Translations under genes and position numbers: made by a program
Assembly: GCA_005223125.1 (NCBI GenBank)
Contig: NJBH01000004.1
Span: forward strand, 36,995-100,994
Direction: 5' to 3'
Source: Promethearchaeota archaeon Loki_b32
GTDB taxonomy: Archaea; Asgardarchaeota; Lokiarchaeia; Sigyniarchaeales; SOKP01
Length of the DNA: 64,000 bases
Shown: piece by piece, positions 1 to 64,000 of the stretch
Numbering within the stretch: the stretch's first letter is position 1
Layout: each line of letters starts with the position of its first letter
Notes under the pieces: generated by a model
The model's input: the letters and a program-made list of their open reading frames with translations, nothing else
Database searches by the model: none
Told to the model about the DNA's origin: nothing

Positions 1-2
1 AC

Positions 3-590
3 TGTAAAGAGAGTTTCAGAAAGCAAGTAGACTATCAAAAGAAGCAAGGTCTTTTTACAATATTAATAAAAAACCATTCTGATAACTCAGATTGTCCTCC
101 TTTTATTGCTTTTATAGATAATAATGGAAAACACAGAGGCTCTCAGAAGATAGATGACGTTGAAACTGAAGAAGAAATCTCTATTAATGACCAACTTCTT
201 GAAGCTGCTCGAAACCGGATAAATGAATTAAAGGATGATATCCGATTTTATCATTTGAAGGTACCTCGGAGAGGAGGAAGAGGATTTGAGCATAAAGTTG
301 CTAGTGTTTCGGATAGATCCTTTATGAGCTCTAAATTTTATCAATCTTTAATTGATTTTTTAACGGTTTATGAAGAAGATAATACATTTGGGGCAATTTC
401 GATTGAAAGCGATACAATTTTTGAAGGAGGACTATTAGTTTATGGTAAATATCTTGGAATGATATATACTATGTTCTGGAAAGAACAAAAATCTCTATTT
501 AGTAAATCTTTAGATGACTTGAAAGCAGAAGCTAACCTTACAGTAGAAAAGCTTATAGAATTATATGATATTATGGATTTGTTCTTTTAA
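3..590 (+). CDS. Hypothetical protein, 5' truncated by window edge
   Basis: The frame of the listed 255..590 ORF is open back to position 3 (CKESFRKQVDYQKKQGLFTILIKNHSDN...), so the gene starts outside the window. Confidence 0.6.
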   Translation, partial: CKESFRKQVDYQKKQGLFTILIKNHSDNSDCPPFIAFIDNNGKHRGSQKIDDVETEEEISINDQLLEAARNRINELKDDIRFYHLKVPRRGGRGFEHKVASVSDRSFMSSKFYQSLIDFLTVYEEDNTFGAISIESDTIFEGGLLVYGKYLGMIYTMFWKEQKSLFSKSLDDLKAEANLTVEKLIELYDIMDLFF

Positions 591-773
591 CAAGTCGCTT
601 TATAAGAAACAACTTCGCATCATTTCTTGGATAATTTCATTATATTACAATCTAGACCTTGAAAATATCTCATTTACTAAAAAAAAAAAAATTTAAATAA
701 TCCTATTTTATTGTATCATTTGTAATTTTTCTATTAAGTAAAATTAAATACTAAATGAAAAAAAAAAATTATT

Positions 774-1949
774 TTAATCTGCTTGACCTAAAATACTAAC
801 GCTGCAAACGCAAAATGCTCCACCAAGATTATGAGCTAATCCTATTTTAGCATCAGGTACTTGTCTTCCTTCAGCTCTTCCTTGAAGTTGTTTTGTTACT
901 TCTTGCAACATTCTACATCCGGTAGCACCGATTGGATGTCCAAAGGCTTTTAGGCCTCCAGAGGGATTAACCGCAATTTCACCATCCCAATTAAATGTAC
1001 CATTCTTTAATTCTTCAGCTGCCATTCCACTATCGCAAAACTTTAAATCTTGACAGTTTAAGAGTTCAGTAATTGTAAAACAATCGTGAACTTCGGCACA
1101 ATCGATCTGTTTTCTAGGATCTATAATCCCTGCTTCCTTATAGGCCATTTCTCCTGCTTTTAGTGTTGCTGGAAAGCTTGTGAATGTATGGGATGGTTGA
1201 TACCAAGGAGTATTTGTTTGACAAGATATAGCATTCGCTTTTACAACTATGTAATCGTCTGAATGTGCATAACTTGGAGCATCTTCTACTCTTGTTAAAA
1301 TCAGTGCTGCAGCACCATCACTCATAGCACAGCAATCACTACGCCCCAAAGGGTCCGCAATCATAATATCCCTCATTACTTTCTCAATTGTAGTTGGTCT
1401 TCGAAAATGTGCTTTCGGATGATGAGATCCGTTATCGTGGTTTTTAACAGCAACTCGAGCTAAATCTTCCTTACTCCAACCCCATTCATGAAAAGATCTT
1501 GTTGCTGCCATGCTAAACATTGCAGGGGCAGAAGGTATAGGTAATGTTGGATGACCAAATAAATCAAAACCGGGTAATCCACTAGATGACTCATCCATTA
1601 ATTTTTCCACACCACAAGCGAGAACAACATCATAGGCACCACTAGCTAGAGCGAAACAGGCATTTCTGAAAGCATCCATCCCCGAAGCACAATAATTTTC
1701 TGTTCTAGTAATTGGTTTGCCATCTAATCTTAAAGTATCTTCTACTGTAGCTCCTGAAAGTCCTGTAAAGAAATAAAATATTCCAACCCAAACTGCGTCT
1801 ATCTCATCCTTAGTTATCCCCGCGTCTTTATTAGCGCCTTGAACCGCTTCGAAGAGTAAATCATATTGATTTTTGTCCCATAGTTCACCAAATTTTGTTG
1901 CATCGCAACCTATTATAGCAATTTTATCTGCAATTCCTTTTCTAACCAT
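774..1949 (-). CDS. Thiolase family protein (acetyl-CoA acetyltransferase / SCP-x type)
   Basis: NYCASGMDAFRNA nucleophile motif, NPSGGLKAFGHPIGATG C-terminal motif. Confidence 0.93.
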   Translation of the reverse strand: MVRKGIADKIAIIGCDATKFGELWDKNQYDLLFEAVQGANKDAGITKDEIDAVWVGIFYFFTGLSGATVEDTLRLDGKPITRTENYCASGMDAFRNACFALASGAYDVVLACGVEKLMDESSSGLPGFDLFGHPTLPIPSAPAMFSMAATRSFHEWGWSKEDLARVAVKNHDNGSHHPKAHFRRPTTIEKVMRDIMIADPLGRSDCCAMSDGAAALILTRVEDAPSYAHSDDYIVVKANAISCQTNTPWYQPSHTFTSFPATLKAGEMAYKEAGIIDPRKQIDCAEVHDCFTITELLNCQDLKFCDSGMAAEELKNGTFNWDGEIAVNPSGGLKAFGHPIGATGCRMLQEVTKQLQGRAEGRQVPDAKIGLAHNLGGAFCVCSVSILGQAD

Positions 1950-1964
1950 TTTTTTTCACCTCGT

Positions 1965-3401
1965 TTAAGGCCTCCCTCTTACAGGTCGGCATTTCCAATA
2001 ATAATTACGAAATCCTCCACCTTCATGCATTAACCTAAAGGTTAATTCAACAGGCATATCAATTTTGACATTTTCCTCTGGTTTGTCAATTTCAGTCATA
2101 TCTAACATTATACGACCCCCACCCTCTAGATCTATTACACATCTCGGAACAGGAGTATTTAAGTAAGCTCCTCCATATAAATGATCTAAAGTGTAAGTAA
2201 AAACAGTACCTTTTAAAGCAAGTTTTACAAATTCAAATTGATTGTCTGTTCTGCAATTGTAGCAACTTTTATACATCATTGGATATTGAATAGTTCCGCA
2301 ATTTTTACATTTAATCCCATACATCTGATATAAAGATTTAGTATCACGCCAGATTGTAACAGCCGAACTCCTTCTCGAATATCTAGTTCTTTCAATAAGT
2401 TTCTTGTTTTCAATCAATGTATTATAATTTTTTATTGGTTCCATAGATTTCTGATGTTTTAATAAACCCATTCGACCTCTTGAAGCGTTTTTTAAAAGGT
2501 TTTTATCTCTTACTTGTAATAAAATCGCATCTGCACCATCGCCGTACCCTGCGAAAATTATTTTTGCTTCAGGTTTAGGTCTTCTCAGAGCAGCTATTAA
2601 AAGCAGGAATGCCATTGGAGTTCCAGTACATCCTAGTTGGAGGAATAACCCATTTTGAGCAATTCCTGGAGGAAATTTCACCATTTTCGCGACTACGCCA
2701 AGTACCCTAGGATCATGATAATGATAAGCAGCAGTAGCAATTTCTTCAGGTTTTAAATTATTTTTTTCTAAAAGCACAGTCATAGCTTTTGTTAAGCTTT
2801 GAAAATAAAATTTATTATCCATTTTATCCTGAAATGTCTTAATGAATTTATCTCCAGTTTTTTTCCAAGGACCAGTAACATTTGCCGAAACTGAATAATA
2901 ATCTTCAATTGAAATTGGTAGTAAATCTTCTTCGGCAATAAGTAAGGCAGCAGCACCGTCAGATAAACTATATTCCCAAAATGTTCCTGGTTCAGGTTCT
3001 CTAGTATCAGCAGCAATAATTAGAATACTTTTTACATCATTATTTGCTTTTATGGTTTCTACTGCTCTGCATACAGCAGTTGTTCCTGCCCTTAACGTGT
3101 CTGTGAAGTCTGTAGTTACAATATCATCCCTTAAGTCCAAGACATTAGCAATAAACGATGCTGAATTTTTCTCAGTATAAACCTGAGTGGTTGTAGCATA
3201 GAAAAGACCATCAATAGTTTTAGGGTCAATTCCATATAAACAATCCAAACCGGCCTCAACTCCCATTGTAATGCTGTCTTCGTCAGCACTAGCTAATGCC
3301 TTAGTACCAGGCATAGACGGAAAATCCCAAGCCTTAGCAACTAAATCCCTAGGTAATAAATACTTGGGTAAATAAGCTCCATATGATTTAATTCCAATCA
3401 A
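1965..3401 (-). CDS. HMG-CoA synthase-like condensing enzyme fused to C-terminal DUF35 (Zn-ribbon/OB-fold)
   Basis: N-terminal HMGCS/KAS III-like fold motifs; C-terminal CKNCGTIQYPMMYKSCYNC rubredoxin-like Zn ribbon plus OB region; adjacent to thiolase. Confidence 0.85.
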   Translation of the reverse strand: MIGIKSYGAYLPKYLLPRDLVAKAWDFPSMPGTKALASADEDSITMGVEAGLDCLYGIDPKTIDGLFYATTTQVYTEKNSASFIANVLDLRDDIVTTDFTDTLRAGTTAVCRAVETIKANNDVKSILIIAADTREPEPGTFWEYSLSDGAAALLIAEEDLLPISIEDYYSVSANVTGPWKKTGDKFIKTFQDKMDNKFYFQSLTKAMTVLLEKNNLKPEEIATAAYHYHDPRVLGVVAKMVKFPPGIAQNGLFLQLGCTGTPMAFLLLIAALRRPKPEAKIIFAGYGDGADAILLQVRDKNLLKNASRGRMGLLKHQKSMEPIKNYNTLIENKKLIERTRYSRRSSAVTIWRDTKSLYQMYGIKCKNCGTIQYPMMYKSCYNCRTDNQFEFVKLALKGTVFTYTLDHLYGGAYLNTPVPRCVIDLEGGGRIMLDMTEIDKPEENVKIDMPVELTFRLMHEGGGFRNYYWKCRPVRGRP

Positions 3402-3743
3402 TTTATTTTTCTCCCTTTTTGTTTTAAAAATTTAATTATATTCAATTGTAGTATATATTTAGAGTTTTTTATTATTTTTGAGAAAAATATTGAAAAATTT
3501 TGCGATATGTGGAATATTAGGTTTTTAGCCCGTAGTACCAGTAGAAATATTACCCATTGACCATGAAATTTCATGACCAAGTTTTTTAGGTTCGATTTAA
3601 TCATTAATTGTCTATTATCAGAATTATTTTTTATAAATTATAGTGTAAATATTTTTATTTATTCTATCTTAAATCTGTTTTACCAAAAATAATTTTATCT
3701 TAATTATTTTTTATTTCTCTAGAGAATTATTGGTGTAAATAAA

Positions 3744-4202
3744 GTGTCTGCTGAAAAAATTGAACCTTCAGGTGTAACATATGGAGATTTTTGGCCAAGA
3801 TTGATAGCTATTATTATTGATGTGATAATCATTGGTATGGTTAGCTGGCTGATTTCATTTTTAATTTTCCTACCGTACTACATATATCATCCTTTTAGAA
3901 TTGAAGAAGGGTGGTATACCTTTCCTTTCGACTGGTTAATTGGTTTTTTATACTTCTGGCTCTTAGAGACTTTAAATAAAGGTCAAACTATAGGAAAATT
4001 AGCATTAAGCCTAAGAACGGTGGATGAAAAAACTTTTGGACCAACAACAACAGGAAAATATGCTCTTAATAATCTTTTGAAAGGTGGTGCTTTTCTAATA
4101 ATAGATTTCATTATTGGAATTATTAAGAATTCAGGTGAACCTGAAAAAAGATTAAGGATTATGCAAAATGTATCTGAGACTGTGGTAATATCGACAAAGT
4201 AA
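3744..4202 (+). CDS. RDD family membrane protein
   Basis: GDFWPRLIAIIIDVIII and NKGQTIGKLALSLRTVDEK typical of RDD proteins. Confidence 0.8.
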   Translation: MSAEKIEPSGVTYGDFWPRLIAIIIDVIIIGMVSWLISFLIFLPYYIYHPFRIEEGWYTFPFDWLIGFLYFWLLETLNKGQTIGKLALSLRTVDEKTFGPTTTGKYALNNLLKGGAFLIIDFIIGIIKNSGEPEKRLRIMQNVSETVVISTK

Positions 4203-4381
4203 TAACTATCAGAAATTTAAAATAGTACTAATAGTTCAAATTTCCTTTTTTTTTTCACAAAAATAATAAAAAACTTAAAAATCCATACATAAAATTTTAA
4301 CTTCTTTATTTCTTGAGAATTATTACTAATAATCTTGTAGAGCCACGCCAGATTCATTATCTCCTTCATAAAGGTTTTAAA

Positions 4382-4606
4382 TTGATGCTTTTAGCATCAA
4401 TAATATAGTTTAATATGCTTATAGCATCAATAAATAATATCATGAATAAGAATATCTAAAAGTAAAAAATCAGTTAAAATTTAGCTTTAAAATCATGGTT
4501 TTTTTTAAATTCCTATAACCAATTTCATATTTACAAGTTTTACAAGATTATATTACAAGATTTACAAGATTTAAATAGTAATCTTGTATAAACTACAAGT
4601 TTTAAT
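4382..4606. repeat. Cluster of short hairpins and TACAAG(A/T)TT repeats upstream of tryptophanase
   Basis: TTGATGC-TTTTA-GCATCAA hairpin at 4382-4400; TACAAG at about 4532, 4541, 4554, 4563, 4593, and inverse CTTGTA at about 4583. Confidence 0.45.
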
Positions 4607-4986
4607 CATGGATGCATTATTAAAAAACCTAAAAGAATGTTTATAACCCGTGAAGTATTATCCTAATCAATTTTAGAGAAAAATTTTACCTATGAAAAAT
4701 TAAGTAAGATTCCTCTGAATATATACCTTAATTGATTTTATTATAATTTTAAATTTTTTAGAATTAATATATTTCATTAAATTAAAGTAAGAAATTTAAT
4801 AGCCTAAATTTTTAACATAAATTCTATTTGATTTCCAGTTATAATCTTCTGAGTTTTGCCTCAATTAGAAAATCTGGTTGTTTACGTCTTTTTAGGGGAA
4901 ACAAATGGGCAACTCATTACAGAAATATTTTTCTGTTGTGATATAATTATCTAATTAAATCAAATATTTTTTAAGGGAGAATAATT

Positions 4987-6363
4987 ATGAATGGACCCGT
5001 TGAACCTTTTAAGATTAAGATGGTTGAACATGTTAAAATACCTTCTGAGAAAAGAAGAAAAGAAGCAATTAGGAATGCTGGATTTAATACATTTTTACTT
5101 TATTCTGATGATGTATTTATTGATTTATTAACAGATTCTGGAACTACTGCTATGTCTGATAACCAATGGGCAGGCATGATGCTCGGAGATGAGGCATACG
5201 CAGGCAGTAAATCCTTTTATAACTTTGAAAAAGCAATACAAGATGTATTGGGGTATAAATATGTTGTACCTACTCATCAAGGACGTGGTGCTGAACATTT
5301 GATGTATGGTCATCTTACAAATCCAGGGCAAATTGTTCCAAGAAATATGTATTTCACAACCTCCAAAGCTCATGTAGAATTAGCAGGAGGAACCATGCTT
5401 GATGTTATTATTGATGACGCTCATGATCCTGAGAATGAAAATCCTTTTAAGGGGAATTTAGATTTTAAAAAGCTTCAAAATCTAATTGATAAGTATGGAC
5501 CAGAAAAAATTGCTTTTGTAAATGTAGAATTAAATGTTAATATGAGTGGTGGCCAACCAGTTTCAATGAAAAATTTACGAGAACTAAAGGAATTCTGTGA
5601 TAAATATAAATTAAAGATTATATTCGACGCCACACGCTCAAGTGAGAATGCTTACTTCATTAGAGAGCGAGAAAAAGGTTATGAAAATACACCAATAATT
5701 GACATTCTTAGAGAGATGATGAGCTATTCAGATGGGTGTATATATAGCGCGAAGAAGGATTGTTTAGTTAATATGGGTGGATTTCTAGCGACTCATAATA
5801 AAGATATATTCGAATACACTAGGGGGATGGTTGTTTTATTCGAAGGTCTACATACATATGGGGGTATGGCAGGCCGAGATATGGAAGCTGTCGCTCGAGG
5901 CTTACGAGAAGGTGCTGAATATGAGTATTTGAAGTATCGTATAAATCAAGTTCGATATTTAGGCGAGCTATTGATGAAAGCGGGTGTTTCTATAGTAAAA
6001 CCAATTGGTAGTCATGGTGTTTTTATTGATGCCTTGAAATTCTTACCTCACCTCCCACGGGATCAATGGCCAGCACAAACTCTTTCAGCTGCCATTTATG
6101 AAGATTCTGCCGTTAGGACAATGGAAAGAGGGGCAGTTTCTAAAGGCAGAGATAAGGAAACAGGTGAAAATATCTTTCCAAAATTAGAGCTTGTTAGACT
6201 TACAATTCCTCGAAGAGTGTACACTAATACTCATATGGAGTACACAGCGGAATCAATTATAAGACTTTATAAGAAGAGGGATTCAATAACAGGTTTAAAA
6301 ATGGTTTTTGAACCTAAACATTTGCGGTTTTTCCAGGCGAGATTCGAACAACTTAGTCTTTAA
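4987..6363 (+). CDS. tnaA: Tryptophanase / tyrosine phenol-lyase family (beta-eliminating lyase)
   Basis: 458 aa PLP enzyme; VPTHQGRGAEHLMYG, YSAKKDCLVNMGG and C-terminal PRRVYTNTHMEY motifs. Confidence 0.9.
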   Translation: MNGPVEPFKIKMVEHVKIPSEKRRKEAIRNAGFNTFLLYSDDVFIDLLTDSGTTAMSDNQWAGMMLGDEAYAGSKSFYNFEKAIQDVLGYKYVVPTHQGRGAEHLMYGHLTNPGQIVPRNMYFTTSKAHVELAGGTMLDVIIDDAHDPENENPFKGNLDFKKLQNLIDKYGPEKIAFVNVELNVNMSGGQPVSMKNLRELKEFCDKYKLKIIFDATRSSENAYFIREREKGYENTPIIDILREMMSYSDGCIYSAKKDCLVNMGGFLATHNKDIFEYTRGMVVLFEGLHTYGGMAGRDMEAVARGLREGAEYEYLKYRINQVRYLGELLMKAGVSIVKPIGSHGVFIDALKFLPHLPRDQWPAQTLSAAIYEDSAVRTMERGAVSKGRDKETGENIFPKLELVRLTIPRRVYTNTHMEYTAESIIRLYKKRDSITGLKMVFEPKHLRFFQARFEQLSL

Positions 6364-6873
6364 AAATTCTAAAACCTTTTTTTAAGCTTTTCGTGTATAA
6401 TATGCCATTAGGCTAGAATACATGTAATATCAAAAAGTTCTGGATAAGGGTTAATTTTCTAATGTTATACATGATTGGCTTCTGGAAAAAGAATATAAAT
6501 TATTAAAAAAAAGATTTATAAAAAAATGATTTAAAAATAAAAGAAATCATCTGAATTAAGGAGCTCATTCACATCGGTTTGGGAAAATTGAATTTATATT
6601 GGTAAATATGATACTCTTTTGGTTGAAAATGATGCATATTTCATAAAAGAAATTTAAATTTATTCCTAATTTACCAAAAAAAAAGAAATTATATTGTTAT
6701 TCAAGACAAAAAATTGGTCCAAATAAGAATCTGGATCGAAAAAGAAAATAATGCTTTCAATATATTAAGAGATATTGGAAAGGTAAAAAACTTTAATCAT
6801 TTAAGTTTTTTTTATTTTTGTTAATTATATATTCCTTTGTTGTTTTAAATATTGTTTATTATCTGTATTGCAT

Positions 6874-8064
6874 TTAGAGTTGCTGGATCGCCTTCTTGAT
6901 CCGATCGAGCCCTTCTTTTAGTATTTTACGGGGATACCCAATACTTAAACGTTGAAATCCTTCTCCATTCGCCAAGAAATCCCGCCCATCGTAAGGGATA
7001 ATATGGGCATTTTTAATGAGATGCTGAAATACTTGATTTGGAGCCAGTGGAACTTTCCGAAAATCGAGCCAAATGAGCGGAGTGCCTTCACGGAGGATTA
7101 AATCAATATTCATCTCGTGTTCTGTTAGATAATCTTGCACAAAACGAAAGTTATCATCCAAGTATTGGTTCAATAAATCTACCCATGGGGCACATTGATT
7201 ATAAGCAGCTTGCATTCCGAGAATCCCAAATATATTAGGTGCATAAATAAATTTTTTATCAAAAAAGTGGAAAAAGGGTGCCCTTATCTCTGGATTTTTA
7301 ATAAAAATATTAGAGATTTTTAGGCCAGAAGTATTAAACGTTTTGGTCATTGAACTGAGAACAATCGTTTTTAACCCTAATTCAGGAGAAATATCCGCAA
7401 TTGAGGTATAGTGATGCCCTTGCGAGATAAGATCACAATGAATCTCATCGGACACAATCATTACATTATAATTCAAGCATAAATCCCCTAGACGTTGCAA
7501 TTCCATTCGGGTCCAGACGCGTCCCACTGGGTTATGCGGATTACATAAGATAACGAGTTTGAGGGAATGCGTTTGAAACGTACGTTCAATCTGATCGAAA
7601 TCCATATGATAAGTGCCTTTTTCAAGGCGAAGAGGAACCATAATAAGTTTTCGAGCCTGATCAGTTGCAGCTTCTGCCAAAGGTCTGTAAATCGGTGGAA
7701 AAATTAAGATTTCATCTCCTGGATTCGTAAAAAATTGGATAACATTCCGTAAACTAAATATGACGCCCGTAGAATAGAGAATTTCTTCCCGCGAAAACTT
7801 GATATTATGCCGATGTTGATACCATTGAATGACTGAATCATAATAATCGGGCTTGACTAACGTATATCCATATATCCCGTGATTATTGCGTTGTTGCAGA
7901 ATATCAATAATGGGTTGGGGACATTCAAAATCCATTTCTGCATGGTTAAATGGGAGAAGATCTGCTGTACCAAATCGTTCGATCATGTAATTGGGATCCC
8001 ATTTAATGGACCACGTCCGTGTTCTGTCCAGATATTTATCAAAAAGATCCAGAGAAAAGTCCAT
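6874..8064 (-). CDS. PatB/MalY-type aminotransferase (cystathionine beta-lyase-like)
   Basis: MDFECPQPIIDIL, NPHNPVGRVWT, SDEIHCDL, SSMTKTFNTSGLK motifs. Confidence 0.9.
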   Translation of the reverse strand: MDFSLDLFDKYLDRTRTWSIKWDPNYMIERFGTADLLPFNHAEMDFECPQPIIDILQQRNNHGIYGYTLVKPDYYDSVIQWYQHRHNIKFSREEILYSTGVIFSLRNVIQFFTNPGDEILIFPPIYRPLAEAATDQARKLIMVPLRLEKGTYHMDFDQIERTFQTHSLKLVILCNPHNPVGRVWTRMELQRLGDLCLNYNVMIVSDEIHCDLISQGHHYTSIADISPELGLKTIVLSSMTKTFNTSGLKISNIFIKNPEIRAPFFHFFDKKFIYAPNIFGILGMQAAYNQCAPWVDLLNQYLDDNFRFVQDYLTEHEMNIDLILREGTPLIWLDFRKVPLAPNQVFQHLIKNAHIIPYDGRDFLANGEGFQRLSIGYPRKILKEGLDRIKKAIQQL

Positions 8065-8234
8065 GATATGAGTTATTATAGGAAAAATAGAAATTAAAAC
8101 CCATCAAATTTTTTTCGTTATAATGATTTTCTAGAATTATTTTCAATTATAACTAAAATGATTTAACTTTCGGTTCTCTTAATAGAATTAGAGTGTCATC
8201 ACTAAGATTTGAGCATAAATCGAAAATCCAACTT

Positions 8235-8335
8235 CTTCAGTTAGACTCCATGAGAAGAGAGATATTATTCCTGGTTTAAAAATGATTTTTAGGACTAAAA
8301 ATTTGCGATTTTTCCAAGTAATTTAGAAAGATAAA
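8235..8335 (+). pseudogene. Degenerate remnant of tryptophanase 3' end
   Basis: gttagactccatgagaagagagatattattcctggtttaaaaatgatttttaggactaaaaatttgcgatttttcca matches the tnaA 3' end near 6260-6340. Confidence 0.75.
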
Positions 8336-8526
8336 AAGTTGAGAATCAAATCGCTTCTATTTTATGATGAAAGGGGAACTCCAATGGCGTTTACTGATGA
8401 GAATAAACATTTCTTTACTTTATTGTTGAAAGATTGTAAATATCTATGAAAAATCTGCGTATAATCATGGGGAAAAAAATAAATCAAAAAAAAAAGGTTT
8501 TAATTTATTAAAGGAGAAGGTTCCAG

Positions 8527-8858
8527 CTTTAAAATTCTTACCTCACCTTCCACGAGACCAATGGCCAGCACAAACTCTTTCAGCTGCTATCTATGAAGAT
8601 TCTGCTGTTAGGACAATGGAAAGAGAGGCAGTTTCTAAAGGTAGAGATAAAGACACAGGTGAAAATATATTTCCCCCCTTAGAATTAGTCAGATTTACAA
8701 TACCACGTAGAGTATACACAAATACTCATATGGAATATATAGCGGAGTCCATAGTTAGACTCTACGAGAAGAGAGACACAATACCAGGTTTAAAAATGGT
8801 TTTTGAACCTAAACATTTAAGGTTTTTCCAGGCTAGATTCGAACAACTGGCTTTCTAA
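8527..8858 (+). pseudogene. Truncated duplicate of tryptophanase C-terminus
   Basis: About 110 C-terminal codons (ALKFLPHLPRDQWPAQTLSAAIYEDSAVRTMEREAVSKGRDKDTGENIF...) nearly identical to 6030-6363, no N-terminal part. Confidence 0.9.
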
Positions 8859-8862
8859 AAAA

Positions 8863-9339
8863 CTAAAACCTTTTTTCTAGAACTGTAATAATCGGTTGAA
8901 AGCCTACTTTACTAAATACATCAAGCAATTTTTTATCTGTAGTGTATGAGAGATTGATTCGTATAGAATCAGTTCCCCAAGATTCCAAAATTTGAATTGC
9001 CCTATCTGCTAAGATTTTACCCACACCCTTTCCAATAAATTCTTTTTTTGTAGCCCAATTATCTAAATAACCAATATATCTTCCAAGTGTATTTTTTACA
9101 GCTTCAATCATCCCCATGCTTACAACTTGACCCGTGGATTTTAATTCTGCGATTAATGTAATTCGTTTAAGATTTGGTTTAAATTGCCTTAATCCTGAAG
9201 ATTCTCTCCATTGTTTTTCATTAAACCCAATATCAAACATCTCATTTAATTCTTTTAAAATCTCTAAAGTGGCTTGATAATCTGAAGTACGGTAATTTCT
9301 AATAATAATACCATCTTCTTGAATTTCATCTTTTGACAT
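8863..9339 (-). CDS. GNAT family N-acetyltransferase
   Basis: IGYLDNWATKKEFIGKGVGKILADRAIQ acetyl-CoA binding motif. Confidence 0.85.
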   Translation of the reverse strand: MSKDEIQEDGIIIRNYRTSDYQATLEILKELNEMFDIGFNEKQWRESSGLRQFKPNLKRITLIAELKSTGQVVSMGMIEAVKNTLGRYIGYLDNWATKKEFIGKGVGKILADRAIQILESWGTDSIRINLSYTTDKKLLDVFSKVGFQPIITVLEKRF

Positions 9340-9353
9340 ATTTATTAACCTTT

Positions 9354-10403
9354 TTAATTAGATATTTTATTTATTAATTTTAAATCAATCCTATGTATAA
9401 GAATTTTTTCACTAATACCAATATCATCTTCTTGCTTAATAGTAACTAAATATTCATCAATATGAGGCACTATTGGTGTGACAAACAAGAGTTCCTCCTG
9501 AGGGAACCAGAAATCAACCTTTTGGCTCATTACTTCTTTTTCAAAATATTCTTTTACATGAGTTATTATGACAGACATATTTGTTAGATCTTTATCTGTA
9601 TTATTCTGAACTGTAATTTCAATTTCTTGGCTGTTTTCAATAAAATTAAGGTTTGTAATTACGAGTTGCGATAATGGTAAAATACTATCTGTTGCTTTTT
9701 TCGATGAATCAAAGAGTTCTATGTTTGTAAAGCCACCTTCTCCTTTTAAACTGCTAAGAGGAGAGAACTCAAAACCTTTAAGAGAAAAATATGATATAGC
9801 CTTCTGTGTCTTGAAAGATGGGGATTCTGCTCTTGTTTCAATAGCTTTTGAAAAATATTCTTTAATAGTTTTATCGATTAATTCCCTCATAAAAACCTTG
9901 GTTTTCATTCCTTGAGAAATACGTTCTTGAATCTTTGGTGTCTTTATCACAAAATCTGTAACAATTTCACTTTCTATAACCTTATACAATTTATCTTCGA
10001 AATTATATCGTAATTCTTCTGTTAACCTTTTAATTAACTCATCTCCGAAAATATCTATTTCAACTGGTAGAGACACAATGATAACTATTGTTTCTGGAGT
10101 TTCTGCCTTAAGTCCTGCTCTCCTTTTTTGTCTTTCTGATTTTGCGAGAAATTTTTTTCCAAAAAATGTATATCCTTTATATTCTAAATCAATATGGTCG
10201 AGTTCTTCAGTTTCTAAGAACCAAACCGGATGATAATTTATGGGGCGCATGTATCTTGTATCATTTCTAAGCCGATCATCAGGATATATTAATAGTGGCA
10301 CCTGACCACGTTTTTCATCGAAAAACATAACATATACAACACATAAAGCTTCATTAGGATTTTTTTCCACTTTTATATCAAAAATATCCGACACGGCAAC
10401 CAA
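9354..10403 (-). CDS. Hypothetical protein with C-terminal beta-sandwich (CARDB-like) domain
   Basis: C-terminal IEITVQNNTDKDLTNMSVIITHV resembles CARDB/Ig-like modules; N-terminal domain unassigned. Confidence 0.5.
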   Translation of the reverse strand: MVAVSDIFDIKVEKNPNEALCVVYVMFFDEKRGQVPLLIYPDDRLRNDTRYMRPINYHPVWFLETEELDHIDLEYKGYTFFGKKFLAKSERQKRRAGLKAETPETIVIIVSLPVEIDIFGDELIKRLTEELRYNFEDKLYKVIESEIVTDFVIKTPKIQERISQGMKTKVFMRELIDKTIKEYFSKAIETRAESPSFKTQKAISYFSLKGFEFSPLSSLKGEGGFTNIELFDSSKKATDSILPLSQLVITNLNFIENSQEIEITVQNNTDKDLTNMSVIITHVKEYFEKEVMSQKVDFWFPQEELLFVTPIVPHIDEYLVTIKQEDDIGISEKILIHRIDLKLINKISN

Positions 10404-10717
10404 TTCAAGAAAAATTCTAAGGATAATTATAATTCCTTATTCAGAAGAAAAAAATTCTTCTTATTCTAAAAATTTAACTATAAAAAAGTGTAAATCTAAT
10501 AAAAATACTTGTATTTTGCCCTTTTTTTTTGATTTAGACCGTTTGATTCTAATGCTGAGTGTTTGAGGTTTCAATGTGCTGATATTAAGAAGGTAATTCA
10601 ATCATTTCAATATTCCTTTCTATAACATAAGAAATTAGTTTTATATGTATAGAAATTTCATAAAACTTTTTTATTTCAAAACGACTTTCTTTTTTATCAA
10701 AAAATCTCAAAACTTTA

Positions 10718-11812
10718 GTGAAACGAAAAATGCAAATTATAGATATTAAAACTCACTTAGTTCAGCTCAATTTTTCTATTAAAATTGGGAGCATGCCAAG
10801 GTTTAAAGCTTCAGGATTGTACACGCAAATTATAACTGACGAGGATATTGAAGGATGGGCATTATCTCATTGGAATTTGTCCAATCTTGCGCAAAAACAA
10901 TTTATTGATGATGCTCTTAGCAAGCTACTAATTAACAAAGACCCTTTCATGACAGATGCGATTTATAACGAAATTTACCATGTAACAAATAGGATAATGT
11001 TTGGAATACCTCAAGCTACGAGTGCAGTAATGATAGCATTAATGGATATCATTGGAAAAGCCACTAAGCAACCAATCTATAAGATACTTGGGGGCCGAAA
11101 GCAGAAAGTGAAGGCATACGCATCACTATTTCGAGTTTATAAACCTAAGGCAGCGGTAGGTGCAACTCAAGCCGCGATCGAGACAGGAGGGTTTAATGCT
11201 GTTAAGTTAAGGATCGGACAAGGTATTAAAAAAGATGAAGCCCTCCTAAAAGCTGTCCGAGACGCTTTTCCTGATATAGAATTAATGGTGGATGTTAACT
11301 CAGGTTATACTTCAGTTATGGATGCCTTAAAGATTGCTAAACTTTGTTATAAATATGATCTGACTTGGTTGGAAGAACCTTTACCTTCTGATAATCTTAA
11401 TGGCCTTGCCAAATTGAGAGAGCTTTCTCCAGTTCCAATTGCTGGTGGTGAAAATGACATGGGAATATTCCGATTTGAGGACATTCTGGATAAAAATTGC
11501 TACGATATAATCCAACCGGATGTAACTCGATGTGGTAGTTATATGGAGATAAAGAAGATTGATGCTTTAGCAGAGGTGAAAGGTGTGCGTTGTATTCCTC
11601 ACATTTTTGGCTACGGTCATATCCTAGCTGCTAATCTTCATTTTATAATGGCTTCGAGATGTGAATTTTGTGAATTTCCTTATTATCCTGAGCAATTTCA
11701 AATGCTTGAAGAACCAATAAAAGTTGAAAAAGGATTTGTCAAAGCTATAGAAAAACCGGGATTGGGTGTAGAGATTAACAAGAAAATGTTTGAAGAAAAT
11801 GTAATTAATTAA
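10718..11812 (+). CDS. Mandelate racemase/muconate lactonizing enzyme family (enolase superfamily)
   Basis: AVKLRIGQG, LMVDVNSGYT, WLEEPLP, IAGGEN metal-ligand motifs. Confidence 0.92.
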   Translation: MKRKMQIIDIKTHLVQLNFSIKIGSMPRFKASGLYTQIITDEDIEGWALSHWNLSNLAQKQFIDDALSKLLINKDPFMTDAIYNEIYHVTNRIMFGIPQATSAVMIALMDIIGKATKQPIYKILGGRKQKVKAYASLFRVYKPKAAVGATQAAIETGGFNAVKLRIGQGIKKDEALLKAVRDAFPDIELMVDVNSGYTSVMDALKIAKLCYKYDLTWLEEPLPSDNLNGLAKLRELSPVPIAGGENDMGIFRFEDILDKNCYDIIQPDVTRCGSYMEIKKIDALAEVKGVRCIPHIFGYGHILAANLHFIMASRCEFCEFPYYPEQFQMLEEPIKVEKGFVKAIEKPGLGVEINKKMFEENVIN

Positions 11813-11900
11813 TTGATTTTTAATTTAAAGATAAACTAGCGAAGATCGTATGAATTTTCAAATTAGTTAAAACAAAAATTTTTTTGCTTCCTTAGAAAAT

Positions 11901-12830
11901 ATGACAGACGTAAACTATATTTTCTTGTTATCTCTCACGATAATTGTAATAGGGTATATTCTCAAAAAACTAAACATAATTTCAGAAGAAAATGGCAAAA
12001 CAATTGCAAAAGTAGTTTTTAATGTTACATTACCGGCTTTAATTTTAAATGTTATAATCTCTATTGAAATTACTCCCTCTTTAGGCCTGATAACCCTAAT
12101 TTCCATCCTTTATTGTATTCCTATTCTTGTTTTAGCTTTTACACTTTTTAGAAATTATCCAAAAGAAATAAAAGGATTAATTTTCATGGCAGTTATAGGA
12201 TTTAATGTAGGTCATTTTGCGTATCCTTTAATTGAAGGAATTTGGAATGAAGAAGGGCTTAAATATATTGCGATGTTCGACATTGGAAACGCAATGGTAA
12301 TTTTTGTTATTTGTTATATTTTAGGGCTAATTTATTCACCTAATAATGAATTCCAGGATAAAAAAGAGTTAGCTAAGAATATCTTATTTAAGTTATTGTA
12401 ATCAGCTCCATTAATGAGTTATATTATAGCTATTATCTTGAATTTCCTAAATATGGGATTCCCTATTTTTGTTTTAGATATATTAGATGTCTTATCAAGA
12501 GCAAATATGGCTTTAACTTTACTATTATTAGGAATTTTCTTAAATTTTAAGTTCGAAAAATCACAGTGGAAAAATGCTTTTATTGTACTTATTATTCGAT
12601 ATTCTTTTGGATTGGTAATTGGACTTATATTGTTTTTCTCATTACCATTTGATCAGTTATATAGAGGAATATTGGCTATTGCTCTAATTCTACCAATTGG
12701 TTTAGCAATTATCCCTTTTACAGTAGAATTCGAGTATAATGAGAGGTTTGCTGGAATGGTTGCTAATTTAACAATTATTATCTCATTTGTACTTCTTTGG
12801 GTCGTAATTATACTCTTAGGATTCGGATAA
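11901..12830 (+). pseudogene. AEC (auxin efflux carrier) family transporter interrupted by in-frame TAA
   Basis: ORFs 11901..12401 and 12414..12830 share one frame and together form one AEC protein; single TAA at 12399-12401 (...FKLL*SAPLMSYII...). Confidence 0.8.
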
Positions 12831-12899
12831 TATTAAAGAAAGTTTTTAATGAAAAGTTGGTTTAAAACCTAAATATAGAACAAATTTTGGAGAAATAAA

Positions 12900-13652
12900 A
12901 TGAGCTCATTGAAAATGGAAGAATTGAATTGGGTTGATATTAAACAAGCGATTAATAATGGTTTCAAAACTGTAGTCATCGGAGTAGGATCTACAGAACA
13001 GCATGGACCGCACTTACCAACTCAGACTGATGCATTAACCGCAGAAGTCATAGCTAATTTAGTTGCTCGAAAGTTAAAGAATGCTTTACAAGCACAAACT
13101 ATAAGAGTAGGGTGCTCAGATCACCACTTATCTTTTCCTGGAACAATATCATTAAAAAAATCCACTCTACAGGCGATTATTTATGATTATATTGACAGTC
13201 TTCAAAAACATGGATTTGAAAATATTGTTTTTATCCCAACACATGGAGGAAACTTTAATCCGTTACAAAAAGCTGTTGATAAAGCAAAGAAAAAATACCC
13301 AGATATAAAAATAGTTGCTTACACTGATTTATTGGGTTATGTAGATACTCAGAATAAAATCGCGTCTGATTTTAAAATTACAGTGGAAGAAGCGGGAGCC
13401 CATGCTGGGGAAGTTGAAACATCCCAAATTCTATCCCTCGCTGAGAATCTTGTCAATAGAGAAAGATTTCAACCAGGATTTCTTGGTGTTCTAGGAGAAG
13501 AAGAAATTGAAATGCTTTTTGAAAATGGAATGCCTAGTTTAACTGAAATTGGTGTAATTGGAGATCCAACAAAAGCAAGTAAAGAAAAAGGAAAAATCTA
13601 TATTGAGAAAATAGCTGTATTTCTGACTAAGGAAATTAAAAAGCAATTATAA
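12900..13652 (+). CDS. Creatininase family protein
   Basis: GVGSTEQHGPHLPTQTDALTAE, HGGNFNPLQ, AGAHAGEVETS motifs. Confidence 0.93.
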   Translation: MSSLKMEELNWVDIKQAINNGFKTVVIGVGSTEQHGPHLPTQTDALTAEVIANLVARKLKNALQAQTIRVGCSDHHLSFPGTISLKKSTLQAIIYDYIDSLQKHGFENIVFIPTHGGNFNPLQKAVDKAKKKYPDIKIVAYTDLLGYVDTQNKIASDFKITVEEAGAHAGEVETSQILSLAENLVNRERFQPGFLGVLGEEEIEMLFENGMPSLTEIGVIGDPTKASKEKGKIYIEKIAVFLTKEIKKQL

Positions 13653-13748
13653 ATAGTAAATTTCCTTCATTTTGGAGGATCAATAATTAAGAGATAAAAA
13701 TTATAATTAACGTTTTAGCTTTAGGTACATTCAAAATTTTGATTTTTT

Positions 13749-15023
13749 TTATGATAAAATAGGCTCAAAATCTAAGTATAAATTAAATTCTTTTCTATTT
13801 TTATCAAAATTCTGTGTAGAGTTCTTGACGATTGACTCTATTGCATCATCGTTTAGCTTATTTATGAATGAATTATTAATTTTTGTCCAATGCGGCATTC
13901 CAACTAAAAATATATTCCATAAGTGATTCTTTTTTTTCTTAGCTCTTGTTTCAACCTCTCTTGAGAGGAGAGCCCAAAATAAAATTAATTTGTATGATAT
14001 TCCTGTATCTATTTTTAACCCCATTCGTTGAAAACTTCCAAATGCTAAGATCATCAATAAAGCCAAGCTATATTTCATTTGAATTTTATAAGAATGGAAC
14101 AAGAACTTTTTTTTTATTAATGCCCAATTAAGGTTACTGAGGAATTCATTATCTGTTTCCTGGATACTCTGCTTCAGTTTATTAAAATAAAACTCTTTGG
14201 TTAAGTGAGGCTTTGTTTCAACAAACTGGAAAATCCTAAGGGCTCCAGCTATTCTCCATTCTAACCATTCTTGAGAATATTCTTTCGCTTTCGTTAAAGA
14301 GGACTCTTTATCTGACCAAGAACGGAGTATCGTTTTTAGTTTATAATTAATCTCATCATAATACTTTACATAATGATCATAAATTTTAGCATAAGAATAG
14401 CCTAGAATATCAATATAAGTAAAAATTTCTAACATATCTATGAATTTGTCAATGTAAATTTCATTAGAGAATAATTCGGTAAATTCTGGGTCGTTTAACA
14501 GAGAATATACTGCATAATAAGTAGATTCTCCAGTATAAATAGTTGCAAATAATAAATGATATTGTATAACCTTACTAATAAGTAAGTGATCAACGTCAGA
14601 AAGCTTATAATGTTCAAGCAAATTCATGGTTGAAATTATTTGGTAACTATGATAGGGGTGGTGTTTTTTATCAATGAATCGTCCAATATCGTGATAAATA
14701 AGGATTAATGGAATTATTAATTCATTTTGAGAATTTTGTATCAAAATTTTTTTTCTAATAATATTTAAAGATTCTTGTGAAAGTGTTTCATGAAAAAATA
14801 CTCCATCTTGTATTAAATAGAATATTTTAAATAGTCTAAATATGTGTCTTATAGTTCTTTGAAATTCCTCATTATCTTTATCGCTCGCTTCTTGAAAAAT
14901 ATTCTCTAAATTTGGAAATATTAATAAAAGAGCATTAAATTCATCAGAAGTAAATAATTCTTCGGAATTATCTATCCACGAAAGATCCACGTTATTAAAT
15001 AACTTGTATAACGAATTTTTCAT
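13749..15023 (-). CDS. HD domain-containing protein
   Basis: LIYHDIGRFIDKKHHPYHSYQII with downstream HLLISKVIQYHLL. Confidence 0.75.
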   Translation of the reverse strand: MKNSLYKLFNNVDLSWIDNSEELFTSDEFNALLLIFPNLENIFQEASDKDNEEFQRTIRHIFRLFKIFYLIQDGVFFHETLSQESLNIIRKKILIQNSQNELIIPLILIYHDIGRFIDKKHHPYHSYQIISTMNLLEHYKLSDVDHLLISKVIQYHLLFATIYTGESTYYAVYSLLNDPEFTELFSNEIYIDKFIDMLEIFTYIDILGYSYAKIYDHYVKYYDEINYKLKTILRSWSDKESSLTKAKEYSQEWLEWRIAGALRIFQFVETKPHLTKEFYFNKLKQSIQETDNEFLSNLNWALIKKKFLFHSYKIQMKYSLALLMILAFGSFQRMGLKIDTGISYKLILFWALLSREVETRAKKKKNHLWNIFLVGMPHWTKINNSFINKLNDDAIESIVKNSTQNFDKNRKEFNLYLDFEPILS

Positions 15024-15026
15024 ATT

Positions 15027-15983
15027 CTATTCAAGTTTTTTTTCTAATAATTGAAAGAATGGCTCTAAATCGATGTTCCCACCACTCAAAATAGCTCCTA
15101 CTTTTTTATTATTTACCAAAATTTTCTTAGATAATAGAGCCGCTAATGGAACGGCACCTGAAGGTTCAACAATAATTTTCATACGTCTCCATAGAAATCT
15201 CATTGCTTCAATTATATCAATTTCAGACACGGTTACTATTTGGTCTACGTATTTCTGAATGAACTTAAATGTTTTTTCAGAAATAGACGTACGTAATCCA
15301 TCAGCAATGGTATTTGGATAAGTACTTGGTATTATATATCCTGCTTTAAGCGACCTAAGACCATCATCAGCTATTGAGGGCTCAACTCCAATCACTTGAG
15401 CATTTGGACATAGACCTTTAGAGGCAATAGCAGTTCCACTTAATAGACCTCCCCCTCCTAATGGGGCAATAACTAAATCAAGATCACCTACTTCTTTAAT
15501 TAGTTCAAAGGCTGCAGTACCTTGCCCATTTATTATATTATCATTATCATAGGGGTGGATTAGAATTGAATTGTTTCTTTCAATTATCTCCTCAGTAGTT
15601 TGAGCTCTAGATTCTAGATTATTATCACAAAATACAATCTCAGCACCATAACCTTTTGTCGCATTGATTTTATTTACTGGGGCTCCTTTCGGCATAACTA
15701 TTGTTGCTTTAATTCCTAATAATGACGCTGCTAGTGCAATAGCTTGGGCATGATTACCACTCGAGTGTGTAATAACTCCTTGTTTTTTTTGTTTTTCTGT
15801 AAGTAAACTCAACGTGTTGTAAGCTCCTCGAAATTTAAAAGCTCCAACTCTTTGAAAATTTTCACATTTTAAATAATTTTTAGAACCCGTAATGCTATTG
15901 AGGGTTCGTGAAGTCATAACCGGTGTTTTATTAACAACCTCTATATTTCTATTATATGCATCCTGTATACCTTCAAAAGACAA
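15027..15983 (-). CDS. Threonine dehydratase / serine racemase-like PLP enzyme
   Basis: FKFRGAYNTLSLL, HSSGNHAQAIALAA, APLGGGGLLSG. Confidence 0.92.
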   Translation of the reverse strand: MSFEGIQDAYNRNIEVVNKTPVMTSRTLNSITGSKNYLKCENFQRVGAFKFRGAYNTLSLLTEKQKKQGVITHSSGNHAQAIALAASLLGIKATIVMPKGAPVNKINATKGYGAEIVFCDNNLESRAQTTEEIIERNNSILIHPYDNDNIINGQGTAAFELIKEVGDLDLVIAPLGGGGLLSGTAIASKGLCPNAQVIGVEPSIADDGLRSLKAGYIIPSTYPNTIADGLRTSISEKTFKFIQKYVDQIVTVSEIDIIEAMRFLWRRMKIIVEPSGAVPLAALLSKKILVNNKKVGAILSGGNIDLEPFFQLLEKKLE

Positions 15984-16059
15984 ATTTAATACCTATTTTT
16001 TCTATTTTAATAGTTTTTAAAATTATAATTATAAAAAAGAATAGTTCAAGGTAAAAATA

Positions 16060-16959
16060 TTATTTAATCTCAACTAAGATTTTAACAAAATTCCTGCCAG
16101 TAGGATCTAAAAATCTTTCAAATGTTTTTTGCATGTCTTCTAAGTTAATTACTTCAGAAATGAATTCATCAGCATCGACCATACCTTTAGCAAATAAATC
16201 AATTGCGGCTAGAATATCATCTCGATCATGACCTAAACATCCTTTCAAAGTGACTTCTTTAGAATTTAACATAAATAAAGGAAAGGTTATACTTCCTTTA
16301 TGAATTCCTTCTAGTAAAAGGGTTCCACCTTTTTTGATAAAGTTAACCGCATTGGAAATTGTTTCTTCATTTCCTACACAATCGAAAATAAATGTAGGGG
16401 CTCCAAGTTTTTTTATGACCCTTTTTACTTTAGCTCTGCTTGTACCAACAGCATCAGTGGCTCCCAATTCTATAGCTTTTTTCCTTAAAAATTCATTAGG
16501 TTCAACAACAACTACATAGTTTGGATCTTTTTCGATTAATAATGCTTTGAGAGCGGCTAGTCCAACGTTTCCTCCACCGATAATCAGTATGTTTTCTCCT
16601 TTCTCAATCTTCGAAAGTTTAAAAGCTCTCATCATTAATGCAAATGTTTCTACCATCACGGCATCTTTAATTGGAACATTTTCTGGTATTGGAAATAGAG
16701 AGATCTTTGGGACTATAACATATTCAGCAAATCCTCCATCTTGAAACATCCCCATTCCTTTTAATTCGCCTTGGCTAACATCAAGTGACACGTTCACACA
16801 AATAACTCTATCTCCCACATTCACATTAGAAATATTTTCTCCAATTTCCTTTACAATACCCGTTATTTCATGCCCCATTATCAATGGAAAATTATACATC
16901 TTCAAGCGAAAGTTAGTTATATCACTTCCACATATTCCACAATAATGAACTTTAACCAA
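16060..16959 (-). CDS. Zinc-binding alcohol/threonine dehydrogenase-like (MDR); N-terminus probably extends upstream
   Basis: HYCGICGSDIT, GHEITGIVKEIG, GGGNVGLAALKAL; an in-frame N-terminal extension (IRAAVIEDIQKIVYKEDCPKPIPCPDEA) exists upstream of the listed TTG start. Confidence 0.88.
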   Translation of the reverse strand: MVKVHYCGICGSDITNFRLKMYNFPLIMGHEITGIVKEIGENISNVNVGDRVICVNVSLDVSQGELKGMGMFQDGGFAEYVIVPKISLFPIPENVPIKDAVMVETFALMMRAFKLSKIEKGENILIIGGGNVGLAALKALLIEKDPNYVVVVEPNEFLRKKAIELGATDAVGTSRAKVKRVIKKLGAPTFIFDCVGNEETISNAVNFIKKGGTLLLEGIHKGSITFPLFMLNSKEVTLKGCLGHDRDDILAAIDLFAKGMVDADEFISEVINLEDMQKTFERFLDPTGRNFVKILVEIK

Positions 16960-17140
16960 AGCTTCATCTGGACAGGGAATTGGTTTAGGACAATCTTCTT
17001 TATATACTATTTTTTGTATATCTTCAATAACAGCAGCTCTAATAGAATAATCATCTCCTAATCATTCTTATTTTATATCTTTTATTTAAGAATAATATTA
17101 TAATTTTTGTAAAATTTAGAATAAAATGAAAAAAAAAGAT

Positions 17141-17890
17141 TTAAATTCCTAATAACGAACTCATACTCTTGGTTATGCTCTCAATTTCATTATCAAATAC
17201 TTTAACTTGATCGAAAAAGATATTGTTAACTTGCAGTAATTGTTTTACAACATATTCAGGTGATTGAGAGATTTGTTTTGCCAGGTTAATTGCCTCGTTT
17301 AATACCTCTCCCTTCTCAACTAATCTATTAATAATATTTAGACGATGTGCTTCTTCAGCAGAGATGAAAGTTTCTCGAGTTCCTGTATTTAAAGTTAATT
17401 CTAAAGCTTTTCCACGCCCAACAAGAGTCATATAAGGAAAAAAAAGTGGACAAGCACCAAATCTTATCTCAGGATGGCCAAAAAGGGACCCTTTTGAAGC
17501 AACCCGAAGATGACAAATAACAGCGAGGTCAAAAGCTCCTGCTAAAGCATAGCCGTTCACAGCAGCTATTAGTAATTTAGGAAACTCAAATATTGTTTGA
17601 TGAAATAGATGATTAGATTCAATAAAATGCTGATAATCCCCCTTTCCTTGAACTATTGCTTGTACCTCATCTCTATCAAACCCAGCAGAAAACAATTCTT
17701 CCCCTCCATAAAAAATCACAGCTTTTATCCTTTTTTCTTCTTTAAGAGTATTTAATGCATCAATAATTTCAGCTCTCATTGCTTCACTTAATGCGTTTTT
17801 CTTTTCTGGACGAGTAAATTTAATAATAGCAATTTTACCTTTTTTTTCAATACTAATAAACTGATAATTATTATCTTCCATTTTTTCCAA
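17141..17890 (-). CDS. Enoyl-CoA hydratase/isomerase family protein
   Basis: RPEKKNALSEAMRAEI, SAGFDRDEV, AAVNGYALAGAFDLAVIC. Confidence 0.92.
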   Translation of the reverse strand: MEKMEDNNYQFISIEKKGKIAIIKFTRPEKKNALSEAMRAEIIDALNTLKEEKRIKAVIFYGGEELFSAGFDRDEVQAIVQGKGDYQHFIESNHLFHQTIFEFPKLLIAAVNGYALAGAFDLAVICHLRVASKGSLFGHPEIRFGACPLFFPYMTLVGRGKALELTLNTGTRETFISAEEAHRLNIINRLVEKGEVLNEAINLAKQISQSPEYVVKQLLQVNNIFFDQVKVFDNEIESITKSMSSLLGI

Positions 17891-17994
17891 CTTAATTAAA
17901 ATTTATAAAAATTAAGTAATAATTAGATTAAGATATTTAAATTTCTTTTAATTATAAAAAAAAATTCTCTAAAAAAGTAAAAGGAACGAAGAAA

Positions 17995-18621
17995 ATGTTT
18001 TCTATATGTACCGCATATATTGAAAATGGAAAACTAGATGAAACGTTAAAAGCTTACTCTGAATCAGAAGAAAAATTTACAAAAGAGATTGGTGTTCTCT
18101 TTCGAAAATTCTTTCAATGTAAGATACAACCTCACATTATTTGGTCGATTACCGAATGGGAATCTGAGAAGCATCATAATGATGCGGCTCAGTCAATAAT
18201 GAAAATCAGAAGAGATGATCGCTTTGCTTCTATAGGCTTTGGCCCAGAACCTTATTTTGAAATTTTTTGTAATGAGGATGAGGGATTAAAAGTTGGCAAC
18301 TTTTTAGAAAGTTATGAATATATTATTTTAATTCATGGGTTAATTAGTGATAAAGTAAAAGATTCATATGTAAAACTAAGGAAAGAACGAATTGAAGAGT
18401 ATAAAGAAAAGCTTCAATGGCTTAGTGTTTTTTATAACACATACAACTCAGATGAGTTTATTATAATTCTTGGATTTAATAATGAGGATTATTTTAGTAA
18501 AATTAGAAAAATAAATGATCTCTATTTAGAAGAATACTTATTTACTGGATTAAGAAACACTCTCGGAATGTCTTTTCTGGCTAATTATAATCAATTTATA
18601 TGTAGACCTATTAAATTTTAA
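17995..18621 (+). CDS. Hypothetical, possible dimeric alpha/beta-barrel (ABM-like) protein
   Basis: QPHIIWSITEWESEKHHNDAAQSIMKIRRDDRF resembles ABM-type domains. Confidence 0.4.
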   Translation: MFSICTAYIENGKLDETLKAYSESEEKFTKEIGVLFRKFFQCKIQPHIIWSITEWESEKHHNDAAQSIMKIRRDDRFASIGFGPEPYFEIFCNEDEGLKVGNFLESYEYIILIHGLISDKVKDSYVKLRKERIEEYKEKLQWLSVFYNTYNSDEFIIILGFNNEDYFSKIRKINDLYLEEYLFTGLRNTLGMSFLANYNQFICRPIKF

Positions 18622-18965
18622 ATTGAAATTATGAGACATCCAACATTTTTTAATTTCTAGGGAAACCTAATTATATAGTTTGGATAAAGTGTTCCTAATT
18701 AATTAGAGAACTTCTTTTTTAAAAAACTCTTAATAATTAAAAGAAAAAGTAATAAAAGAAATTTAATTCAATCACATTTTATAAATAAGGAGGGAAGATT
18801 AAACTTGTTGTTTAAACAAGGGCGAAATCCAATGAGTGATTAATTATGATTCCTTTAGATTAGATTAGTTAAACTAATTTATATATCTAAATGCAATTTT
18901 TGCATTTTATTTTATATAAGTTGAAGGTTTTAATATTTTAGACTTTATCATTCAAATAGGAGAAA

Positions 18966-19772
18966 ATGAATTTAGATCATAAGCAAGTCATCAGATATTC
19001 GCGTCAAATTGTGCTAAAGGAAATTGGAGGAATAGGCCAAAAAAAATTATTAAATTCAAAAATAACATTGGTCGGATTAGGTGCTCTAGGATCTCCGGTT
19101 GCATATTATTTAGTTGCTGCTGGAATTGGTAATCTAAAAATAATTGATTATGATTCGGTTGAGTTATCGAATATACACAGACAGATTCTCCATTTCACAA
19201 AAGATATTAACCGAAAGAAAACAGAAAGTGCTATCGAAAAACTTAATCTAGTAAATCCCGATTGTAAAATCGAGGTAATTCCTGAGAAAATTACACCCGA
19301 AAATGTTAAAGATATTCTTAAAAGCTCAGATTTTGTTATAGAAGGTTCTGATAATTTTCCGACTAAAATGTTAATTAATGATGCCTGTGTTTATTTAGAG
19401 ATCCCATTTACAATAGCAGGCGTACTAAGATTTCATGGTCAGATAATGACTATAGTTCCAGAGAAAAAAACTGCTTGTTATAGATGTCTTTTTGGTGATA
19501 TTACTGATGCCCCTACTGGAATGTCATGTTCTGAAGCAGGAGTTATAGGATTAATACCAGGAATTCTTGGATGTATGGAAGCTAATGAAGCTATAAAATG
19601 CATTTTAAATATAGGGGATCTAATAACTAATAAGATTATGTATATAGACCTTTTACGTAATGCCTTTAATTTTATCGACTTGCATAGAGATACAAACTGT
19701 TTAGCTTGCGGTGAAAACTCTATCGATTTGATAGAAAATTATGATTATAGAATTGAGAATGCATGTCAATAG
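18966..19772 (+). CDS. E1-like adenylyltransferase (ThiF/MoeB/HesA family)
   Basis: RYSRQIVLKEIGGIGQKKL, GLGALGSPVAYYL, zinc CxxC pairs (CYRC...CLAC), GMSCSEAGVIG. Confidence 0.95.
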   Translation: MNLDHKQVIRYSRQIVLKEIGGIGQKKLLNSKITLVGLGALGSPVAYYLVAAGIGNLKIIDYDSVELSNIHRQILHFTKDINRKKTESAIEKLNLVNPDCKIEVIPEKITPENVKDILKSSDFVIEGSDNFPTKMLINDACVYLEIPFTIAGVLRFHGQIMTIVPEKKTACYRCLFGDITDAPTGMSCSEAGVIGLIPGILGCMEANEAIKCILNIGDLITNKIMYIDLLRNAFNFIDLHRDTNCLACGENSIDLIENYDYRIENACQ

Positions 19773-20032
19773 AAAATTTACTCCATTATAAGAATATGGT
19801 AATAAGAAAAATAGATATTAAAGGTCAACTATGTCCATTGACATTTGTATATACAAAACTTGCCCTTGAAGAATTAAATAAAGATGATTTGTTAGAAGTT
19901 GAATTGGATTTTCTTCCTGCAATTAAGAATATTCCTGAAAATTGTAAACGCCAAGGCTTAGCAGAGTTAGTAGAAGTAAGAGAATTAAACAAAAATAGAG
20001 ATATTTATGAACTTGTATTAAAAAAACTTTAG
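19763..20032 (+). CDS. TusA/SirA-like sulfur carrier protein
   Basis: DIKGQLCPLTFVYTKLALEEL; overlaps the end of the E1 gene. Confidence 0.85.
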   Translation: MSIENLLHYKNMVIRKIDIKGQLCPLTFVYTKLALEELNKDDLLEVELDFLPAIKNIPENCKRQGLAELVEVRELNKNRDIYELVLKKL

Positions 20033-20064
20033 TTTCTTAGATTCATTTTCAAAAAAAAGTAGAA

Positions 20065-20352
20065 TTACCCTCCAGCAATAGCTGGTAGAAAAGAAATTTC
20101 ATCACCATCTTTAATTATGGAGTCCAATCCATCAAATCTACGAATATCCTTTCCATTAATTCCAAGAATAATATACTTGTTTAAAGTACCCATTGAACTA
20201 AATATATTTTCCTCAAAATTTCTTCCTATCATTGAACTTAATAATACTAATATCTCTCTAATTGTTAAAGGACTGTCAAAAGATAAAGAAATTTCTTCTT
20301 TACCCACAATATCCGCTAATAAAGATAAGAAAGAAGTTTTTATATTTATCAC
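20065..20352 (-). CDS. MoaD/ThiS-like ubiquitin-fold sulfur carrier
   Basis: 95 aa, C-terminal GDEISFLPAIAGG ending in Gly-Gly. Confidence 0.85.
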   Translation of the reverse strand: MINIKTSFLSLLADIVGKEEISLSFDSPLTIREILVLLSSMIGRNFEENIFSSMGTLNKYIILGINGKDIRRFDGLDSIIKDGDEISFLPAIAGG

Positions 20353-20488
20353 ATTAAAATCCTTTAAAATTTAAATTTCAATTTGATTAGTATATTATTA
20401 AATTCAAAAAAAATATGGCATTTATCTATTTGGATTATAAAATTAAATAATTACTCTATTTTTTGCTTATATTAAAATACTCAATCAA

Positions 20489-21430
20489 GTGATTCTTATT
20501 AAAAAAGATAAATTAAACATCGGGCATCTTTCAACTGCTTATCATACTAATTACGTATTGATGGAATCCGAAGAGTTAACATCAGATTTAAATATCGATA
20601 TAAATTGGATTCTGTTCGGAACAGGACCAGCTATGGTTAAAGCATTTAAAGAAGAAAAATTGGAAATAGGATATATGGGTTTACCCCCTGCAATTATAGG
20701 AATTGATCAAGGGGTTCCAATCAAATGTGTAGCAGGAGGACATGTTGAGGGAACTATTTTGACTGCTAAAAAAGAATATAAAACACAGAAACAATTAGAT
20801 AATAATTTAAAAAAAGTCTTTTCTCAATTTATAGGAAAAGCTATAGGGGTTCCGAGTAAGGGATCTATTCATGATGTTATACTAAATTATTATTTAGAAA
20901 AATACAATTTATTAGATGAGATTAATGTCAAAAATTATGGACAAGCAGAATTTATTGCTAAGGAAATGAGAGAGGGTATTTTAGAAGCAGGAGTTGGAAC
21001 TCCAGCTTTAGCGGTTTTTGCATCAACAATTTTAGAGTCTTATTTAATTATTGAAGCTAAAGATCTATGGTCAGATAATCCTAGCTATGGTATATTTGCC
21101 CATAACAAACTTGTTCAAACTGAACCTGAATTAGTTCTAAAATTTTTATATCATCATAAATATGCTTCTAGTCTACTTCGTGACTCTCCATTACTAGCCG
21201 CTGAGAAGATCGCTAAAATATTTGATATAATTGATAAAAATTATGCTGAGGCGGTTTTAAAAATATCCCCAAAATACTGTATCTCTCTCTCAGAGGGCTA
21301 TGTAAAAGCTACAATGAAATTTGTAAATGTTCTTCATAAATTAGGATATACTAAACAAAAACTTAAATCAAAAGATATTTTTGACTTCCGATTTGTTAAT
21401 AAAGTACATCCAGAAATGGCACACTATTAA
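20489..21430 (+). CDS. NMT1/ThiY-like substrate-binding-fold protein without apparent signal peptide
   Basis: LNIGHLSTAYHTN, LEIGYMGLPPAIIGIDQGVPIKCVAGGH; no permease or ATPase adjacent. Confidence 0.65.
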   Translation: MILIKKDKLNIGHLSTAYHTNYVLMESEELTSDLNIDINWILFGTGPAMVKAFKEEKLEIGYMGLPPAIIGIDQGVPIKCVAGGHVEGTILTAKKEYKTQKQLDNNLKKVFSQFIGKAIGVPSKGSIHDVILNYYLEKYNLLDEINVKNYGQAEFIAKEMREGILEAGVGTPALAVFASTILESYLIIEAKDLWSDNPSYGIFAHNKLVQTEPELVLKFLYHHKYASSLLRDSPLLAAEKIAKIFDIIDKNYAEAVLKISPKYCISLSEGYVKATMKFVNVLHKLGYTKQKLKSKDIFDFRFVNKVHPEMAHY

Positions 21431-21509
21431 CATAATAGCTTAATCAACTAACAAAGATACAGCAAGGAATTGCGATAAAACGCTCATATTAAATGAAACA
21501 TTAAAGATT

Positions 21510-21953
21510 TTAATGTTTGAGTGGCCCTAATTCTTTAATTTCGTTAGTAAATTCTGTTATTACCTCAGCAAACCTCTTCCCTTCAGAAGCACTCACCCAT
21601 TCTAAGCGTACTCGTTTAGGATCTACACCTAATTGTTTAATTAAAATTCTATGTAACCTTTCGAATCTTTCTTGTGTATATTCATTTCCAGTAATATAAT
21701 GACAATCACCTATATGACAGCCACTAACAAGGACTCCATCGGCACCATTCTTTAGAGCTTTTAAAACAAATGAAGGATCTACTCGCCCAGAACACATTAC
21801 CCTTATAATTCTGATATTAGGAGGATATTGAAACCGCGAAACTCCTGCTAGATCTGCTCCAGCATAACTGCACCAATTACAACAAAATACTAAAATGTTG
21901 GGTTCAAATCCCTCTTTTTTTGCTTTCTTTTTTGACTTTGACATGATTATCAC
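21510..21953 (-). CDS. mvhD: MvhD/HdrA-associated [2Fe-2S] delta subunit
   Basis: [41 protein letters not shown]. Confidence 0.93.
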
Positions 21954-21960
21954 CTAAGAG

Positions 21961-24900
21961 CTAATTCTTAACTTCCTCCTTTTCTAATAGGTAGGAATCA
22001 ATCATTGTAGAAATTTGATCAAAATCATAATGTTTTACCATTATAGCTCCAACGGGGCATGTTGCAGCACACGTTCCACAGCCTTTACATACAGCAGCGT
22101 TGATATTAGATTTTTTGACTTTAATACTTATATCCTCAAATTCTTTTATTATTTCTATGAGATCTATTGCTTTATAAGGACACACATCTTCACATTTACC
22201 ACATCCAATGCATTTTGCTTCTGAAACCTCCGCTACTAATCCAGATGTAGTAATTTTATCTGCGCTTAGAAATCTACTTGCTCTACCAGCAGCACCGTTA
22301 GCTTGTGAAATTGAATCTTGAATATTCTTTGGCCATTGAGCACATCCGCATAAGAAAATTCCATCTGTAGCAAAATCTAAAGGTCTTAATTTAACATGTG
22401 CTTCTAAGAAGAAACCATTTTTATCTAATGGAACTTTGAGCATCATTGCTAATTCTTTTAAGTTATCTGCTGGAATCATAGGCGTGGAAAGTATTACTAG
22501 ATCCGTCTCAAATTCAACATTATCTTTTAAATTAGTATCAAATACTTTTATCTGATATTTTTCAAGACTAACTTTTTTCTTTTTTACTTCTGGTAAAATT
22601 TCTAAATCATATCTTAGAAAAATTGCGTCTTTTCTGCGTTCACGATAATATTCTTCGAATTCTTTTTTAGCCATTTGTAAATCTCTGTAAATTACTACAA
22701 TTTCTAATTCAGGCTTCAATTCTTTTAATACTCTAACATTTTTTATTGAATTCGCGCAACATATATTGGAGCAGTAAGTTATTCCTTCATTTTGTCTAGC
22801 ATTTACACATAAAATTAATGTTATTCGATTAATCTGATCTAGCCAAGATTTATCCTTATTTTGCAATTTCTGTTCTAACTCCAATTGAGTAATTACATTC
22901 TTATTTTTATCATCATACTCAAAAAGACCTGATGGCTTAAATTCTTGGCCTCCAGTAGCAACTATTATTGTTCCAATTTTTACATCATGGATTTTGTTAT
23001 TTGAATCCTTTATCTCTACATCATAATTTCCAACATAACCTTTAGTATTTTTAATTTCACCATTTAGGAATACTTGAATATTGTTGTTTTTGTCTATTTT
23101 CTCTTTTAATTCACTTAATAATTCTAAGGCATTCTTATGAACTGGATACAAAACATTTAGAAATTTTAGGTTTCCACCTAACTCGCTTTCTTTTTCTACA
23201 ATAAAAGTTTTAAATCCTTGATTAGCAATATTTAGCGCTGCGGTCATACCAGAAACGCCCCCACCAATAATTAATGCTGTATGTGTAATGTCAACTTTAT
23301 CTTCCTTTTGTGGTTTTAATAATTTTGATTTAGCAACATGCATCCTAATTAAATCTATAGCTTTTTCTGTAGCTGCTTCTTTTTCTGCCATGTGAACCCA
23401 GGAACATTGATCTCGAATATTTACAAGCTCAAAAAGATATTTATTCAGACCTCCTTCTTGACATGTTTCTTGAAATAATGATTCATGTGTTCTAGGTGTA
23501 CAAGATGCTACGATAAATCTATTTAAATCATATTCAGCAATTAATTCCTTAATTCTGATTTGAGAGTCAGATGAACATGAATATAAATTTGCTTCACAAA
23601 CCACTACATTTGGGAGGTTTTTAACATATTCTACAACTCCAGGGACATCTACATAGTTTCCTATATTAATTCCACAATGACAAACCATTACACCTATTCT
23701 TGGTTCATCTGTAATTTTAATTTCTTTTTCCGGTACATCAAATACTTTCTCTTTCATTTGAGTATATTTGACGGAGTTTAATAAATCAGCAATTAGTGCT
23801 GCTACTCCACTAGCGTCTGCAACCGTCTCTGGGATATCCATTGGTCCTTGACAAAATCCACATAAGAAAACTCCATTTCTAGAAGACTTAAATTTATCAA
23901 AATACGATTTTTCTTGGAAAAAATTATACTTATCTAACTCAATTCCTAAAGAGTTTCCTAATTCCTTTACTCCTTTTGACGGAACTAAGGGTGATGCTAA
24001 AACAACCAAATTAGCACGAAAATCTTTAAATTCACCCGTCTTTAAATCTTCATAATGTATAAGTAAATCTTTAGTTTCGGGATCTTCTTTAATTGTACTT
24101 ATTTTTGATTGAAAATATTTTACTCCATATTCTTGTTGCGCTCTTTGTGTGAATTCATAGAAATTTTTACCATACGCACGAATATCATGCCGAAAAACAT
24201 AACATTCTGAATTATCCGAATGTTCTTGGGTTATTATTGCTTGTTTTGCCGTATAAGTGCAACAAACGCTGGAACAAAAAGGTACATTTTCATGAAAATC
24301 TCTTGAACCTGCACATTGAACAAAAGCGATAACCTCAGGTTCTTTAGCATCGCTTAATCTCATGACATGCCCATCAAATGGTCCAGATGCACATAATATC
24401 CTTTCATATTCAAGAGCACTTACAACATTTTCGTATCTATAACCCCATCTTGAAGATAAGTTTTCAGCAGGCATCTCAAAACCAGTTGCAACCACAACTG
24501 CTCCAACTTTAATGTCAAATTCTTCAGGTTTCTGTTCAAAATCTATTGCATCAGCAGTACAAACTTTTTTACATACTTGACATACTCCCTTCTTTAAATA
24601 TAAGCACAATTCTGGATCAATTAAGTAGATAGGAGGTACTGCTTGAGGAAAAGGAATATAAACTGATTTTCTTTTACCAATATTCATTTCAAAGGGATTT
24701 GGTACCAATATTTTAGGGCATTTATTAGCACAATCTCCACATCCTTTACATTTTGTTTCATCAACATATCGAGGTTTCTTTAGAATTTTAGCAGTAAAAT
24801 TACCAGGTTCACCATCAACTTGAAGAACTTCATGATAAGTCATTAATTCAATATTAGGATTCCGAAAGACTTCAACCATTTTAGGAGCTAAGATACATAA

Positions 24901-25062
24901 AGAACAATCTAAGGTTGGAAATGTTTTATCCAATTGAGCCATTCTTCCTCCAATTGAAGGTGTTTTTTCTACTAAATAAACTTTAAAGCCTAATTCGGTG
25001 AGATCAAGAGAAATTTGAATTCCTGCTATACCTCCTCCAATTACCAGAACTGAACCTTCCAT
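21961..25062 (-). CDS. hdrA: HdrA-like subunit, double length (FAD-Fd + HdrA core + second FAD-Fd)
   Basis: VIGGGIAGIQ, TLDCSLCILAPKMVE, CHCGINIG, SCTPRTHESLF, ferredoxin motifs CIGCGKCEDVCP and CKGCGTCAATCP. Confidence 0.95.
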   Translation of the reverse strand: MEGSVLVIGGGIAGIQISLDLTELGFKVYLVEKTPSIGGRMAQLDKTFPTLDCSLCILAPKMVEVFRNPNIELMTYHEVLQVDGEPGNFTAKILKKPRYVDETKCKGCGDCANKCPKILVPNPFEMNIGKRKSVYIPFPQAVPPIYLIDPELCLYLKKGVCQVCKKVCTADAIDFEQKPEEFDIKVGAVVVATGFEMPAENLSSRWGYRYENVVSALEYERILCASGPFDGHVMRLSDAKEPEVIAFVQCAGSRDFHENVPFCSSVCCTYTAKQAIITQEHSDNSECYVFRHDIRAYGKNFYEFTQRAQQEYGVKYFQSKISTIKEDPETKDLLIHYEDLKTGEFKDFRANLVVLASPLVPSKGVKELGNSLGIELDKYNFFQEKSYFDKFKSSRNGVFLCGFCQGPMDIPETVADASGVAALIADLLNSVKYTQMKEKVFDVPEKEIKITDEPRIGVMVCHCGINIGNYVDVPGVVEYVKNLPNVVVCEANLYSCSSDSQIRIKELIAEYDLNRFIVASCTPRTHESLFQETCQEGGLNKYLFELVNIRDQCSWVHMAEKEAATEKAIDLIRMHVAKSKLLKPQKEDKVDITHTALIIGGGVSGMTAALNIANQGFKTFIVEKESELGGNLKFLNVLYPVHKNALELLSELKEKIDKNNNIQVFLNGEIKNTKGYVGNYDVEIKDSNNKIHDVKIGTIIVATGGQEFKPSGLFEYDDKNKNVITQLELEQKLQNKDKSWLDQINRITLILCVNARQNEGITYCSNICCANSIKNVRVLKELKPELEIVVIYRDLQMAKKEFEEYYRERRKDAIFLRYDLEILPEVKKKKVSLEKYQIKVFDTNLKDNVEFETDLVILSTPMIPADNLKELAMMLKVPLDKNGFFLEAHVKLRPLDFATDGIFLCGCAQWPKNIQDSISQANGAAGRASRFLSADKITTSGLVAEVSEAKCIGCGKCEDVCPYKAIDLIEIIKEFEDISIKVKKSNINAAVCKGCGTCAATCPVGAIMVKHYDFDQISTMIDSYLLEKEEVKN

Positions 25063-26342
25063 TATTTTTCGCTCTCCGCTTTTTGATTAGAATCAACAAT
25101 AGATATTAAATTCACTAAAAATTCAGAAAAATCTACAATTTCTATTGAAGAGATATCCTCATAATCATTTTGTAAACACGTTAAATGTATTTTACATTTT
25201 GGGCATGAAGTGACCATTATCTCCCCTGCATCTTTTGCTTCTAAAAGCCTTTTATATCGCAATGCTTTTGAACGGTCATTACAATTCATCCAAGAACTCA
25301 CTCCACAACACAAAGCATCAGTTTTATTATGTGTCATTTCATTGAACTCATATCCTAATTTTTTTAAATGGGAAAAGATTTCGCGTACATTTTCTATTAT
25401 ATTACTATCTTTAGGTAAAAATCGACTTAGACGACATGGATCATGATAAGTGAATGGAATAGGTTGTTCTTTTTGAGAGGGGTTCTTAAACTCAATCTTA
25501 TTTGCTTTCCAATTTTCATAAATATAGTCAATTAAATGTTTAACAACAAATTTTTTATTAAAATCTTCAAAAATGTTTTGATAATCTACTTTAAATGTCC
25601 TATAACATTCAGCACAGGCAGTAATGATTGTTTTAACTCCAGTTTCTTCAATTCTTTTAATATTTCTCTTTGCCAAATTGATAAATTCTTTGAGTTTTCC
25701 TTGACCCCAATATAGGTCATGTCCACAACAGATTTCATCTTGAAGAACTACTATTGGTTCTTTTTCAATCTGATACAGTATTTTTAATGTGCTTTCTGCT
25801 ATAGAATCTGAATTTTCAAACTCAAAATTAAAATAGGGTAAGCACCCAACATAATACATAATATTTCCTTGTTTTGAAATTTCACATCCCTTAGGAACCC
25901 ATTCAAGAGATCTTTCTGGATTTATATGAGATTCACTCATTATTTCTGAAATAGTGGTATATACACCCTTATGAGCAACATAATCATCTGGGTTTTGACC
26001 ATAGGATTCTCGCATTTTATATTTAGCCATTCTTACAATATCTGCGAAATTTATTCCCTCTGGGCAATTTTGAAGACATGTATTACATGTTAAACAATCC
26101 CATAATACCCCACTCTCAATAATTTTATCTTCAAAACCCTCTAATATCATTTGGATTATCCTACTAGGTTCAAAAGTTTGAACCTTACTAAGTTGACAGA
26201 CACCACTACAACGAACACATTGATAACATCGATATAATAATTTCTTTATATCTGGTTCATAAATTTTTTCAAGATAAGAATCGATATCATCCTTGAGTTC
26301 TTTTGAATCATCTGTTTTTGCAGTTTCAGTAATATTTTTCAC
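25062..26342 (-). CDS. HdrC-HdrB fusion (HdrD-like), CCG-domain protein
   Basis: CYQCVRCSGVC, CLTCNTCLQNCP, YVGCLPYF...EICCGHD, CCGVSSWMNC. Confidence 0.93.
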   Translation of the reverse strand: MKNITETAKTDDSKELKDDIDSYLEKIYEPDIKKLLYRCYQCVRCSGVCQLSKVQTFEPSRIIQMILEGFEDKIIESGVLWDCLTCNTCLQNCPEGINFADIVRMAKYKMRESYGQNPDDYVAHKGVYTTISEIMSESHINPERSLEWVPKGCEISKQGNIMYYVGCLPYFNFEFENSDSIAESTLKILYQIEKEPIVVLQDEICCGHDLYWGQGKLKEFINLAKRNIKRIEETGVKTIITACAECYRTFKVDYQNIFEDFNKKFVVKHLIDYIYENWKANKIEFKNPSQKEQPIPFTYHDPCRLSRFLPKDSNIIENVREIFSHLKKLGYEFNEMTHNKTDALCCGVSSWMNCNDRSKALRYKRLLEAKDAGEIMVTSCPKCKIHLTCLQNDYEDISSIEIVDFSEFLVNLISIVDSNQKAESEK

Positions 26343-26493
26343 TTTATTTGATTAATGCAAATTTTAATAATTTGAGCCAATAATGATTTAAAAAAAAAAG
26401 GAAATAATTTATCTTTTCTGATTAGGTTTCATAATTCAATTGTCAAATGAGAAATTATAGATATGATAACGTTAGATTCTTTTTAATTTAAGT

Positions 26494-29400
26494 TTACGTT
26501 GCTAATGTCCTAATCATAGCATTAATTTGTTCAAAATCGTAATGTTTAATAGAAATTGCCCCAACTGGACAATTCACCGCACAAGTTCCACATCCTTTAC
26601 ATAAACCTGAATTTACAGAAGATTTTTTTATTGGTAGACTTACCTCTTCAAAATCTTTTAGGACGTTTGTAATTTCTATTGCGTTATAGGAACATGCTTC
26701 CTCACATGTTCCACATCCGATACACAAATCTGCATCTACTTCCGCTATTAATCCAGATGTAGTAATTTCCTCTGCGCTTAAAAACCTACATGCTCTTCCT
26801 GCTGCACCATTTCCTTGTGATATTGAATCTTGTATATTTTTTGGCCATTGAGCACATCCACACAAGAAGATCCCATCAGTAGCAAAATCTAATGGTCTTA
26901 ATTTAACATGAGCTTCTAGAAAAAAACCGTTTTTATCTAGAGGAACCTTGAGCATTTTTGCTAGCTCATCTAAATTGTCAGCTGGAATCATAGGTGTCGA
27001 TAATACTATTAAATCTGTATCAAATTTGATATTATCTTGTAAATTGGTATCAAAAACATTAATTTCAAACTTACTTGTTCCACTATTTTTCTCTTTAATT
27101 ACAGGTGGATCGTCTAAATCATATCTCAAAAAAATAGCATCTTTTCTTCGCTCACGATAATATCTTTCAAATTCTTTCTTTGCCATTTGAAGATCTCTAT
27201 AAAGAACTATTAATTTGAGGTCTTGCTTTAATTCTTTTAGGATGTTAATATTTTTTATAGCACTTTCACAACATATATTTGAGCAATAAGTTATCCCTTT
27301 TTCTTGTCTAGCATTAACACATAATAGTGTAGTAATATGATTAAGTTTGGTAAGCCATGAGTTATCTTCATCTTTTAATTTCTGTTCTAGTTGTAATTGC
27401 GTAATTACATTGTGGTTTGTATATTTATATTCAAAAAATTCATTAGGTTTTAATTCTTGTCCTCCAGTGGCAACAATAATAGTGCCAATTTTTAACTCAT
27501 GAATTTTTTTATCTGAATCGATAAGTGAAACATTATAATTACCAAGAAATCCATTAATATCTTTTAAATCAGAATTTGAAAAGATTTGAATGTTCTTATT
27601 CTGTTCAACCTTTTCTATGGTTTCGTTTAGTAAGATTGAAGCATCCTCTTGAGTAGGATATAGCATATTTAAGTATCTTAAATTTCCACCTAAATATTTC
27701 TCTTTTTCTATAAGATAAACAATAAATCCTTGATTAGCTATATTTAAAGCAGCAGTCATTCCGGATATTCCTCCGCCAATTACCATTGCAGTTTGAGTAA
27801 TTTTCAATTTCTTTTCTTCTTGTGATTTTAATAATCTTGATTTAGCAACACCCATTCTTATTAAATCAATTGCTTTTTCCGTAGCAAGCTCCTTTTCTGT
27901 CATATGTACCCATGAACATTGATCACGGATATTCACCATTTCAAATAAGTATTTATTTAATCCCGCTTCTTGACATGTCTCCTGGAATAAAGATTCGTGT
28001 GTTCTTGGCGTACAAGAAGCTACAATAAATCTATTTAAATTATATTCACCTATTACTTCTCTAATTCGTTCTTGAGAATCTGAACTACAAGAATACAAGT
28101 TATCTTCACAAAAAACTACATTAGGCAACGTTTTTATGTGTTCTATAACCTGAGGAATATCAATATATTTTCCAATATTAATACCACAATGACAGATAAG
28201 GACCCCAATTCTAGGTATATCTGTTTCTTTAACTATTTTTTCTGGTATCCTAATAACTTTTTCTTTTGTTTCAGTAAATTTAAAGGAATTAAGTAAAGTC
28301 GCTACTTGTGAAGCCACCCCACTAGCGTCAGCTACCGTTTCTGGTATATCCATTGGACCTTGACAAAAACCAACTAAAAAAATACCTTCTTTAGAGGATA
28401 AAGATTTATTATAATATGATTTCTCTTTAAAAAAATTATAATCATCCAACTCGATATCTAAAACTTTAGATAATTCTTTAGTTCCAGCTGAAGGGACAAG
28501 AGGTGTAGCTAATACTACAAGATTTGCATTAAAGTCCTTAAATTCACCCGTTTTTAGATCTTCATAATGAATTACTAAATCATTTGTTTCTGGATCTTCT
28601 TTTATTCTGCTAATTTTAGTTTGGAAATATTTTACTCCATATTCTTCCTGAGCTCTCTGGGTAAATTCATAAAAATTTTTACCGTAAGCTCTAACATCAT
28701 GCCTAAATACAAAACATTTTGAGTTTTCAGAATGTTCCCGAGTTATGATCGCTTCTTTGGCACTATACATACAACATACTGATGAACAATAGGGAATTCC
28801 CTCACGTAAATCCCTTGAGCCCGCACACTGAATAAATGCTATTTTTTCTGGCTCTTTCTCATCACTAGGTCGTAAAATTTGACCCTCAAATGGTCCAGAG
28901 GCCGATAATATTCGTTCATATTCTAAAGCACTTACCACATTTTTATAATTATAACCCCATCTTGAGGTTAACTCTTCTCCTAACACATCATATCCAGTAG
29001 CAACAACGAGAGCACCAACGTTTAAATTGATTTCTTGAGGTTTTTGTTCATAATCTATTGCTTCTGCCGTACAAACTTTCTCACAAACCCCGCATACTCC
29101 TTTAGTGAGTTTTAAGCATAACTCAGGGTCAATTAAATATACAGGAGGTACTGCTTGAAGAAATGGAATGTAAACAGATTTCCTTTTACCTAGATTCATA
29201 TCAAAGATATTAGGGAATTCAATCTTCGGACATTTAACTGCACAGTCACCACATCCTTTACATTTAGTCTCGTCAATATAACGAGGTTTCTTAAGGACTG
29301 TAACCACAAAATTTCCTGGCTTTCCAGAAACTTTTTGAACTTCATGATAAGTCATTAATTCAATGTTAGGATTTCTAAATACTTCTACCATTTTAGGGGC

Positions 29401-29574
29401 AAGAATACATAAACTGCAATCGTTTGTAGGAAAGGTTTTATCAAGTTGAGCCATTCTTCCTCCAATTGAAGGTGTCTTTTCTACTAAATAAACTTTAAAT
29501 CCCAATTCAGTTAAATCTAAAGAAGTTTGTATCCCTGCTATCCCACCACCAATAACTAACACTGATCCTTCCAT
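26494..29574 (-). CDS. hdrA: HdrA-like subunit, double length, close paralog of 21961..25062
   Basis: Same architecture and near-identical N-terminus (MEGSVLVIGGGIAGIQTSLDLTELGFKVYLVEKTPSIGGRMAQLDKTFPTNDCSLCILAPKMVEVFRNPNIELMTYHEV). Confidence 0.95.
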   Translation of the reverse strand: MEGSVLVIGGGIAGIQTSLDLTELGFKVYLVEKTPSIGGRMAQLDKTFPTNDCSLCILAPKMVEVFRNPNIELMTYHEVQKVSGKPGNFVVTVLKKPRYIDETKCKGCGDCAVKCPKIEFPNIFDMNLGKRKSVYIPFLQAVPPVYLIDPELCLKLTKGVCGVCEKVCTAEAIDYEQKPQEINLNVGALVVATGYDVLGEELTSRWGYNYKNVVSALEYERILSASGPFEGQILRPSDEKEPEKIAFIQCAGSRDLREGIPYCSSVCCMYSAKEAIITREHSENSKCFVFRHDVRAYGKNFYEFTQRAQEEYGVKYFQTKISRIKEDPETNDLVIHYEDLKTGEFKDFNANLVVLATPLVPSAGTKELSKVLDIELDDYNFFKEKSYYNKSLSSKEGIFLVGFCQGPMDIPETVADASGVASQVATLLNSFKFTETKEKVIRIPEKIVKETDIPRIGVLICHCGINIGKYIDIPQVIEHIKTLPNVVFCEDNLYSCSSDSQERIREVIGEYNLNRFIVASCTPRTHESLFQETCQEAGLNKYLFEMVNIRDQCSWVHMTEKELATEKAIDLIRMGVAKSRLLKSQEEKKLKITQTAMVIGGGISGMTAALNIANQGFIVYLIEKEKYLGGNLRYLNMLYPTQEDASILLNETIEKVEQNKNIQIFSNSDLKDINGFLGNYNVSLIDSDKKIHELKIGTIIVATGGQELKPNEFFEYKYTNHNVITQLQLEQKLKDEDNSWLTKLNHITTLLCVNARQEKGITYCSNICCESAIKNINILKELKQDLKLIVLYRDLQMAKKEFERYYRERRKDAIFLRYDLDDPPVIKEKNSGTSKFEINVFDTNLQDNIKFDTDLIVLSTPMIPADNLDELAKMLKVPLDKNGFFLEAHVKLRPLDFATDGIFLCGCAQWPKNIQDSISQGNGAAGRACRFLSAEEITTSGLIAEVDADLCIGCGTCEEACSYNAIEITNVLKDFEEVSLPIKKSSVNSGLCKGCGTCAVNCPVGAISIKHYDFEQINAMIRTLAT

Positions 29575-30060
29575 TATTTACCACTTTCTAATTTTTTTGA
29601 TAAAGATTTGTTTTCCACATCTTTTTATCCGTTGATTAAAAAATAAAGAAATGTAATTATATAAATATTTTTATGAAAAATGATCAAGGTCCGACACTTT
29701 TTATTTTTAAATGGTCGGATTTCATGCATCTTTCACGTTTATTCTTTCATAAACAATCATAATTCTTTTGAGATTTAATTTTATACGACATTATGGGTAT
29801 ATTTAGTTAAATTTAACTTTCTCAGCGATCAATATTCTACATTATGCATGTTTACGAAAAAAATTAAACCCGAAATATCATAAAGTTACAAAATAATAAA
29901 AAAAATCATTAATTCTGATAATTGTGTATGTCTTCCAAGAACTCTCATTTTAAAAGATTCATATAAAAGAAGATAAAATAATATAATATGATGAGCACAC
30001 AGGAAAGGAAGATAGTAGAATAAAAGGGAAAATAAAAAAGTAGCTTAATTAGATTCAGTC

Positions 30061-30345
30061 ATATAAAAAGATCCTTATACTTTTCTTTGATTTTTTTTAG
30101 AAGATCTTTTTTTTCCTTCTCATCCATTTCAGAAAGTTTTTCTCTTATTTTATGAATTTCCTCTAAAGATTTTTCTTCTTTTAATAAACCATTTCCTCTG
30201 GAGTACAAATAATCACATCTTTTTCTTTTAATCTTTCATTTATGTTTCTAACTTGAAATTTAGTTTTGAATTTAACTATGTGGGTTAAATTCCAACTAAC
30301 TATTGCATCTATTTTATATTTTGTTGCTATAGCAATATGGAGGGC
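30061..30345 (-). pseudogene. Truncated duplicate of the PIN toxin / small partner segment at 46465-46742
   Basis: Near-identical sequence ending at ...atagcaatatggagggca, replaced there by ccacgggggaggga. Confidence 0.85.
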
Positions 30346-30361
30346 ACCACGGGGGAGGGAG
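30342..30361. repeat. GC-rich 20-bp direct repeat, copy 1 (GGGCACCACGGGGGAGGGAG)
   Basis: Exact match to 31935-31954. Confidence 0.9.
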
Positions 30362-30562
30362 GGAACATTTTTTCTAAAAAAATCATTCTGTTCTCGTATT
30401 ATTCTTTGATCTTCCCCCTAATATTCCTTTTATTTGAATGATCTGGAATAAGGAGTGTGTTTAAAAATCCTATCAACTTTTTTTGAATAAATATTAAAGC
30501 AATAATTTTGATCAAAAATTATTTATAAATATATTTAGATATTTTTATTGAGGTAAATAATA

Positions 30563-30748
30563 ATGGCAACGGAAAAAGAAAATGTCATGCAAATGATAAA
30601 AGAACTCCCTGATGATATTACATTAGAGGATATCATGTATCATTTATATGCTAGGGAAAAGATCATCCGTGGTCTAAAGGATGCTAACGAAGGAAGAAAA
30701 GTATCGAACGAAAAAGCAAAAGAAGTTATTGAAAAATGGTTCGAATAG
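30563..30748 (+). CDS. Antitoxin of RelE/ParE-type TA module
   Basis: 61 aa, overlaps the downstream toxin start; helical antitoxin-like sequence. Confidence 0.75.
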   Translation: MATEKENVMQMIKELPDDITLEDIMYHLYAREKIIRGLKDANEGRKVSNEKAKEVIEKWFE

Positions 30749-31020
30749 AATGGACTGAACGCTCTTTAGAAGACTTAAATGAGATACATGATTATATAGC
30801 GCGGGATTCTAAAAGTTATGCAAACCTTTTTGTTAATAAGTTATATGATGCCGTTCAGAAACTAAAGGAGTTTCCGAATATAGGTAGAATTGTGCCGGAA
30901 GTCAATATTGCATCCGTAAGAGAAATCATTTTTCAAAATTATAGAATTATTTATAGAAATATGAATGATTATGTTGAAATCATTACAATATTTCATGGAA
31001 GTCGTTTGTTGAGATTATAA
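30736..31020 (+). CDS. RelE/ParE family toxin
   Basis: WTERSLEDLNEIHDYIARDS...FPNIGRIVPE...REIIFQNYRIIYR. Confidence 0.92.
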   Translation: MVRIEWTERSLEDLNEIHDYIARDSKSYANLFVNKLYDAVQKLKEFPNIGRIVPEVNIASVREIIFQNYRIIYRNMNDYVEIITIFHGSRLLRL

Positions 31021-31046
31021 GAATATAAATATTACAAAATTAATAA

Positions 31047-31066
31047 CGGGAGGATATTTTCTCCCG
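31047..31066 (+). terminator. Hairpin downstream of RelE-type toxin
   Basis: CGGGAG-gatatttt-CTCCCG perfect 6-bp stem 26 nt after the stop. Confidence 0.45.
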
Positions 31067-31156
31067 ATCCTGATCCCTGGAAGTAGGAAGAATACGATAA
31101 AATTAATCAGGCAGTAAGAGTTTTCCAAAAAAAAAATGCCAAGTTAAGTCTCAAAA

Positions 31157-31558
31157 CTACCAAGATCTTAGTTGTAAATTGAACATTTCTTTAAGTTTTT
31201 TATCATTAGAGTAAATAATGTTCGTATCGTGCTTTTTACACGTCATGGCGATGATTTCATCATGCGATTCGTGACTTTTAGCATTATTTAACATCAATTT
31301 AATGATTGTCATATTAAAATCATCGATAATGATATTTTCTGAGCTTTCCCATCGATTGAGAGCCTCCTTAAATGCGCTTGTTTTCCCAGCTTTTCTCATT
31401 TTCCAAAGCAATTCTGCGATTGCAATTGTAGGTAGGATTACTGTTATTTCTCCATTTATTACTTTTTTTTTCAATTGTTGGAGTATTGGGGGAATTTTTT
31501 GATAGTCATAATGAAAATAGAATAGAACCTGAGCACCAATTACTGCCTTTTCTATCAT
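31157..31558 (-). CDS. PIN-domain toxin (VapC-like)
   Basis: KMRKAGKTSAF..., SHDEIIAMTCKKHDTNIIYSNDKKLKEM. Confidence 0.85.
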   Translation of the reverse strand: MIEKAVIGAQVLFYFHYDYQKIPPILQQLKKKVINGEITVILPTIAIAELLWKMRKAGKTSAFKEALNRWESSENIIIDDFNMTIIKLMLNNAKSHESHDEIIAMTCKKHDTNIIYSNDKKLKEMFNLQLRSW

Positions 31559-31586
31559 TTTATATCAAGAACCATCTATTTTTTGA

Positions 31587-31862
31587 TTATTCCTCAATAG
31601 GAAATAACGATTTTTTTGCTTGATCTAACTCTTCCTCTGTAAATGGAGGTACATCTTCAAATAAATTATCTTCAATCTCAAGAGGATGTATTTTTTTTTT
31701 GATTAGAATAGTCTTATCGTCCTTCAATTCCATCTCAACCTCATTTTTATCTTCAATAGCTAACTTGTCTCTCCATTCTTTTGGTATTACAATCCTTCCA
31801 TTTGATGAGACTTTTTGAGTAATTTTTTCGGTCATTTGTATTTTCATTTTTCTAATTGTCAT
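31587..31862 (-). CDS. AbrB/MazE-type antitoxin (VapB-like)
   Basis: TQKVSSNGRIVIPKEWRDKLAI. Confidence 0.9.
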   Translation of the reverse strand: MTIRKMKIQMTEKITQKVSSNGRIVIPKEWRDKLAIEDKNEVEMELKDDKTILIKKKIHPLEIEDNLFEDVPPFTEEELDQAKKSLFPIEE

Positions 31863-31934
31863 TATAATATAGTAAATGACAGTTATTATATTTTTTCAAA
31901 ACTAGCAATAGCTAAGAACTTATTCTTTAGGAGG

Positions 31935-31954
31935 GGGCACCACGGGGGAGGGAG
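31935..31954. repeat. GC-rich 20-bp direct repeat, copy 2 (GGGCACCACGGGGGAGGGAG)
   Basis: Exact match to 30342-30361. Confidence 0.9.
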
Positions 31955-31990
31955 ATAATAGCGAAAGTAATAAATAAAAAATTTGTTATT

Positions 31991-32422
31991 TTAAATTGCT
32001 TGTAATGGACCTAGTTTTTTAATTTTATTAGTAAATTCAGTGATAACTTCAGCGAATCGTTTTCCTTCAGAGGCACTTACCCATTCAAGCCTAAATCTTT
32101 TATCAAGATTAAATATTTTTAAAACTTCTCGAAAACGTTCAAATCTATCTCTCGCAAACTCATTTCCTTTCAAGTAATGACAATCACCAATATGACATCC
32201 GGTTACAATAACTCCATCGATACCATCTTTAAATGCCTCTAAAATGAAAGCGGGGTCTACTCTACCAGAACACATTACACGTACTATTCTAATTGTGGGG
32301 GGGTATTGAAATCGTGAGACTCCAGCTAAATCTGCTCCAGCATAACTACACCAATTACAACAAAAACATAAGATATTTGGGTGAAATTCCTTATTTTTTA
32401 CTTTCTTTTCTTTACTTATCAT
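31991..32422 (-). CDS. mvhD: MvhD/HdrA-associated [2Fe-2S] delta subunit
   Basis: [36 protein letters not shown]. Confidence 0.93.
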   Translation of the reverse strand: MISKEKKVKNKEFHPNILCFCCNWCSYAGADLAGVSRFQYPPTIRIVRVMCSGRVDPAFILEAFKDGIDGVIVTGCHIGDCHYLKGNEFARDRFERFREVLKIFNLDKRFRLEWVSASEGKRFAEVITEFTNKIKKLGPLQAI

Positions 32423-32442
32423 TTTCTTTTATTAATTATAAT

Positions 32443-35400
32443 TTAACTTTGAACTAAAAGTGCAGAAATCATAGCGTGAATTTGCTCAAAACCAAAATGT
32501 TTAATAACTATTGTTGAGTTAGGGCATTGAGCACCACATGTACCACATCCTTTGCAAAGTGCAGGATTTATGTGGGATTTCAATATAGTCATTGTGAAAT
32601 CTTCGAACGTTCTTTCTTCCTCTATTAATTCTATAGCGTTAAATTGACAAACTTCAAGACAACTTCCACAACCAATGCAATTTTCTTCTATTACAACAGC
32701 TACAAGCCCAGATGTTACAAGTTTTTCAGCGCTTAAAATTTTTACTGCTTGGGCAGCAGCTCCATTGGATTGTGCTATTGATTCTCGAAGATCTTTAGGT
32801 GAATGTGCGCTCCCACATAAATATATACCATCTGTTGCAAAATCAATTGGTCTCAATTTAACATGAGCTTCCAAAAAGAATTTGTCCTCATTAAGTGGAA
32901 CTTTTAACATTTTTGCTAAATCTTCATTTTCTTTTATAGGTGCTACGAGACCTGTACTTAATACAATTAAATCAGGATTTATTTCAATTTCTCCTAAATC
33001 TGGATTGTTTACTATTATTTTTAATTGTTTATTTTTAATATTTAATTCTGGAGGTTTAGTTTCATCAAATCTTATGAAGATAACCTTTTTATCTCGTGCT
33101 AGGTTATAATATTTTTCTTTAAAACCATATGTCCTAATATCACGATAAAGAATCACTATTTCTATTTTAGGATTGATTTCTTTTGCTTTTAACGCATTTT
33201 TAATGGCTTCTGAACAACAGATTCTGCTACAATATGGGTGATCTTCATTTCTGGATCCAACGCATTGAATCATAACTATTGATTTCACTCCTTTTACTTT
33301 ATCTGTAGTAAAAAGATCTTTTTCAAATTCAGTTTGGGTTATAATTCTTTGGTCTTGTCCAAAATTGTATTCATTTGGTTGATATTCTTTTGCTCCAGTC
33401 GCTACAACTATTATTCCAAGTTCAAGATCAACACTTTTGTTATTATTTCCGTAGTTTATATTTGTGGAAAAATTTCCAATATACCCTGATATTGAATTGA
33501 TTTGAGCATTTTTAAATACTTGAATAAGTTGATTATTTTCAACATTTTTAATTAAATTTTTAAGATATTCCTGAATATTATCATTTTCAAGGGTCCGATA
33601 AAGATTTTTAGCAATTCCCCCTAGAGAATCTTCCTTTTCAATTAAGTAAACTTCATAACCTTGAGAAGCTAGATTTAATGCTGCTGACATTCCAGATACA
33701 CCACCACCTATAATCAAACCTTTATTTATTACAGCTATTTCTTGTTCCTGTAACGGGATTAATTGGCTAGCCTTTGCTACTGACATGCGCAATAAGTCTT
33801 TTGATTTTGCCGTTGCTTTTTCAGGTTCATGCATATGGACCCACGAACATTGATCTCGAATATTTACCATTTCAAATAGATATTTATTTAAACCAACTTC
33901 TCTTATTGTCGCTTGAAATAAAGCTTCATGAGTTCTTGGAGTACATGATGCAACAATCACTCTATTCAGTTTGTTATTTTCTATTTTTTCTTTAATATTA
34001 GTTTGAGTATCTGCTGAACAGGTATATAAATTATGTTCGGCATAAACAACATTGGGTAAAGTTTTAACATATTCTACTACATTAGGAACATCAACAACCC
34101 CACCAATATTTATTCCGCAGTGACATATAAATACTCCTATTCGCGGTGGTTGATCAGTTACATCCAATTCTTCGGGAAGTTCTTTCTTAGAGACTAATTT
34201 GTTTCTTGCTTCTGATAGAAGAACATTTACACATCCAGCAGCAGCACTAGCTTCAATAACAGTTTCTGGAATATCTTTAGGTGTTGCGAAAGACCCACAA
34301 ACATAAATCCCTGGTCTTGAAGTATCTACGGGAGTAAAAGTTTCAGTTTTACAAAACCCATATTCATTTAATTGGATATTTAATTTCTGTGCTAATTCTT
34401 TTGCTTGTTGATTAGGTTGCATTCCTACAGAAAGGACGACTAGATTAAAAAATTCTTCAATAATTTTTCCATTTCCTGTTTCATAATAAACTTTTAAATC
34501 TTTAGAGTCCGGAATTTCTTTAATAGAAGATATTCTGCGCCTGATATATCTTATTCCATACTCATCCTTTGCTCGTTCAATATATTTATCAAAATCTTTA
34601 CCATATGCTCTGATATCCATTGTAAAAATGGTTGGATCTATAATATTCATATGCTCTTTCGCTATAACTGCTTCTTTTGTAGTATACATACAACATACTG
34701 AAGAGCAATAATCATTACCCTGCTTTCTGTCCCTTGAACCAATACAATTTAAAAAGGCAATTTTTTTAGGAATAATTCCATCAGAAGGGCGAATTATTAA
34801 ACCTGAGTGTGGTCCACTAGCACTTAGAATACGCTCAAATTCAATACTAGTGATTACATTTAGATATTTACCATAGCCGAATTGCTTTAAAGGGGTAGGA
34901 TCGTATTCATCAAACCCTATTGCTAATACTACAGCACCTACATTAAGGTTAATTTCTTTATTTTGAAGTTCATAATCTATAGCTTTTACTTTACATATTC
35001 CCTTACATATTCCACAACCTATACATTTGTCTTTGTCAATTGAAAACACTAATGGAACTGCCTGTGGAAATTTTACGGATATTGCTGCTATATTAGAAAG
35101 TTTCTCATTAAAAAAATCTATAGCCTCTATTGGACATTGTTGAGCACACAAACCACATCCAGTACATTTATTTTGATCTAAACGAAGTGTTCTTTGAGTT
35201 AAATCAACCTTAAAATTACCAGGTTCACCTTCAATTTTTTCTATTGAAGAATTAATTAAAATATCGATATTTTCATGTCGTCCAGTTTCTACTAATTTCG
35301 GGGCAAGAATACATATTGCACAGTCATTAGTTGGAAATGTTTTATCTAATTGAGACATAACTCCACCAATACTGGTTGTTGATTCTGCGAGATAAACTTT

Positions 35401-35484
35401 ATAACCTGAATCTGCTAAATCTATAGAAGTTTGAATACCTGCAATTCCACCACCAATTACTAGAACAGCTCCGACTTTCTCCAT
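32443..35484 (-). CDS. hdrA: HdrA-like subunit, double length
   Basis: VIGGGIAGIQTSIDLADSGYKVYLAE, NDCAICILAPKLVE, CHCGINIGG, CTPRTHEALF, multiple ferredoxin motifs. Confidence 0.95.
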   Translation of the reverse strand: MEKVGAVLVIGGGIAGIQTSIDLADSGYKVYLAESTTSIGGVMSQLDKTFPTNDCAICILAPKLVETGRHENIDILINSSIEKIEGEPGNFKVDLTQRTLRLDQNKCTGCGLCAQQCPIEAIDFFNEKLSNIAAISVKFPQAVPLVFSIDKDKCIGCGICKGICKVKAIDYELQNKEINLNVGAVVLAIGFDEYDPTPLKQFGYGKYLNVITSIEFERILSASGPHSGLIIRPSDGIIPKKIAFLNCIGSRDRKQGNDYCSSVCCMYTTKEAVIAKEHMNIIDPTIFTMDIRAYGKDFDKYIERAKDEYGIRYIRRRISSIKEIPDSKDLKVYYETGNGKIIEEFFNLVVLSVGMQPNQQAKELAQKLNIQLNEYGFCKTETFTPVDTSRPGIYVCGSFATPKDIPETVIEASAAAGCVNVLLSEARNKLVSKKELPEELDVTDQPPRIGVFICHCGINIGGVVDVPNVVEYVKTLPNVVYAEHNLYTCSADTQTNIKEKIENNKLNRVIVASCTPRTHEALFQATIREVGLNKYLFEMVNIRDQCSWVHMHEPEKATAKSKDLLRMSVAKASQLIPLQEQEIAVINKGLIIGGGVSGMSAALNLASQGYEVYLIEKEDSLGGIAKNLYRTLENDNIQEYLKNLIKNVENNQLIQVFKNAQINSISGYIGNFSTNINYGNNNKSVDLELGIIVVATGAKEYQPNEYNFGQDQRIITQTEFEKDLFTTDKVKGVKSIVMIQCVGSRNEDHPYCSRICCSEAIKNALKAKEINPKIEIVILYRDIRTYGFKEKYYNLARDKKVIFIRFDETKPPELNIKNKQLKIIVNNPDLGEIEINPDLIVLSTGLVAPIKENEDLAKMLKVPLNEDKFFLEAHVKLRPIDFATDGIYLCGSAHSPKDLRESIAQSNGAAAQAVKILSAEKLVTSGLVAVVIEENCIGCGSCLEVCQFNAIELIEEERTFEDFTMTILKSHINPALCKGCGTCGAQCPNSTIVIKHFGFEQIHAMISALLVQS

Positions 35485-36761
35485 TACTTTCCCTCAACAT
35501 TTTTATTGGGTTCTATTATTTTTATCAGATCTACTAAAAACTCTGAAAAATCTAAAATTTCAATAGAAGAAAAGTCTTCATAGTCTTTTTTTAGACAATT
35601 TAGATGCATGCGACATTTTGGACAAGATGTAATCATTTTGGTTCCAACAGCTTTAGCTTCTAAAAGACGTTTATATCGCAATGCTTTAGACCGCTCATTA
35701 CAATTCATCCAAGAATTTACTCCACAACAATAAGAATTTTCTTTATTGTGTTCCATTTCTTTAAAATTATAACCAATAATTTTCAAATGCTTGAAGATTT
35801 CTCGGACTTCCTCAATTATTTTATTATCCTTTGGTAAAAATCTACTTAACCTACAAGGGTCATGATAAGTAAAAGGAATAACCTCATCAGATTTATTAGG
35901 ATTTTTAAATAGAACTTTTCCCTGCTTCCATTTATCAAAAATATATTCAATTATGTGTTTAACTTCAAATTTTTTATTAAACTCTTCAAACAGTTTTGGA
36001 TAATCAATTTTAAAGGTTCTATAACATTCAGCACAAGCAGTAACAATTGTTGTAGCTCCCGTTTCTTCAAACCGTTTAACATTTTTTTTTGCTAATTCAA
36101 TAAAGCTTTCGAATTTTGCTTGACCCCAATATAAATCGTGTCCACAGCATATCTCATCTTTTAGAATCACTACCGGATCTTTTTCTAATTGACAAATAAT
36201 CTTAAGTGTGCTTTCTGCTATAGATAATGAGTCTTCAAATTCATAGTTAAAAAAAGGTAAACATCCGACATAATATAAAATATTTCCCTTATCTGAAGTT
36301 TTACATCCTTTTGGAATCCAATCTAAAGGTCTCTCAATTTCCATATTGTCTTGACTCATCATTTCTGACATCAAAGGATAAATACCTTTATGAGCAATAG
36401 AACGATCAGGATTTTGAATATCTTTTAATCGCATTTTATATCTAGCAATTCTGACAATATCAGCAAAATTAATATCTTTAGGGCAATGTTCTAGGCAACT
36501 ATTACACATTAAACAATCCCATAATACCTGACTATTAATTATCTCATCTTCAAAGCCTTCTAATATCATTTGAATAATTCTACTAGGTGTAAATTTTTGA
36601 ACCTTACTGATTTGACATACACCCGAGCAACGGGCACATTGATAACACTTTTTTAGCAAATTAATTAAATCTGGTTCATAAATCTTTCTTAAGTATAAAT
36701 TAGAATCATTTTCTTCTTGTTTTACCTTTTTAAGATTTTCGATTTCAGTTATGAGATTCAC
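35484..36761 (-). CDS. HdrC-HdrB fusion (HdrD-like)
   Basis: CYQCARCSGVC, CLMCNSCLEHCP, EICCGHDLYWGQ, CCGVNSWMNC. Confidence 0.93.
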   Translation of the reverse strand: MNLITEIENLKKVKQEENDSNLYLRKIYEPDLINLLKKCYQCARCSGVCQISKVQKFTPSRIIQMILEGFEDEIINSQVLWDCLMCNSCLEHCPKDINFADIVRIARYKMRLKDIQNPDRSIAHKGIYPLMSEMMSQDNMEIERPLDWIPKGCKTSDKGNILYYVGCLPFFNYEFEDSLSIAESTLKIICQLEKDPVVILKDEICCGHDLYWGQAKFESFIELAKKNVKRFEETGATTIVTACAECYRTFKIDYPKLFEEFNKKFEVKHIIEYIFDKWKQGKVLFKNPNKSDEVIPFTYHDPCRLSRFLPKDNKIIEEVREIFKHLKIIGYNFKEMEHNKENSYCCGVNSWMNCNERSKALRYKRLLEAKAVGTKMITSCPKCRMHLNCLKKDYEDFSSIEILDFSEFLVDLIKIIEPNKNVEGK

Positions 36762-36765
36762 TTCC

Positions 36766-37947
36766 TTATTTTAAGTTTTTCATGAATTCTTTTCTTCGTT
36801 CTATTTTTGATTCTGAAAATTTAGCTATTAGGGTTTTTATATTTCCTTTTGTATTTTCATCAAGTTTTAAGTTTTTAATAATGTTTTTATCTAATGCCTT
36901 CTGGAGTAACTGCCTACCTTTTTCAGTTCGGGGTATTACAGTAGTAAATCTATCTGGGGATCCAAGCCCTCCAAACGAAATATCTGAATAAATATTGGTA
37001 AAATCAATACATGAATGACAAGCTGGGCGTATATAATTAACTAATTTATTAAAAGGAATATGGATTATCTTTTCTTTTGAGTCTTTATCTTCTAGCTTTA
37101 AAATTAAATCCTCCTTAATATTTATTTTTATAATATCTTCGAATTTTATCTTAAATTCTTTTTCAAATATCTCGATTTGAGATTTTTCAAATAGAAAATT
37201 GTGATAACAGAATAAACCTAAACAAATCTCAACATGTTCTGAAGGGGTAACTCCTAAAGTCTGCATACATCTTATAGTATAAATTTGACAAGGTGTTCCC
37301 ACAATTGCTAACTTTTTAAATTTATAATGACTTAATTGAGGAATTGAGGTTGTATAAGTGCTAAACCTTTGTATTTCATCTACTTGTGGAGATATATTTA
37401 AAATTGTACCCGATGCTTTAATTAGGTCGTCTTTATTCTCTGCCAACATAGCTTCTCGAGAAAATGGACTCTCAGCTTTAGAGACTATTGCTCCATCGAT
37501 AATTTTATTTTCTAATAAGAAATTTAAAAGTGTATTTACCACACCTCCATCTGTCCCATGTTTTAGAAATTCTTTATCCGTACTTTGACAAGAATAGAAA
37601 TCTTCAGCAAATCCGTAAGGCATTGATTTAAAATCAGTGAATTGATATGTCTTATTAAGATCATCATCTAAAATATGTGTTTGAGGGCACAAGTAATAAC
37701 ATATACCACATTCAAGGCATGCATCCTTATTTATATATTCAGGAGGGGATTTAGGCTCTTTAAAGCCTATTACATTCTCGAATGTTGCCGAACAGAAAGA
37801 AGTACATCCACCACATTCTTGGCAGATCCCTTTTTCATGAACTTCCTTAATTAAATCTTGAAATGTTTTTATACTCATATTAATAATTTTTATATTACTC
37901 CTTTTCCAATTTGATTGGTTTACAATTTTTTCTTTTGATACCAGCAA
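36766..37947 (-). CDS. FrhB-like coenzyme F420 hydrogenase/dehydrogenase beta subunit family with ferredoxin domain
   Basis: CQECGGCTSFC, CLECGICYYLCP, GTDGGVVNTLL, VGTPCQIYT, SFGGLGSPD. Confidence 0.9.
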   Translation of the reverse strand: MLVSKEKIVNQSNWKRSNIKIINMSIKTFQDLIKEVHEKGICQECGGCTSFCSATFENVIGFKEPKSPPEYINKDACLECGICYYLCPQTHILDDDLNKTYQFTDFKSMPYGFAEDFYSCQSTDKEFLKHGTDGGVVNTLLNFLLENKIIDGAIVSKAESPFSREAMLAENKDDLIKASGTILNISPQVDEIQRFSTYTTSIPQLSHYKFKKLAIVGTPCQIYTIRCMQTLGVTPSEHVEICLGLFCYHNFLFEKSQIEIFEKEFKIKFEDIIKINIKEDLILKLEDKDSKEKIIHIPFNKLVNYIRPACHSCIDFTNIYSDISFGGLGSPDRFTTVIPRTEKGRQLLQKALDKNIIKNLKLDENTKGNIKTLIAKFSESKIERRKEFMKNLK

Positions 37948-39391
37948 TCCTTTCTAATAAGGGTTGCCCTGGTTTAACCTCCTTTAAGCTTTTAGATTCT
38001 ATTAAACCTGCTTTAATTGCCTCTTTATAGATTTTTTCACCTATTTTTGTTCTTGTTATTACTGATGACCAGCCACTAGGTGAACCTATTGATCCTACAG
38101 AAATATCAGCAAAATCGGCTGTTAAATCTTCACAATAATGACAATTATGGCGAGCATAGGACTTAACTTCTTTTAAGGGTACTCTTAGGTCCTCACCAGA
38201 ATCTAAGTATATAATGAATTTACCTCCACTTATGTCCATTTTTGTTACTTTATTAAAATCTTTTTGAAATTGTTCTTTAATTAAGTTAAGTACGCCCTCG
38301 TAAGGAAAAGATTCCATGCAGAAAAGTCCTATTCTATATTTGATATTTTTGAAAAATGGTAATCCACTCGGAAACAAAGTACCCTTTTCAATAGCATTCA
38401 TTATACATGGAGTACCTACAACAGCTATTTTGTCATATTTCTTGGCTTTATCTATAATAGCTAAAGTAGATGCATTTGCATATTTAGTTCCCCCAGTCTT
38501 ATATAAATCTTTCAAATCATCCACAATGACGGGTTCAGGCTTCCATTTCTCTTCTGAGTGCTGTACTGCTACAATTGCGTCAACCAGTTTATTTTCTAAT
38601 AAGTATTGTAAAATGGATGTAACAACACCACCATCTTGTCTTACTTTTTTAATATCATCCTTAGTGGTGCTGGCAGAATAAGTATTGATATAACCATTAA
38701 TTTTTTCTGAAAATTTTAAAGATTTATCAAGCTTATTTATACTTCTGCCCGCTTGCTCAATTGAAAATGATTTCGGGCAAACAGAATAACATATGCCGCA
38801 TTTCATACAAGTTTCATCATCGATCTCCAAAATATCTGCTGTTACTGTAATTGCGTTTACAGGACAAATTGATGAGCACCAACCACATTGACAGCATACT
38901 TCAGAATCAAACACAATAGAAACAGGTTCAAAAAAATGTTCAATGAAGTCATCAGGCAGATCTTTAACTTGATATCTATAGAAATATTCTTTTTCCTCGA
39001 CTTTTTTTTCTTCTCCCTTTATTTTCTTGATAACAGTTTTAGTCTTTATTTCGATATGTTCTTCAATATATCCCTGTTCTTTAAGATAAATTACATCACG
39101 AATTACATTTTCTCTAGGAAACTCTTTTAGAATTTTTGCAATTTCCTCTAAAAATAATGGTTCCTTACCTTTTAATGATTCTAACACTAATTTACGCTCT
39201 GTTTCAGCATCGATCATAGCATCCAGAATTTCATAAAACTCCTCCTCAGAAAGTTTTCCTACACTTAGAATATCATTCTTTGCTTCGAAGAAAGCTCGAA
39301 TTTGAAAATTCTCAACTGCTTTATAGGTTGCATCCATTAAATTTTTTGGAGATACTCCATTGAAATTTACATTGTTTGAAATTTGAACCAT
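37895..39391 (-). CDS. FrhB-like protein with N-terminal winged-helix-like segment and 2[4Fe-4S] ferredoxin
   Basis: N-terminal helical/wHTH-like region; CCQCGWCSSICPVNAIT, CMKCGICYSVCPKSF, RQDGGVVTSIL, VGTPCIMNA. Confidence 0.88.
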   Translation of the reverse strand: MVQISNNVNFNGVSPKNLMDATYKAVENFQIRAFFEAKNDILSVGKLSEEEFYEILDAMIDAETERKLVLESLKGKEPLFLEEIAKILKEFPRENVIRDVIYLKEQGYIEEHIEIKTKTVIKKIKGEEKKVEEKEYFYRYQVKDLPDDFIEHFFEPVSIVFDSEVCCQCGWCSSICPVNAITVTADILEIDDETCMKCGICYSVCPKSFSIEQAGRSINKLDKSLKFSEKINGYINTYSASTTKDDIKKVRQDGGVVTSILQYLLENKLVDAIVAVQHSEEKWKPEPVIVDDLKDLYKTGGTKYANASTLAIIDKAKKYDKIAVVGTPCIMNAIEKGTLFPSGLPFFKNIKYRIGLFCMESFPYEGVLNLIKEQFQKDFNKVTKMDISGGKFIIYLDSGEDLRVPLKEVKSYARHNCHYCEDLTADFADISVGSIGSPSGWSSVITRTKIGEKIYKEAIKAGLIESKSLKEVKPGQPLLERIAGIKRKNCKPIKLEKE

Positions 39392-39454
39392 ATTTACATC
39401 CTTTTGGATTACATTTTTTAAAAAATTTTATTTTTACTTGAATACTATTTAAAA

Positions 39455-39525
39455 ACCCCTTCCCTTGCGAGGTTGGTCTTCTTATAACTAGAATTTGTTT
39501 ATAAGAATCATTCCGTAGGGGTAGT
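39455..39525 (-). promoter_or_regulatory. Candidate SECIS element (eukaryote-like core) overlapping/following the vhuD stop
   Basis: Minus strand: CGGA-ATGA-TTCTTATAA(A)C-AAATTCTA-GTTATAAGAA-GA-CC, a 10-bp helix with one bulged A, AAA starting the apical loop, AUGA/GA kink-turn-like core; outer ACCCCT/AGGGGT can pair. Confidence 0.6.
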
Positions 39526-39969
39526 TATAACTTGTTTTGCTTCAACTTTCGATTTATCATCTACTAAGTTAAGTGGACTTGGTCCGGCTTTGCTAACCTT
39601 TTTGTAAGCGTCCTCAACAGATTCGACAAATTTCCCAGCATCTCCTCCACTTAACCAATACATATTTATTCTTTGATTTCCGAAACCTCTGGATTCTAAG
39701 ATCCTATTTGCTAAGTCTACATGTCTTTGAGCAGTGAAATTTCCGTTTTTAAATTGACACTCATTAGGTCGTCAACCAACAATCATGACACCATCAGCTC
39801 CCGCGCGAATGCTATATAAAATGTGCTTAATGTCAATTCTTCCAGTACATCTTACTTTGATAATTTTTACTGCAGGAGTGTATTTCATTCGAGAAACCCC
39901 AGCTAAATCCGCCGCGCTATATCCTCATTTTATGCAAGCAAAAACGATTAAATTATAAGTATTTTCCAT
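39508..39969 (-). CDS. vhuD: Selenocysteine-containing MvhD/VhuD with two in-frame UGA
   Basis: Translation [125 protein letters not shown]...; TGAs at 39925-39927 and 39772-39774 align with MvhD cysteines. Confidence 0.9.
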
Positions 39970-39975
39970 GTTTTT

Positions 39976-42014
39976 TTAACCACCTCCTAAAAGACCATCA
40001 ATTTCAGCGAATAATTGGTGATCTCGATAATATCTGATGTCAATTGCTTGAGTAGGACAACAAGTAGCACAAATACCGCAACCGTCACAATTTATTTCAT
40101 CAATAAACGCTCCGATATCTTCTTCAATTCTAATAGCATTTTTAGGACATTCTTTTTCACATCGTCTACATGAAATGCAGAATTCACTATCTACTTCAGC
40201 AGTAATAAGTTCAATATCAATTTCTCCTGGTGATGTTACTTCAGCAACTTTACTAGCCGCAGCTCTAGCTTGAGAAACGGAGTAAGAAATATTTTTCGGT
40301 CCTTGAGCAAATCCAGCAATAAAAATTCCTTTTGCCTTTGTTTCTTGTGGCATTAAACCGAAATGTGATTCTGTAAGAAAGCCATATATATTAGTATCAA
40401 GATTTAATACCTTTACAATCTGTTCAGTACCTTTTGAAGGAAGTGCTGCTGTAGATAAAACGACTAAATCAGCATCAATTTTTACAATCTTATCTGTTAA
40501 TGACGAATATACACGAACTTTCACGTTTTTGGTTTCGGGATCTTCAGAGATTTCACCGACTTTTCCACGAATCATTCTGATACCTGCATCTTTAGCTCGT
40601 TCGTAGTATTCTTCAAATCCTTTTTCAGGAGTTCTTATGTCAATATAGCAAATAGTAATGTTCGCATCGGGAAATTCTTCGAGCAATAAGCGTCCATTTT
40701 TTAGAGCAAGCATACAGCATACACCACTACAATAGGTTCGTTCAGTTTCTCGACTTCCTACGCATTGTATAAATACAATTTCTTTGGGTTGTTTATTATC
40801 TGAAAGCCGGTGTACATGTCCTTCAAGTGGTCCATTCGGAGCTAGTATTCGTTCTAATTGAACTTGAGTTATAACATTTTCGAATTCTCCATACCCATAT
40901 TCACCAAAAGGTTCATGTATGTCCCAACCAGTTGTTATAATGATCGTACCAACTTCGATATTGACTTCCATAGGTACTTGACTAAAATCAATGGCATCTA
41001 ATTCACAGGCATCTACACATGAGAAACATTCAACACAAGCATCTCGGTCAATATCATATAAAAACGGTACTGCTTGACCAAATGGTATATCAATTGCTCT
41101 TCGAGCTCCTAAATGTTCATCGAAATAATTACTTACATATACGGGGCAAACCTCACTGCATGCACCACACCCATTGCATTCGTCTGTTGTATATCGCGGT
41201 TTTTTTTCAATTGTTACGTTATAATTACCAACATAACCCTCGATTTTTTTGACTTCACTATAGGTTAATAATTCAATGTTCTCATTTCTGTTGATATTTA
41301 GCATAACAGGACCGCAGATTCATATTGCACAATCATCAGTGGGAAAAGTTCTGTCCAATTGAGCCATTCGTCCTCCGATTGTCGTTTTCTGTTCGACTAA
41401 GTAAACTTTTATACCTTGGTTGGCAAGATCGAGCGCGGCATTCATTCCAGCTATACCCCCACCGACGATTAAAGTGGCCTTCTTAACTGGAACAGTCTTA
41501 ATAGGAATGGGTTCTAAAAGTTTAGCTCTTTCAATACCGCTTTTTACTAATGTTTTTGCTTTTTCTGTAGCCTCTTCTTTACTATCCGTGCACCAATTTT
41601 GCATTGAGCAGTAAATCTGCTTAAAAAAAATCTGCAATGTTCACGGACGTTAACCATCTGAAAGTAATAAGGATTTAAATCTGTTTTAGCAATTGTACCC
41701 CGGTAAATCACTTCATGCGTACGCGGTGTTCAAGCTGATGCCACAATCCTATTTAAACCTTTTTCCTTGATATCTTCTATTATCTCATTTTGAGCGTTAT
41801 CAGTTCATAGAAAAGCGTTTTTCTTAGAAATTACAATATCATCAAAATTTTTGGTTGCAAACTCTACGAGCTCGTCGCAATCAACCTTAGAACGGATATT
41901 AATCCCTCATTTGCCAAAAACAAGGAAATCATACTTTTTTTGGCAGGCATAATATCCAATCCTTAGCTGTTCATTATCTTTATTAATCTTCGTATCATTC
42001 CATTGACTATTCAT
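39976..42014 (-). CDS. hdrA: Selenocysteine-containing HdrA with four in-frame UGA (plus one apparent homopolymer frameshift)
   Basis: MNSQWNDTKINKDNEQLRIGYYACQKKYDFLVFGKUGINIRSK...NAFLUTDNAQNEI...RIVASAUTPRTHE...FQMVNVREHC...(frameshift in A8 at 41623-41630)...TFPTDDCAIUICGPVMLNINRNENIELL...; TGAs at 41907-41909, 41805-41807, 41730-41732, 41320-41322; GAGGG RBS upstream of ATG at 42014. Confidence 0.88.
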
Positions 42015-42473
42015 TTTTTTCCCTCTTTCTTTTTTTCCACCTCTTATTTTTGTGACAATTCAACACTTATTTATGCGCAATAGTAAACATACTTACTGAT
42101 ATATACAGTAGTGTAAAAATCTCTATGATAGCATAAATTTTGTAAATTAATATTATATCATTTAGATTTTATTCTTTTTAATATTTTTATTTCTTACTAT
42201 TTATCTATGTAAGCAAATTTTAGGATTGTGATTATAGATTCAAACCAAATTTTATCTTTATGAAAATTTAAGAACAAGAAATTTCGATAAGCATTAGGAA
42301 AAAAAGGGAGAATTGATTATTTTTGCACATTTTAATGAGAAAATTTGAGTTCATTATAAAAAAGAAAATATAAATTTAAATAAATTATAAGAAAAAAAAA
42401 TTTAAATAAAAATCAGATAATAATCTTACCATTAGAAATTTCATTGAATAAAATGTCTTAAAGATGTGAGAAT

Positions 42474-43283
42474 ATGGCGGATGGAATCTTTATAATACGA
42501 GGTGGTTTTTTCGGATGGGAATTTACTCTTAAACTCCTTTACGTTATATTTGGACTTATCCTTTGCATTTATGATTGGAAGAAAAATAAAAGAAAAGATT
42601 ATTTCTGGGTATTTATATTTGGGACAATGTTGTATCTTGGATCTGAAATGATGCTATATTTCTTTGGAGGGCGCGTTATGCAGGAAAAGCTTTTATTCGG
42701 TATGGATATCACTTCCATGGTTTGGCTATGGCTTCCCCTATTGGCAGTGGGGGATGTCGTAATGTTAGCAGTAATCGCTCTATTTTTCGCTGATAGAATA
42801 AGAAACTCAGAAACGCGAAAAAAGTGGGGAATTCTTTTCATAGTATGGTTAGTTTGTAGAGATGTATTACCATACATAATCCTTTTTGGTTTGGGTTACA
42901 CATTTGACACTATTTCTATTGGAGACCCTCTCATTTATTCTAGAAGAAATATGATAGAAATGGGCACACTAATATCTTTATCAATTCTTGTTGTTATTGC
43001 AATAATCTGGCTCGTTAAAACAGATAAGAAATCAAGAAAGCGAGGATTATATATGATTGGTATAATGCTTATTCTGATGATAGCATGGAGTTTCGGAGAA
43101 TGGTTCTCAGGTCAACGATGGATCGAGGTTGGACCAGAAGAAGGTCCTTGGACTCTTGCTCCCCCTCTCCTACAGTTTGCGATGTTCGCATATGATATAG
43201 TAATTGAAATGGGGCTTTTTACAGTGTGTTTTCTAGCATTTCCCTATTTTTTCAAATTGATAAAATCTGAAAAACAAGATTAA
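42474..43283 (+). CDS. Polytopic membrane protein, unknown function
   Basis: 269 aa with multiple hydrophobic segments. Confidence 0.6.
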   Translation: MADGIFIIRGGFFGWEFTLKLLYVIFGLILCIYDWKKNKRKDYFWVFIFGTMLYLGSEMMLYFFGGRVMQEKLLFGMDITSMVWLWLPLLAVGDVVMLAVIALFFADRIRNSETRKKWGILFIVWLVCRDVLPYIILFGLGYTFDTISIGDPLIYSRRNMIEMGTLISLSILVVIAIIWLVKTDKKSRKRGLYMIGIMLILMIAWSFGEWFSGQRWIEVGPEEGPWTLAPPLLQFAMFAYDIVIEMGLFTVCFLAFPYFFKLIKSEKQD

Positions 43284-43427
43284 ATTTTCATTTTTTTTAA
43301 CCAAAGGTAAGCAAAACCCTTTCTTCATTTAGTAATGCTTTCTTTATGATAAATGAGAAAAATTCTATATTATAATCAAAAAAGGATTAATAGAAATTAA
43401 TGAATAATCAATATAAAAATACGAAAT

Positions 43428-44423
43428 TTATTGATTGAATTTGATAGGACCAGGATGATTGTTATTTAAATATTCTCTATAATAATGAGACTTATTCAAT
43501 AGGTATTTTTGCGCTATTGGTTTAAACATCATAGTAAAGAATCGTGAGAATACAACTTTTTTTCTTACTGCATTAAAGTAATCTTCGAGAGTATACCTTT
43601 GATAATTCAGAAGTGCTTGACTTTTATCTGTTGTCATAAATCCGCAGTGAAAGCCCCTTCTACTAAAAGCTTCCTCAGGTAATTCATTAAAACCAATCCC
43701 AAAAATACCTAACATTTCATTAAGATATTCTCGATATGAAATCCGACATTTGTCTCCACCAGCAATATGCATAACTTCTCCCCAAATCTCTTCGCTTTCC
43801 ACCGCATTAGTAAGCGCGAGACCGACATCTTTTGTATCACAAATTTCAATACATGTTTCGAGGGGCATTTCAAACATTAAAGGATCCATTTGAAGTTTAT
43901 TCAAAGAGACGATATATGTTAAGCGAAAGATTGCCCACTCCAGACTAGATTTTTTAATCAATTCTTCGCATATGATTTTTTGTTTTGCATATTCATCGTC
44001 ATGATTAGGATTTAATGGATCCTCAGGTGTTATTAAAGGATTCTCGAGTCGATCTCCATAGATAGCAACTGAACTTGTAAATATAAGTTTCGGCTTTTTG
44101 GGTTGACTTTCCATTGCTCTAATAATATTTGAGGTTCCGCCAATATTAACCGATTCTGCAAATTTAGGTTTTTTATCGGCTAAAGGTGGGATTATCGCCG
44201 CGACATGAACAACAACATCTCTATCAGAAACAGCTCTTTCTACATCTTTATAATTTCTTAAATCGCCCCAAACAACTTCTACATCTTTTTTATATTTGTT
44301 TGCTAATCTTTTGTTTCTTTTAGTTTTAATATCAAAAATTCTAATATCATAATTTCTTTTCATCAATTCTTTTAAAGTACTCAATCCAACATTACCAAAA
44401 GCTCCTGTCAATAAAACTTTCAT
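43428..44423 (-). CDS. NAD-dependent epimerase/dehydratase (SDR)
   Basis: TGAFGNVGLSTLKELMKRNYDIRIFD, VVHVAAIIPP, FTSSVAIYGD, YAKQKIICE. Confidence 0.92.
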   Translation of the reverse strand: MKVLLTGAFGNVGLSTLKELMKRNYDIRIFDIKTKRNKRLANKYKKDVEVVWGDLRNYKDVERAVSDRDVVVHVAAIIPPLADKKPKFAESVNIGGTSNIIRAMESQPKKPKLIFTSSVAIYGDRLENPLITPEDPLNPNHDDEYAKQKIICEELIKKSSLEWAIFRLTYIVSLNKLQMDPLMFEMPLETCIEICDTKDVGLALTNAVESEEIWGEVMHIAGGDKCRISYREYLNEMLGIFGIGFNELPEEAFSRRGFHCGFMTTDKSQALLNYQRYTLEDYFNAVRKKVVFSRFFTMMFKPIAQKYLLNKSHYYREYLNNNHPGPIKFNQ

Positions 44424-44713
44424 AAATAAATACCTCTAACCTTTATGATTTGATTTTTATATTCTTGTCTGACTGATATTCAGTATTAAGATATATCAGA
44501 ATCTACTATAATATATATCTGAATCTACCATATATAAATCTTTGCATAAAAAAAACAATATAAGTAGAATTAAAAAATACTTTAATATTCGATAATGCTA
44601 AGAAAGATTGAGTACTCCAAAAAGTTCAATTTAAATTATATGTATATATAACTTTTATATTATTGTGAAAATAACTATAAAAAAGTAAAATAATTATAAA
44701 TAAGTGAAAGATA

Positions 44714-45463
44714 TTGATGAGTTTGAGTTTTGAAGATCTGAGAACTATTATAAGTTCTGGAAAAAAGACAGAATTTGCTAAAGCGATGGGTAATGTATTA
44801 ACAGAAAAACAGAATAATCTTCCAGATTTTTACGATTTCTATGGTAAATTGATCAAAGAAGATATTATTTTTACATTGAGTAAATGCTATATTCGTTTTA
44901 GGAAATATGCACAAAGAATACTTTCACTAGATCAATTAATGGAAATGGATAAGATTCTAATGGAAAATTATGCATTAAGTAAGCATGAACCTATAGAATA
45001 TTGTTTTTTAGGATCAATTTATAGAATAGGTGCTACGTGGGCTAGTTCGCTTTTTGGCGTTATATATATCACAAAATTAAGAGTAATAGGATTAGGAATA
45101 TATCATCAATCTTCTGGAGTAAGGGCTATTGCAAAAGCTGTATCCAGTTCGATCTATGACACATCACATAAGGCATTCAGACACTCGATGCAAAAAACAC
45201 TGGGTGATGATTTTTCTGAAGCGGAATTAACTAAATTCGATCATTTCTATCCTATTATTAATATGTATAATATTAAAAAAAAGAAGGATATCATAGTGTA
45301 TACAACTAAGCTTGAATATGAAAAAAAGGGTAAAACAAAGACAATAAAATTAACTATTAAATTAAAACCTGAAAAAGAGAAAAACGAAGATAAAATAGCT
45401 TTTACTACAAAAAAGGAAGACCTTCTGAATAAAATTGAATCTTTCCTATTATCTTATCAGTAA
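44714..45463 (+). CDS. Hypothetical protein with possible PH/GRAM-like segment
   Basis: SLFGVIYITKLRVIGLGIYHQSSG resembles GRAM/bPH strands; no firm assignment. Confidence 0.35.
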   Translation: MMSLSFEDLRTIISSGKKTEFAKAMGNVLTEKQNNLPDFYDFYGKLIKEDIIFTLSKCYIRFRKYAQRILSLDQLMEMDKILMENYALSKHEPIEYCFLGSIYRIGATWASSLFGVIYITKLRVIGLGIYHQSSGVRAIAKAVSSSIYDTSHKAFRHSMQKTLGDDFSEAELTKFDHFYPIINMYNIKKKKDIIVYTTKLEYEKKGKTKTIKLTIKLKPEKEKNEDKIAFTTKKEDLLNKIESFLLSYQ

Positions 45464-45640
45464 GTTCAACTATGTTTCGCAAGACGATGCTTGTAAAAGA
45501 TTAATCTTAAAGTTTTAATGAATATTTTTGGATTTAGTTTTGCATTGATAGTATTTTTTCAAACATGGTTTTTTGGTGAAATCGTGTTATATTTGCTATT
45601 TTTTAGAATACCTAATCTCTTTTATCTATTCTATATTGAA

Positions 45641-46279
45641 TTAATTTTTACTAAGGTTTAAGGTATCAATTCGATGGTTAATTTCATTGACGACATTTTG
45701 TAATTTTTCGATTATTTTTGATAACACTCCCTTTCTTTTTGAAAGGATTTTTAGTTTTTCATCATCTGTTTTTCCAATTAAACTTGTATCTTCAATTAAT
45801 TCAGGTCCAAATAAGCTTTCAAAATCATTTGGGATATTCGTATCAGTTATTCCTATAGTTGACATTATCATTGAAAGAAGTGATTTTCGCATGTTTTGTT
45901 GTCTTTCAATAAGTTTTTTCAACGTTTTTTTGCCTTTCTCTGTAATTTCATAAACCTTTCGTTCCCGTTTTCCATCCATTTTAGTTGTAAATTGAATTAA
46001 TTCTTTATCTGTTAATGATGATAGATGCGGGTATAATGAAGAGGCAGTTGGGTTCCATACACCATATGTATCTTCCTTAATTGTCTGCATTAAACTATAA
46101 CCGTGAGAGGGGCTTTTTTCTAATGCTAATAATATTAATGTACTAATATGACCTTTCTTCATGGATTGTTCAATAGCATCAGCAATCACATCAATTTTTT
46201 CTGAATTTTTTACATTTTGGTTGTTATTAGTCGGAGTCATGTGAAAGATACCATAAAAAATAAAATGATCAAATATCAA
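45641..46279 (-). CDS. PadR family transcriptional regulator
   Basis: LILLALEKSPSHGYSLMQTIKEDTYGVWNPTASSLYPHLSSLTDKELIQFTTK. Confidence 0.9.
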   Translation of the reverse strand: MIFDHFIFYGIFHMTPTNNNQNVKNSEKIDVIADAIEQSMKKGHISTLILLALEKSPSHGYSLMQTIKEDTYGVWNPTASSLYPHLSSLTDKELIQFTTKMDGKRERKVYEITEKGKKTLKKLIERQQNMRKSLLSMIMSTIGITDTNIPNDFESLFGPELIEDTSLIGKTDDEKLKILSKRKGVLSKIIEKLQNVVNEINHRIDTLNLSKN

Positions 46280-46403
46280 TTATAGATATATCAAAATACA
46301 TAATAAATATTTATTTTCTATAATAATAGAGTTAAAATAAAGTTAAAATTTTGAAGAATTTACTGATCTTGTTTTCTTTTTCTCAATGTTATCCATAAAA
46401 AGA

Positions 46404-46440
46404 ATCCCGATATTTTCAGGCGCAATTTCTCCTGCGGGAT
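46404..46440 (-). terminator. Bulged hairpin downstream of PIN module
   Basis: ATCCCG-atatttt-CAGG-cgcaatttct-CCTG-CGGGAT, two coaxial stems with a one-sided 7-nt bulge. Confidence 0.45.
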
Positions 46441-46457
46441 AAAACCATAAAATAAAT

Positions 46458-46596
46458 TAAAATAGATCCTTATACTTTTCTTTGATTTTTTTCAGAAGAT
46501 CTTTTATTTTCTTCTCATCCATTTCAGAAAGTTTTTCTCTTATCTTATGAATTTCCTCTAAAGATTTTTCTTCTTTTAATAAACCATTTCCTCTGG
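46458..46596 (-). CDS. Small helical putative antitoxin/partner overlapping PIN gene 3' end (start uncertain)
   Basis: Frame GNGLLKEEKSLEEIHKIREKLSEMDEKKIKDLLKKIKEKYKDLF*; also largely preserved in the 30 kb duplicate. Confidence 0.4.
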
Positions 46597-47088
46597 AGTA
46601 CAAATAATCACATCCTTTTCTTTTAATTTTTCATTAATAGCTTTTACTTGAAATTTAGTTTTGAATTTAACTATGTGGGTTAAATTCCAACTAACTATTG
46701 CATCCATTTTATATTTAGTTGCGATAGCAATATGGAGGGCATCATTATAGTATTTTTTTGGAATAATCCCCTCATCTACATAAACTTTTGCTAAGTTTTC
46801 TACCTGTTCTGAACTTTCTAAAGCTCTCATTTTATATTCATTAATAACATTTGATAACAATTCTTTTTTTTGCTCTGTCGCTTGTTCAATTTCCAATAAC
46901 ACAATATCAGAAATAAACACTTCATACTCATTTATTACATTAAAAAACTCCTGTGTAATTTTCATTTTCTCTGGGGCATCTTCAGCAAATAGAAAATTTA
47001 TAACTGAAGTTTCTAAATATATTTTCATAGTTATCTCTTGCTGTGTTTCAATTATTATATCTTCTATTAAGTTTATATATTCTTCCAT
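46576..47088 (-). CDS. PIN-domain protein (VapC-like)
   Basis: MKIYLETSVINFLFAEDAPEK, YNDALHIAIATKYKMDAIVSWNLTHIV. Confidence 0.88.
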   Translation of the reverse strand: MEEYINLIEDIIIETQQEITMKIYLETSVINFLFAEDAPEKMKITQEFFNVINEYEVFISDIVLLEIEQATEQKKELLSNVINEYKMRALESSEQVENLAKVYVDEGIIPKKYYNDALHIAIATKYKMDAIVSWNLTHIVKFKTKFQVKAINEKLKEKDVIICTPEEMVY

Positions 47089-47326
47089 TCATTCTTTTAA
47101 TTAAAGATCCTATTAATTTAATGAAATAAATTTGAAAAAATTGTATAGATAGAAAAATACGCTCAATAAAAGATTGATATTAACTGCGTCGAATATTATA
47201 ATTTTAGATTGTGTAGCAGATTCATATTTTATGGGTAATAATGGTTTTTTCCTGAAAATATATCCTTCCACACTTACTTTTTTTATTAAAGTTAATAAAA
47301 AAAAGAGATATTCAAATTAGATAGAA

Positions 47327-48067
47327 TTACTCAATAGGTCGAAATTCTTCTTTCATAAATAATATCAACGAAAGAGGGATGATCCAGACTAATATAGAGA
47401 AGAGTAATAGCCATTCTAAGAGCGGGGTACTATCTATTAGATTTATAATAGCTACTGTTAATGGTCCAAGTATTCCATAGATACCAAGAAACTTTGGAAT
47501 CTTAGTATTATATAAAACTATCAACCAACCCATAAAGAATGCGCCAAGGGTAAATCCTCCAAAGGCCAAATATGACATAATACCATGTGGTCCTTGTCCT
47601 AGAACAGATAAATTTTCAAAATCACGATCCGCACTAAAGATTCCTACTCCGATATACCCAAAGTTTCCGATGATACTGAATAAGAAAGCATAACTACTTA
47701 AACGAAAACGCAGTCGTGAGAAATGTTCCCCTGTTGATTGAGTTCTCTTATGAAAAGGAGCGAGTAAATTTTCCATATAAAATGTTAGTGGTATAGTCAT
47801 AGAGCCTGCTATGATACAAGCAATATCATATAAAAACGGAACTGGAGTGTGATTAAGTGACCCAAGATCAGAAATCCAGTTACTCCAAATAGTATAACCA
47901 TCAGGATCAAAAATTGCTGCTACGACAACTCCAATTATAAGCAATAAGACATACCCAATCATAACTATAAATGCACAATGTTTCACAATATTGAAATTGG
48001 TTACGATTTTGTAAAATTTAGCTCTTGCCTTATTTATAGATTGACGTATTGACATAATGAATTTCAT
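47327..48067 (-). CDS. DUF998-like membrane protein
   Basis: YTIWSNWISDLGSLNHTPVPFLYDIACIIAG and about six hydrophobic segments. Confidence 0.65.
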   Translation of the reverse strand: MKFIMSIRQSINKARAKFYKIVTNFNIVKHCAFIVMIGYVLLLIIGVVVAAIFDPDGYTIWSNWISDLGSLNHTPVPFLYDIACIIAGSMTIPLTFYMENLLAPFHKRTQSTGEHFSRLRFRLSSYAFLFSIIGNFGYIGVGIFSADRDFENLSVLGQGPHGIMSYLAFGGFTLGAFFMGWLIVLYNTKIPKFLGIYGILGPLTVAIINLIDSTPLLEWLLLFSILVWIIPLSLILFMKEEFRPIE

Positions 48068-48237
48068 ACTTTATTTATTTTAAATATATTGAATGGATAA
48101 TTTCATTACTATAGAAAAAATATAATATTTAGTTTACTAATGTTATATTTGGATAATATTTTTATATTGTTATGATGTAATTTGATAATAATTATAGAAT
48201 AAATTTATAATTTCGAAAATAATTAGAGTCTTATCAA

Positions 48238-49833
48238 ATGCAGAAAATTAAGATTCAGCCGATAGAAATTTACCAAAAGAGCCAAGAATTTGGTTTAAAA
48301 ACATCAGCAAATATGTTAACAGAAATAATAGAAACAGCTAAAGATGATAAAATAAGAAAGGACGCAATTAAATATCTCACGATGATATGTATCAACTCAA
48401 ATGCCTTAAAAGAGGATTACTATGAAACTTTTGAAAGCCTTCTTATATCAGATGATACAATTGAAATTAAATGTGAGGCCGCCAAAGCATTAGGCAAAAT
48501 TAAGTACGAAAAAGCATTGAAACCATTAAAATGGGTATTGGAACAAGATCCTACCGATTATAATATCAGAATCTCAGCACTAAAAGCCATACATAAAACT
48601 CGTTTTGAGGAACCAGAGATAAGACTTTTTATAGATGAGTTAGATAGTACATATAATTCCATCAAAGATTATGTTTCAATTCAATTATTAAGTTTACCAC
48701 CCAAAAAACTTATAGAAATTTTATTAGATTCATTAAAAAATAAAGGTTTTTCAAATATACATAAAGTAGAGTTTATAAAATTAATTGGATATGAGTTATC
48801 AAGCATTAATGTCTCTTTTGAGGATATTAGTTATATAAAAGTGAAATATCCTGAAATTTTATCTAATTTAATTCAAAATAAAATCATTTTATTAGAAACT
48901 ATCACCCAAATTTTAAAACAAGAAGATTCCAGTTTAATGGACTCTATTATTATAATTTTAAAAATATTAGGAAAGGAGATCGAAAAGGATATTACCAAAT
49001 TATTATTAATTGATGATTTTATTGTAAAGAAAAATGCTGTTGTGTTATGTGGAAAATTAAAATTCAATGATGCCGTAGATTTTTTAATTACTAACTTAGA
49101 TAATATTTATAATGAAGTAAGTATAGCTGCAATTGAAGCTTTGGGGGAGATCGGAGATTTATCAGCAGTACCAGAACTATTAGATATCTTAGATATTGAG
49201 GATGTGAGTTTTGAATATACAGACTTGGATATGAAGCTTTATATTTTAGATGCGATAAAAAAAATATATACCAATAATGCTGATGCTTCATTTGACTATC
49301 TGTATTCATCTTTAGCTAGAGATAATAATACTATAAGAGAAAGCGTTGCCTTCATTTTGGGTGAACTAGGGAAGGATAAATCCATTAAACCATTAGTAAA
49401 ATTATTAGAAGTGAGGAATATTGATGTAAAGAAAAATACCATTATTGCTTTAGGAAAAATTGGCAATATCCAATCTTTAGAGCATTTACTTAAGATTTTA
49501 AGAGATGAAAATGCTTATTGGCTTATAAAAAAAGTTATTGTTGACGCTATTTATAATATATATCAAAATAATTGGTATAGAGTCAAAGATGATAAACAAG
49601 AGATAGCAAGATTATTAAATAAAAATTTAGCAATTCTAACAGATCATTTGAGAACTCAAGAAGATGAAAATTATAAGGTAAAACTTAGTTTAATTAAGTT
49701 ATTAGAGAATTATGGCGGAGAACAAACCTTAAGTGCTTTAATTAAAAGGGTTAATGATTTCCACAGAGTTGTTCGAATTTATGCCTCAAATGCGATTAAG
49801 AAAATTGAAGAAAGGCTCGAATTAGAAAATTAA
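48238..49833 (+). CDS. HEAT-repeat protein
   Basis: Repeated motifs e.g. VSIAAIEALGEIGDLSAVPELLDIL, RESVAFILGELGKDKSIKPLVKLL, KKNTIIALGKIGNIQSLEHLLKIL. Confidence 0.9.
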   Translation: MQKIKIQPIEIYQKSQEFGLKTSANMLTEIIETAKDDKIRKDAIKYLTMICINSNALKEDYYETFESLLISDDTIEIKCEAAKALGKIKYEKALKPLKWVLEQDPTDYNIRISALKAIHKTRFEEPEIRLFIDELDSTYNSIKDYVSIQLLSLPPKKLIEILLDSLKNKGFSNIHKVEFIKLIGYELSSINVSFEDISYIKVKYPEILSNLIQNKIILLETITQILKQEDSSLMDSIIIILKILGKEIEKDITKLLLIDDFIVKKNAVVLCGKLKFNDAVDFLITNLDNIYNEVSIAAIEALGEIGDLSAVPELLDILDIEDVSFEYTDLDMKLYILDAIKKIYTNNADASFDYLYSSLARDNNTIRESVAFILGELGKDKSIKPLVKLLEVRNIDVKKNTIIALGKIGNIQSLEHLLKILRDENAYWLIKKVIVDAIYNIYQNNWYRVKDDKQEIARLLNKNLAILTDHLRTQEDENYKVKLSLIKLLENYGGEQTLSALIKRVNDFHRVVRIYASNAIKKIEERLELEN

Positions 49834-50035
49834 TACTGTTTTTACTGACTTTTATAATTATTTGTAACTTACTCTTCCAAAAGTGTCTATTTTTAATCTC
49901 TATTTATACTAGAAGCAAATACAATACTTCAAAAAGATATCATATTTAAATAGGATTATTGATACATTCATTTAATTTCTCACATAAGTTTACAAGAAAT
50001 TAAAATATTGAAAATAATCTAAAGGTGATTTTATA

Positions 50036-50683
50036 ATAAAAAAATTTAATAAAAAAATATCGATTTTTGCAATTATTTTGCTTAGCGTAGTCATATTCGT
50101 TTCCAGTTTTCCATTAAATGTAGCAGGTGCTTATTTAGTGAATGCCGGTGACGAATAGACGTATATGACAAAAGAACAAGGCATTTCTCAAGGCACCGAA
50201 GGAATAAAATTAACTTCCGTACCCGCTCCTCCAGATTATCCGCTTGGAACAATGTATATTAACGGTACAGAATCCTCCATCAATCAAACGATAGATGAAG
50301 AATATTTAGTAAATGGGACTCTGATAGCCGCGTTGGAAGCAAATTACACTATAAAAACTAGAAGTTATGGTGGTATATCTTGTAGATGTGTTTATATTAC
50401 ATCAGATTTTGGATATTTGTATGTTGATACTGCAACAGGAATTGTAGTAGAGATTTACGCCGTTTACACTCTTTTATTTGTTGAGGAGCAAATTAAGGTT
50501 CATACATGGGTTATCTCGTGGTCAATTACAGACATTCCAGAAGATCCAAAAGAACCCTCTACTGGTGGTGGTGATGAAATTCCAGGATATGATATTTTAT
50601 TCATTATCGGAATAATAGCTGTTATTTCAACTGTATTAACAATAGGATTTAAAAAAAAGTTTAAAACTCAAAAAATTAGATAA
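50036..50683 (+). pseudogene. Secreted/membrane-anchored surface protein with in-frame TAG and no ATG start
   Basis: Same-frame signal peptide (KKFNKKISIFAIILLSVVIFVSSFPLNVAGAYLVNAGDE) then TAG at 50156-50158 then TYMTKEQG...; C-terminal PGYDILFIIGIIAVISTVLTIGFKKKFK anchor. Confidence 0.65.
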
Positions 50684-50870
50684 CGATCTTACCGATTAAG
50701 GTACAATTAGATTTAATGGGGGATTTTTAATTCCTTCCTTTTTTTTGACTAAAATTTCAAAAAACAGATTTCGTTATCTTTTAATTAATAATCTTTTTTT
50801 TACAAAACCTATTTTATTTACTTGAACTTTCAAATATTTAATAATCAATTTAGAGTTTCAATACAAAATC

Positions 50871-52364
50871 ATGACCGAAGAGAAAACTGATCAAACAGAA
50901 ACTCCATATGAATACTCTTTTGAATACATTCAGAAAAAGCTTCAAGGCTCGAAAGATTCGTTCGGCATGCTGATGAAAGAGATCGTACGTACAGGAATAT
51001 GTACTGAGTGCGGAACATGTGCAGCAGTTTGTGCTGTTCTAGAATGGGATGATCTGGTAGGACAACCAAAATTAATAGGAAAATGCACAGGGTGTGGTAT
51101 TTGTTATAATCAATGTCCAAGAACTATAACAGATCCTTATCAACTCATGGGAGAGTTTAAAACGGGATATGTAGCAAATACGAACATCCCAGAAGTAATT
51201 GGAGGTCAGGATGGTGGAACTGTAACAAGTCTACTCTGTTATTTATTTGATGAGCATTTAATAGATGCTGCTGTAGTCACAATGCGAGATCCCAATAAAC
51301 CATGGCATCCAGTAGCTCAAATTATAACAAGTAAAGATGATGCTATTAAATCTTCAGGTTCTATTTATTGTCATTCTCAAACTGTTGAGGCATTAATGGA
51401 CGCTGTTAGGGAGGATTTCAGATCAATTGCATTCGTGGGTACTCCATGTAATATAGATGCTGTTTCTAAAATGTTCGACAGCCCTACTGGAATGTTAAAG
51501 TATTTCATGCGATGTCATGTCTTAAAGATTGGATTATTTTGTATGGATTCATTTGCTCCGGAAGCGATATATCCATTTTTCGAGAAAGAAGGGATTGATT
51601 TATCAAAAGTACAAAAGATGGACATAAACAAAGGGAAATTTCACATTTTTTATGATCCACAAGGAGAACCTGTTAAATCATATACGATTAAGCAATTAGA
51701 TAAGTTTAAATCCTCAAGTTGTAGTTTTTGTACAGACCTAGGTGCTGAAAATGCAGATATTTCTGTTGGCTCAGTTGGAAGTGGGGCAAATAAGAATACG
51801 GTCTTTGCTAGAACTGGTATTGGGGCCGAAATTATGGAAGATGCTGCTGAAAAAGGATATCTTAAAATCGAACCATTTAATGCTATTAATTTAAATGCTG
51901 TCTTGTTCTTAGCAAAACTTAAAAAAGTATCCCAATATACTGTACGGAAACGGAAAGTATTTATTGTTAGAGATGCTGCTGTTAAAGAAGAAAAAGCAAG
52001 AATAGAAACAAAACCAGAAGTAGAACAAGTAGATGTAAAACCTCCTCTAGGTACAAGAAAATTCCTCAGGGTTTCAAAAGATTTAAATGAAGAAAACAGA
52101 ATTCTGAACGTTTCATTGACAAATACCATAGGTTATGTTTTAGAGGATATGAAAATAAGAATTGTAACTGTTGAAGAACTTTTTGAAAAAAAACCTTGGA
52201 TAACAACTATCACGGAATTATTTCCTTTTGAAACTATTGAAATAGGGTATCCTTTGGATGGTGAAGCTGGTGAACCTAATAAAGCTAACGTATTAGTTGA
52301 AGCTTCAACAGAAGCGTTTGGAAAAATCTTTTCCAGAACACTAAAAGTAGCACCAAAAGAATAA
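50871..52364 (+). CDS. FrhB-like protein with ferredoxin domain and C-terminal beta-sandwich
   Basis: CTECGTCAAVC, CTGCGICYNQCP, GGQDGGTVTSLL, VGTPCNIDA; C-terminal ILNVSLTNTIGYVLEDMKIRIVTV. Confidence 0.85.
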   Translation: MTEEKTDQTETPYEYSFEYIQKKLQGSKDSFGMLMKEIVRTGICTECGTCAAVCAVLEWDDLVGQPKLIGKCTGCGICYNQCPRTITDPYQLMGEFKTGYVANTNIPEVIGGQDGGTVTSLLCYLFDEHLIDAAVVTMRDPNKPWHPVAQIITSKDDAIKSSGSIYCHSQTVEALMDAVREDFRSIAFVGTPCNIDAVSKMFDSPTGMLKYFMRCHVLKIGLFCMDSFAPEAIYPFFEKEGIDLSKVQKMDINKGKFHIFYDPQGEPVKSYTIKQLDKFKSSSCSFCTDLGAENADISVGSVGSGANKNTVFARTGIGAEIMEDAAEKGYLKIEPFNAINLNAVLFLAKLKKVSQYTVRKRKVFIVRDAAVKEEKARIETKPEVEQVDVKPPLGTRKFLRVSKDLNEENRILNVSLTNTIGYVLEDMKIRIVTVEELFEKKPWITTITELFPFETIEIGYPLDGEAGEPNKANVLVEASTEAFGKIFSRTLKVAPKE

Positions 52365-52457
52365 CAATCTAAATTATATTTTATTAAAAAAGTTAAAAGA
52401 AATGTAAAATTAAAAAAAAATATTAATAACTGAAAAGCAAAAAAGGTGAAATGTTAG

Positions 52458-53366
52458 TTGAAAATCGCTTTGATCGGATTAAGCGGCTGTGGTAAGACAA
52501 GCGTATATTCTGTTGCTTTTGCTGCTAAAAAGCCAGAAGAAACAAAAGGTTTAGCACCAACAATTCTTTATGAAACAAGGAGACACCCATTTTTAGGTTT
52601 ACAAGTAGGTATCTTTGATTTCGGTGGACAGGAAGAGTTCCGTAAAGAATACATGGAAAAACCGGAAATTTTTCGAGGAACAGACATTCTTATCCCTATA
52701 GTTGATTTGCACGATCCAAATTCCTATGAAGAAGCAAAAAAATATTTTATCGACCTATTAGATCTATATCGAAGGAATAATGAAAAACCCAAGATATTCT
52801 TATTTCTCCATAAATGGGACGTTGAGGATTATCAGAAAGAGCTCTTGGATACCAATGTCAAAAATGCAAAAGAAATTTTTTTGGAAATGTTTAAAGATTA
52901 CGATTTTGATTACATGCTTACAAGTATTTATGAAGAAGACAAATTAGCAAAAGTTTTCAGAGATATTTTGATTTCTGAGTATGCGGATCTAAAAGCTCAT
53001 GTAGAAAAAGCAGAAAAGCAACTTGATGAAATTAAAGCTAAAGTAATTATTGCTGATATTTCTGGAAATGTAATAGTTCATAATGTCCAAGGAGTTAGTA
53101 GTGGTTTAACATTACGAGGAGACTTAAGAGATTTCATCAATGCATGTAATACTGTTAGGGAAAACATCTTTATGTCTGACTCTGCAAAGTTTGGTGGGCG
53201 AGACGGAGATGGTAAGGAAATTGAGTTACATATCTTTAAATACATCATTTCTGTGTTGGTAATGAAGCAGGGAGAACTAAGCAGAGAGTCTCAAGATAAA
53301 TTGAACATGCTACTTAATGACATGAAGCTTTTTGCAGATTTGATTATATCCGCACATACGGATTAA
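52458..53366 (+). CDS. Rag/Gtr-like GTPase with C-terminal roadblock/longin-like domain
   Basis: GLSGCGKTS P-loop, FDFGGQEEF, HKWD (Rag-type HKxD), TSIYEE; about 300 aa with C-terminal AKVIIADISGNVIVHNV... region. Confidence 0.85.
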   Translation: MKIALIGLSGCGKTSVYSVAFAAKKPEETKGLAPTILYETRRHPFLGLQVGIFDFGGQEEFRKEYMEKPEIFRGTDILIPIVDLHDPNSYEEAKKYFIDLLDLYRRNNEKPKIFLFLHKWDVEDYQKELLDTNVKNAKEIFLEMFKDYDFDYMLTSIYEEDKLAKVFRDILISEYADLKAHVEKAEKQLDEIKAKVIIADISGNVIVHNVQGVSSGLTLRGDLRDFINACNTVRENIFMSDSAKFGGRDGDGKEIELHIFKYIISVLVMKQGELSRESQDKLNMLLNDMKLFADLIISAHTD

Positions 53367-53503
53367 TCTTTAAAATAATAACAAATATTATTTTCTTCAT
53401 ATCTTTTTTTCATTTCAAGAATTAATAAAAAAAAACCTTTGCCTATTAATTATGAAATTTTTAGAACAAAGATTTTATTTGATATATCCAATTAATAAAT
53501 AAA

Positions 53504-54076
53504 ATGGTAAAAAGGTGTACGTGGGCTTCTAACGATCCACAGATGATAGAATATCATGATAAAGAGTGGAGTACTCCTGTTCATGATGAACAACTTCTTT
53601 TTGAATTTTTAATATTAGAAGGTGCTCAAGCGGGGTTAAGTTGGAGTACTATTTTACATAAACGTGAGAATTTCCGAAAAGCATTTAATAATTTCGATTA
53701 TAATAAGATTTCAAAATACACCGAACAACAAATTGAAGTTCTGATGAATAATAAAGGAATCATAAGAAATAGACGTAAAATCGAAGCTGTGATTGCTAAT
53801 GCTAAAGCATTCTTACAGGTACAAAAAGAGTTTGGTTCTTTTGATAAATTTATTTGGAAATTTGTGAATTATAAAACAGTTGATAATAAGTTTAAAGAAC
53901 TTTCAGAACTACCCTCTAAAACTGAGCAATCTGAACAAATGAGTAAAGATTTGAAGAAAAGAGGATTTAAATTTATAGGTCCTACAATTTGCTATGCTTT
54001 TATGCAAGCGGTTGGTATGGTAAATGATCACGTACAAGATTGTTTTAGATATGATGAAATCAATAACATTTCTTAA
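53504..54076 (+). CDS. tag: DNA-3-methyladenine glycosylase I
   Basis: RCTWASNDPQMIEYHDKEWSTPVHDEQLLFEFLILEGAQAGLSW. Confidence 0.95.
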   Translation: MVKRCTWASNDPQMIEYHDKEWSTPVHDEQLLFEFLILEGAQAGLSWSTILHKRENFRKAFNNFDYNKISKYTEQQIEVLMNNKGIIRNRRKIEAVIANAKAFLQVQKEFGSFDKFIWKFVNYKTVDNKFKELSELPSKTEQSEQMSKDLKKRGFKFIGPTICYAFMQAVGMVNDHVQDCFRYDEINNIS

Positions 54077-54416
54077 TACGTTTATCTAGTGCTAATAATA
54101 TATAATTGAATGTATTTATTAAACACAGATATTATTAGCGGGAATAGTGATTATATCTCTACTTAAGAGTTTAAAAATAATAAGGTTAAAAATAAATTAT
54201 GTCATATATAAAAGCCTTATATATTTGATTATAGAATAATTATTATTGCTTTTAGGGATATCATTCATTAAATTTTTATCAAAGAAAAGTATAATAGATT
54301 TTGTATTTAATCTTAACTTTTATATAATAAATTTTGATGTAAAATTTTGGACAAAGGTTTATTGAGAATTTAATAGTAAAATTTTTATTCTTTTGTAAGA
54401 GAATGTATGATGAATA

Positions 54417-54590
54417 ATGAGGTGCGAAGGATGCCTTCATCAAGAAAATTTGTACATGTGCTTCTTTACTGATAAAAACAAAGAGGTGTATTTATGTGCC
54501 AAATGTCTTGGTAAGAGGTTATTAGAGGAGCCTCCACCACCAATATATAATATGAGCAAACTTGCTTATACTTGGAAAAAGACTGACTAA
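54417..54590 (+). CDS. Small zinc-ribbon protein (57 aa)
   Basis: MRCEGCLHQENLYMCFFTDKNKEVYLCAKCLGKRLLEEPPPPIYNMSKLAYTWKKTD*; two CxxC; absent from the supplied ORF track. Confidence 0.6.
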   Translation: MRCEGCLHQENLYMCFFTDKNKEVYLCAKCLGKRLLEEPPPPIYNMSKLAYTWKKTD

Positions 54591-54595
54591 TTTTT

Positions 54596-55312
54596 TTAAA
54601 GTAATTGTTTTAGATCCTCGAGTGTACCCCGATAATCAGGTTCAGGTATGTCGATCCCTAATTTAGTATTACGGCTATTTATTAGGAAAGTATGGATTCC
54701 TAAACGTTTTGAGACTAAATCCTTATCTTCATCCCCTACCATCAGACATGCTTCTGCAGGATACCCTATCTTACCTAAAATCTGCTCATAATAAAGTAAG
54801 TGAGTTAAGGATTTAGTAGCATGGCTATTTTCGATTGTTGTAATTAAACGATAGGGAAAGTCGGCAACCCCTGCCCATTCCAGGCGTTGTTCTATAGCTG
54901 TTGCTGGAAGGAGAGGTGTTGTAGCTATTACTACATCATAACCTTTATCGAAAACAGATTGAACTACAGACCTTGTTTCAGGTTTTTTTTTAGTATATTG
55001 GCGTAGCGCTGAAAAATCTTGCTCATAGAATTTATCAATAAACGGTTGAATTTCTTCACGAGTATACCCTTCTAAGGGAAAACATATTTCGGTATAAATA
55101 TCATCATTTGTATTTGTTCCATTATTTTCTTCGACAGCTTTCGAAGCCATCATGATTTTGGATATAAACTTCTTAGGTGTAATTATATGAGCCACACTTT
55201 GTGCTAATAAATTTAAGTATTGTGGAATAAATTTATCTAAATTAACATCTAACAATGTTCCATCTAGATCGAATAGTATAGCTTTGATTTTACCATCAAT
55301 TTTATCTTTCAT
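54596..55312 (-). CDS. HAD family hydrolase
   Basis: ILFDLDGTLLDVN, VIATTPLLP, CLMVGDEDKDLVSKRLGIHTFLIN. Confidence 0.92.
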   Translation of the reverse strand: MKDKIDGKIKAILFDLDGTLLDVNLDKFIPQYLNLLAQSVAHIITPKKFISKIMMASKAVEENNGTNTNDDIYTEICFPLEGYTREEIQPFIDKFYEQDFSALRQYTKKKPETRSVVQSVFDKGYDVVIATTPLLPATAIEQRLEWAGVADFPYRLITTIENSHATKSLTHLLYYEQILGKIGYPAEACLMVGDEDKDLVSKRLGIHTFLINSRNTKLGIDIPEPDYRGTLEDLKQLL

Positions 55313-55544
55313 TGCACAGATTCATTATGATATTTAATCTTAAATAGTATAATTAAAAGTGATTCAAATTATTTACCTTTTAGATTCTTAATATTGACAA
55401 AAAAATTGACATTCTTGAACAAAGAATCATCTATTAAAAGAGAGAATGGTTATTTCCATATTTCTTATTTAATAATAAAAAGTTTTTATAAAATTCTATC
55501 TTTTTATAAAATTAATATAATAAATATCATGATATCTGTTTGGT

Positions 55545-56756
55545 TTGGTAAAGTTAGAGCTAAGCGACTTAAATAATGGAACTGCCTTTATTGGGGATAA
55601 GTTTAGAATTAATGTAAAATTCACGTTTGAGGAAGGGATGGACATTTTTTGGAGTGGAATTAGACTAATCACTAATCCTCCATGTGCCAAAGAACTTCAA
55701 GTTTCAAAAGAAGAAATATTTAGCAAAGGTAATTTTGAAGCAGGAGAATATATTCGTGAGAAATCGCTCTTAATCGCTAGTAATATTGTACCAACAATAA
55801 AAAACAGAAATCTAAATTATATTCTAAAATTGATCTTAAGACAACCAAATCCAATCAACCCAGAAGACGATTTAGTTATTAGTAAAACTCATGATGTTGA
55901 GATTAAAGCGAAAGATTCAGGTCTTCAAGCAAAATCACCTAAACCAATATCATTTTCAATTTCAGGATTAAATATTCTTCTAACAAAAGATATTTATAAA
56001 CCTGGTGAAACTATAAAAATCAGTTATAGTTCGGAAGAGTTAAAACAAATAGAAGTTAGATTACTCCAAAATTCAAACCTAGTCTGTTATTGTGAAGCTT
56101 ATGGCCAAAATTGTAGTAAAGTTGAGGAATTACCTCCCGCAATAGCAGGAGATGCAAGAACTCAGAATTTTGATAAAGATTTTCTACTATTAAAAGTCCC
56201 AGAAGTAGCTGAACCAACTTGTAATTGGCTATGGTCACCTTCTGAAAAAGAACAATTTGGTTTTAGATATGGTGCATATACAAAGTGGAGCTTACTGGTA
56301 ATCGGAAAGAAAAAACCAGAATATGGCTTAGAACCAATAAAGTTTGAAGTTCCTATAACAATCTCATCAGGTCCGATATCCGTAGAAAAAGTTGGAATTG
56401 ATTTTTTCTCAGAAGGAAATGCTGGAGCATCATCCTTGTTTGATGGTATTTCAAGATTCCAGAAAACCTATAAAGTACTCTCTATAGATTCTGATATTGA
56501 TAAATATAAATTAAGAATTAAGAATATCTCAAAGGAAGACCTTCAAGGTGTTACAGTAAAAATCACTGGATTGCAAGAAGGGTTATTTGAAACTGCTCCA
56601 ATCTTAAAAGGATTTAACACGTGGAAAAAGGGAGAAGAGAAAGAAATTGTCTATGAAACTAAGCAAAATGTTACTGCATTGATTTCTATTTTGGAAGATA
56701 ATAGCCAACAAACTATTAGGATACAATCCCCAGTAGCAGAAGCAAGTTTTTTCTAA
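55545..56756 (+). CDS. Probable arrestin-fold protein with additional C-terminal beta-sandwich
   Basis: Two tandem beta-sandwich domains: GDKFRINVKFTFEEG...NYILKLILRQPNPINPEDDLVISKTHDVEI and LTKDIYKPGETIKISYSSEELKQIEVRLL; true start may be ATG 55529 with a frameshift. Confidence 0.55.
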   Translation: MVKLELSDLNNGTAFIGDKFRINVKFTFEEGMDIFWSGIRLITNPPCAKELQVSKEEIFSKGNFEAGEYIREKSLLIASNIVPTIKNRNLNYILKLILRQPNPINPEDDLVISKTHDVEIKAKDSGLQAKSPKPISFSISGLNILLTKDIYKPGETIKISYSSEELKQIEVRLLQNSNLVCYCEAYGQNCSKVEELPPAIAGDARTQNFDKDFLLLKVPEVAEPTCNWLWSPSEKEQFGFRYGAYTKWSLLVIGKKKPEYGLEPIKFEVPITISSGPISVEKVGIDFFSEGNAGASSLFDGISRFQKTYKVLSIDSDIDKYKLRIKNISKEDLQGVTVKITGLQEGLFETAPILKGFNTWKKGEEKEIVYETKQNVTALISILEDNSQQTIRIQSPVAEASFF

Positions 56757-56770
56757 TTAAGGTTAATATT

Positions 56771-59014
56771 TTATATTATAGGCTGAAAAATTCTTTTTTG
56801 AATTAGGTTGAGAATTGTTTCAGCATCCTTTACTTGAAATCCTTTCTTTTTCTCATGCAAGGATGACACAAAGAAATGGTCGGTATTTTTTTCTTTCATT
56901 ATTTTTATGGCTCGATTTATAATTATTTGTTCGTCCGGAGTAATTCTCTTAGCTTGAGTTATCACTTTTAATGGGTAGATTAAGGAAGTGGGGAGATGGT
57001 GATCAAGTAAACCTTTTATCTCACTGAATTGAGTAATATCTCCATCAAAATCTTTCAATAAATATCCAAATTTTTCTTCGATATCATATGATAAAGCGTT
57101 CAATGAATCTAAAAAATCATGAGAAGGATTTTTCTCCATAATCAGAATTATTCTAATATTTTTATAATCTGACATTAAAATCTTTGAATTCTGATAATCC
57201 AATTTGACACTTCGAGTTTGTTCATTAGCATCCGTTAATTCTATTCCAAAAACGCTCACCGCCTGTAAGAATCCAGATATTAATGAACTATTTAAACTTT
57301 TACCTGCAAAAAATTGTTCATAAACTGTTAGTCCAGAATTTTTATCAGACATAATAAAATAGTGAAGATTTAGCACATCAGCATATTTATTAAATATTTT
57401 TTGTCGATATTCGTGTTTAATCTTTCTTTTTCTTTTTACTAAAACATAACTTGTTATGCTTGCTCCTAGAATAAGAGTTGCAAGTAAAATAACATTTAAA
57501 ATAACTTCAAATTGTATTTTAAAAGGAACATTAACTGAAAATTCTTGAGTTTTAATACCTGCATCAGTACTATTATACCAAAATAAGTAAGCTTTATATA
57601 TTCCCTCAATTGGATTTGCAGATAAATTACAACAAAATAAAGTTTCTTGAGAAATAACTATTTTTGTTTCCCTATATTCTTCAAAACCCAAAGCATCTAT
57701 CAAGATATAGGTTATATTACCTTGAATATCTGGAACTATTACTGACAATTTAAGATCTTGTAATGGTCCAAATTCCGTTTTCGGGACATTTAAAGTAAAA
57801 TCCACAGTGGGAGAATAAGCAGATATTAACCAAGTTTCTCCACTTGTTATTGTATTATTTGATATGAAGATAAAATTATCAGTGAGATTAAGATCTACAT
57901 CAAATGTAATATCAATCCCATTTCTATATACTGTAAGATTATACCAACCTTTTGGATAGTAAAATTTTATTGAACAATTTGAATAAACTCTTGTAAATTC
58001 AGGAGTAACCGTCCATTTATTATCCAAATTTTCTCGTATCAAAGCTGAACCGTCCGAGAGAAATAAATGTTTAAGAGAAATATAATAGCTAAAATTTACT
58101 TTTAAACTTATAGATAAATTATTTCTAAGAAATATGTTTAATTCCTCTTCCTGTGTAGAGAAATCAAGATTCTTTATAGAAAGAATCCCAGTACCTAATT
58201 TTGTTCCATCGGTTATAACATATGAATTACCATCGATTTCTACTGTCATATTAATTTCAGAGGGGAAATAAGATCGATTAACTCGTTGTACTATCTTATG
58301 GAGAAACACATCTCCAGTCCTATTCTGCCATTCATTTAAATATTCATCATACCAGCTCATAGACAATTGTGATGTTGGATTATCATTATTAATATACCAG
58401 TAATATCTATCATTCCAACTTATCCCAGTTCCATCAAGCACTAAACAGTACAATCCTGAAGATAAATAGACTGGAAATTGAAATTCTTGTTTATTCCATT
58501 GAGGAATTCCTTCTGTCATATTTAATATGAAGGGAATACTATAAATTACTCCATTTGGTCTTCCTTCAATAGAATCCCATCCCTCTATTCGAACAATTAC
58601 TGGTGATGGGGAAGCGGTTTTAATCAACTTATAACCGAATATATCTACCGAATAAATAATCGTAGGTTCTGTAATATTTAGTTGCATCCCTAGAATTTCA
58701 TAATAATAACCTCTTAAAGTTTCAAATCCAGTTGCTTCTTCTTCAATTACCTTTATTTCAGAATTCATCTTAATACTAGTAAAATTAATATCTACTTCTG
58801 TTAGAGTCCAATTTGGAGATGGTAGATAAAGATTTACTGAAGTAGAATTTTCTATTACCCCATAATCTTCTGAAAATTCAATCATTTGAAAATTTGAAGT
58901 AATTACTAGAGATTCCCCATTTTCTTGAGCATAGGAATAATTTATGCCTTGAACTATTCCAGCTACAAAAACAACTAATATAGAAAAGATAAATAAATGA
59001 TTTTTAATCTTCAA
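56771..59014 (-). CDS. Single-pass membrane protein with large extracytoplasmic domain and cytosolic longin/roadblock-like domain
   Basis: N-terminal signal, TM VILNVILLATLILGASITSYVLV then KRKRK, then YFIMSDKNSGLTVYEQFFAGKSLNSSLISGFLQAVSVFGIEL. Confidence 0.65.
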   Translation of the reverse strand: MKIKNHLFIFSILVVFVAGIVQGINYSYAQENGESLVITSNFQMIEFSEDYGVIENSTSVNLYLPSPNWTLTEVDINFTSIKMNSEIKVIEEEATGFETLRGYYYEILGMQLNITEPTIIYSVDIFGYKLIKTASPSPVIVRIEGWDSIEGRPNGVIYSIPFILNMTEGIPQWNKQEFQFPVYLSSGLYCLVLDGTGISWNDRYYWYINNDNPTSQLSMSWYDEYLNEWQNRTGDVFLHKIVQRVNRSYFPSEINMTVEIDGNSYVITDGTKLGTGILSIKNLDFSTQEEELNIFLRNNLSISLKVNFSYYISLKHLFLSDGSALIRENLDNKWTVTPEFTRVYSNCSIKFYYPKGWYNLTVYRNGIDITFDVDLNLTDNFIFISNNTITSGETWLISAYSPTVDFTLNVPKTEFGPLQDLKLSVIVPDIQGNITYILIDALGFEEYRETKIVISQETLFCCNLSANPIEGIYKAYLFWYNSTDAGIKTQEFSVNVPFKIQFEVILNVILLATLILGASITSYVLVKRKRKIKHEYRQKIFNKYADVLNLHYFIMSDKNSGLTVYEQFFAGKSLNSSLISGFLQAVSVFGIELTDANEQTRSVKLDYQNSKILMSDYKNIRIILIMEKNPSHDFLDSLNALSYDIEEKFGYLLKDFDGDITQFSEIKGLLDHHLPTSLIYPLKVITQAKRITPDEQIIINRAIKIMKEKNTDHFFVSSLHEKKKGFQVKDAETILNLIQKRIFQPII

Positions 59015-59203
59015 GAGTCTTATACCAAAGGATACAAATAAACATTTATATATATATTTTTGTCAATTTCTATCTTTTTGTCAAAATTCAGAATGGAATG
59101 AAACAAATAAAATGTTATTTACTACATGAGATTTACTCACAAGATCGCAAATTAGCTAAATTCAATAAGGAAGAAAACAGAAGATTATGTAAAGTTTAAT
59201 ATT

Positions 59204-59797
59204 TCAATTTATTGCGGAAATTAATTTATGATCATAATATTTTTTTAAAATCTGTCTCAAAATATCTTCAAAACATTCTATAATTCCTTCTCCTTTTAAT
59301 GCACTAGTATATCTTGAATCAATATTTTTATATTTTTGAAATCTAATTTCTTTTAAGAAATCTATAGAATTGAATTTATTTTCTAAATCTTGTTTATTAA
59401 AAGCAATAATAATCGGAAGGTTATCAATTGATTCCTTGAAGTATCCTATTAATTCATTCCAAGATATTAAATTTCTATCATATACGTCTTCATGAGAATC
59501 TATGACGAATATTACACCATCTACAGCTCTTAAGGTGATGGGGCGTGTTACAAAATAGAAGTCTTGACCTGTTGTTGTATATATATGAATTTTTAGTTTC
59601 CATTCTTGATTTTGAAATGTAACCGTACCATAATCAAAAAATAAGGTTCGTTCGATGGTACTTTCGATACTACACACTTCTTCTTCTTTTCCAAATTCAG
59701 AAAATAGAGCCTTTATTGATGTTGTTTTCCCTGACATAGCAGGTCCAAAATAAACAATTTTAATGCTGATGGTCTTAGCTAAATGGTCAATAATCAA
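59204..59797 (-). CDS. Small GTPase, MglA/Arf-like
   Basis: IVYFGPAMSGKTTSIKAL P-loop, FNKQDL, TSALKGEGI. Confidence 0.88.
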   Translation of the reverse strand: MIIDHLAKTISIKIVYFGPAMSGKTTSIKALFSEFGKEEEVCSIESTIERTLFFDYGTVTFQNQEWKLKIHIYTTTGQDFYFVTRPITLRAVDGVIFVIDSHEDVYDRNLISWNELIGYFKESIDNLPIIIAFNKQDLENKFNSIDFLKEIRFQKYKNIDSRYTSALKGEGIIECFEDILRQILKKYYDHKLISAIN

Positions 59798-59922
59798 TCT
59801 AAACTCAACATCTTTTTAATTGTTAATTTTAAAATAGCTTTAAAAAAACCATGTTTTTTTCTTATTCAATTCAAAACAAGGAGGAATAAGAATAGATAAG
59901 AAGAATTCTTCTTTCGGGAAAT

Positions 59923-60300
59923 CTAAAATATAAGTTTTTCTCGATCAATTTTACAAGAGATAAGATTCCGTAATATTAAAATCTCAATTTCTCGTTGTAA
60001 AATATCATTACTAAGATTTAATTTATGTTTCTCATTAAGAACTTGGTTTAATTCTTGAAAACTTATGGAATCACAACTACTATAAAGCTCATTGATAATT
60101 TTAAGAATTTTTTGTTGGTTAAAGAGAGAACGAGCATTAGAATCTAACTGATATAATCTGTGTGTTAGGTTGTAGTTATAATCACTCTCAGTTTCTATTT
60201 CTTTTAATTTTTCAATTATAGAGATTGCTTCTTTATAATTCTCTTTTTGCATTAACTCTTGAACTTGATTTAGTTGTTTAATGAAATCCTGAATATCCAT
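59923..60300 (-). CDS. Small TPR-like + winged-helix (PCI-like) protein
   Basis: C-terminal SISFQELNQVLNEKHKLNLSNDILQREIEILILRNLISCKIDREKLIF resembles PCI winged-helix. Confidence 0.4.
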   Translation of the reverse strand: MDIQDFIKQLNQVQELMQKENYKEAISIIEKLKEIETESDYNYNLTHRLYQLDSNARSLFNQQKILKIINELYSSCDSISFQELNQVLNEKHKLNLSNDILQREIEILILRNLISCKIDREKLIF

Positions 60301-60675
60301 GTAAAATCAAATTTTAGTAATCGATATCTTCAATTTATTTATTGAAGAAATTCTTAATTTATTATTATATTTTCTATTACTTACCTTAATTAAACTCCAA
60401 TGCAAAATTTATACTTAAATGAAATGTGTCTTGAAAGAAGTCTTTGGAAAAAATTTAATAAATCGATTAAAAAATACGGTGTAGGTTTTTATCCTGAAAT
60501 CTTAACTTTAGTTTTTAGAAAAGAATGATAAAGATGAATTTTTATATCATTAGTATTAAGCGAAAACTCCTTGCTAGAAATAACTGCAATACAGAAAGAT
60601 TAATAAAATATAAAGAGAATCCTTTAAAAGGTTATTCACCTTTTTCTTATTAAAGAATATAATGATTATTAACAA

Positions 60676-60912
60676 GTGAAAGTAATGGACGAAGAAAAAA
60701 TAAAACAAGTTATTGAGAAAATTAGGCCTCAGCTTCAACTTGATGGAGGCGATATTGAGTTTGTTTCGGCAGAGAATGACGGAACAGTGAAAGTAAGACT
60801 AATGGGACATTGTGCTGGATGTATGCACGCTCAACAAACCTTAACTTATGGTGTAGAGAGAGCAATTAAACAGTTTGTTCCAGAAGTAAAGCAAGTTGTA
60901 AACGTCGCCTAA
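60676..60912 (+). CDS. NifU C-terminal-like (Nfu) Fe-S scaffold protein
   Basis: IRPQLQLDGGDIEFVSAENDGTVKVRLMGHCAGCMHAQQTL (CxxC). Confidence 0.95.
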   Translation: MKVMDEEKIKQVIEKIRPQLQLDGGDIEFVSAENDGTVKVRLMGHCAGCMHAQQTLTYGVERAIKQFVPEVKQVVNVA

Positions 60913-60941
60913 AATTATTCTTTTTCTTTTTAATTTCTTTT

Positions 60942-61283
60942 TTATACCTTAAGATTTAAATCATAATATAATTTGTCGATAATAGTGTTAAATGCATTTA
61001 AGACATTTTCGCCAGTTTTTGCCGACGTTAAATAATAGCCAAGAAAATTCCGTTCGTCCACCAAGTTTTGAATTTCAGTGTGATCCAGATTAGCTTCATT
61101 AACTAAATCAATTTTATTCGCAAATACGACAATTGGGATATCTCCGTAGAATTTTTTAGTTTCATTATGCCAATATATTATATGTCTAAAACTCCGTTCC
61201 CCAAGTTCATTCTCTTCAAGAATATATACAATAATAGCTGCGTTGCTCTCTCTATAGAATGAAGGACGTAGAAAATCAAACTC
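60942..61283 (-). pseudogene. 5'-truncated Rab/Ras-like small GTPase
   Basis: Open frame EFDFLRPSFYRESNAAIIVYILEENELGERSFRHIIYWHNETKKFYGDIPIVVFANKIDLVNEANL...YYLTSAKTGENVLNAF...; G4/G5 present, P-loop and switch I absent. Confidence 0.85.
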
Positions 61284-61646
61284 TCATTATTCTTCTAAAA
61301 AAGTAATAGATAAATCTGAAACAAAAGAAGATGATGATATTGTTATTATCTTAGATTAATTATGTTTGAGAATTTGAGTTGTTATTATCTTCTACAATTT
61401 TATAAAAGATGATTTTGTCATTTGGAGGTTTTTTTTCTTCGATTTCTGGATCGAGATGTTCTATAACTTTTGGTTCTTGATCGTCAGATTGTGAAATATC
61501 TTCTTTTTCACTCAATAAATTTCACAATTGTATATATATATTAGGAAAATTAATTAAATATTGTAGAAATTTCATTTAGTTAATTAGAATAATCAACCTA
61601 TCTAATATTAAATTAATTATTAATTGGTTATATTTAGGAATCTAAA

Positions 61647-62543
61647 ATGATATCTAAAATCCTTATAATAATGTTAAACGGCGTATTATGTTATGGAAAA
61701 ACATTTGTTGGAGATACTGATATTGATGACGATTTAGTTAGTGGATTTCTCACAGCAATAAGTAGCATCGCAAAAAAGATTGGTGGAGGAGAAATAAGAT
61801 CATTAAACTTCAGAAATTTTAATTTCATATATACTCGGGATGATGAAAACCTATGTATGTTTATTATAGTAACTGATATTGATGACCCTGAAGAAGAAGC
61901 AAGAGATAAATTAGAATTACTAAAAAACGAATTTATCAACCGGTTTCATGATGATTTGAAAAACTGGGATTGTGAAACCGGAAAGTTTGAGGTTTTTGAT
62001 GAATTTGTTGAAAAACGTCTTTTCATCCCGCCAAAGATATTATTAGTAGGTGAAGAAGGAGTAGGTAAATCAACAATCATGGATTTATTTCCAGGAGAAA
62101 CTATTTTAGAATTGGATGACGATCTGAATGAGATTATTCAAAAACCTATCACCTTATCTAATCTTAAGAGGATAAATGAGTGTATTTTAAGGGAAATGGA
62201 TTTAAAAGAATTAATTGATAATTCAAAAATTTATAGATCATTATTAGATTCAGTTGATATAATTATAATTGTTACGAATTCAGGAGCAAGTAATCTAGGG
62301 AGAACACAAAGATTATACTCCCAATTAGAAAAGAAAGTGAAAAAAGCGAATTTTTATATAATAGCAAATTTTCAAGATCTGCCAAATACATCATATGAGC
62401 CAGAAAAAGTAGAAGAAATGTTTGGAATTCAGACTTATGGATTCTGTGCAATTAAAAGAGAAGCAAAAGAAATAATCTATGAAATAATTAGTGAAATGTT
62501 AAGAATTTCAATCGTACAGAAAATAGTAAGTAAACAAACCTAA
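61647..62543 (+). CDS. Longin-domain-GTPase fusion protein
   Basis: N-terminal MISKILIIMLNGVLCYGKTF...LVSGFLTAISSIA longin-like; C-terminal LLVGEEGVGKSTIMDLFPGE P-loop. Confidence 0.75.
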   Translation: MISKILIIMLNGVLCYGKTFVGDTDIDDDLVSGFLTAISSIAKKIGGGEIRSLNFRNFNFIYTRDDENLCMFIIVTDIDDPEEEARDKLELLKNEFINRFHDDLKNWDCETGKFEVFDEFVEKRLFIPPKILLVGEEGVGKSTIMDLFPGETILELDDDLNEIIQKPITLSNLKRINECILREMDLKELIDNSKIYRSLLDSVDIIIIVTNSGASNLGRTQRLYSQLEKKVKKANFYIIANFQDLPNTSYEPEKVEEMFGIQTYGFCAIKREAKEIIYEIISEMLRISIVQKIVSKQT

Positions 62544-62664
62544 AGAGGAATTTGTGAAAATAGTAAAAACTATGTGCATGATATTCGAATTTATGAAATT
62601 GAAATGGCAAAAATTATTATTAGTGAATAAACCCTCACTAGTTAGGAAAGATTAGAAACCTGAA

Positions 62665-63564
62665 ATGATATCAAAAATATTTATTATTGCGAAGGATGGT
62701 GTTTTGTGCTATTCTAAATCATTTTTTGGTTCCGGACATAGAGATACTGAGATTGTAAACTTTCTCACTTCTATTAATCATGTTGGTAAAACCGTTGGGT
62801 TAGGGGAAATCAAATCATTAAACTTTTCAAATCTTAATATAATTTATTCCTATGATGATTATAATTGTATGTATATTATAACAGCTGATATCGATGATCC
62901 TGAAGAAGAGATAAGAGATAAATTAGAATTAATAAAAAAAGAATTTATCACAAGATATCATACACAATTAGAAAATTGGAATGGGAAAGCTAAGAAATTT
63001 AAGGATTTTGACCGATTTACTGAAAGCCATGTTTTTATTCCACCGAAGATATTATTAGCAGGCGAAGATGGCGTCGGAAAATCAACTATCATGGGTTTAT
63101 TTCCAGGCGAGACTATTTTGGAATTGGATGATGACATGAATGAAATCATTCAGAAAACAATAAATTCACCTAACTTCGAAGGAATTAGTGAATTCATATT
63201 ACGAGAAGTTAATATTCAAGATTTAGTTGGCTATTCTAAAATCTACAAAATGCTTTTAGATTCAGCTGATATTATTTGCCTCGTTACTAATTCGGGAGCA
63301 GGCAATTTAAGTAGAACAAAGCAATTATTTTTAGAGTTAAAACAGAAAACAATTAAGGCGGATTTTTACATAATTGCAAATTTTCAAGATTTAGTAAATA
63401 CTTCATTTGAACCTGAAAAAATAAACGAGTCATTTGAGATTAAAACTTTCGGCTTTTCTGCCATCCGAGCTGATGCAAAAGATATTATATATAAAGTAAT
63501 CAGTATAATATTGAAAAATTCAATCATAGATAAATTTGAGAACAAATACAACCATTTTATATAG
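62665..63564 (+). CDS. Longin-domain-GTPase fusion protein, tandem paralog
   Basis: Same architecture; LLAGEDGVGKSTIMGLFPGETILELDDDMNEIIQK. Confidence 0.75.
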   Translation: MISKIFIIAKDGVLCYSKSFFGSGHRDTEIVNFLTSINHVGKTVGLGEIKSLNFSNLNIIYSYDDYNCMYIITADIDDPEEEIRDKLELIKKEFITRYHTQLENWNGKAKKFKDFDRFTESHVFIPPKILLAGEDGVGKSTIMGLFPGETILELDDDMNEIIQKTINSPNFEGISEFILREVNIQDLVGYSKIYKMLLDSADIICLVTNSGAGNLSRTKQLFLELKQKTIKADFYIIANFQDLVNTSFEPEKINESFEIKTFGFSAIRADAKDIIYKVISIILKNSIIDKFENKYNHFI

Positions 63565-63591
63565 GATTATTATAAAGAGAATTAGAGAAAA

Positions 63592-64000
63592 ATGACATTA
63601 ACGGAAATTGAAGAAGATTTTGTTTTCCCCGTATATATTTACCGAGATACTATACAAAAGATTCACCTATTAACGAAAGATTTTGAAAATGAAATTTTTG
63701 GATATCTTATTGGCAATATATTAGAATGGAAAGGACAAATATATGTTGTAATTGAGGAGATCCTTTTTATTTTAGGAGCGGTCCATAGTGATAAATTTTC
63801 GACTTCTCAAATAGAAGGTACTGCTGGAAAATACGAAAAGAGATTCCAGAGATTAAAGGAAAAAAGAGAAAATGAAAATTTAAGAATTGTAGGATGGTGG
63901 CATTCGCATCCTGGATTTGGGTGTTTTTTATCCACAACAGATTTAAAAACCCAAGAATATTTTTTCCCGGAATCATATCAAGTAGCTTTAGTAAATGATC
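63592..64000 (+). CDS. JAMM/MPN domain metalloprotease (deubiquitinase-like), 3' truncated by window edge
   Basis: [42 protein letters not shown]...[27 protein letters not shown]: HxHx7SxxD JAMM plus upstream Glu; not in ORF track. Confidence 0.92.

Follow-up and report, generated by a model that had tools for sequence, protein, structure and literature searches.

A Lokiarchaeal hdrA gene with four in-frame UGA codons and two short insertions of bulge-helix-bulge intron geometry

Results

An hdrA-vhuD gene pair followed by a SECIS element

The window, by which we mean the whole stretch of 64,000 nt that was analysed, carries on its minus strand a type I hdrA gene (39976..42014), which comprises 657 codons once two insertions are removed, contains four in-frame UGA codons and ends with UAA. 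As described in the first-pass annotation, all four UGA codons lie at positions where the window's three intact HdrA paralogues have Cys. These paralogues are large all-Cys proteins (about 1010-1030 aa), encoded at 21510-36761 in tandem arrays with FlpD and HdrBC-like genes. Directly after hdrA, and overlooked in that annotation, which had recognised HdrA itself, comes a vhuD/mvhD/frhD gene (FlpD, PF02662; 39508..39969, minus strand) with two UGA codons of its own, at 39927-39925 and 39774-39772; its product has the motif VGURPNEC. A eukaryote-like type I SECIS element (39454..39523, minus strand) for the hdrA-vhuD transcript follows, with AUGA at 39511-39508, a 9-bp upper stem and GA at 39478-39477.

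Pfam Fer4 and FAD domains were found in the hdrA product, to which solved HdrA chains gave full-length matches, and its domains lie in the order of HdrA: an N-terminal CxC domain, a FAD/TrxR domain with an inserted ferredoxin, and a C-terminal ferredoxin. The gene had been described as a single frame broken by UGA alone. This does not hold, as the raw minus-strand frame is not continuous: a 35-nt insertion shifts it near 41631, after ...NVREHC. UAG and UAA codons follow soon after in the first frame, and the larger downstream part lies in another frame.

Two insertions in hdrA have BHB geometry

Insertions were defined relative to same-genus orthologues of 88-93% protein identity, among about 45 orthologues in all. 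The first (30 nt, 41910..41939, minus strand) has the sequence AAAAAGTATGATTTCCTTGTTTTTGGCAAA, lies between TGCCAA and TGAGGG in phase 0, immediately before the first UGA, and is absent from the orthologues. Its central helix is TGCC:GGCA, with bulges AA/A and AA/T (slash, cut position) and an inner helix of 7 bp; the flanking exons are also paired in the minimum free energy (MFE) fold. The second (35 nt, 41597..41631, minus strand; ATTTTTTTTAAGCAGATTTACTGCTCAATGCAAAA) is the one that breaks the frame, and lies between TTGCAG and TTGGTGC. It is surplus relative to the orthologues, 33 of which are concordant on this point, and folds with a central helix TTGC:GCAA, bulges AG/A and AA/T, and an internal hairpin. 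Both insertions thus have the features of a bulge-helix-bulge (BHB) motif, namely a 4-bp central helix made entirely of Watson-Crick pairs, 3-nt bulges, and cuts between nucleotides 2 and 3. Four Watson-Crick central pairs occurred in 1.3-1.5% of random insertions, and four such pairs together with an inner helix of at least 5 bp in 0.02%. MFE folds do not always give the full BHB on their own.

Taking out both insertions gives exactly the conserved CQUG at the first site and EHCSWC at the second, and the spliced reading frame then has four internal stop codons, all of them UGA. The earlier gene model was therefore right about a four-UGA HdrA and missed the two introns, hence the real gene structure. 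Likewise, its reading of the first site as FGKUGINI correctly placed a UGA at a Cys site, but the alignment was partly insertion-derived; the correct one is ACQUGINI against CHCGINI.

Introns were found in only two of the ~45 hdrA orthologues. The other case, G034, whose contig matches MAG CSMAG_1226, has a different 30-nt BHB insertion just past the first UGA (helix GTAT:ATAC), and its removal gives the family sequence UGINIRS. Intron 1 of the window gene is in frame, and its translation as a 10-residue insert is possible. Group I or group II introns were rejected: the inserts are 30-35 nt long, versus hundreds of nt for a catalytic RNA fold, and gave no Rfam match. In another orthologue (L053), an insert of 10 residues close to the N-terminus was not counted as an intron, as it has no BHB. 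Judged by their geometry and by the orthologues, both hdrA insertions are BHB introns, and we infer that they are spliced at the RNA level.

BHB introns in other genes, and the splicing endonuclease

Similar insertions were found elsewhere in the genus. On the contig of the window, outside the window itself, a LURP-one-related (LOR) gene (L266, G000:C36, 188361-189122, plus strand) contains a 30-nt BHB intron. Of 17 congeners, eight have an intron in this LOR-domain gene, four of them at position A and a different four at position B, and the rest have none; the four central pairs are present in all eight introns. At position A, G027 differs from G000/G029 in both members of three inner pairs, a compensatory pattern. 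In the other genera of the family nearly all LOR orthologues among the matches listed are stop-free. The bin108 chromosome record (G029) has a 30-nt BHB intron in nadE (L225, G029:C1, about 2599625-2599654), with the NAD_synthase domain spanning the junction. In G034, an AAA ATPase gene (L224, G034:C26, 16566-16597, minus strand) is interrupted by a frame-breaking 32-nt BHB intron; the window genome and two congeners have intact copies of this gene.

The tRNA-Sec gene (L081, G000:C57, around 28480-28640, minus strand), which adjoins the SepSecS gene, also has two BHB introns. An Rfam tRNA-Sec search of the genome returned ordinary tRNAs alone because the introns hid the gene, which was located with the tRNA-Sec sequence of a congener. 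In the window genome and several congeners, one intron lies in the D-loop and the other in the T-loop; G020 and G029 have the D-loop intron alone, and nine other congeners have none. In a tRNA-Gly(UCC) gene (L001), what looks like a non-canonical insertion lies close to the variable arm.

Two subunits of a splicing endonuclease are encoded in the genome, one with the catalytic residues, whose nearest solved relative is 3p1z/3ajv, and one without the His. The pair fits the heteromeric type tied to crenarchaeal pre-mRNA splicing (PMC2738675), into which the subunits would assemble.

Hardly any further BHB-type insertions were seen when about 64-75 kb of coding DNA from the window contig was aligned; BHB introns are therefore sparse. 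An ab initio BHB scan gave 23 matches in total versus 16-24 in off-geometry controls, and 15 strong matches versus 5-10, about half, in the controls. With this high chance background, single uncorroborated matches are weak, and matches were kept only if backed by orthologues or by a protein domain across the junction.

These data bear on the possibility that the four-Sec HdrA is real and both insertions are assembly or sequencing errors, the true gene being intron-less. The window assembly is a MAG, and most congeners have no insertions in hdrA. Errors would hardly account, however, for the exact BHB geometry, for the recurrence of BHB introns at homologous positions in MAGs that were assembled independently and in the single-contig chromosome record of bin108 (G029), or for the scarcity of similar insertions in the remainder of the aligned coding DNA, and we regard this explanation as unlikely.

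The spliced gene is under purifying constraint

The dN/dS of spliced hdrA was 0.04-0.05 relative to six congeners, equal to the value between intact congeners, and third-position changes predominated in each inter-UGA segment of this comparison. By this test hdrA is no pseudogene. A gene disrupted by the 35-nt insertion would explain the broken raw frame and the restriction of hdrA insertions to two MAGs; yet the spliced gene behaves like intact orthologue pairs, there is no further lesion, all four UGA codons and the SECIS are retained, and the insertion can be removed precisely at the BHB. A pseudogene is thus very improbable.

Ribosomal frameshifting could in principle bypass the frame change, as a run of eight T lies at the junction and the downstream part is open as an ORF (41320-41637). 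However, about 12 extra residues would then be translated within the invariant EHCSWC stretch, and intron 1, the LOR, nadE and AAA insertions and the common BHB geometry would be left unexplained. We give frameshifting still less credit than a pseudogene.

UGA codons at four Cys positions of HdrA

HdrA residues are numbered from RIGYY, which places the UGA codons at sites 9, 43, 68 and 193. The first (41907..41909, minus strand as for all four; ACQ-U-GINI) corresponds to Cys in the paralogues and is UGA in all named Loki orthologues covering the site. The second (41805..41807, AFL-U-TDN) is UGA or Cys in orthologues, with no other residue, and the third (41730..41732, ASA-U-TPRTHE) is invariably UGA in the group. 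The fourth (41320..41322, DCAI-U-ICGP) is the classical Sec site of HdrA, is UGA also in Chloroflexi HdrA, and appears as X in PDB 9sfi. In a comparison of 43 named Loki MAGs, UGA was found without exception at sites 9, 68 and 193 where these were covered, and site 43 was UGA or Cys. The Chloroflexi homologues (L181, L183, L185 and others) have a single UGA, at site 193 alone (DCSTUILG).

Of 65 genomes of the family, 49 carry the four-Sec orthologous group; a search of 18 further genomes of the class gave no match to it at E <= 1e-240. Additional UGA codons were seen in L142, L149 and L164 (CFSU, NCDGUGIC): two MAGs have a fifth at a ferredoxin-type Cys, and one MAG carries a UGA in the C-terminal ferredoxin. 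The genome of the window encodes two further Sec-HdrA proteins (L007, L008), with two and three UGA codons at subsets of the sites of the four-Sec HdrA.

In the archaeal and bacterial sequences that were compared, sites 7, 9, 43 and 68 invariably hold Cys or Sec, whereas C19, C100 and C103 are variable. The N-terminal [4Fe-4S] cluster is therefore probably ligated by C7, U9, U43 and U68. At three of these four invariant N-terminal positions, the putative ligand sites, Sec (U9, U43, U68) would stand in place of Cys.

SECIS element and selenocysteine machinery

In an alignment of 25 SECIS sequences, 96% of cells were paired and two-sided changes occurred at 6 of the 9 pairs, a level reached by 0 of 500 shuffles. 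An Rfam search of 39300-42300 gave no match, and no Rfam SECIS model was among the results. The terminator UGA of vhuD (39510-39508) also supplies the last three nucleotides of AUGA in the SECIS core. In two orthologues (L035 and L038) vhuD ends earlier; the UGA of the core would therefore be kept for structure.

A search for Sec machinery in the same genome found SepSecS, tRNA-Sec, an EFSec-like GTPase, with a match 0.25 bit below the curated cut-off, and two SelD, each with a UGA. Next to SepSecS, at L124:16304-16993 (minus strand), lies a gene matching NCBIfam NF045535, a 'putative selenocysteine system protein' of Asgard archaea.

The exchange of UGA with Cys only, in 43 named Loki orthologues, the machinery and the covarying SECIS strongly support the proposal of a multi-Sec HdrA, and we infer that UGA is read as Sec in both hdrA and vhuD. 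Neither of the findings that the first-pass annotation had named as contradicting the proposal, a genome lacking the machinery or orthologues with other residues or other stops at the four sites, was obtained. Random decay, which the first-pass annotation had considered very unlikely, has nothing in its favour except the UGA stops themselves and can practically be discounted, given identical UGA sites in tens of independent MAGs, the low dN/dS, the dominance of third-position changes, and the SECIS and machinery just described.

Discussion

The best explanation of the locus, to which we assign a probability of about 0.88 from comparative sequence evidence, is a functional hdrA-vhuD selenoprotein operon, in which a spliced four-UGA HdrA would be followed by a two-UGA vhuD and served by one SECIS. 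Both BHB motifs of the hdrA pre-mRNA would be cut by the heteromeric tRNA-splicing endonuclease, and the exons would then be joined by a ligase. Guided by the single SECIS 3' of vhuD, tRNA-Sec and EFSec would then decode the six UGA codons as Sec. From the invariance of C7/U9/U43/U68, the N-terminal [4Fe-4S] cluster of HdrA would have three selenolate ligands and one thiolate ligand. This cluster may lie on the electron path from a donor enzyme to the [2Fe-2S] cluster of VhuD and to the bifurcating FAD, and the selenolate ligands may shift its potential and speed electron entry. Since tRNA-Sec itself has two BHB introns, the splicing endonuclease would be needed twice for HdrA production.

The first Loki selenoproteins were reportedly described by Mariotti et al. 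in 2016. Asgard Sec-HdrA and Sec-FrhD/VhuD with a shared eSECIS-like element have already been published, a point that had been overlooked in the first annotation of this DNA (Huang et al. 2024, PMC11227280; Sun et al. 2021, PMC9723677). As far as the accessible parts of these two papers go, the present locus resembles those systems in its one-strand hdrA-frhD pair, UGA/Cys exchange, AUGA_GA SECIS 3' of frhD and machinery. In contrast, those parts were not found to describe the replacement by Sec of three N-terminal cluster-type Cys at once, or introns. Prokaryotic selenoproteins with 2-3 Sec are an exception, forming a small subset (2026 review, PMC13188914). The Sec-HdrA of methanogens (PDB 9sfi) shares site 4 with the window protein (X in the deposited sequence), matches it over its full length and has the same N-terminal, FAD and ferredoxin domains, but it has Cys at the three N-terminal sites. 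N-terminal HdrA clusters have been placed along the route that leads to the MvhD-type [2Fe-2S] cluster (PMC12350162).

In the canonical BHB cut by archaeal splicing endonucleases, two 3-nt bulges flank a 4-bp helix (PMC6379350). Among archaeal tRNA introns at non-canonical positions are BHB introns, about 30 nt long, of the D-loop and T-loop; such introns were seen here too, although the Loki introns sit in tRNA-Sec, unlike those of PMC6379350. The accessible text of PMC9723677 attributes 'unusual insertions and deletions' to some Loki tRNA-Sec, which were not found termed introns there. No report of BHB pre-mRNA introns in Asgard archaea was found in the literature searched, a search that was not exhaustive.

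For protein genes, Watanabe is said to have described in 2002 a BHB intron in the crenarchaeal cbf5 pre-mRNA. As of 2009, the cbf5 intron was the sole experimentally confirmed intron of an archaeal protein gene (Yokobori 2009, PMC2738675). The Asgard introns resemble it in being short, in protein genes, and located at a BHB suited to a heteromeric splicing endonuclease, by which they would be excised. They differ in that their BHB is canonical, rather than relaxed as in cbf5, and in being present in several metabolic genes, lineage-restricted and polymorphic. It seems likely to us, with less assurance than for the operon itself, that short BHB introns have recently spread in this lineage of Lokiarchaea into protein genes and tRNA-Sec, so that expression of the six-UGA hdrA-vhuD pair would depend on pre-mRNA splicing of the tRNA type.

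Protein is expected from hdrA only with both splicing of the mRNA and re-reading of four stop codons, and one SECIS serving six UGA codons across two genes would be a demanding recoding task. Frame-broken genes in such MAGs get mis-called as pseudogenes or frameshifts, which calls for caution. If the proposed ligands are correct, a single [4Fe-4S] cluster with three selenolate ligands in an electron-bifurcating HdrA would be unusual among natural cofactors. With polymorphic BHB introns in several of their protein genes, Asgard archaea, the group nearest to eukaryotes, would offer a direct test of intron gain.
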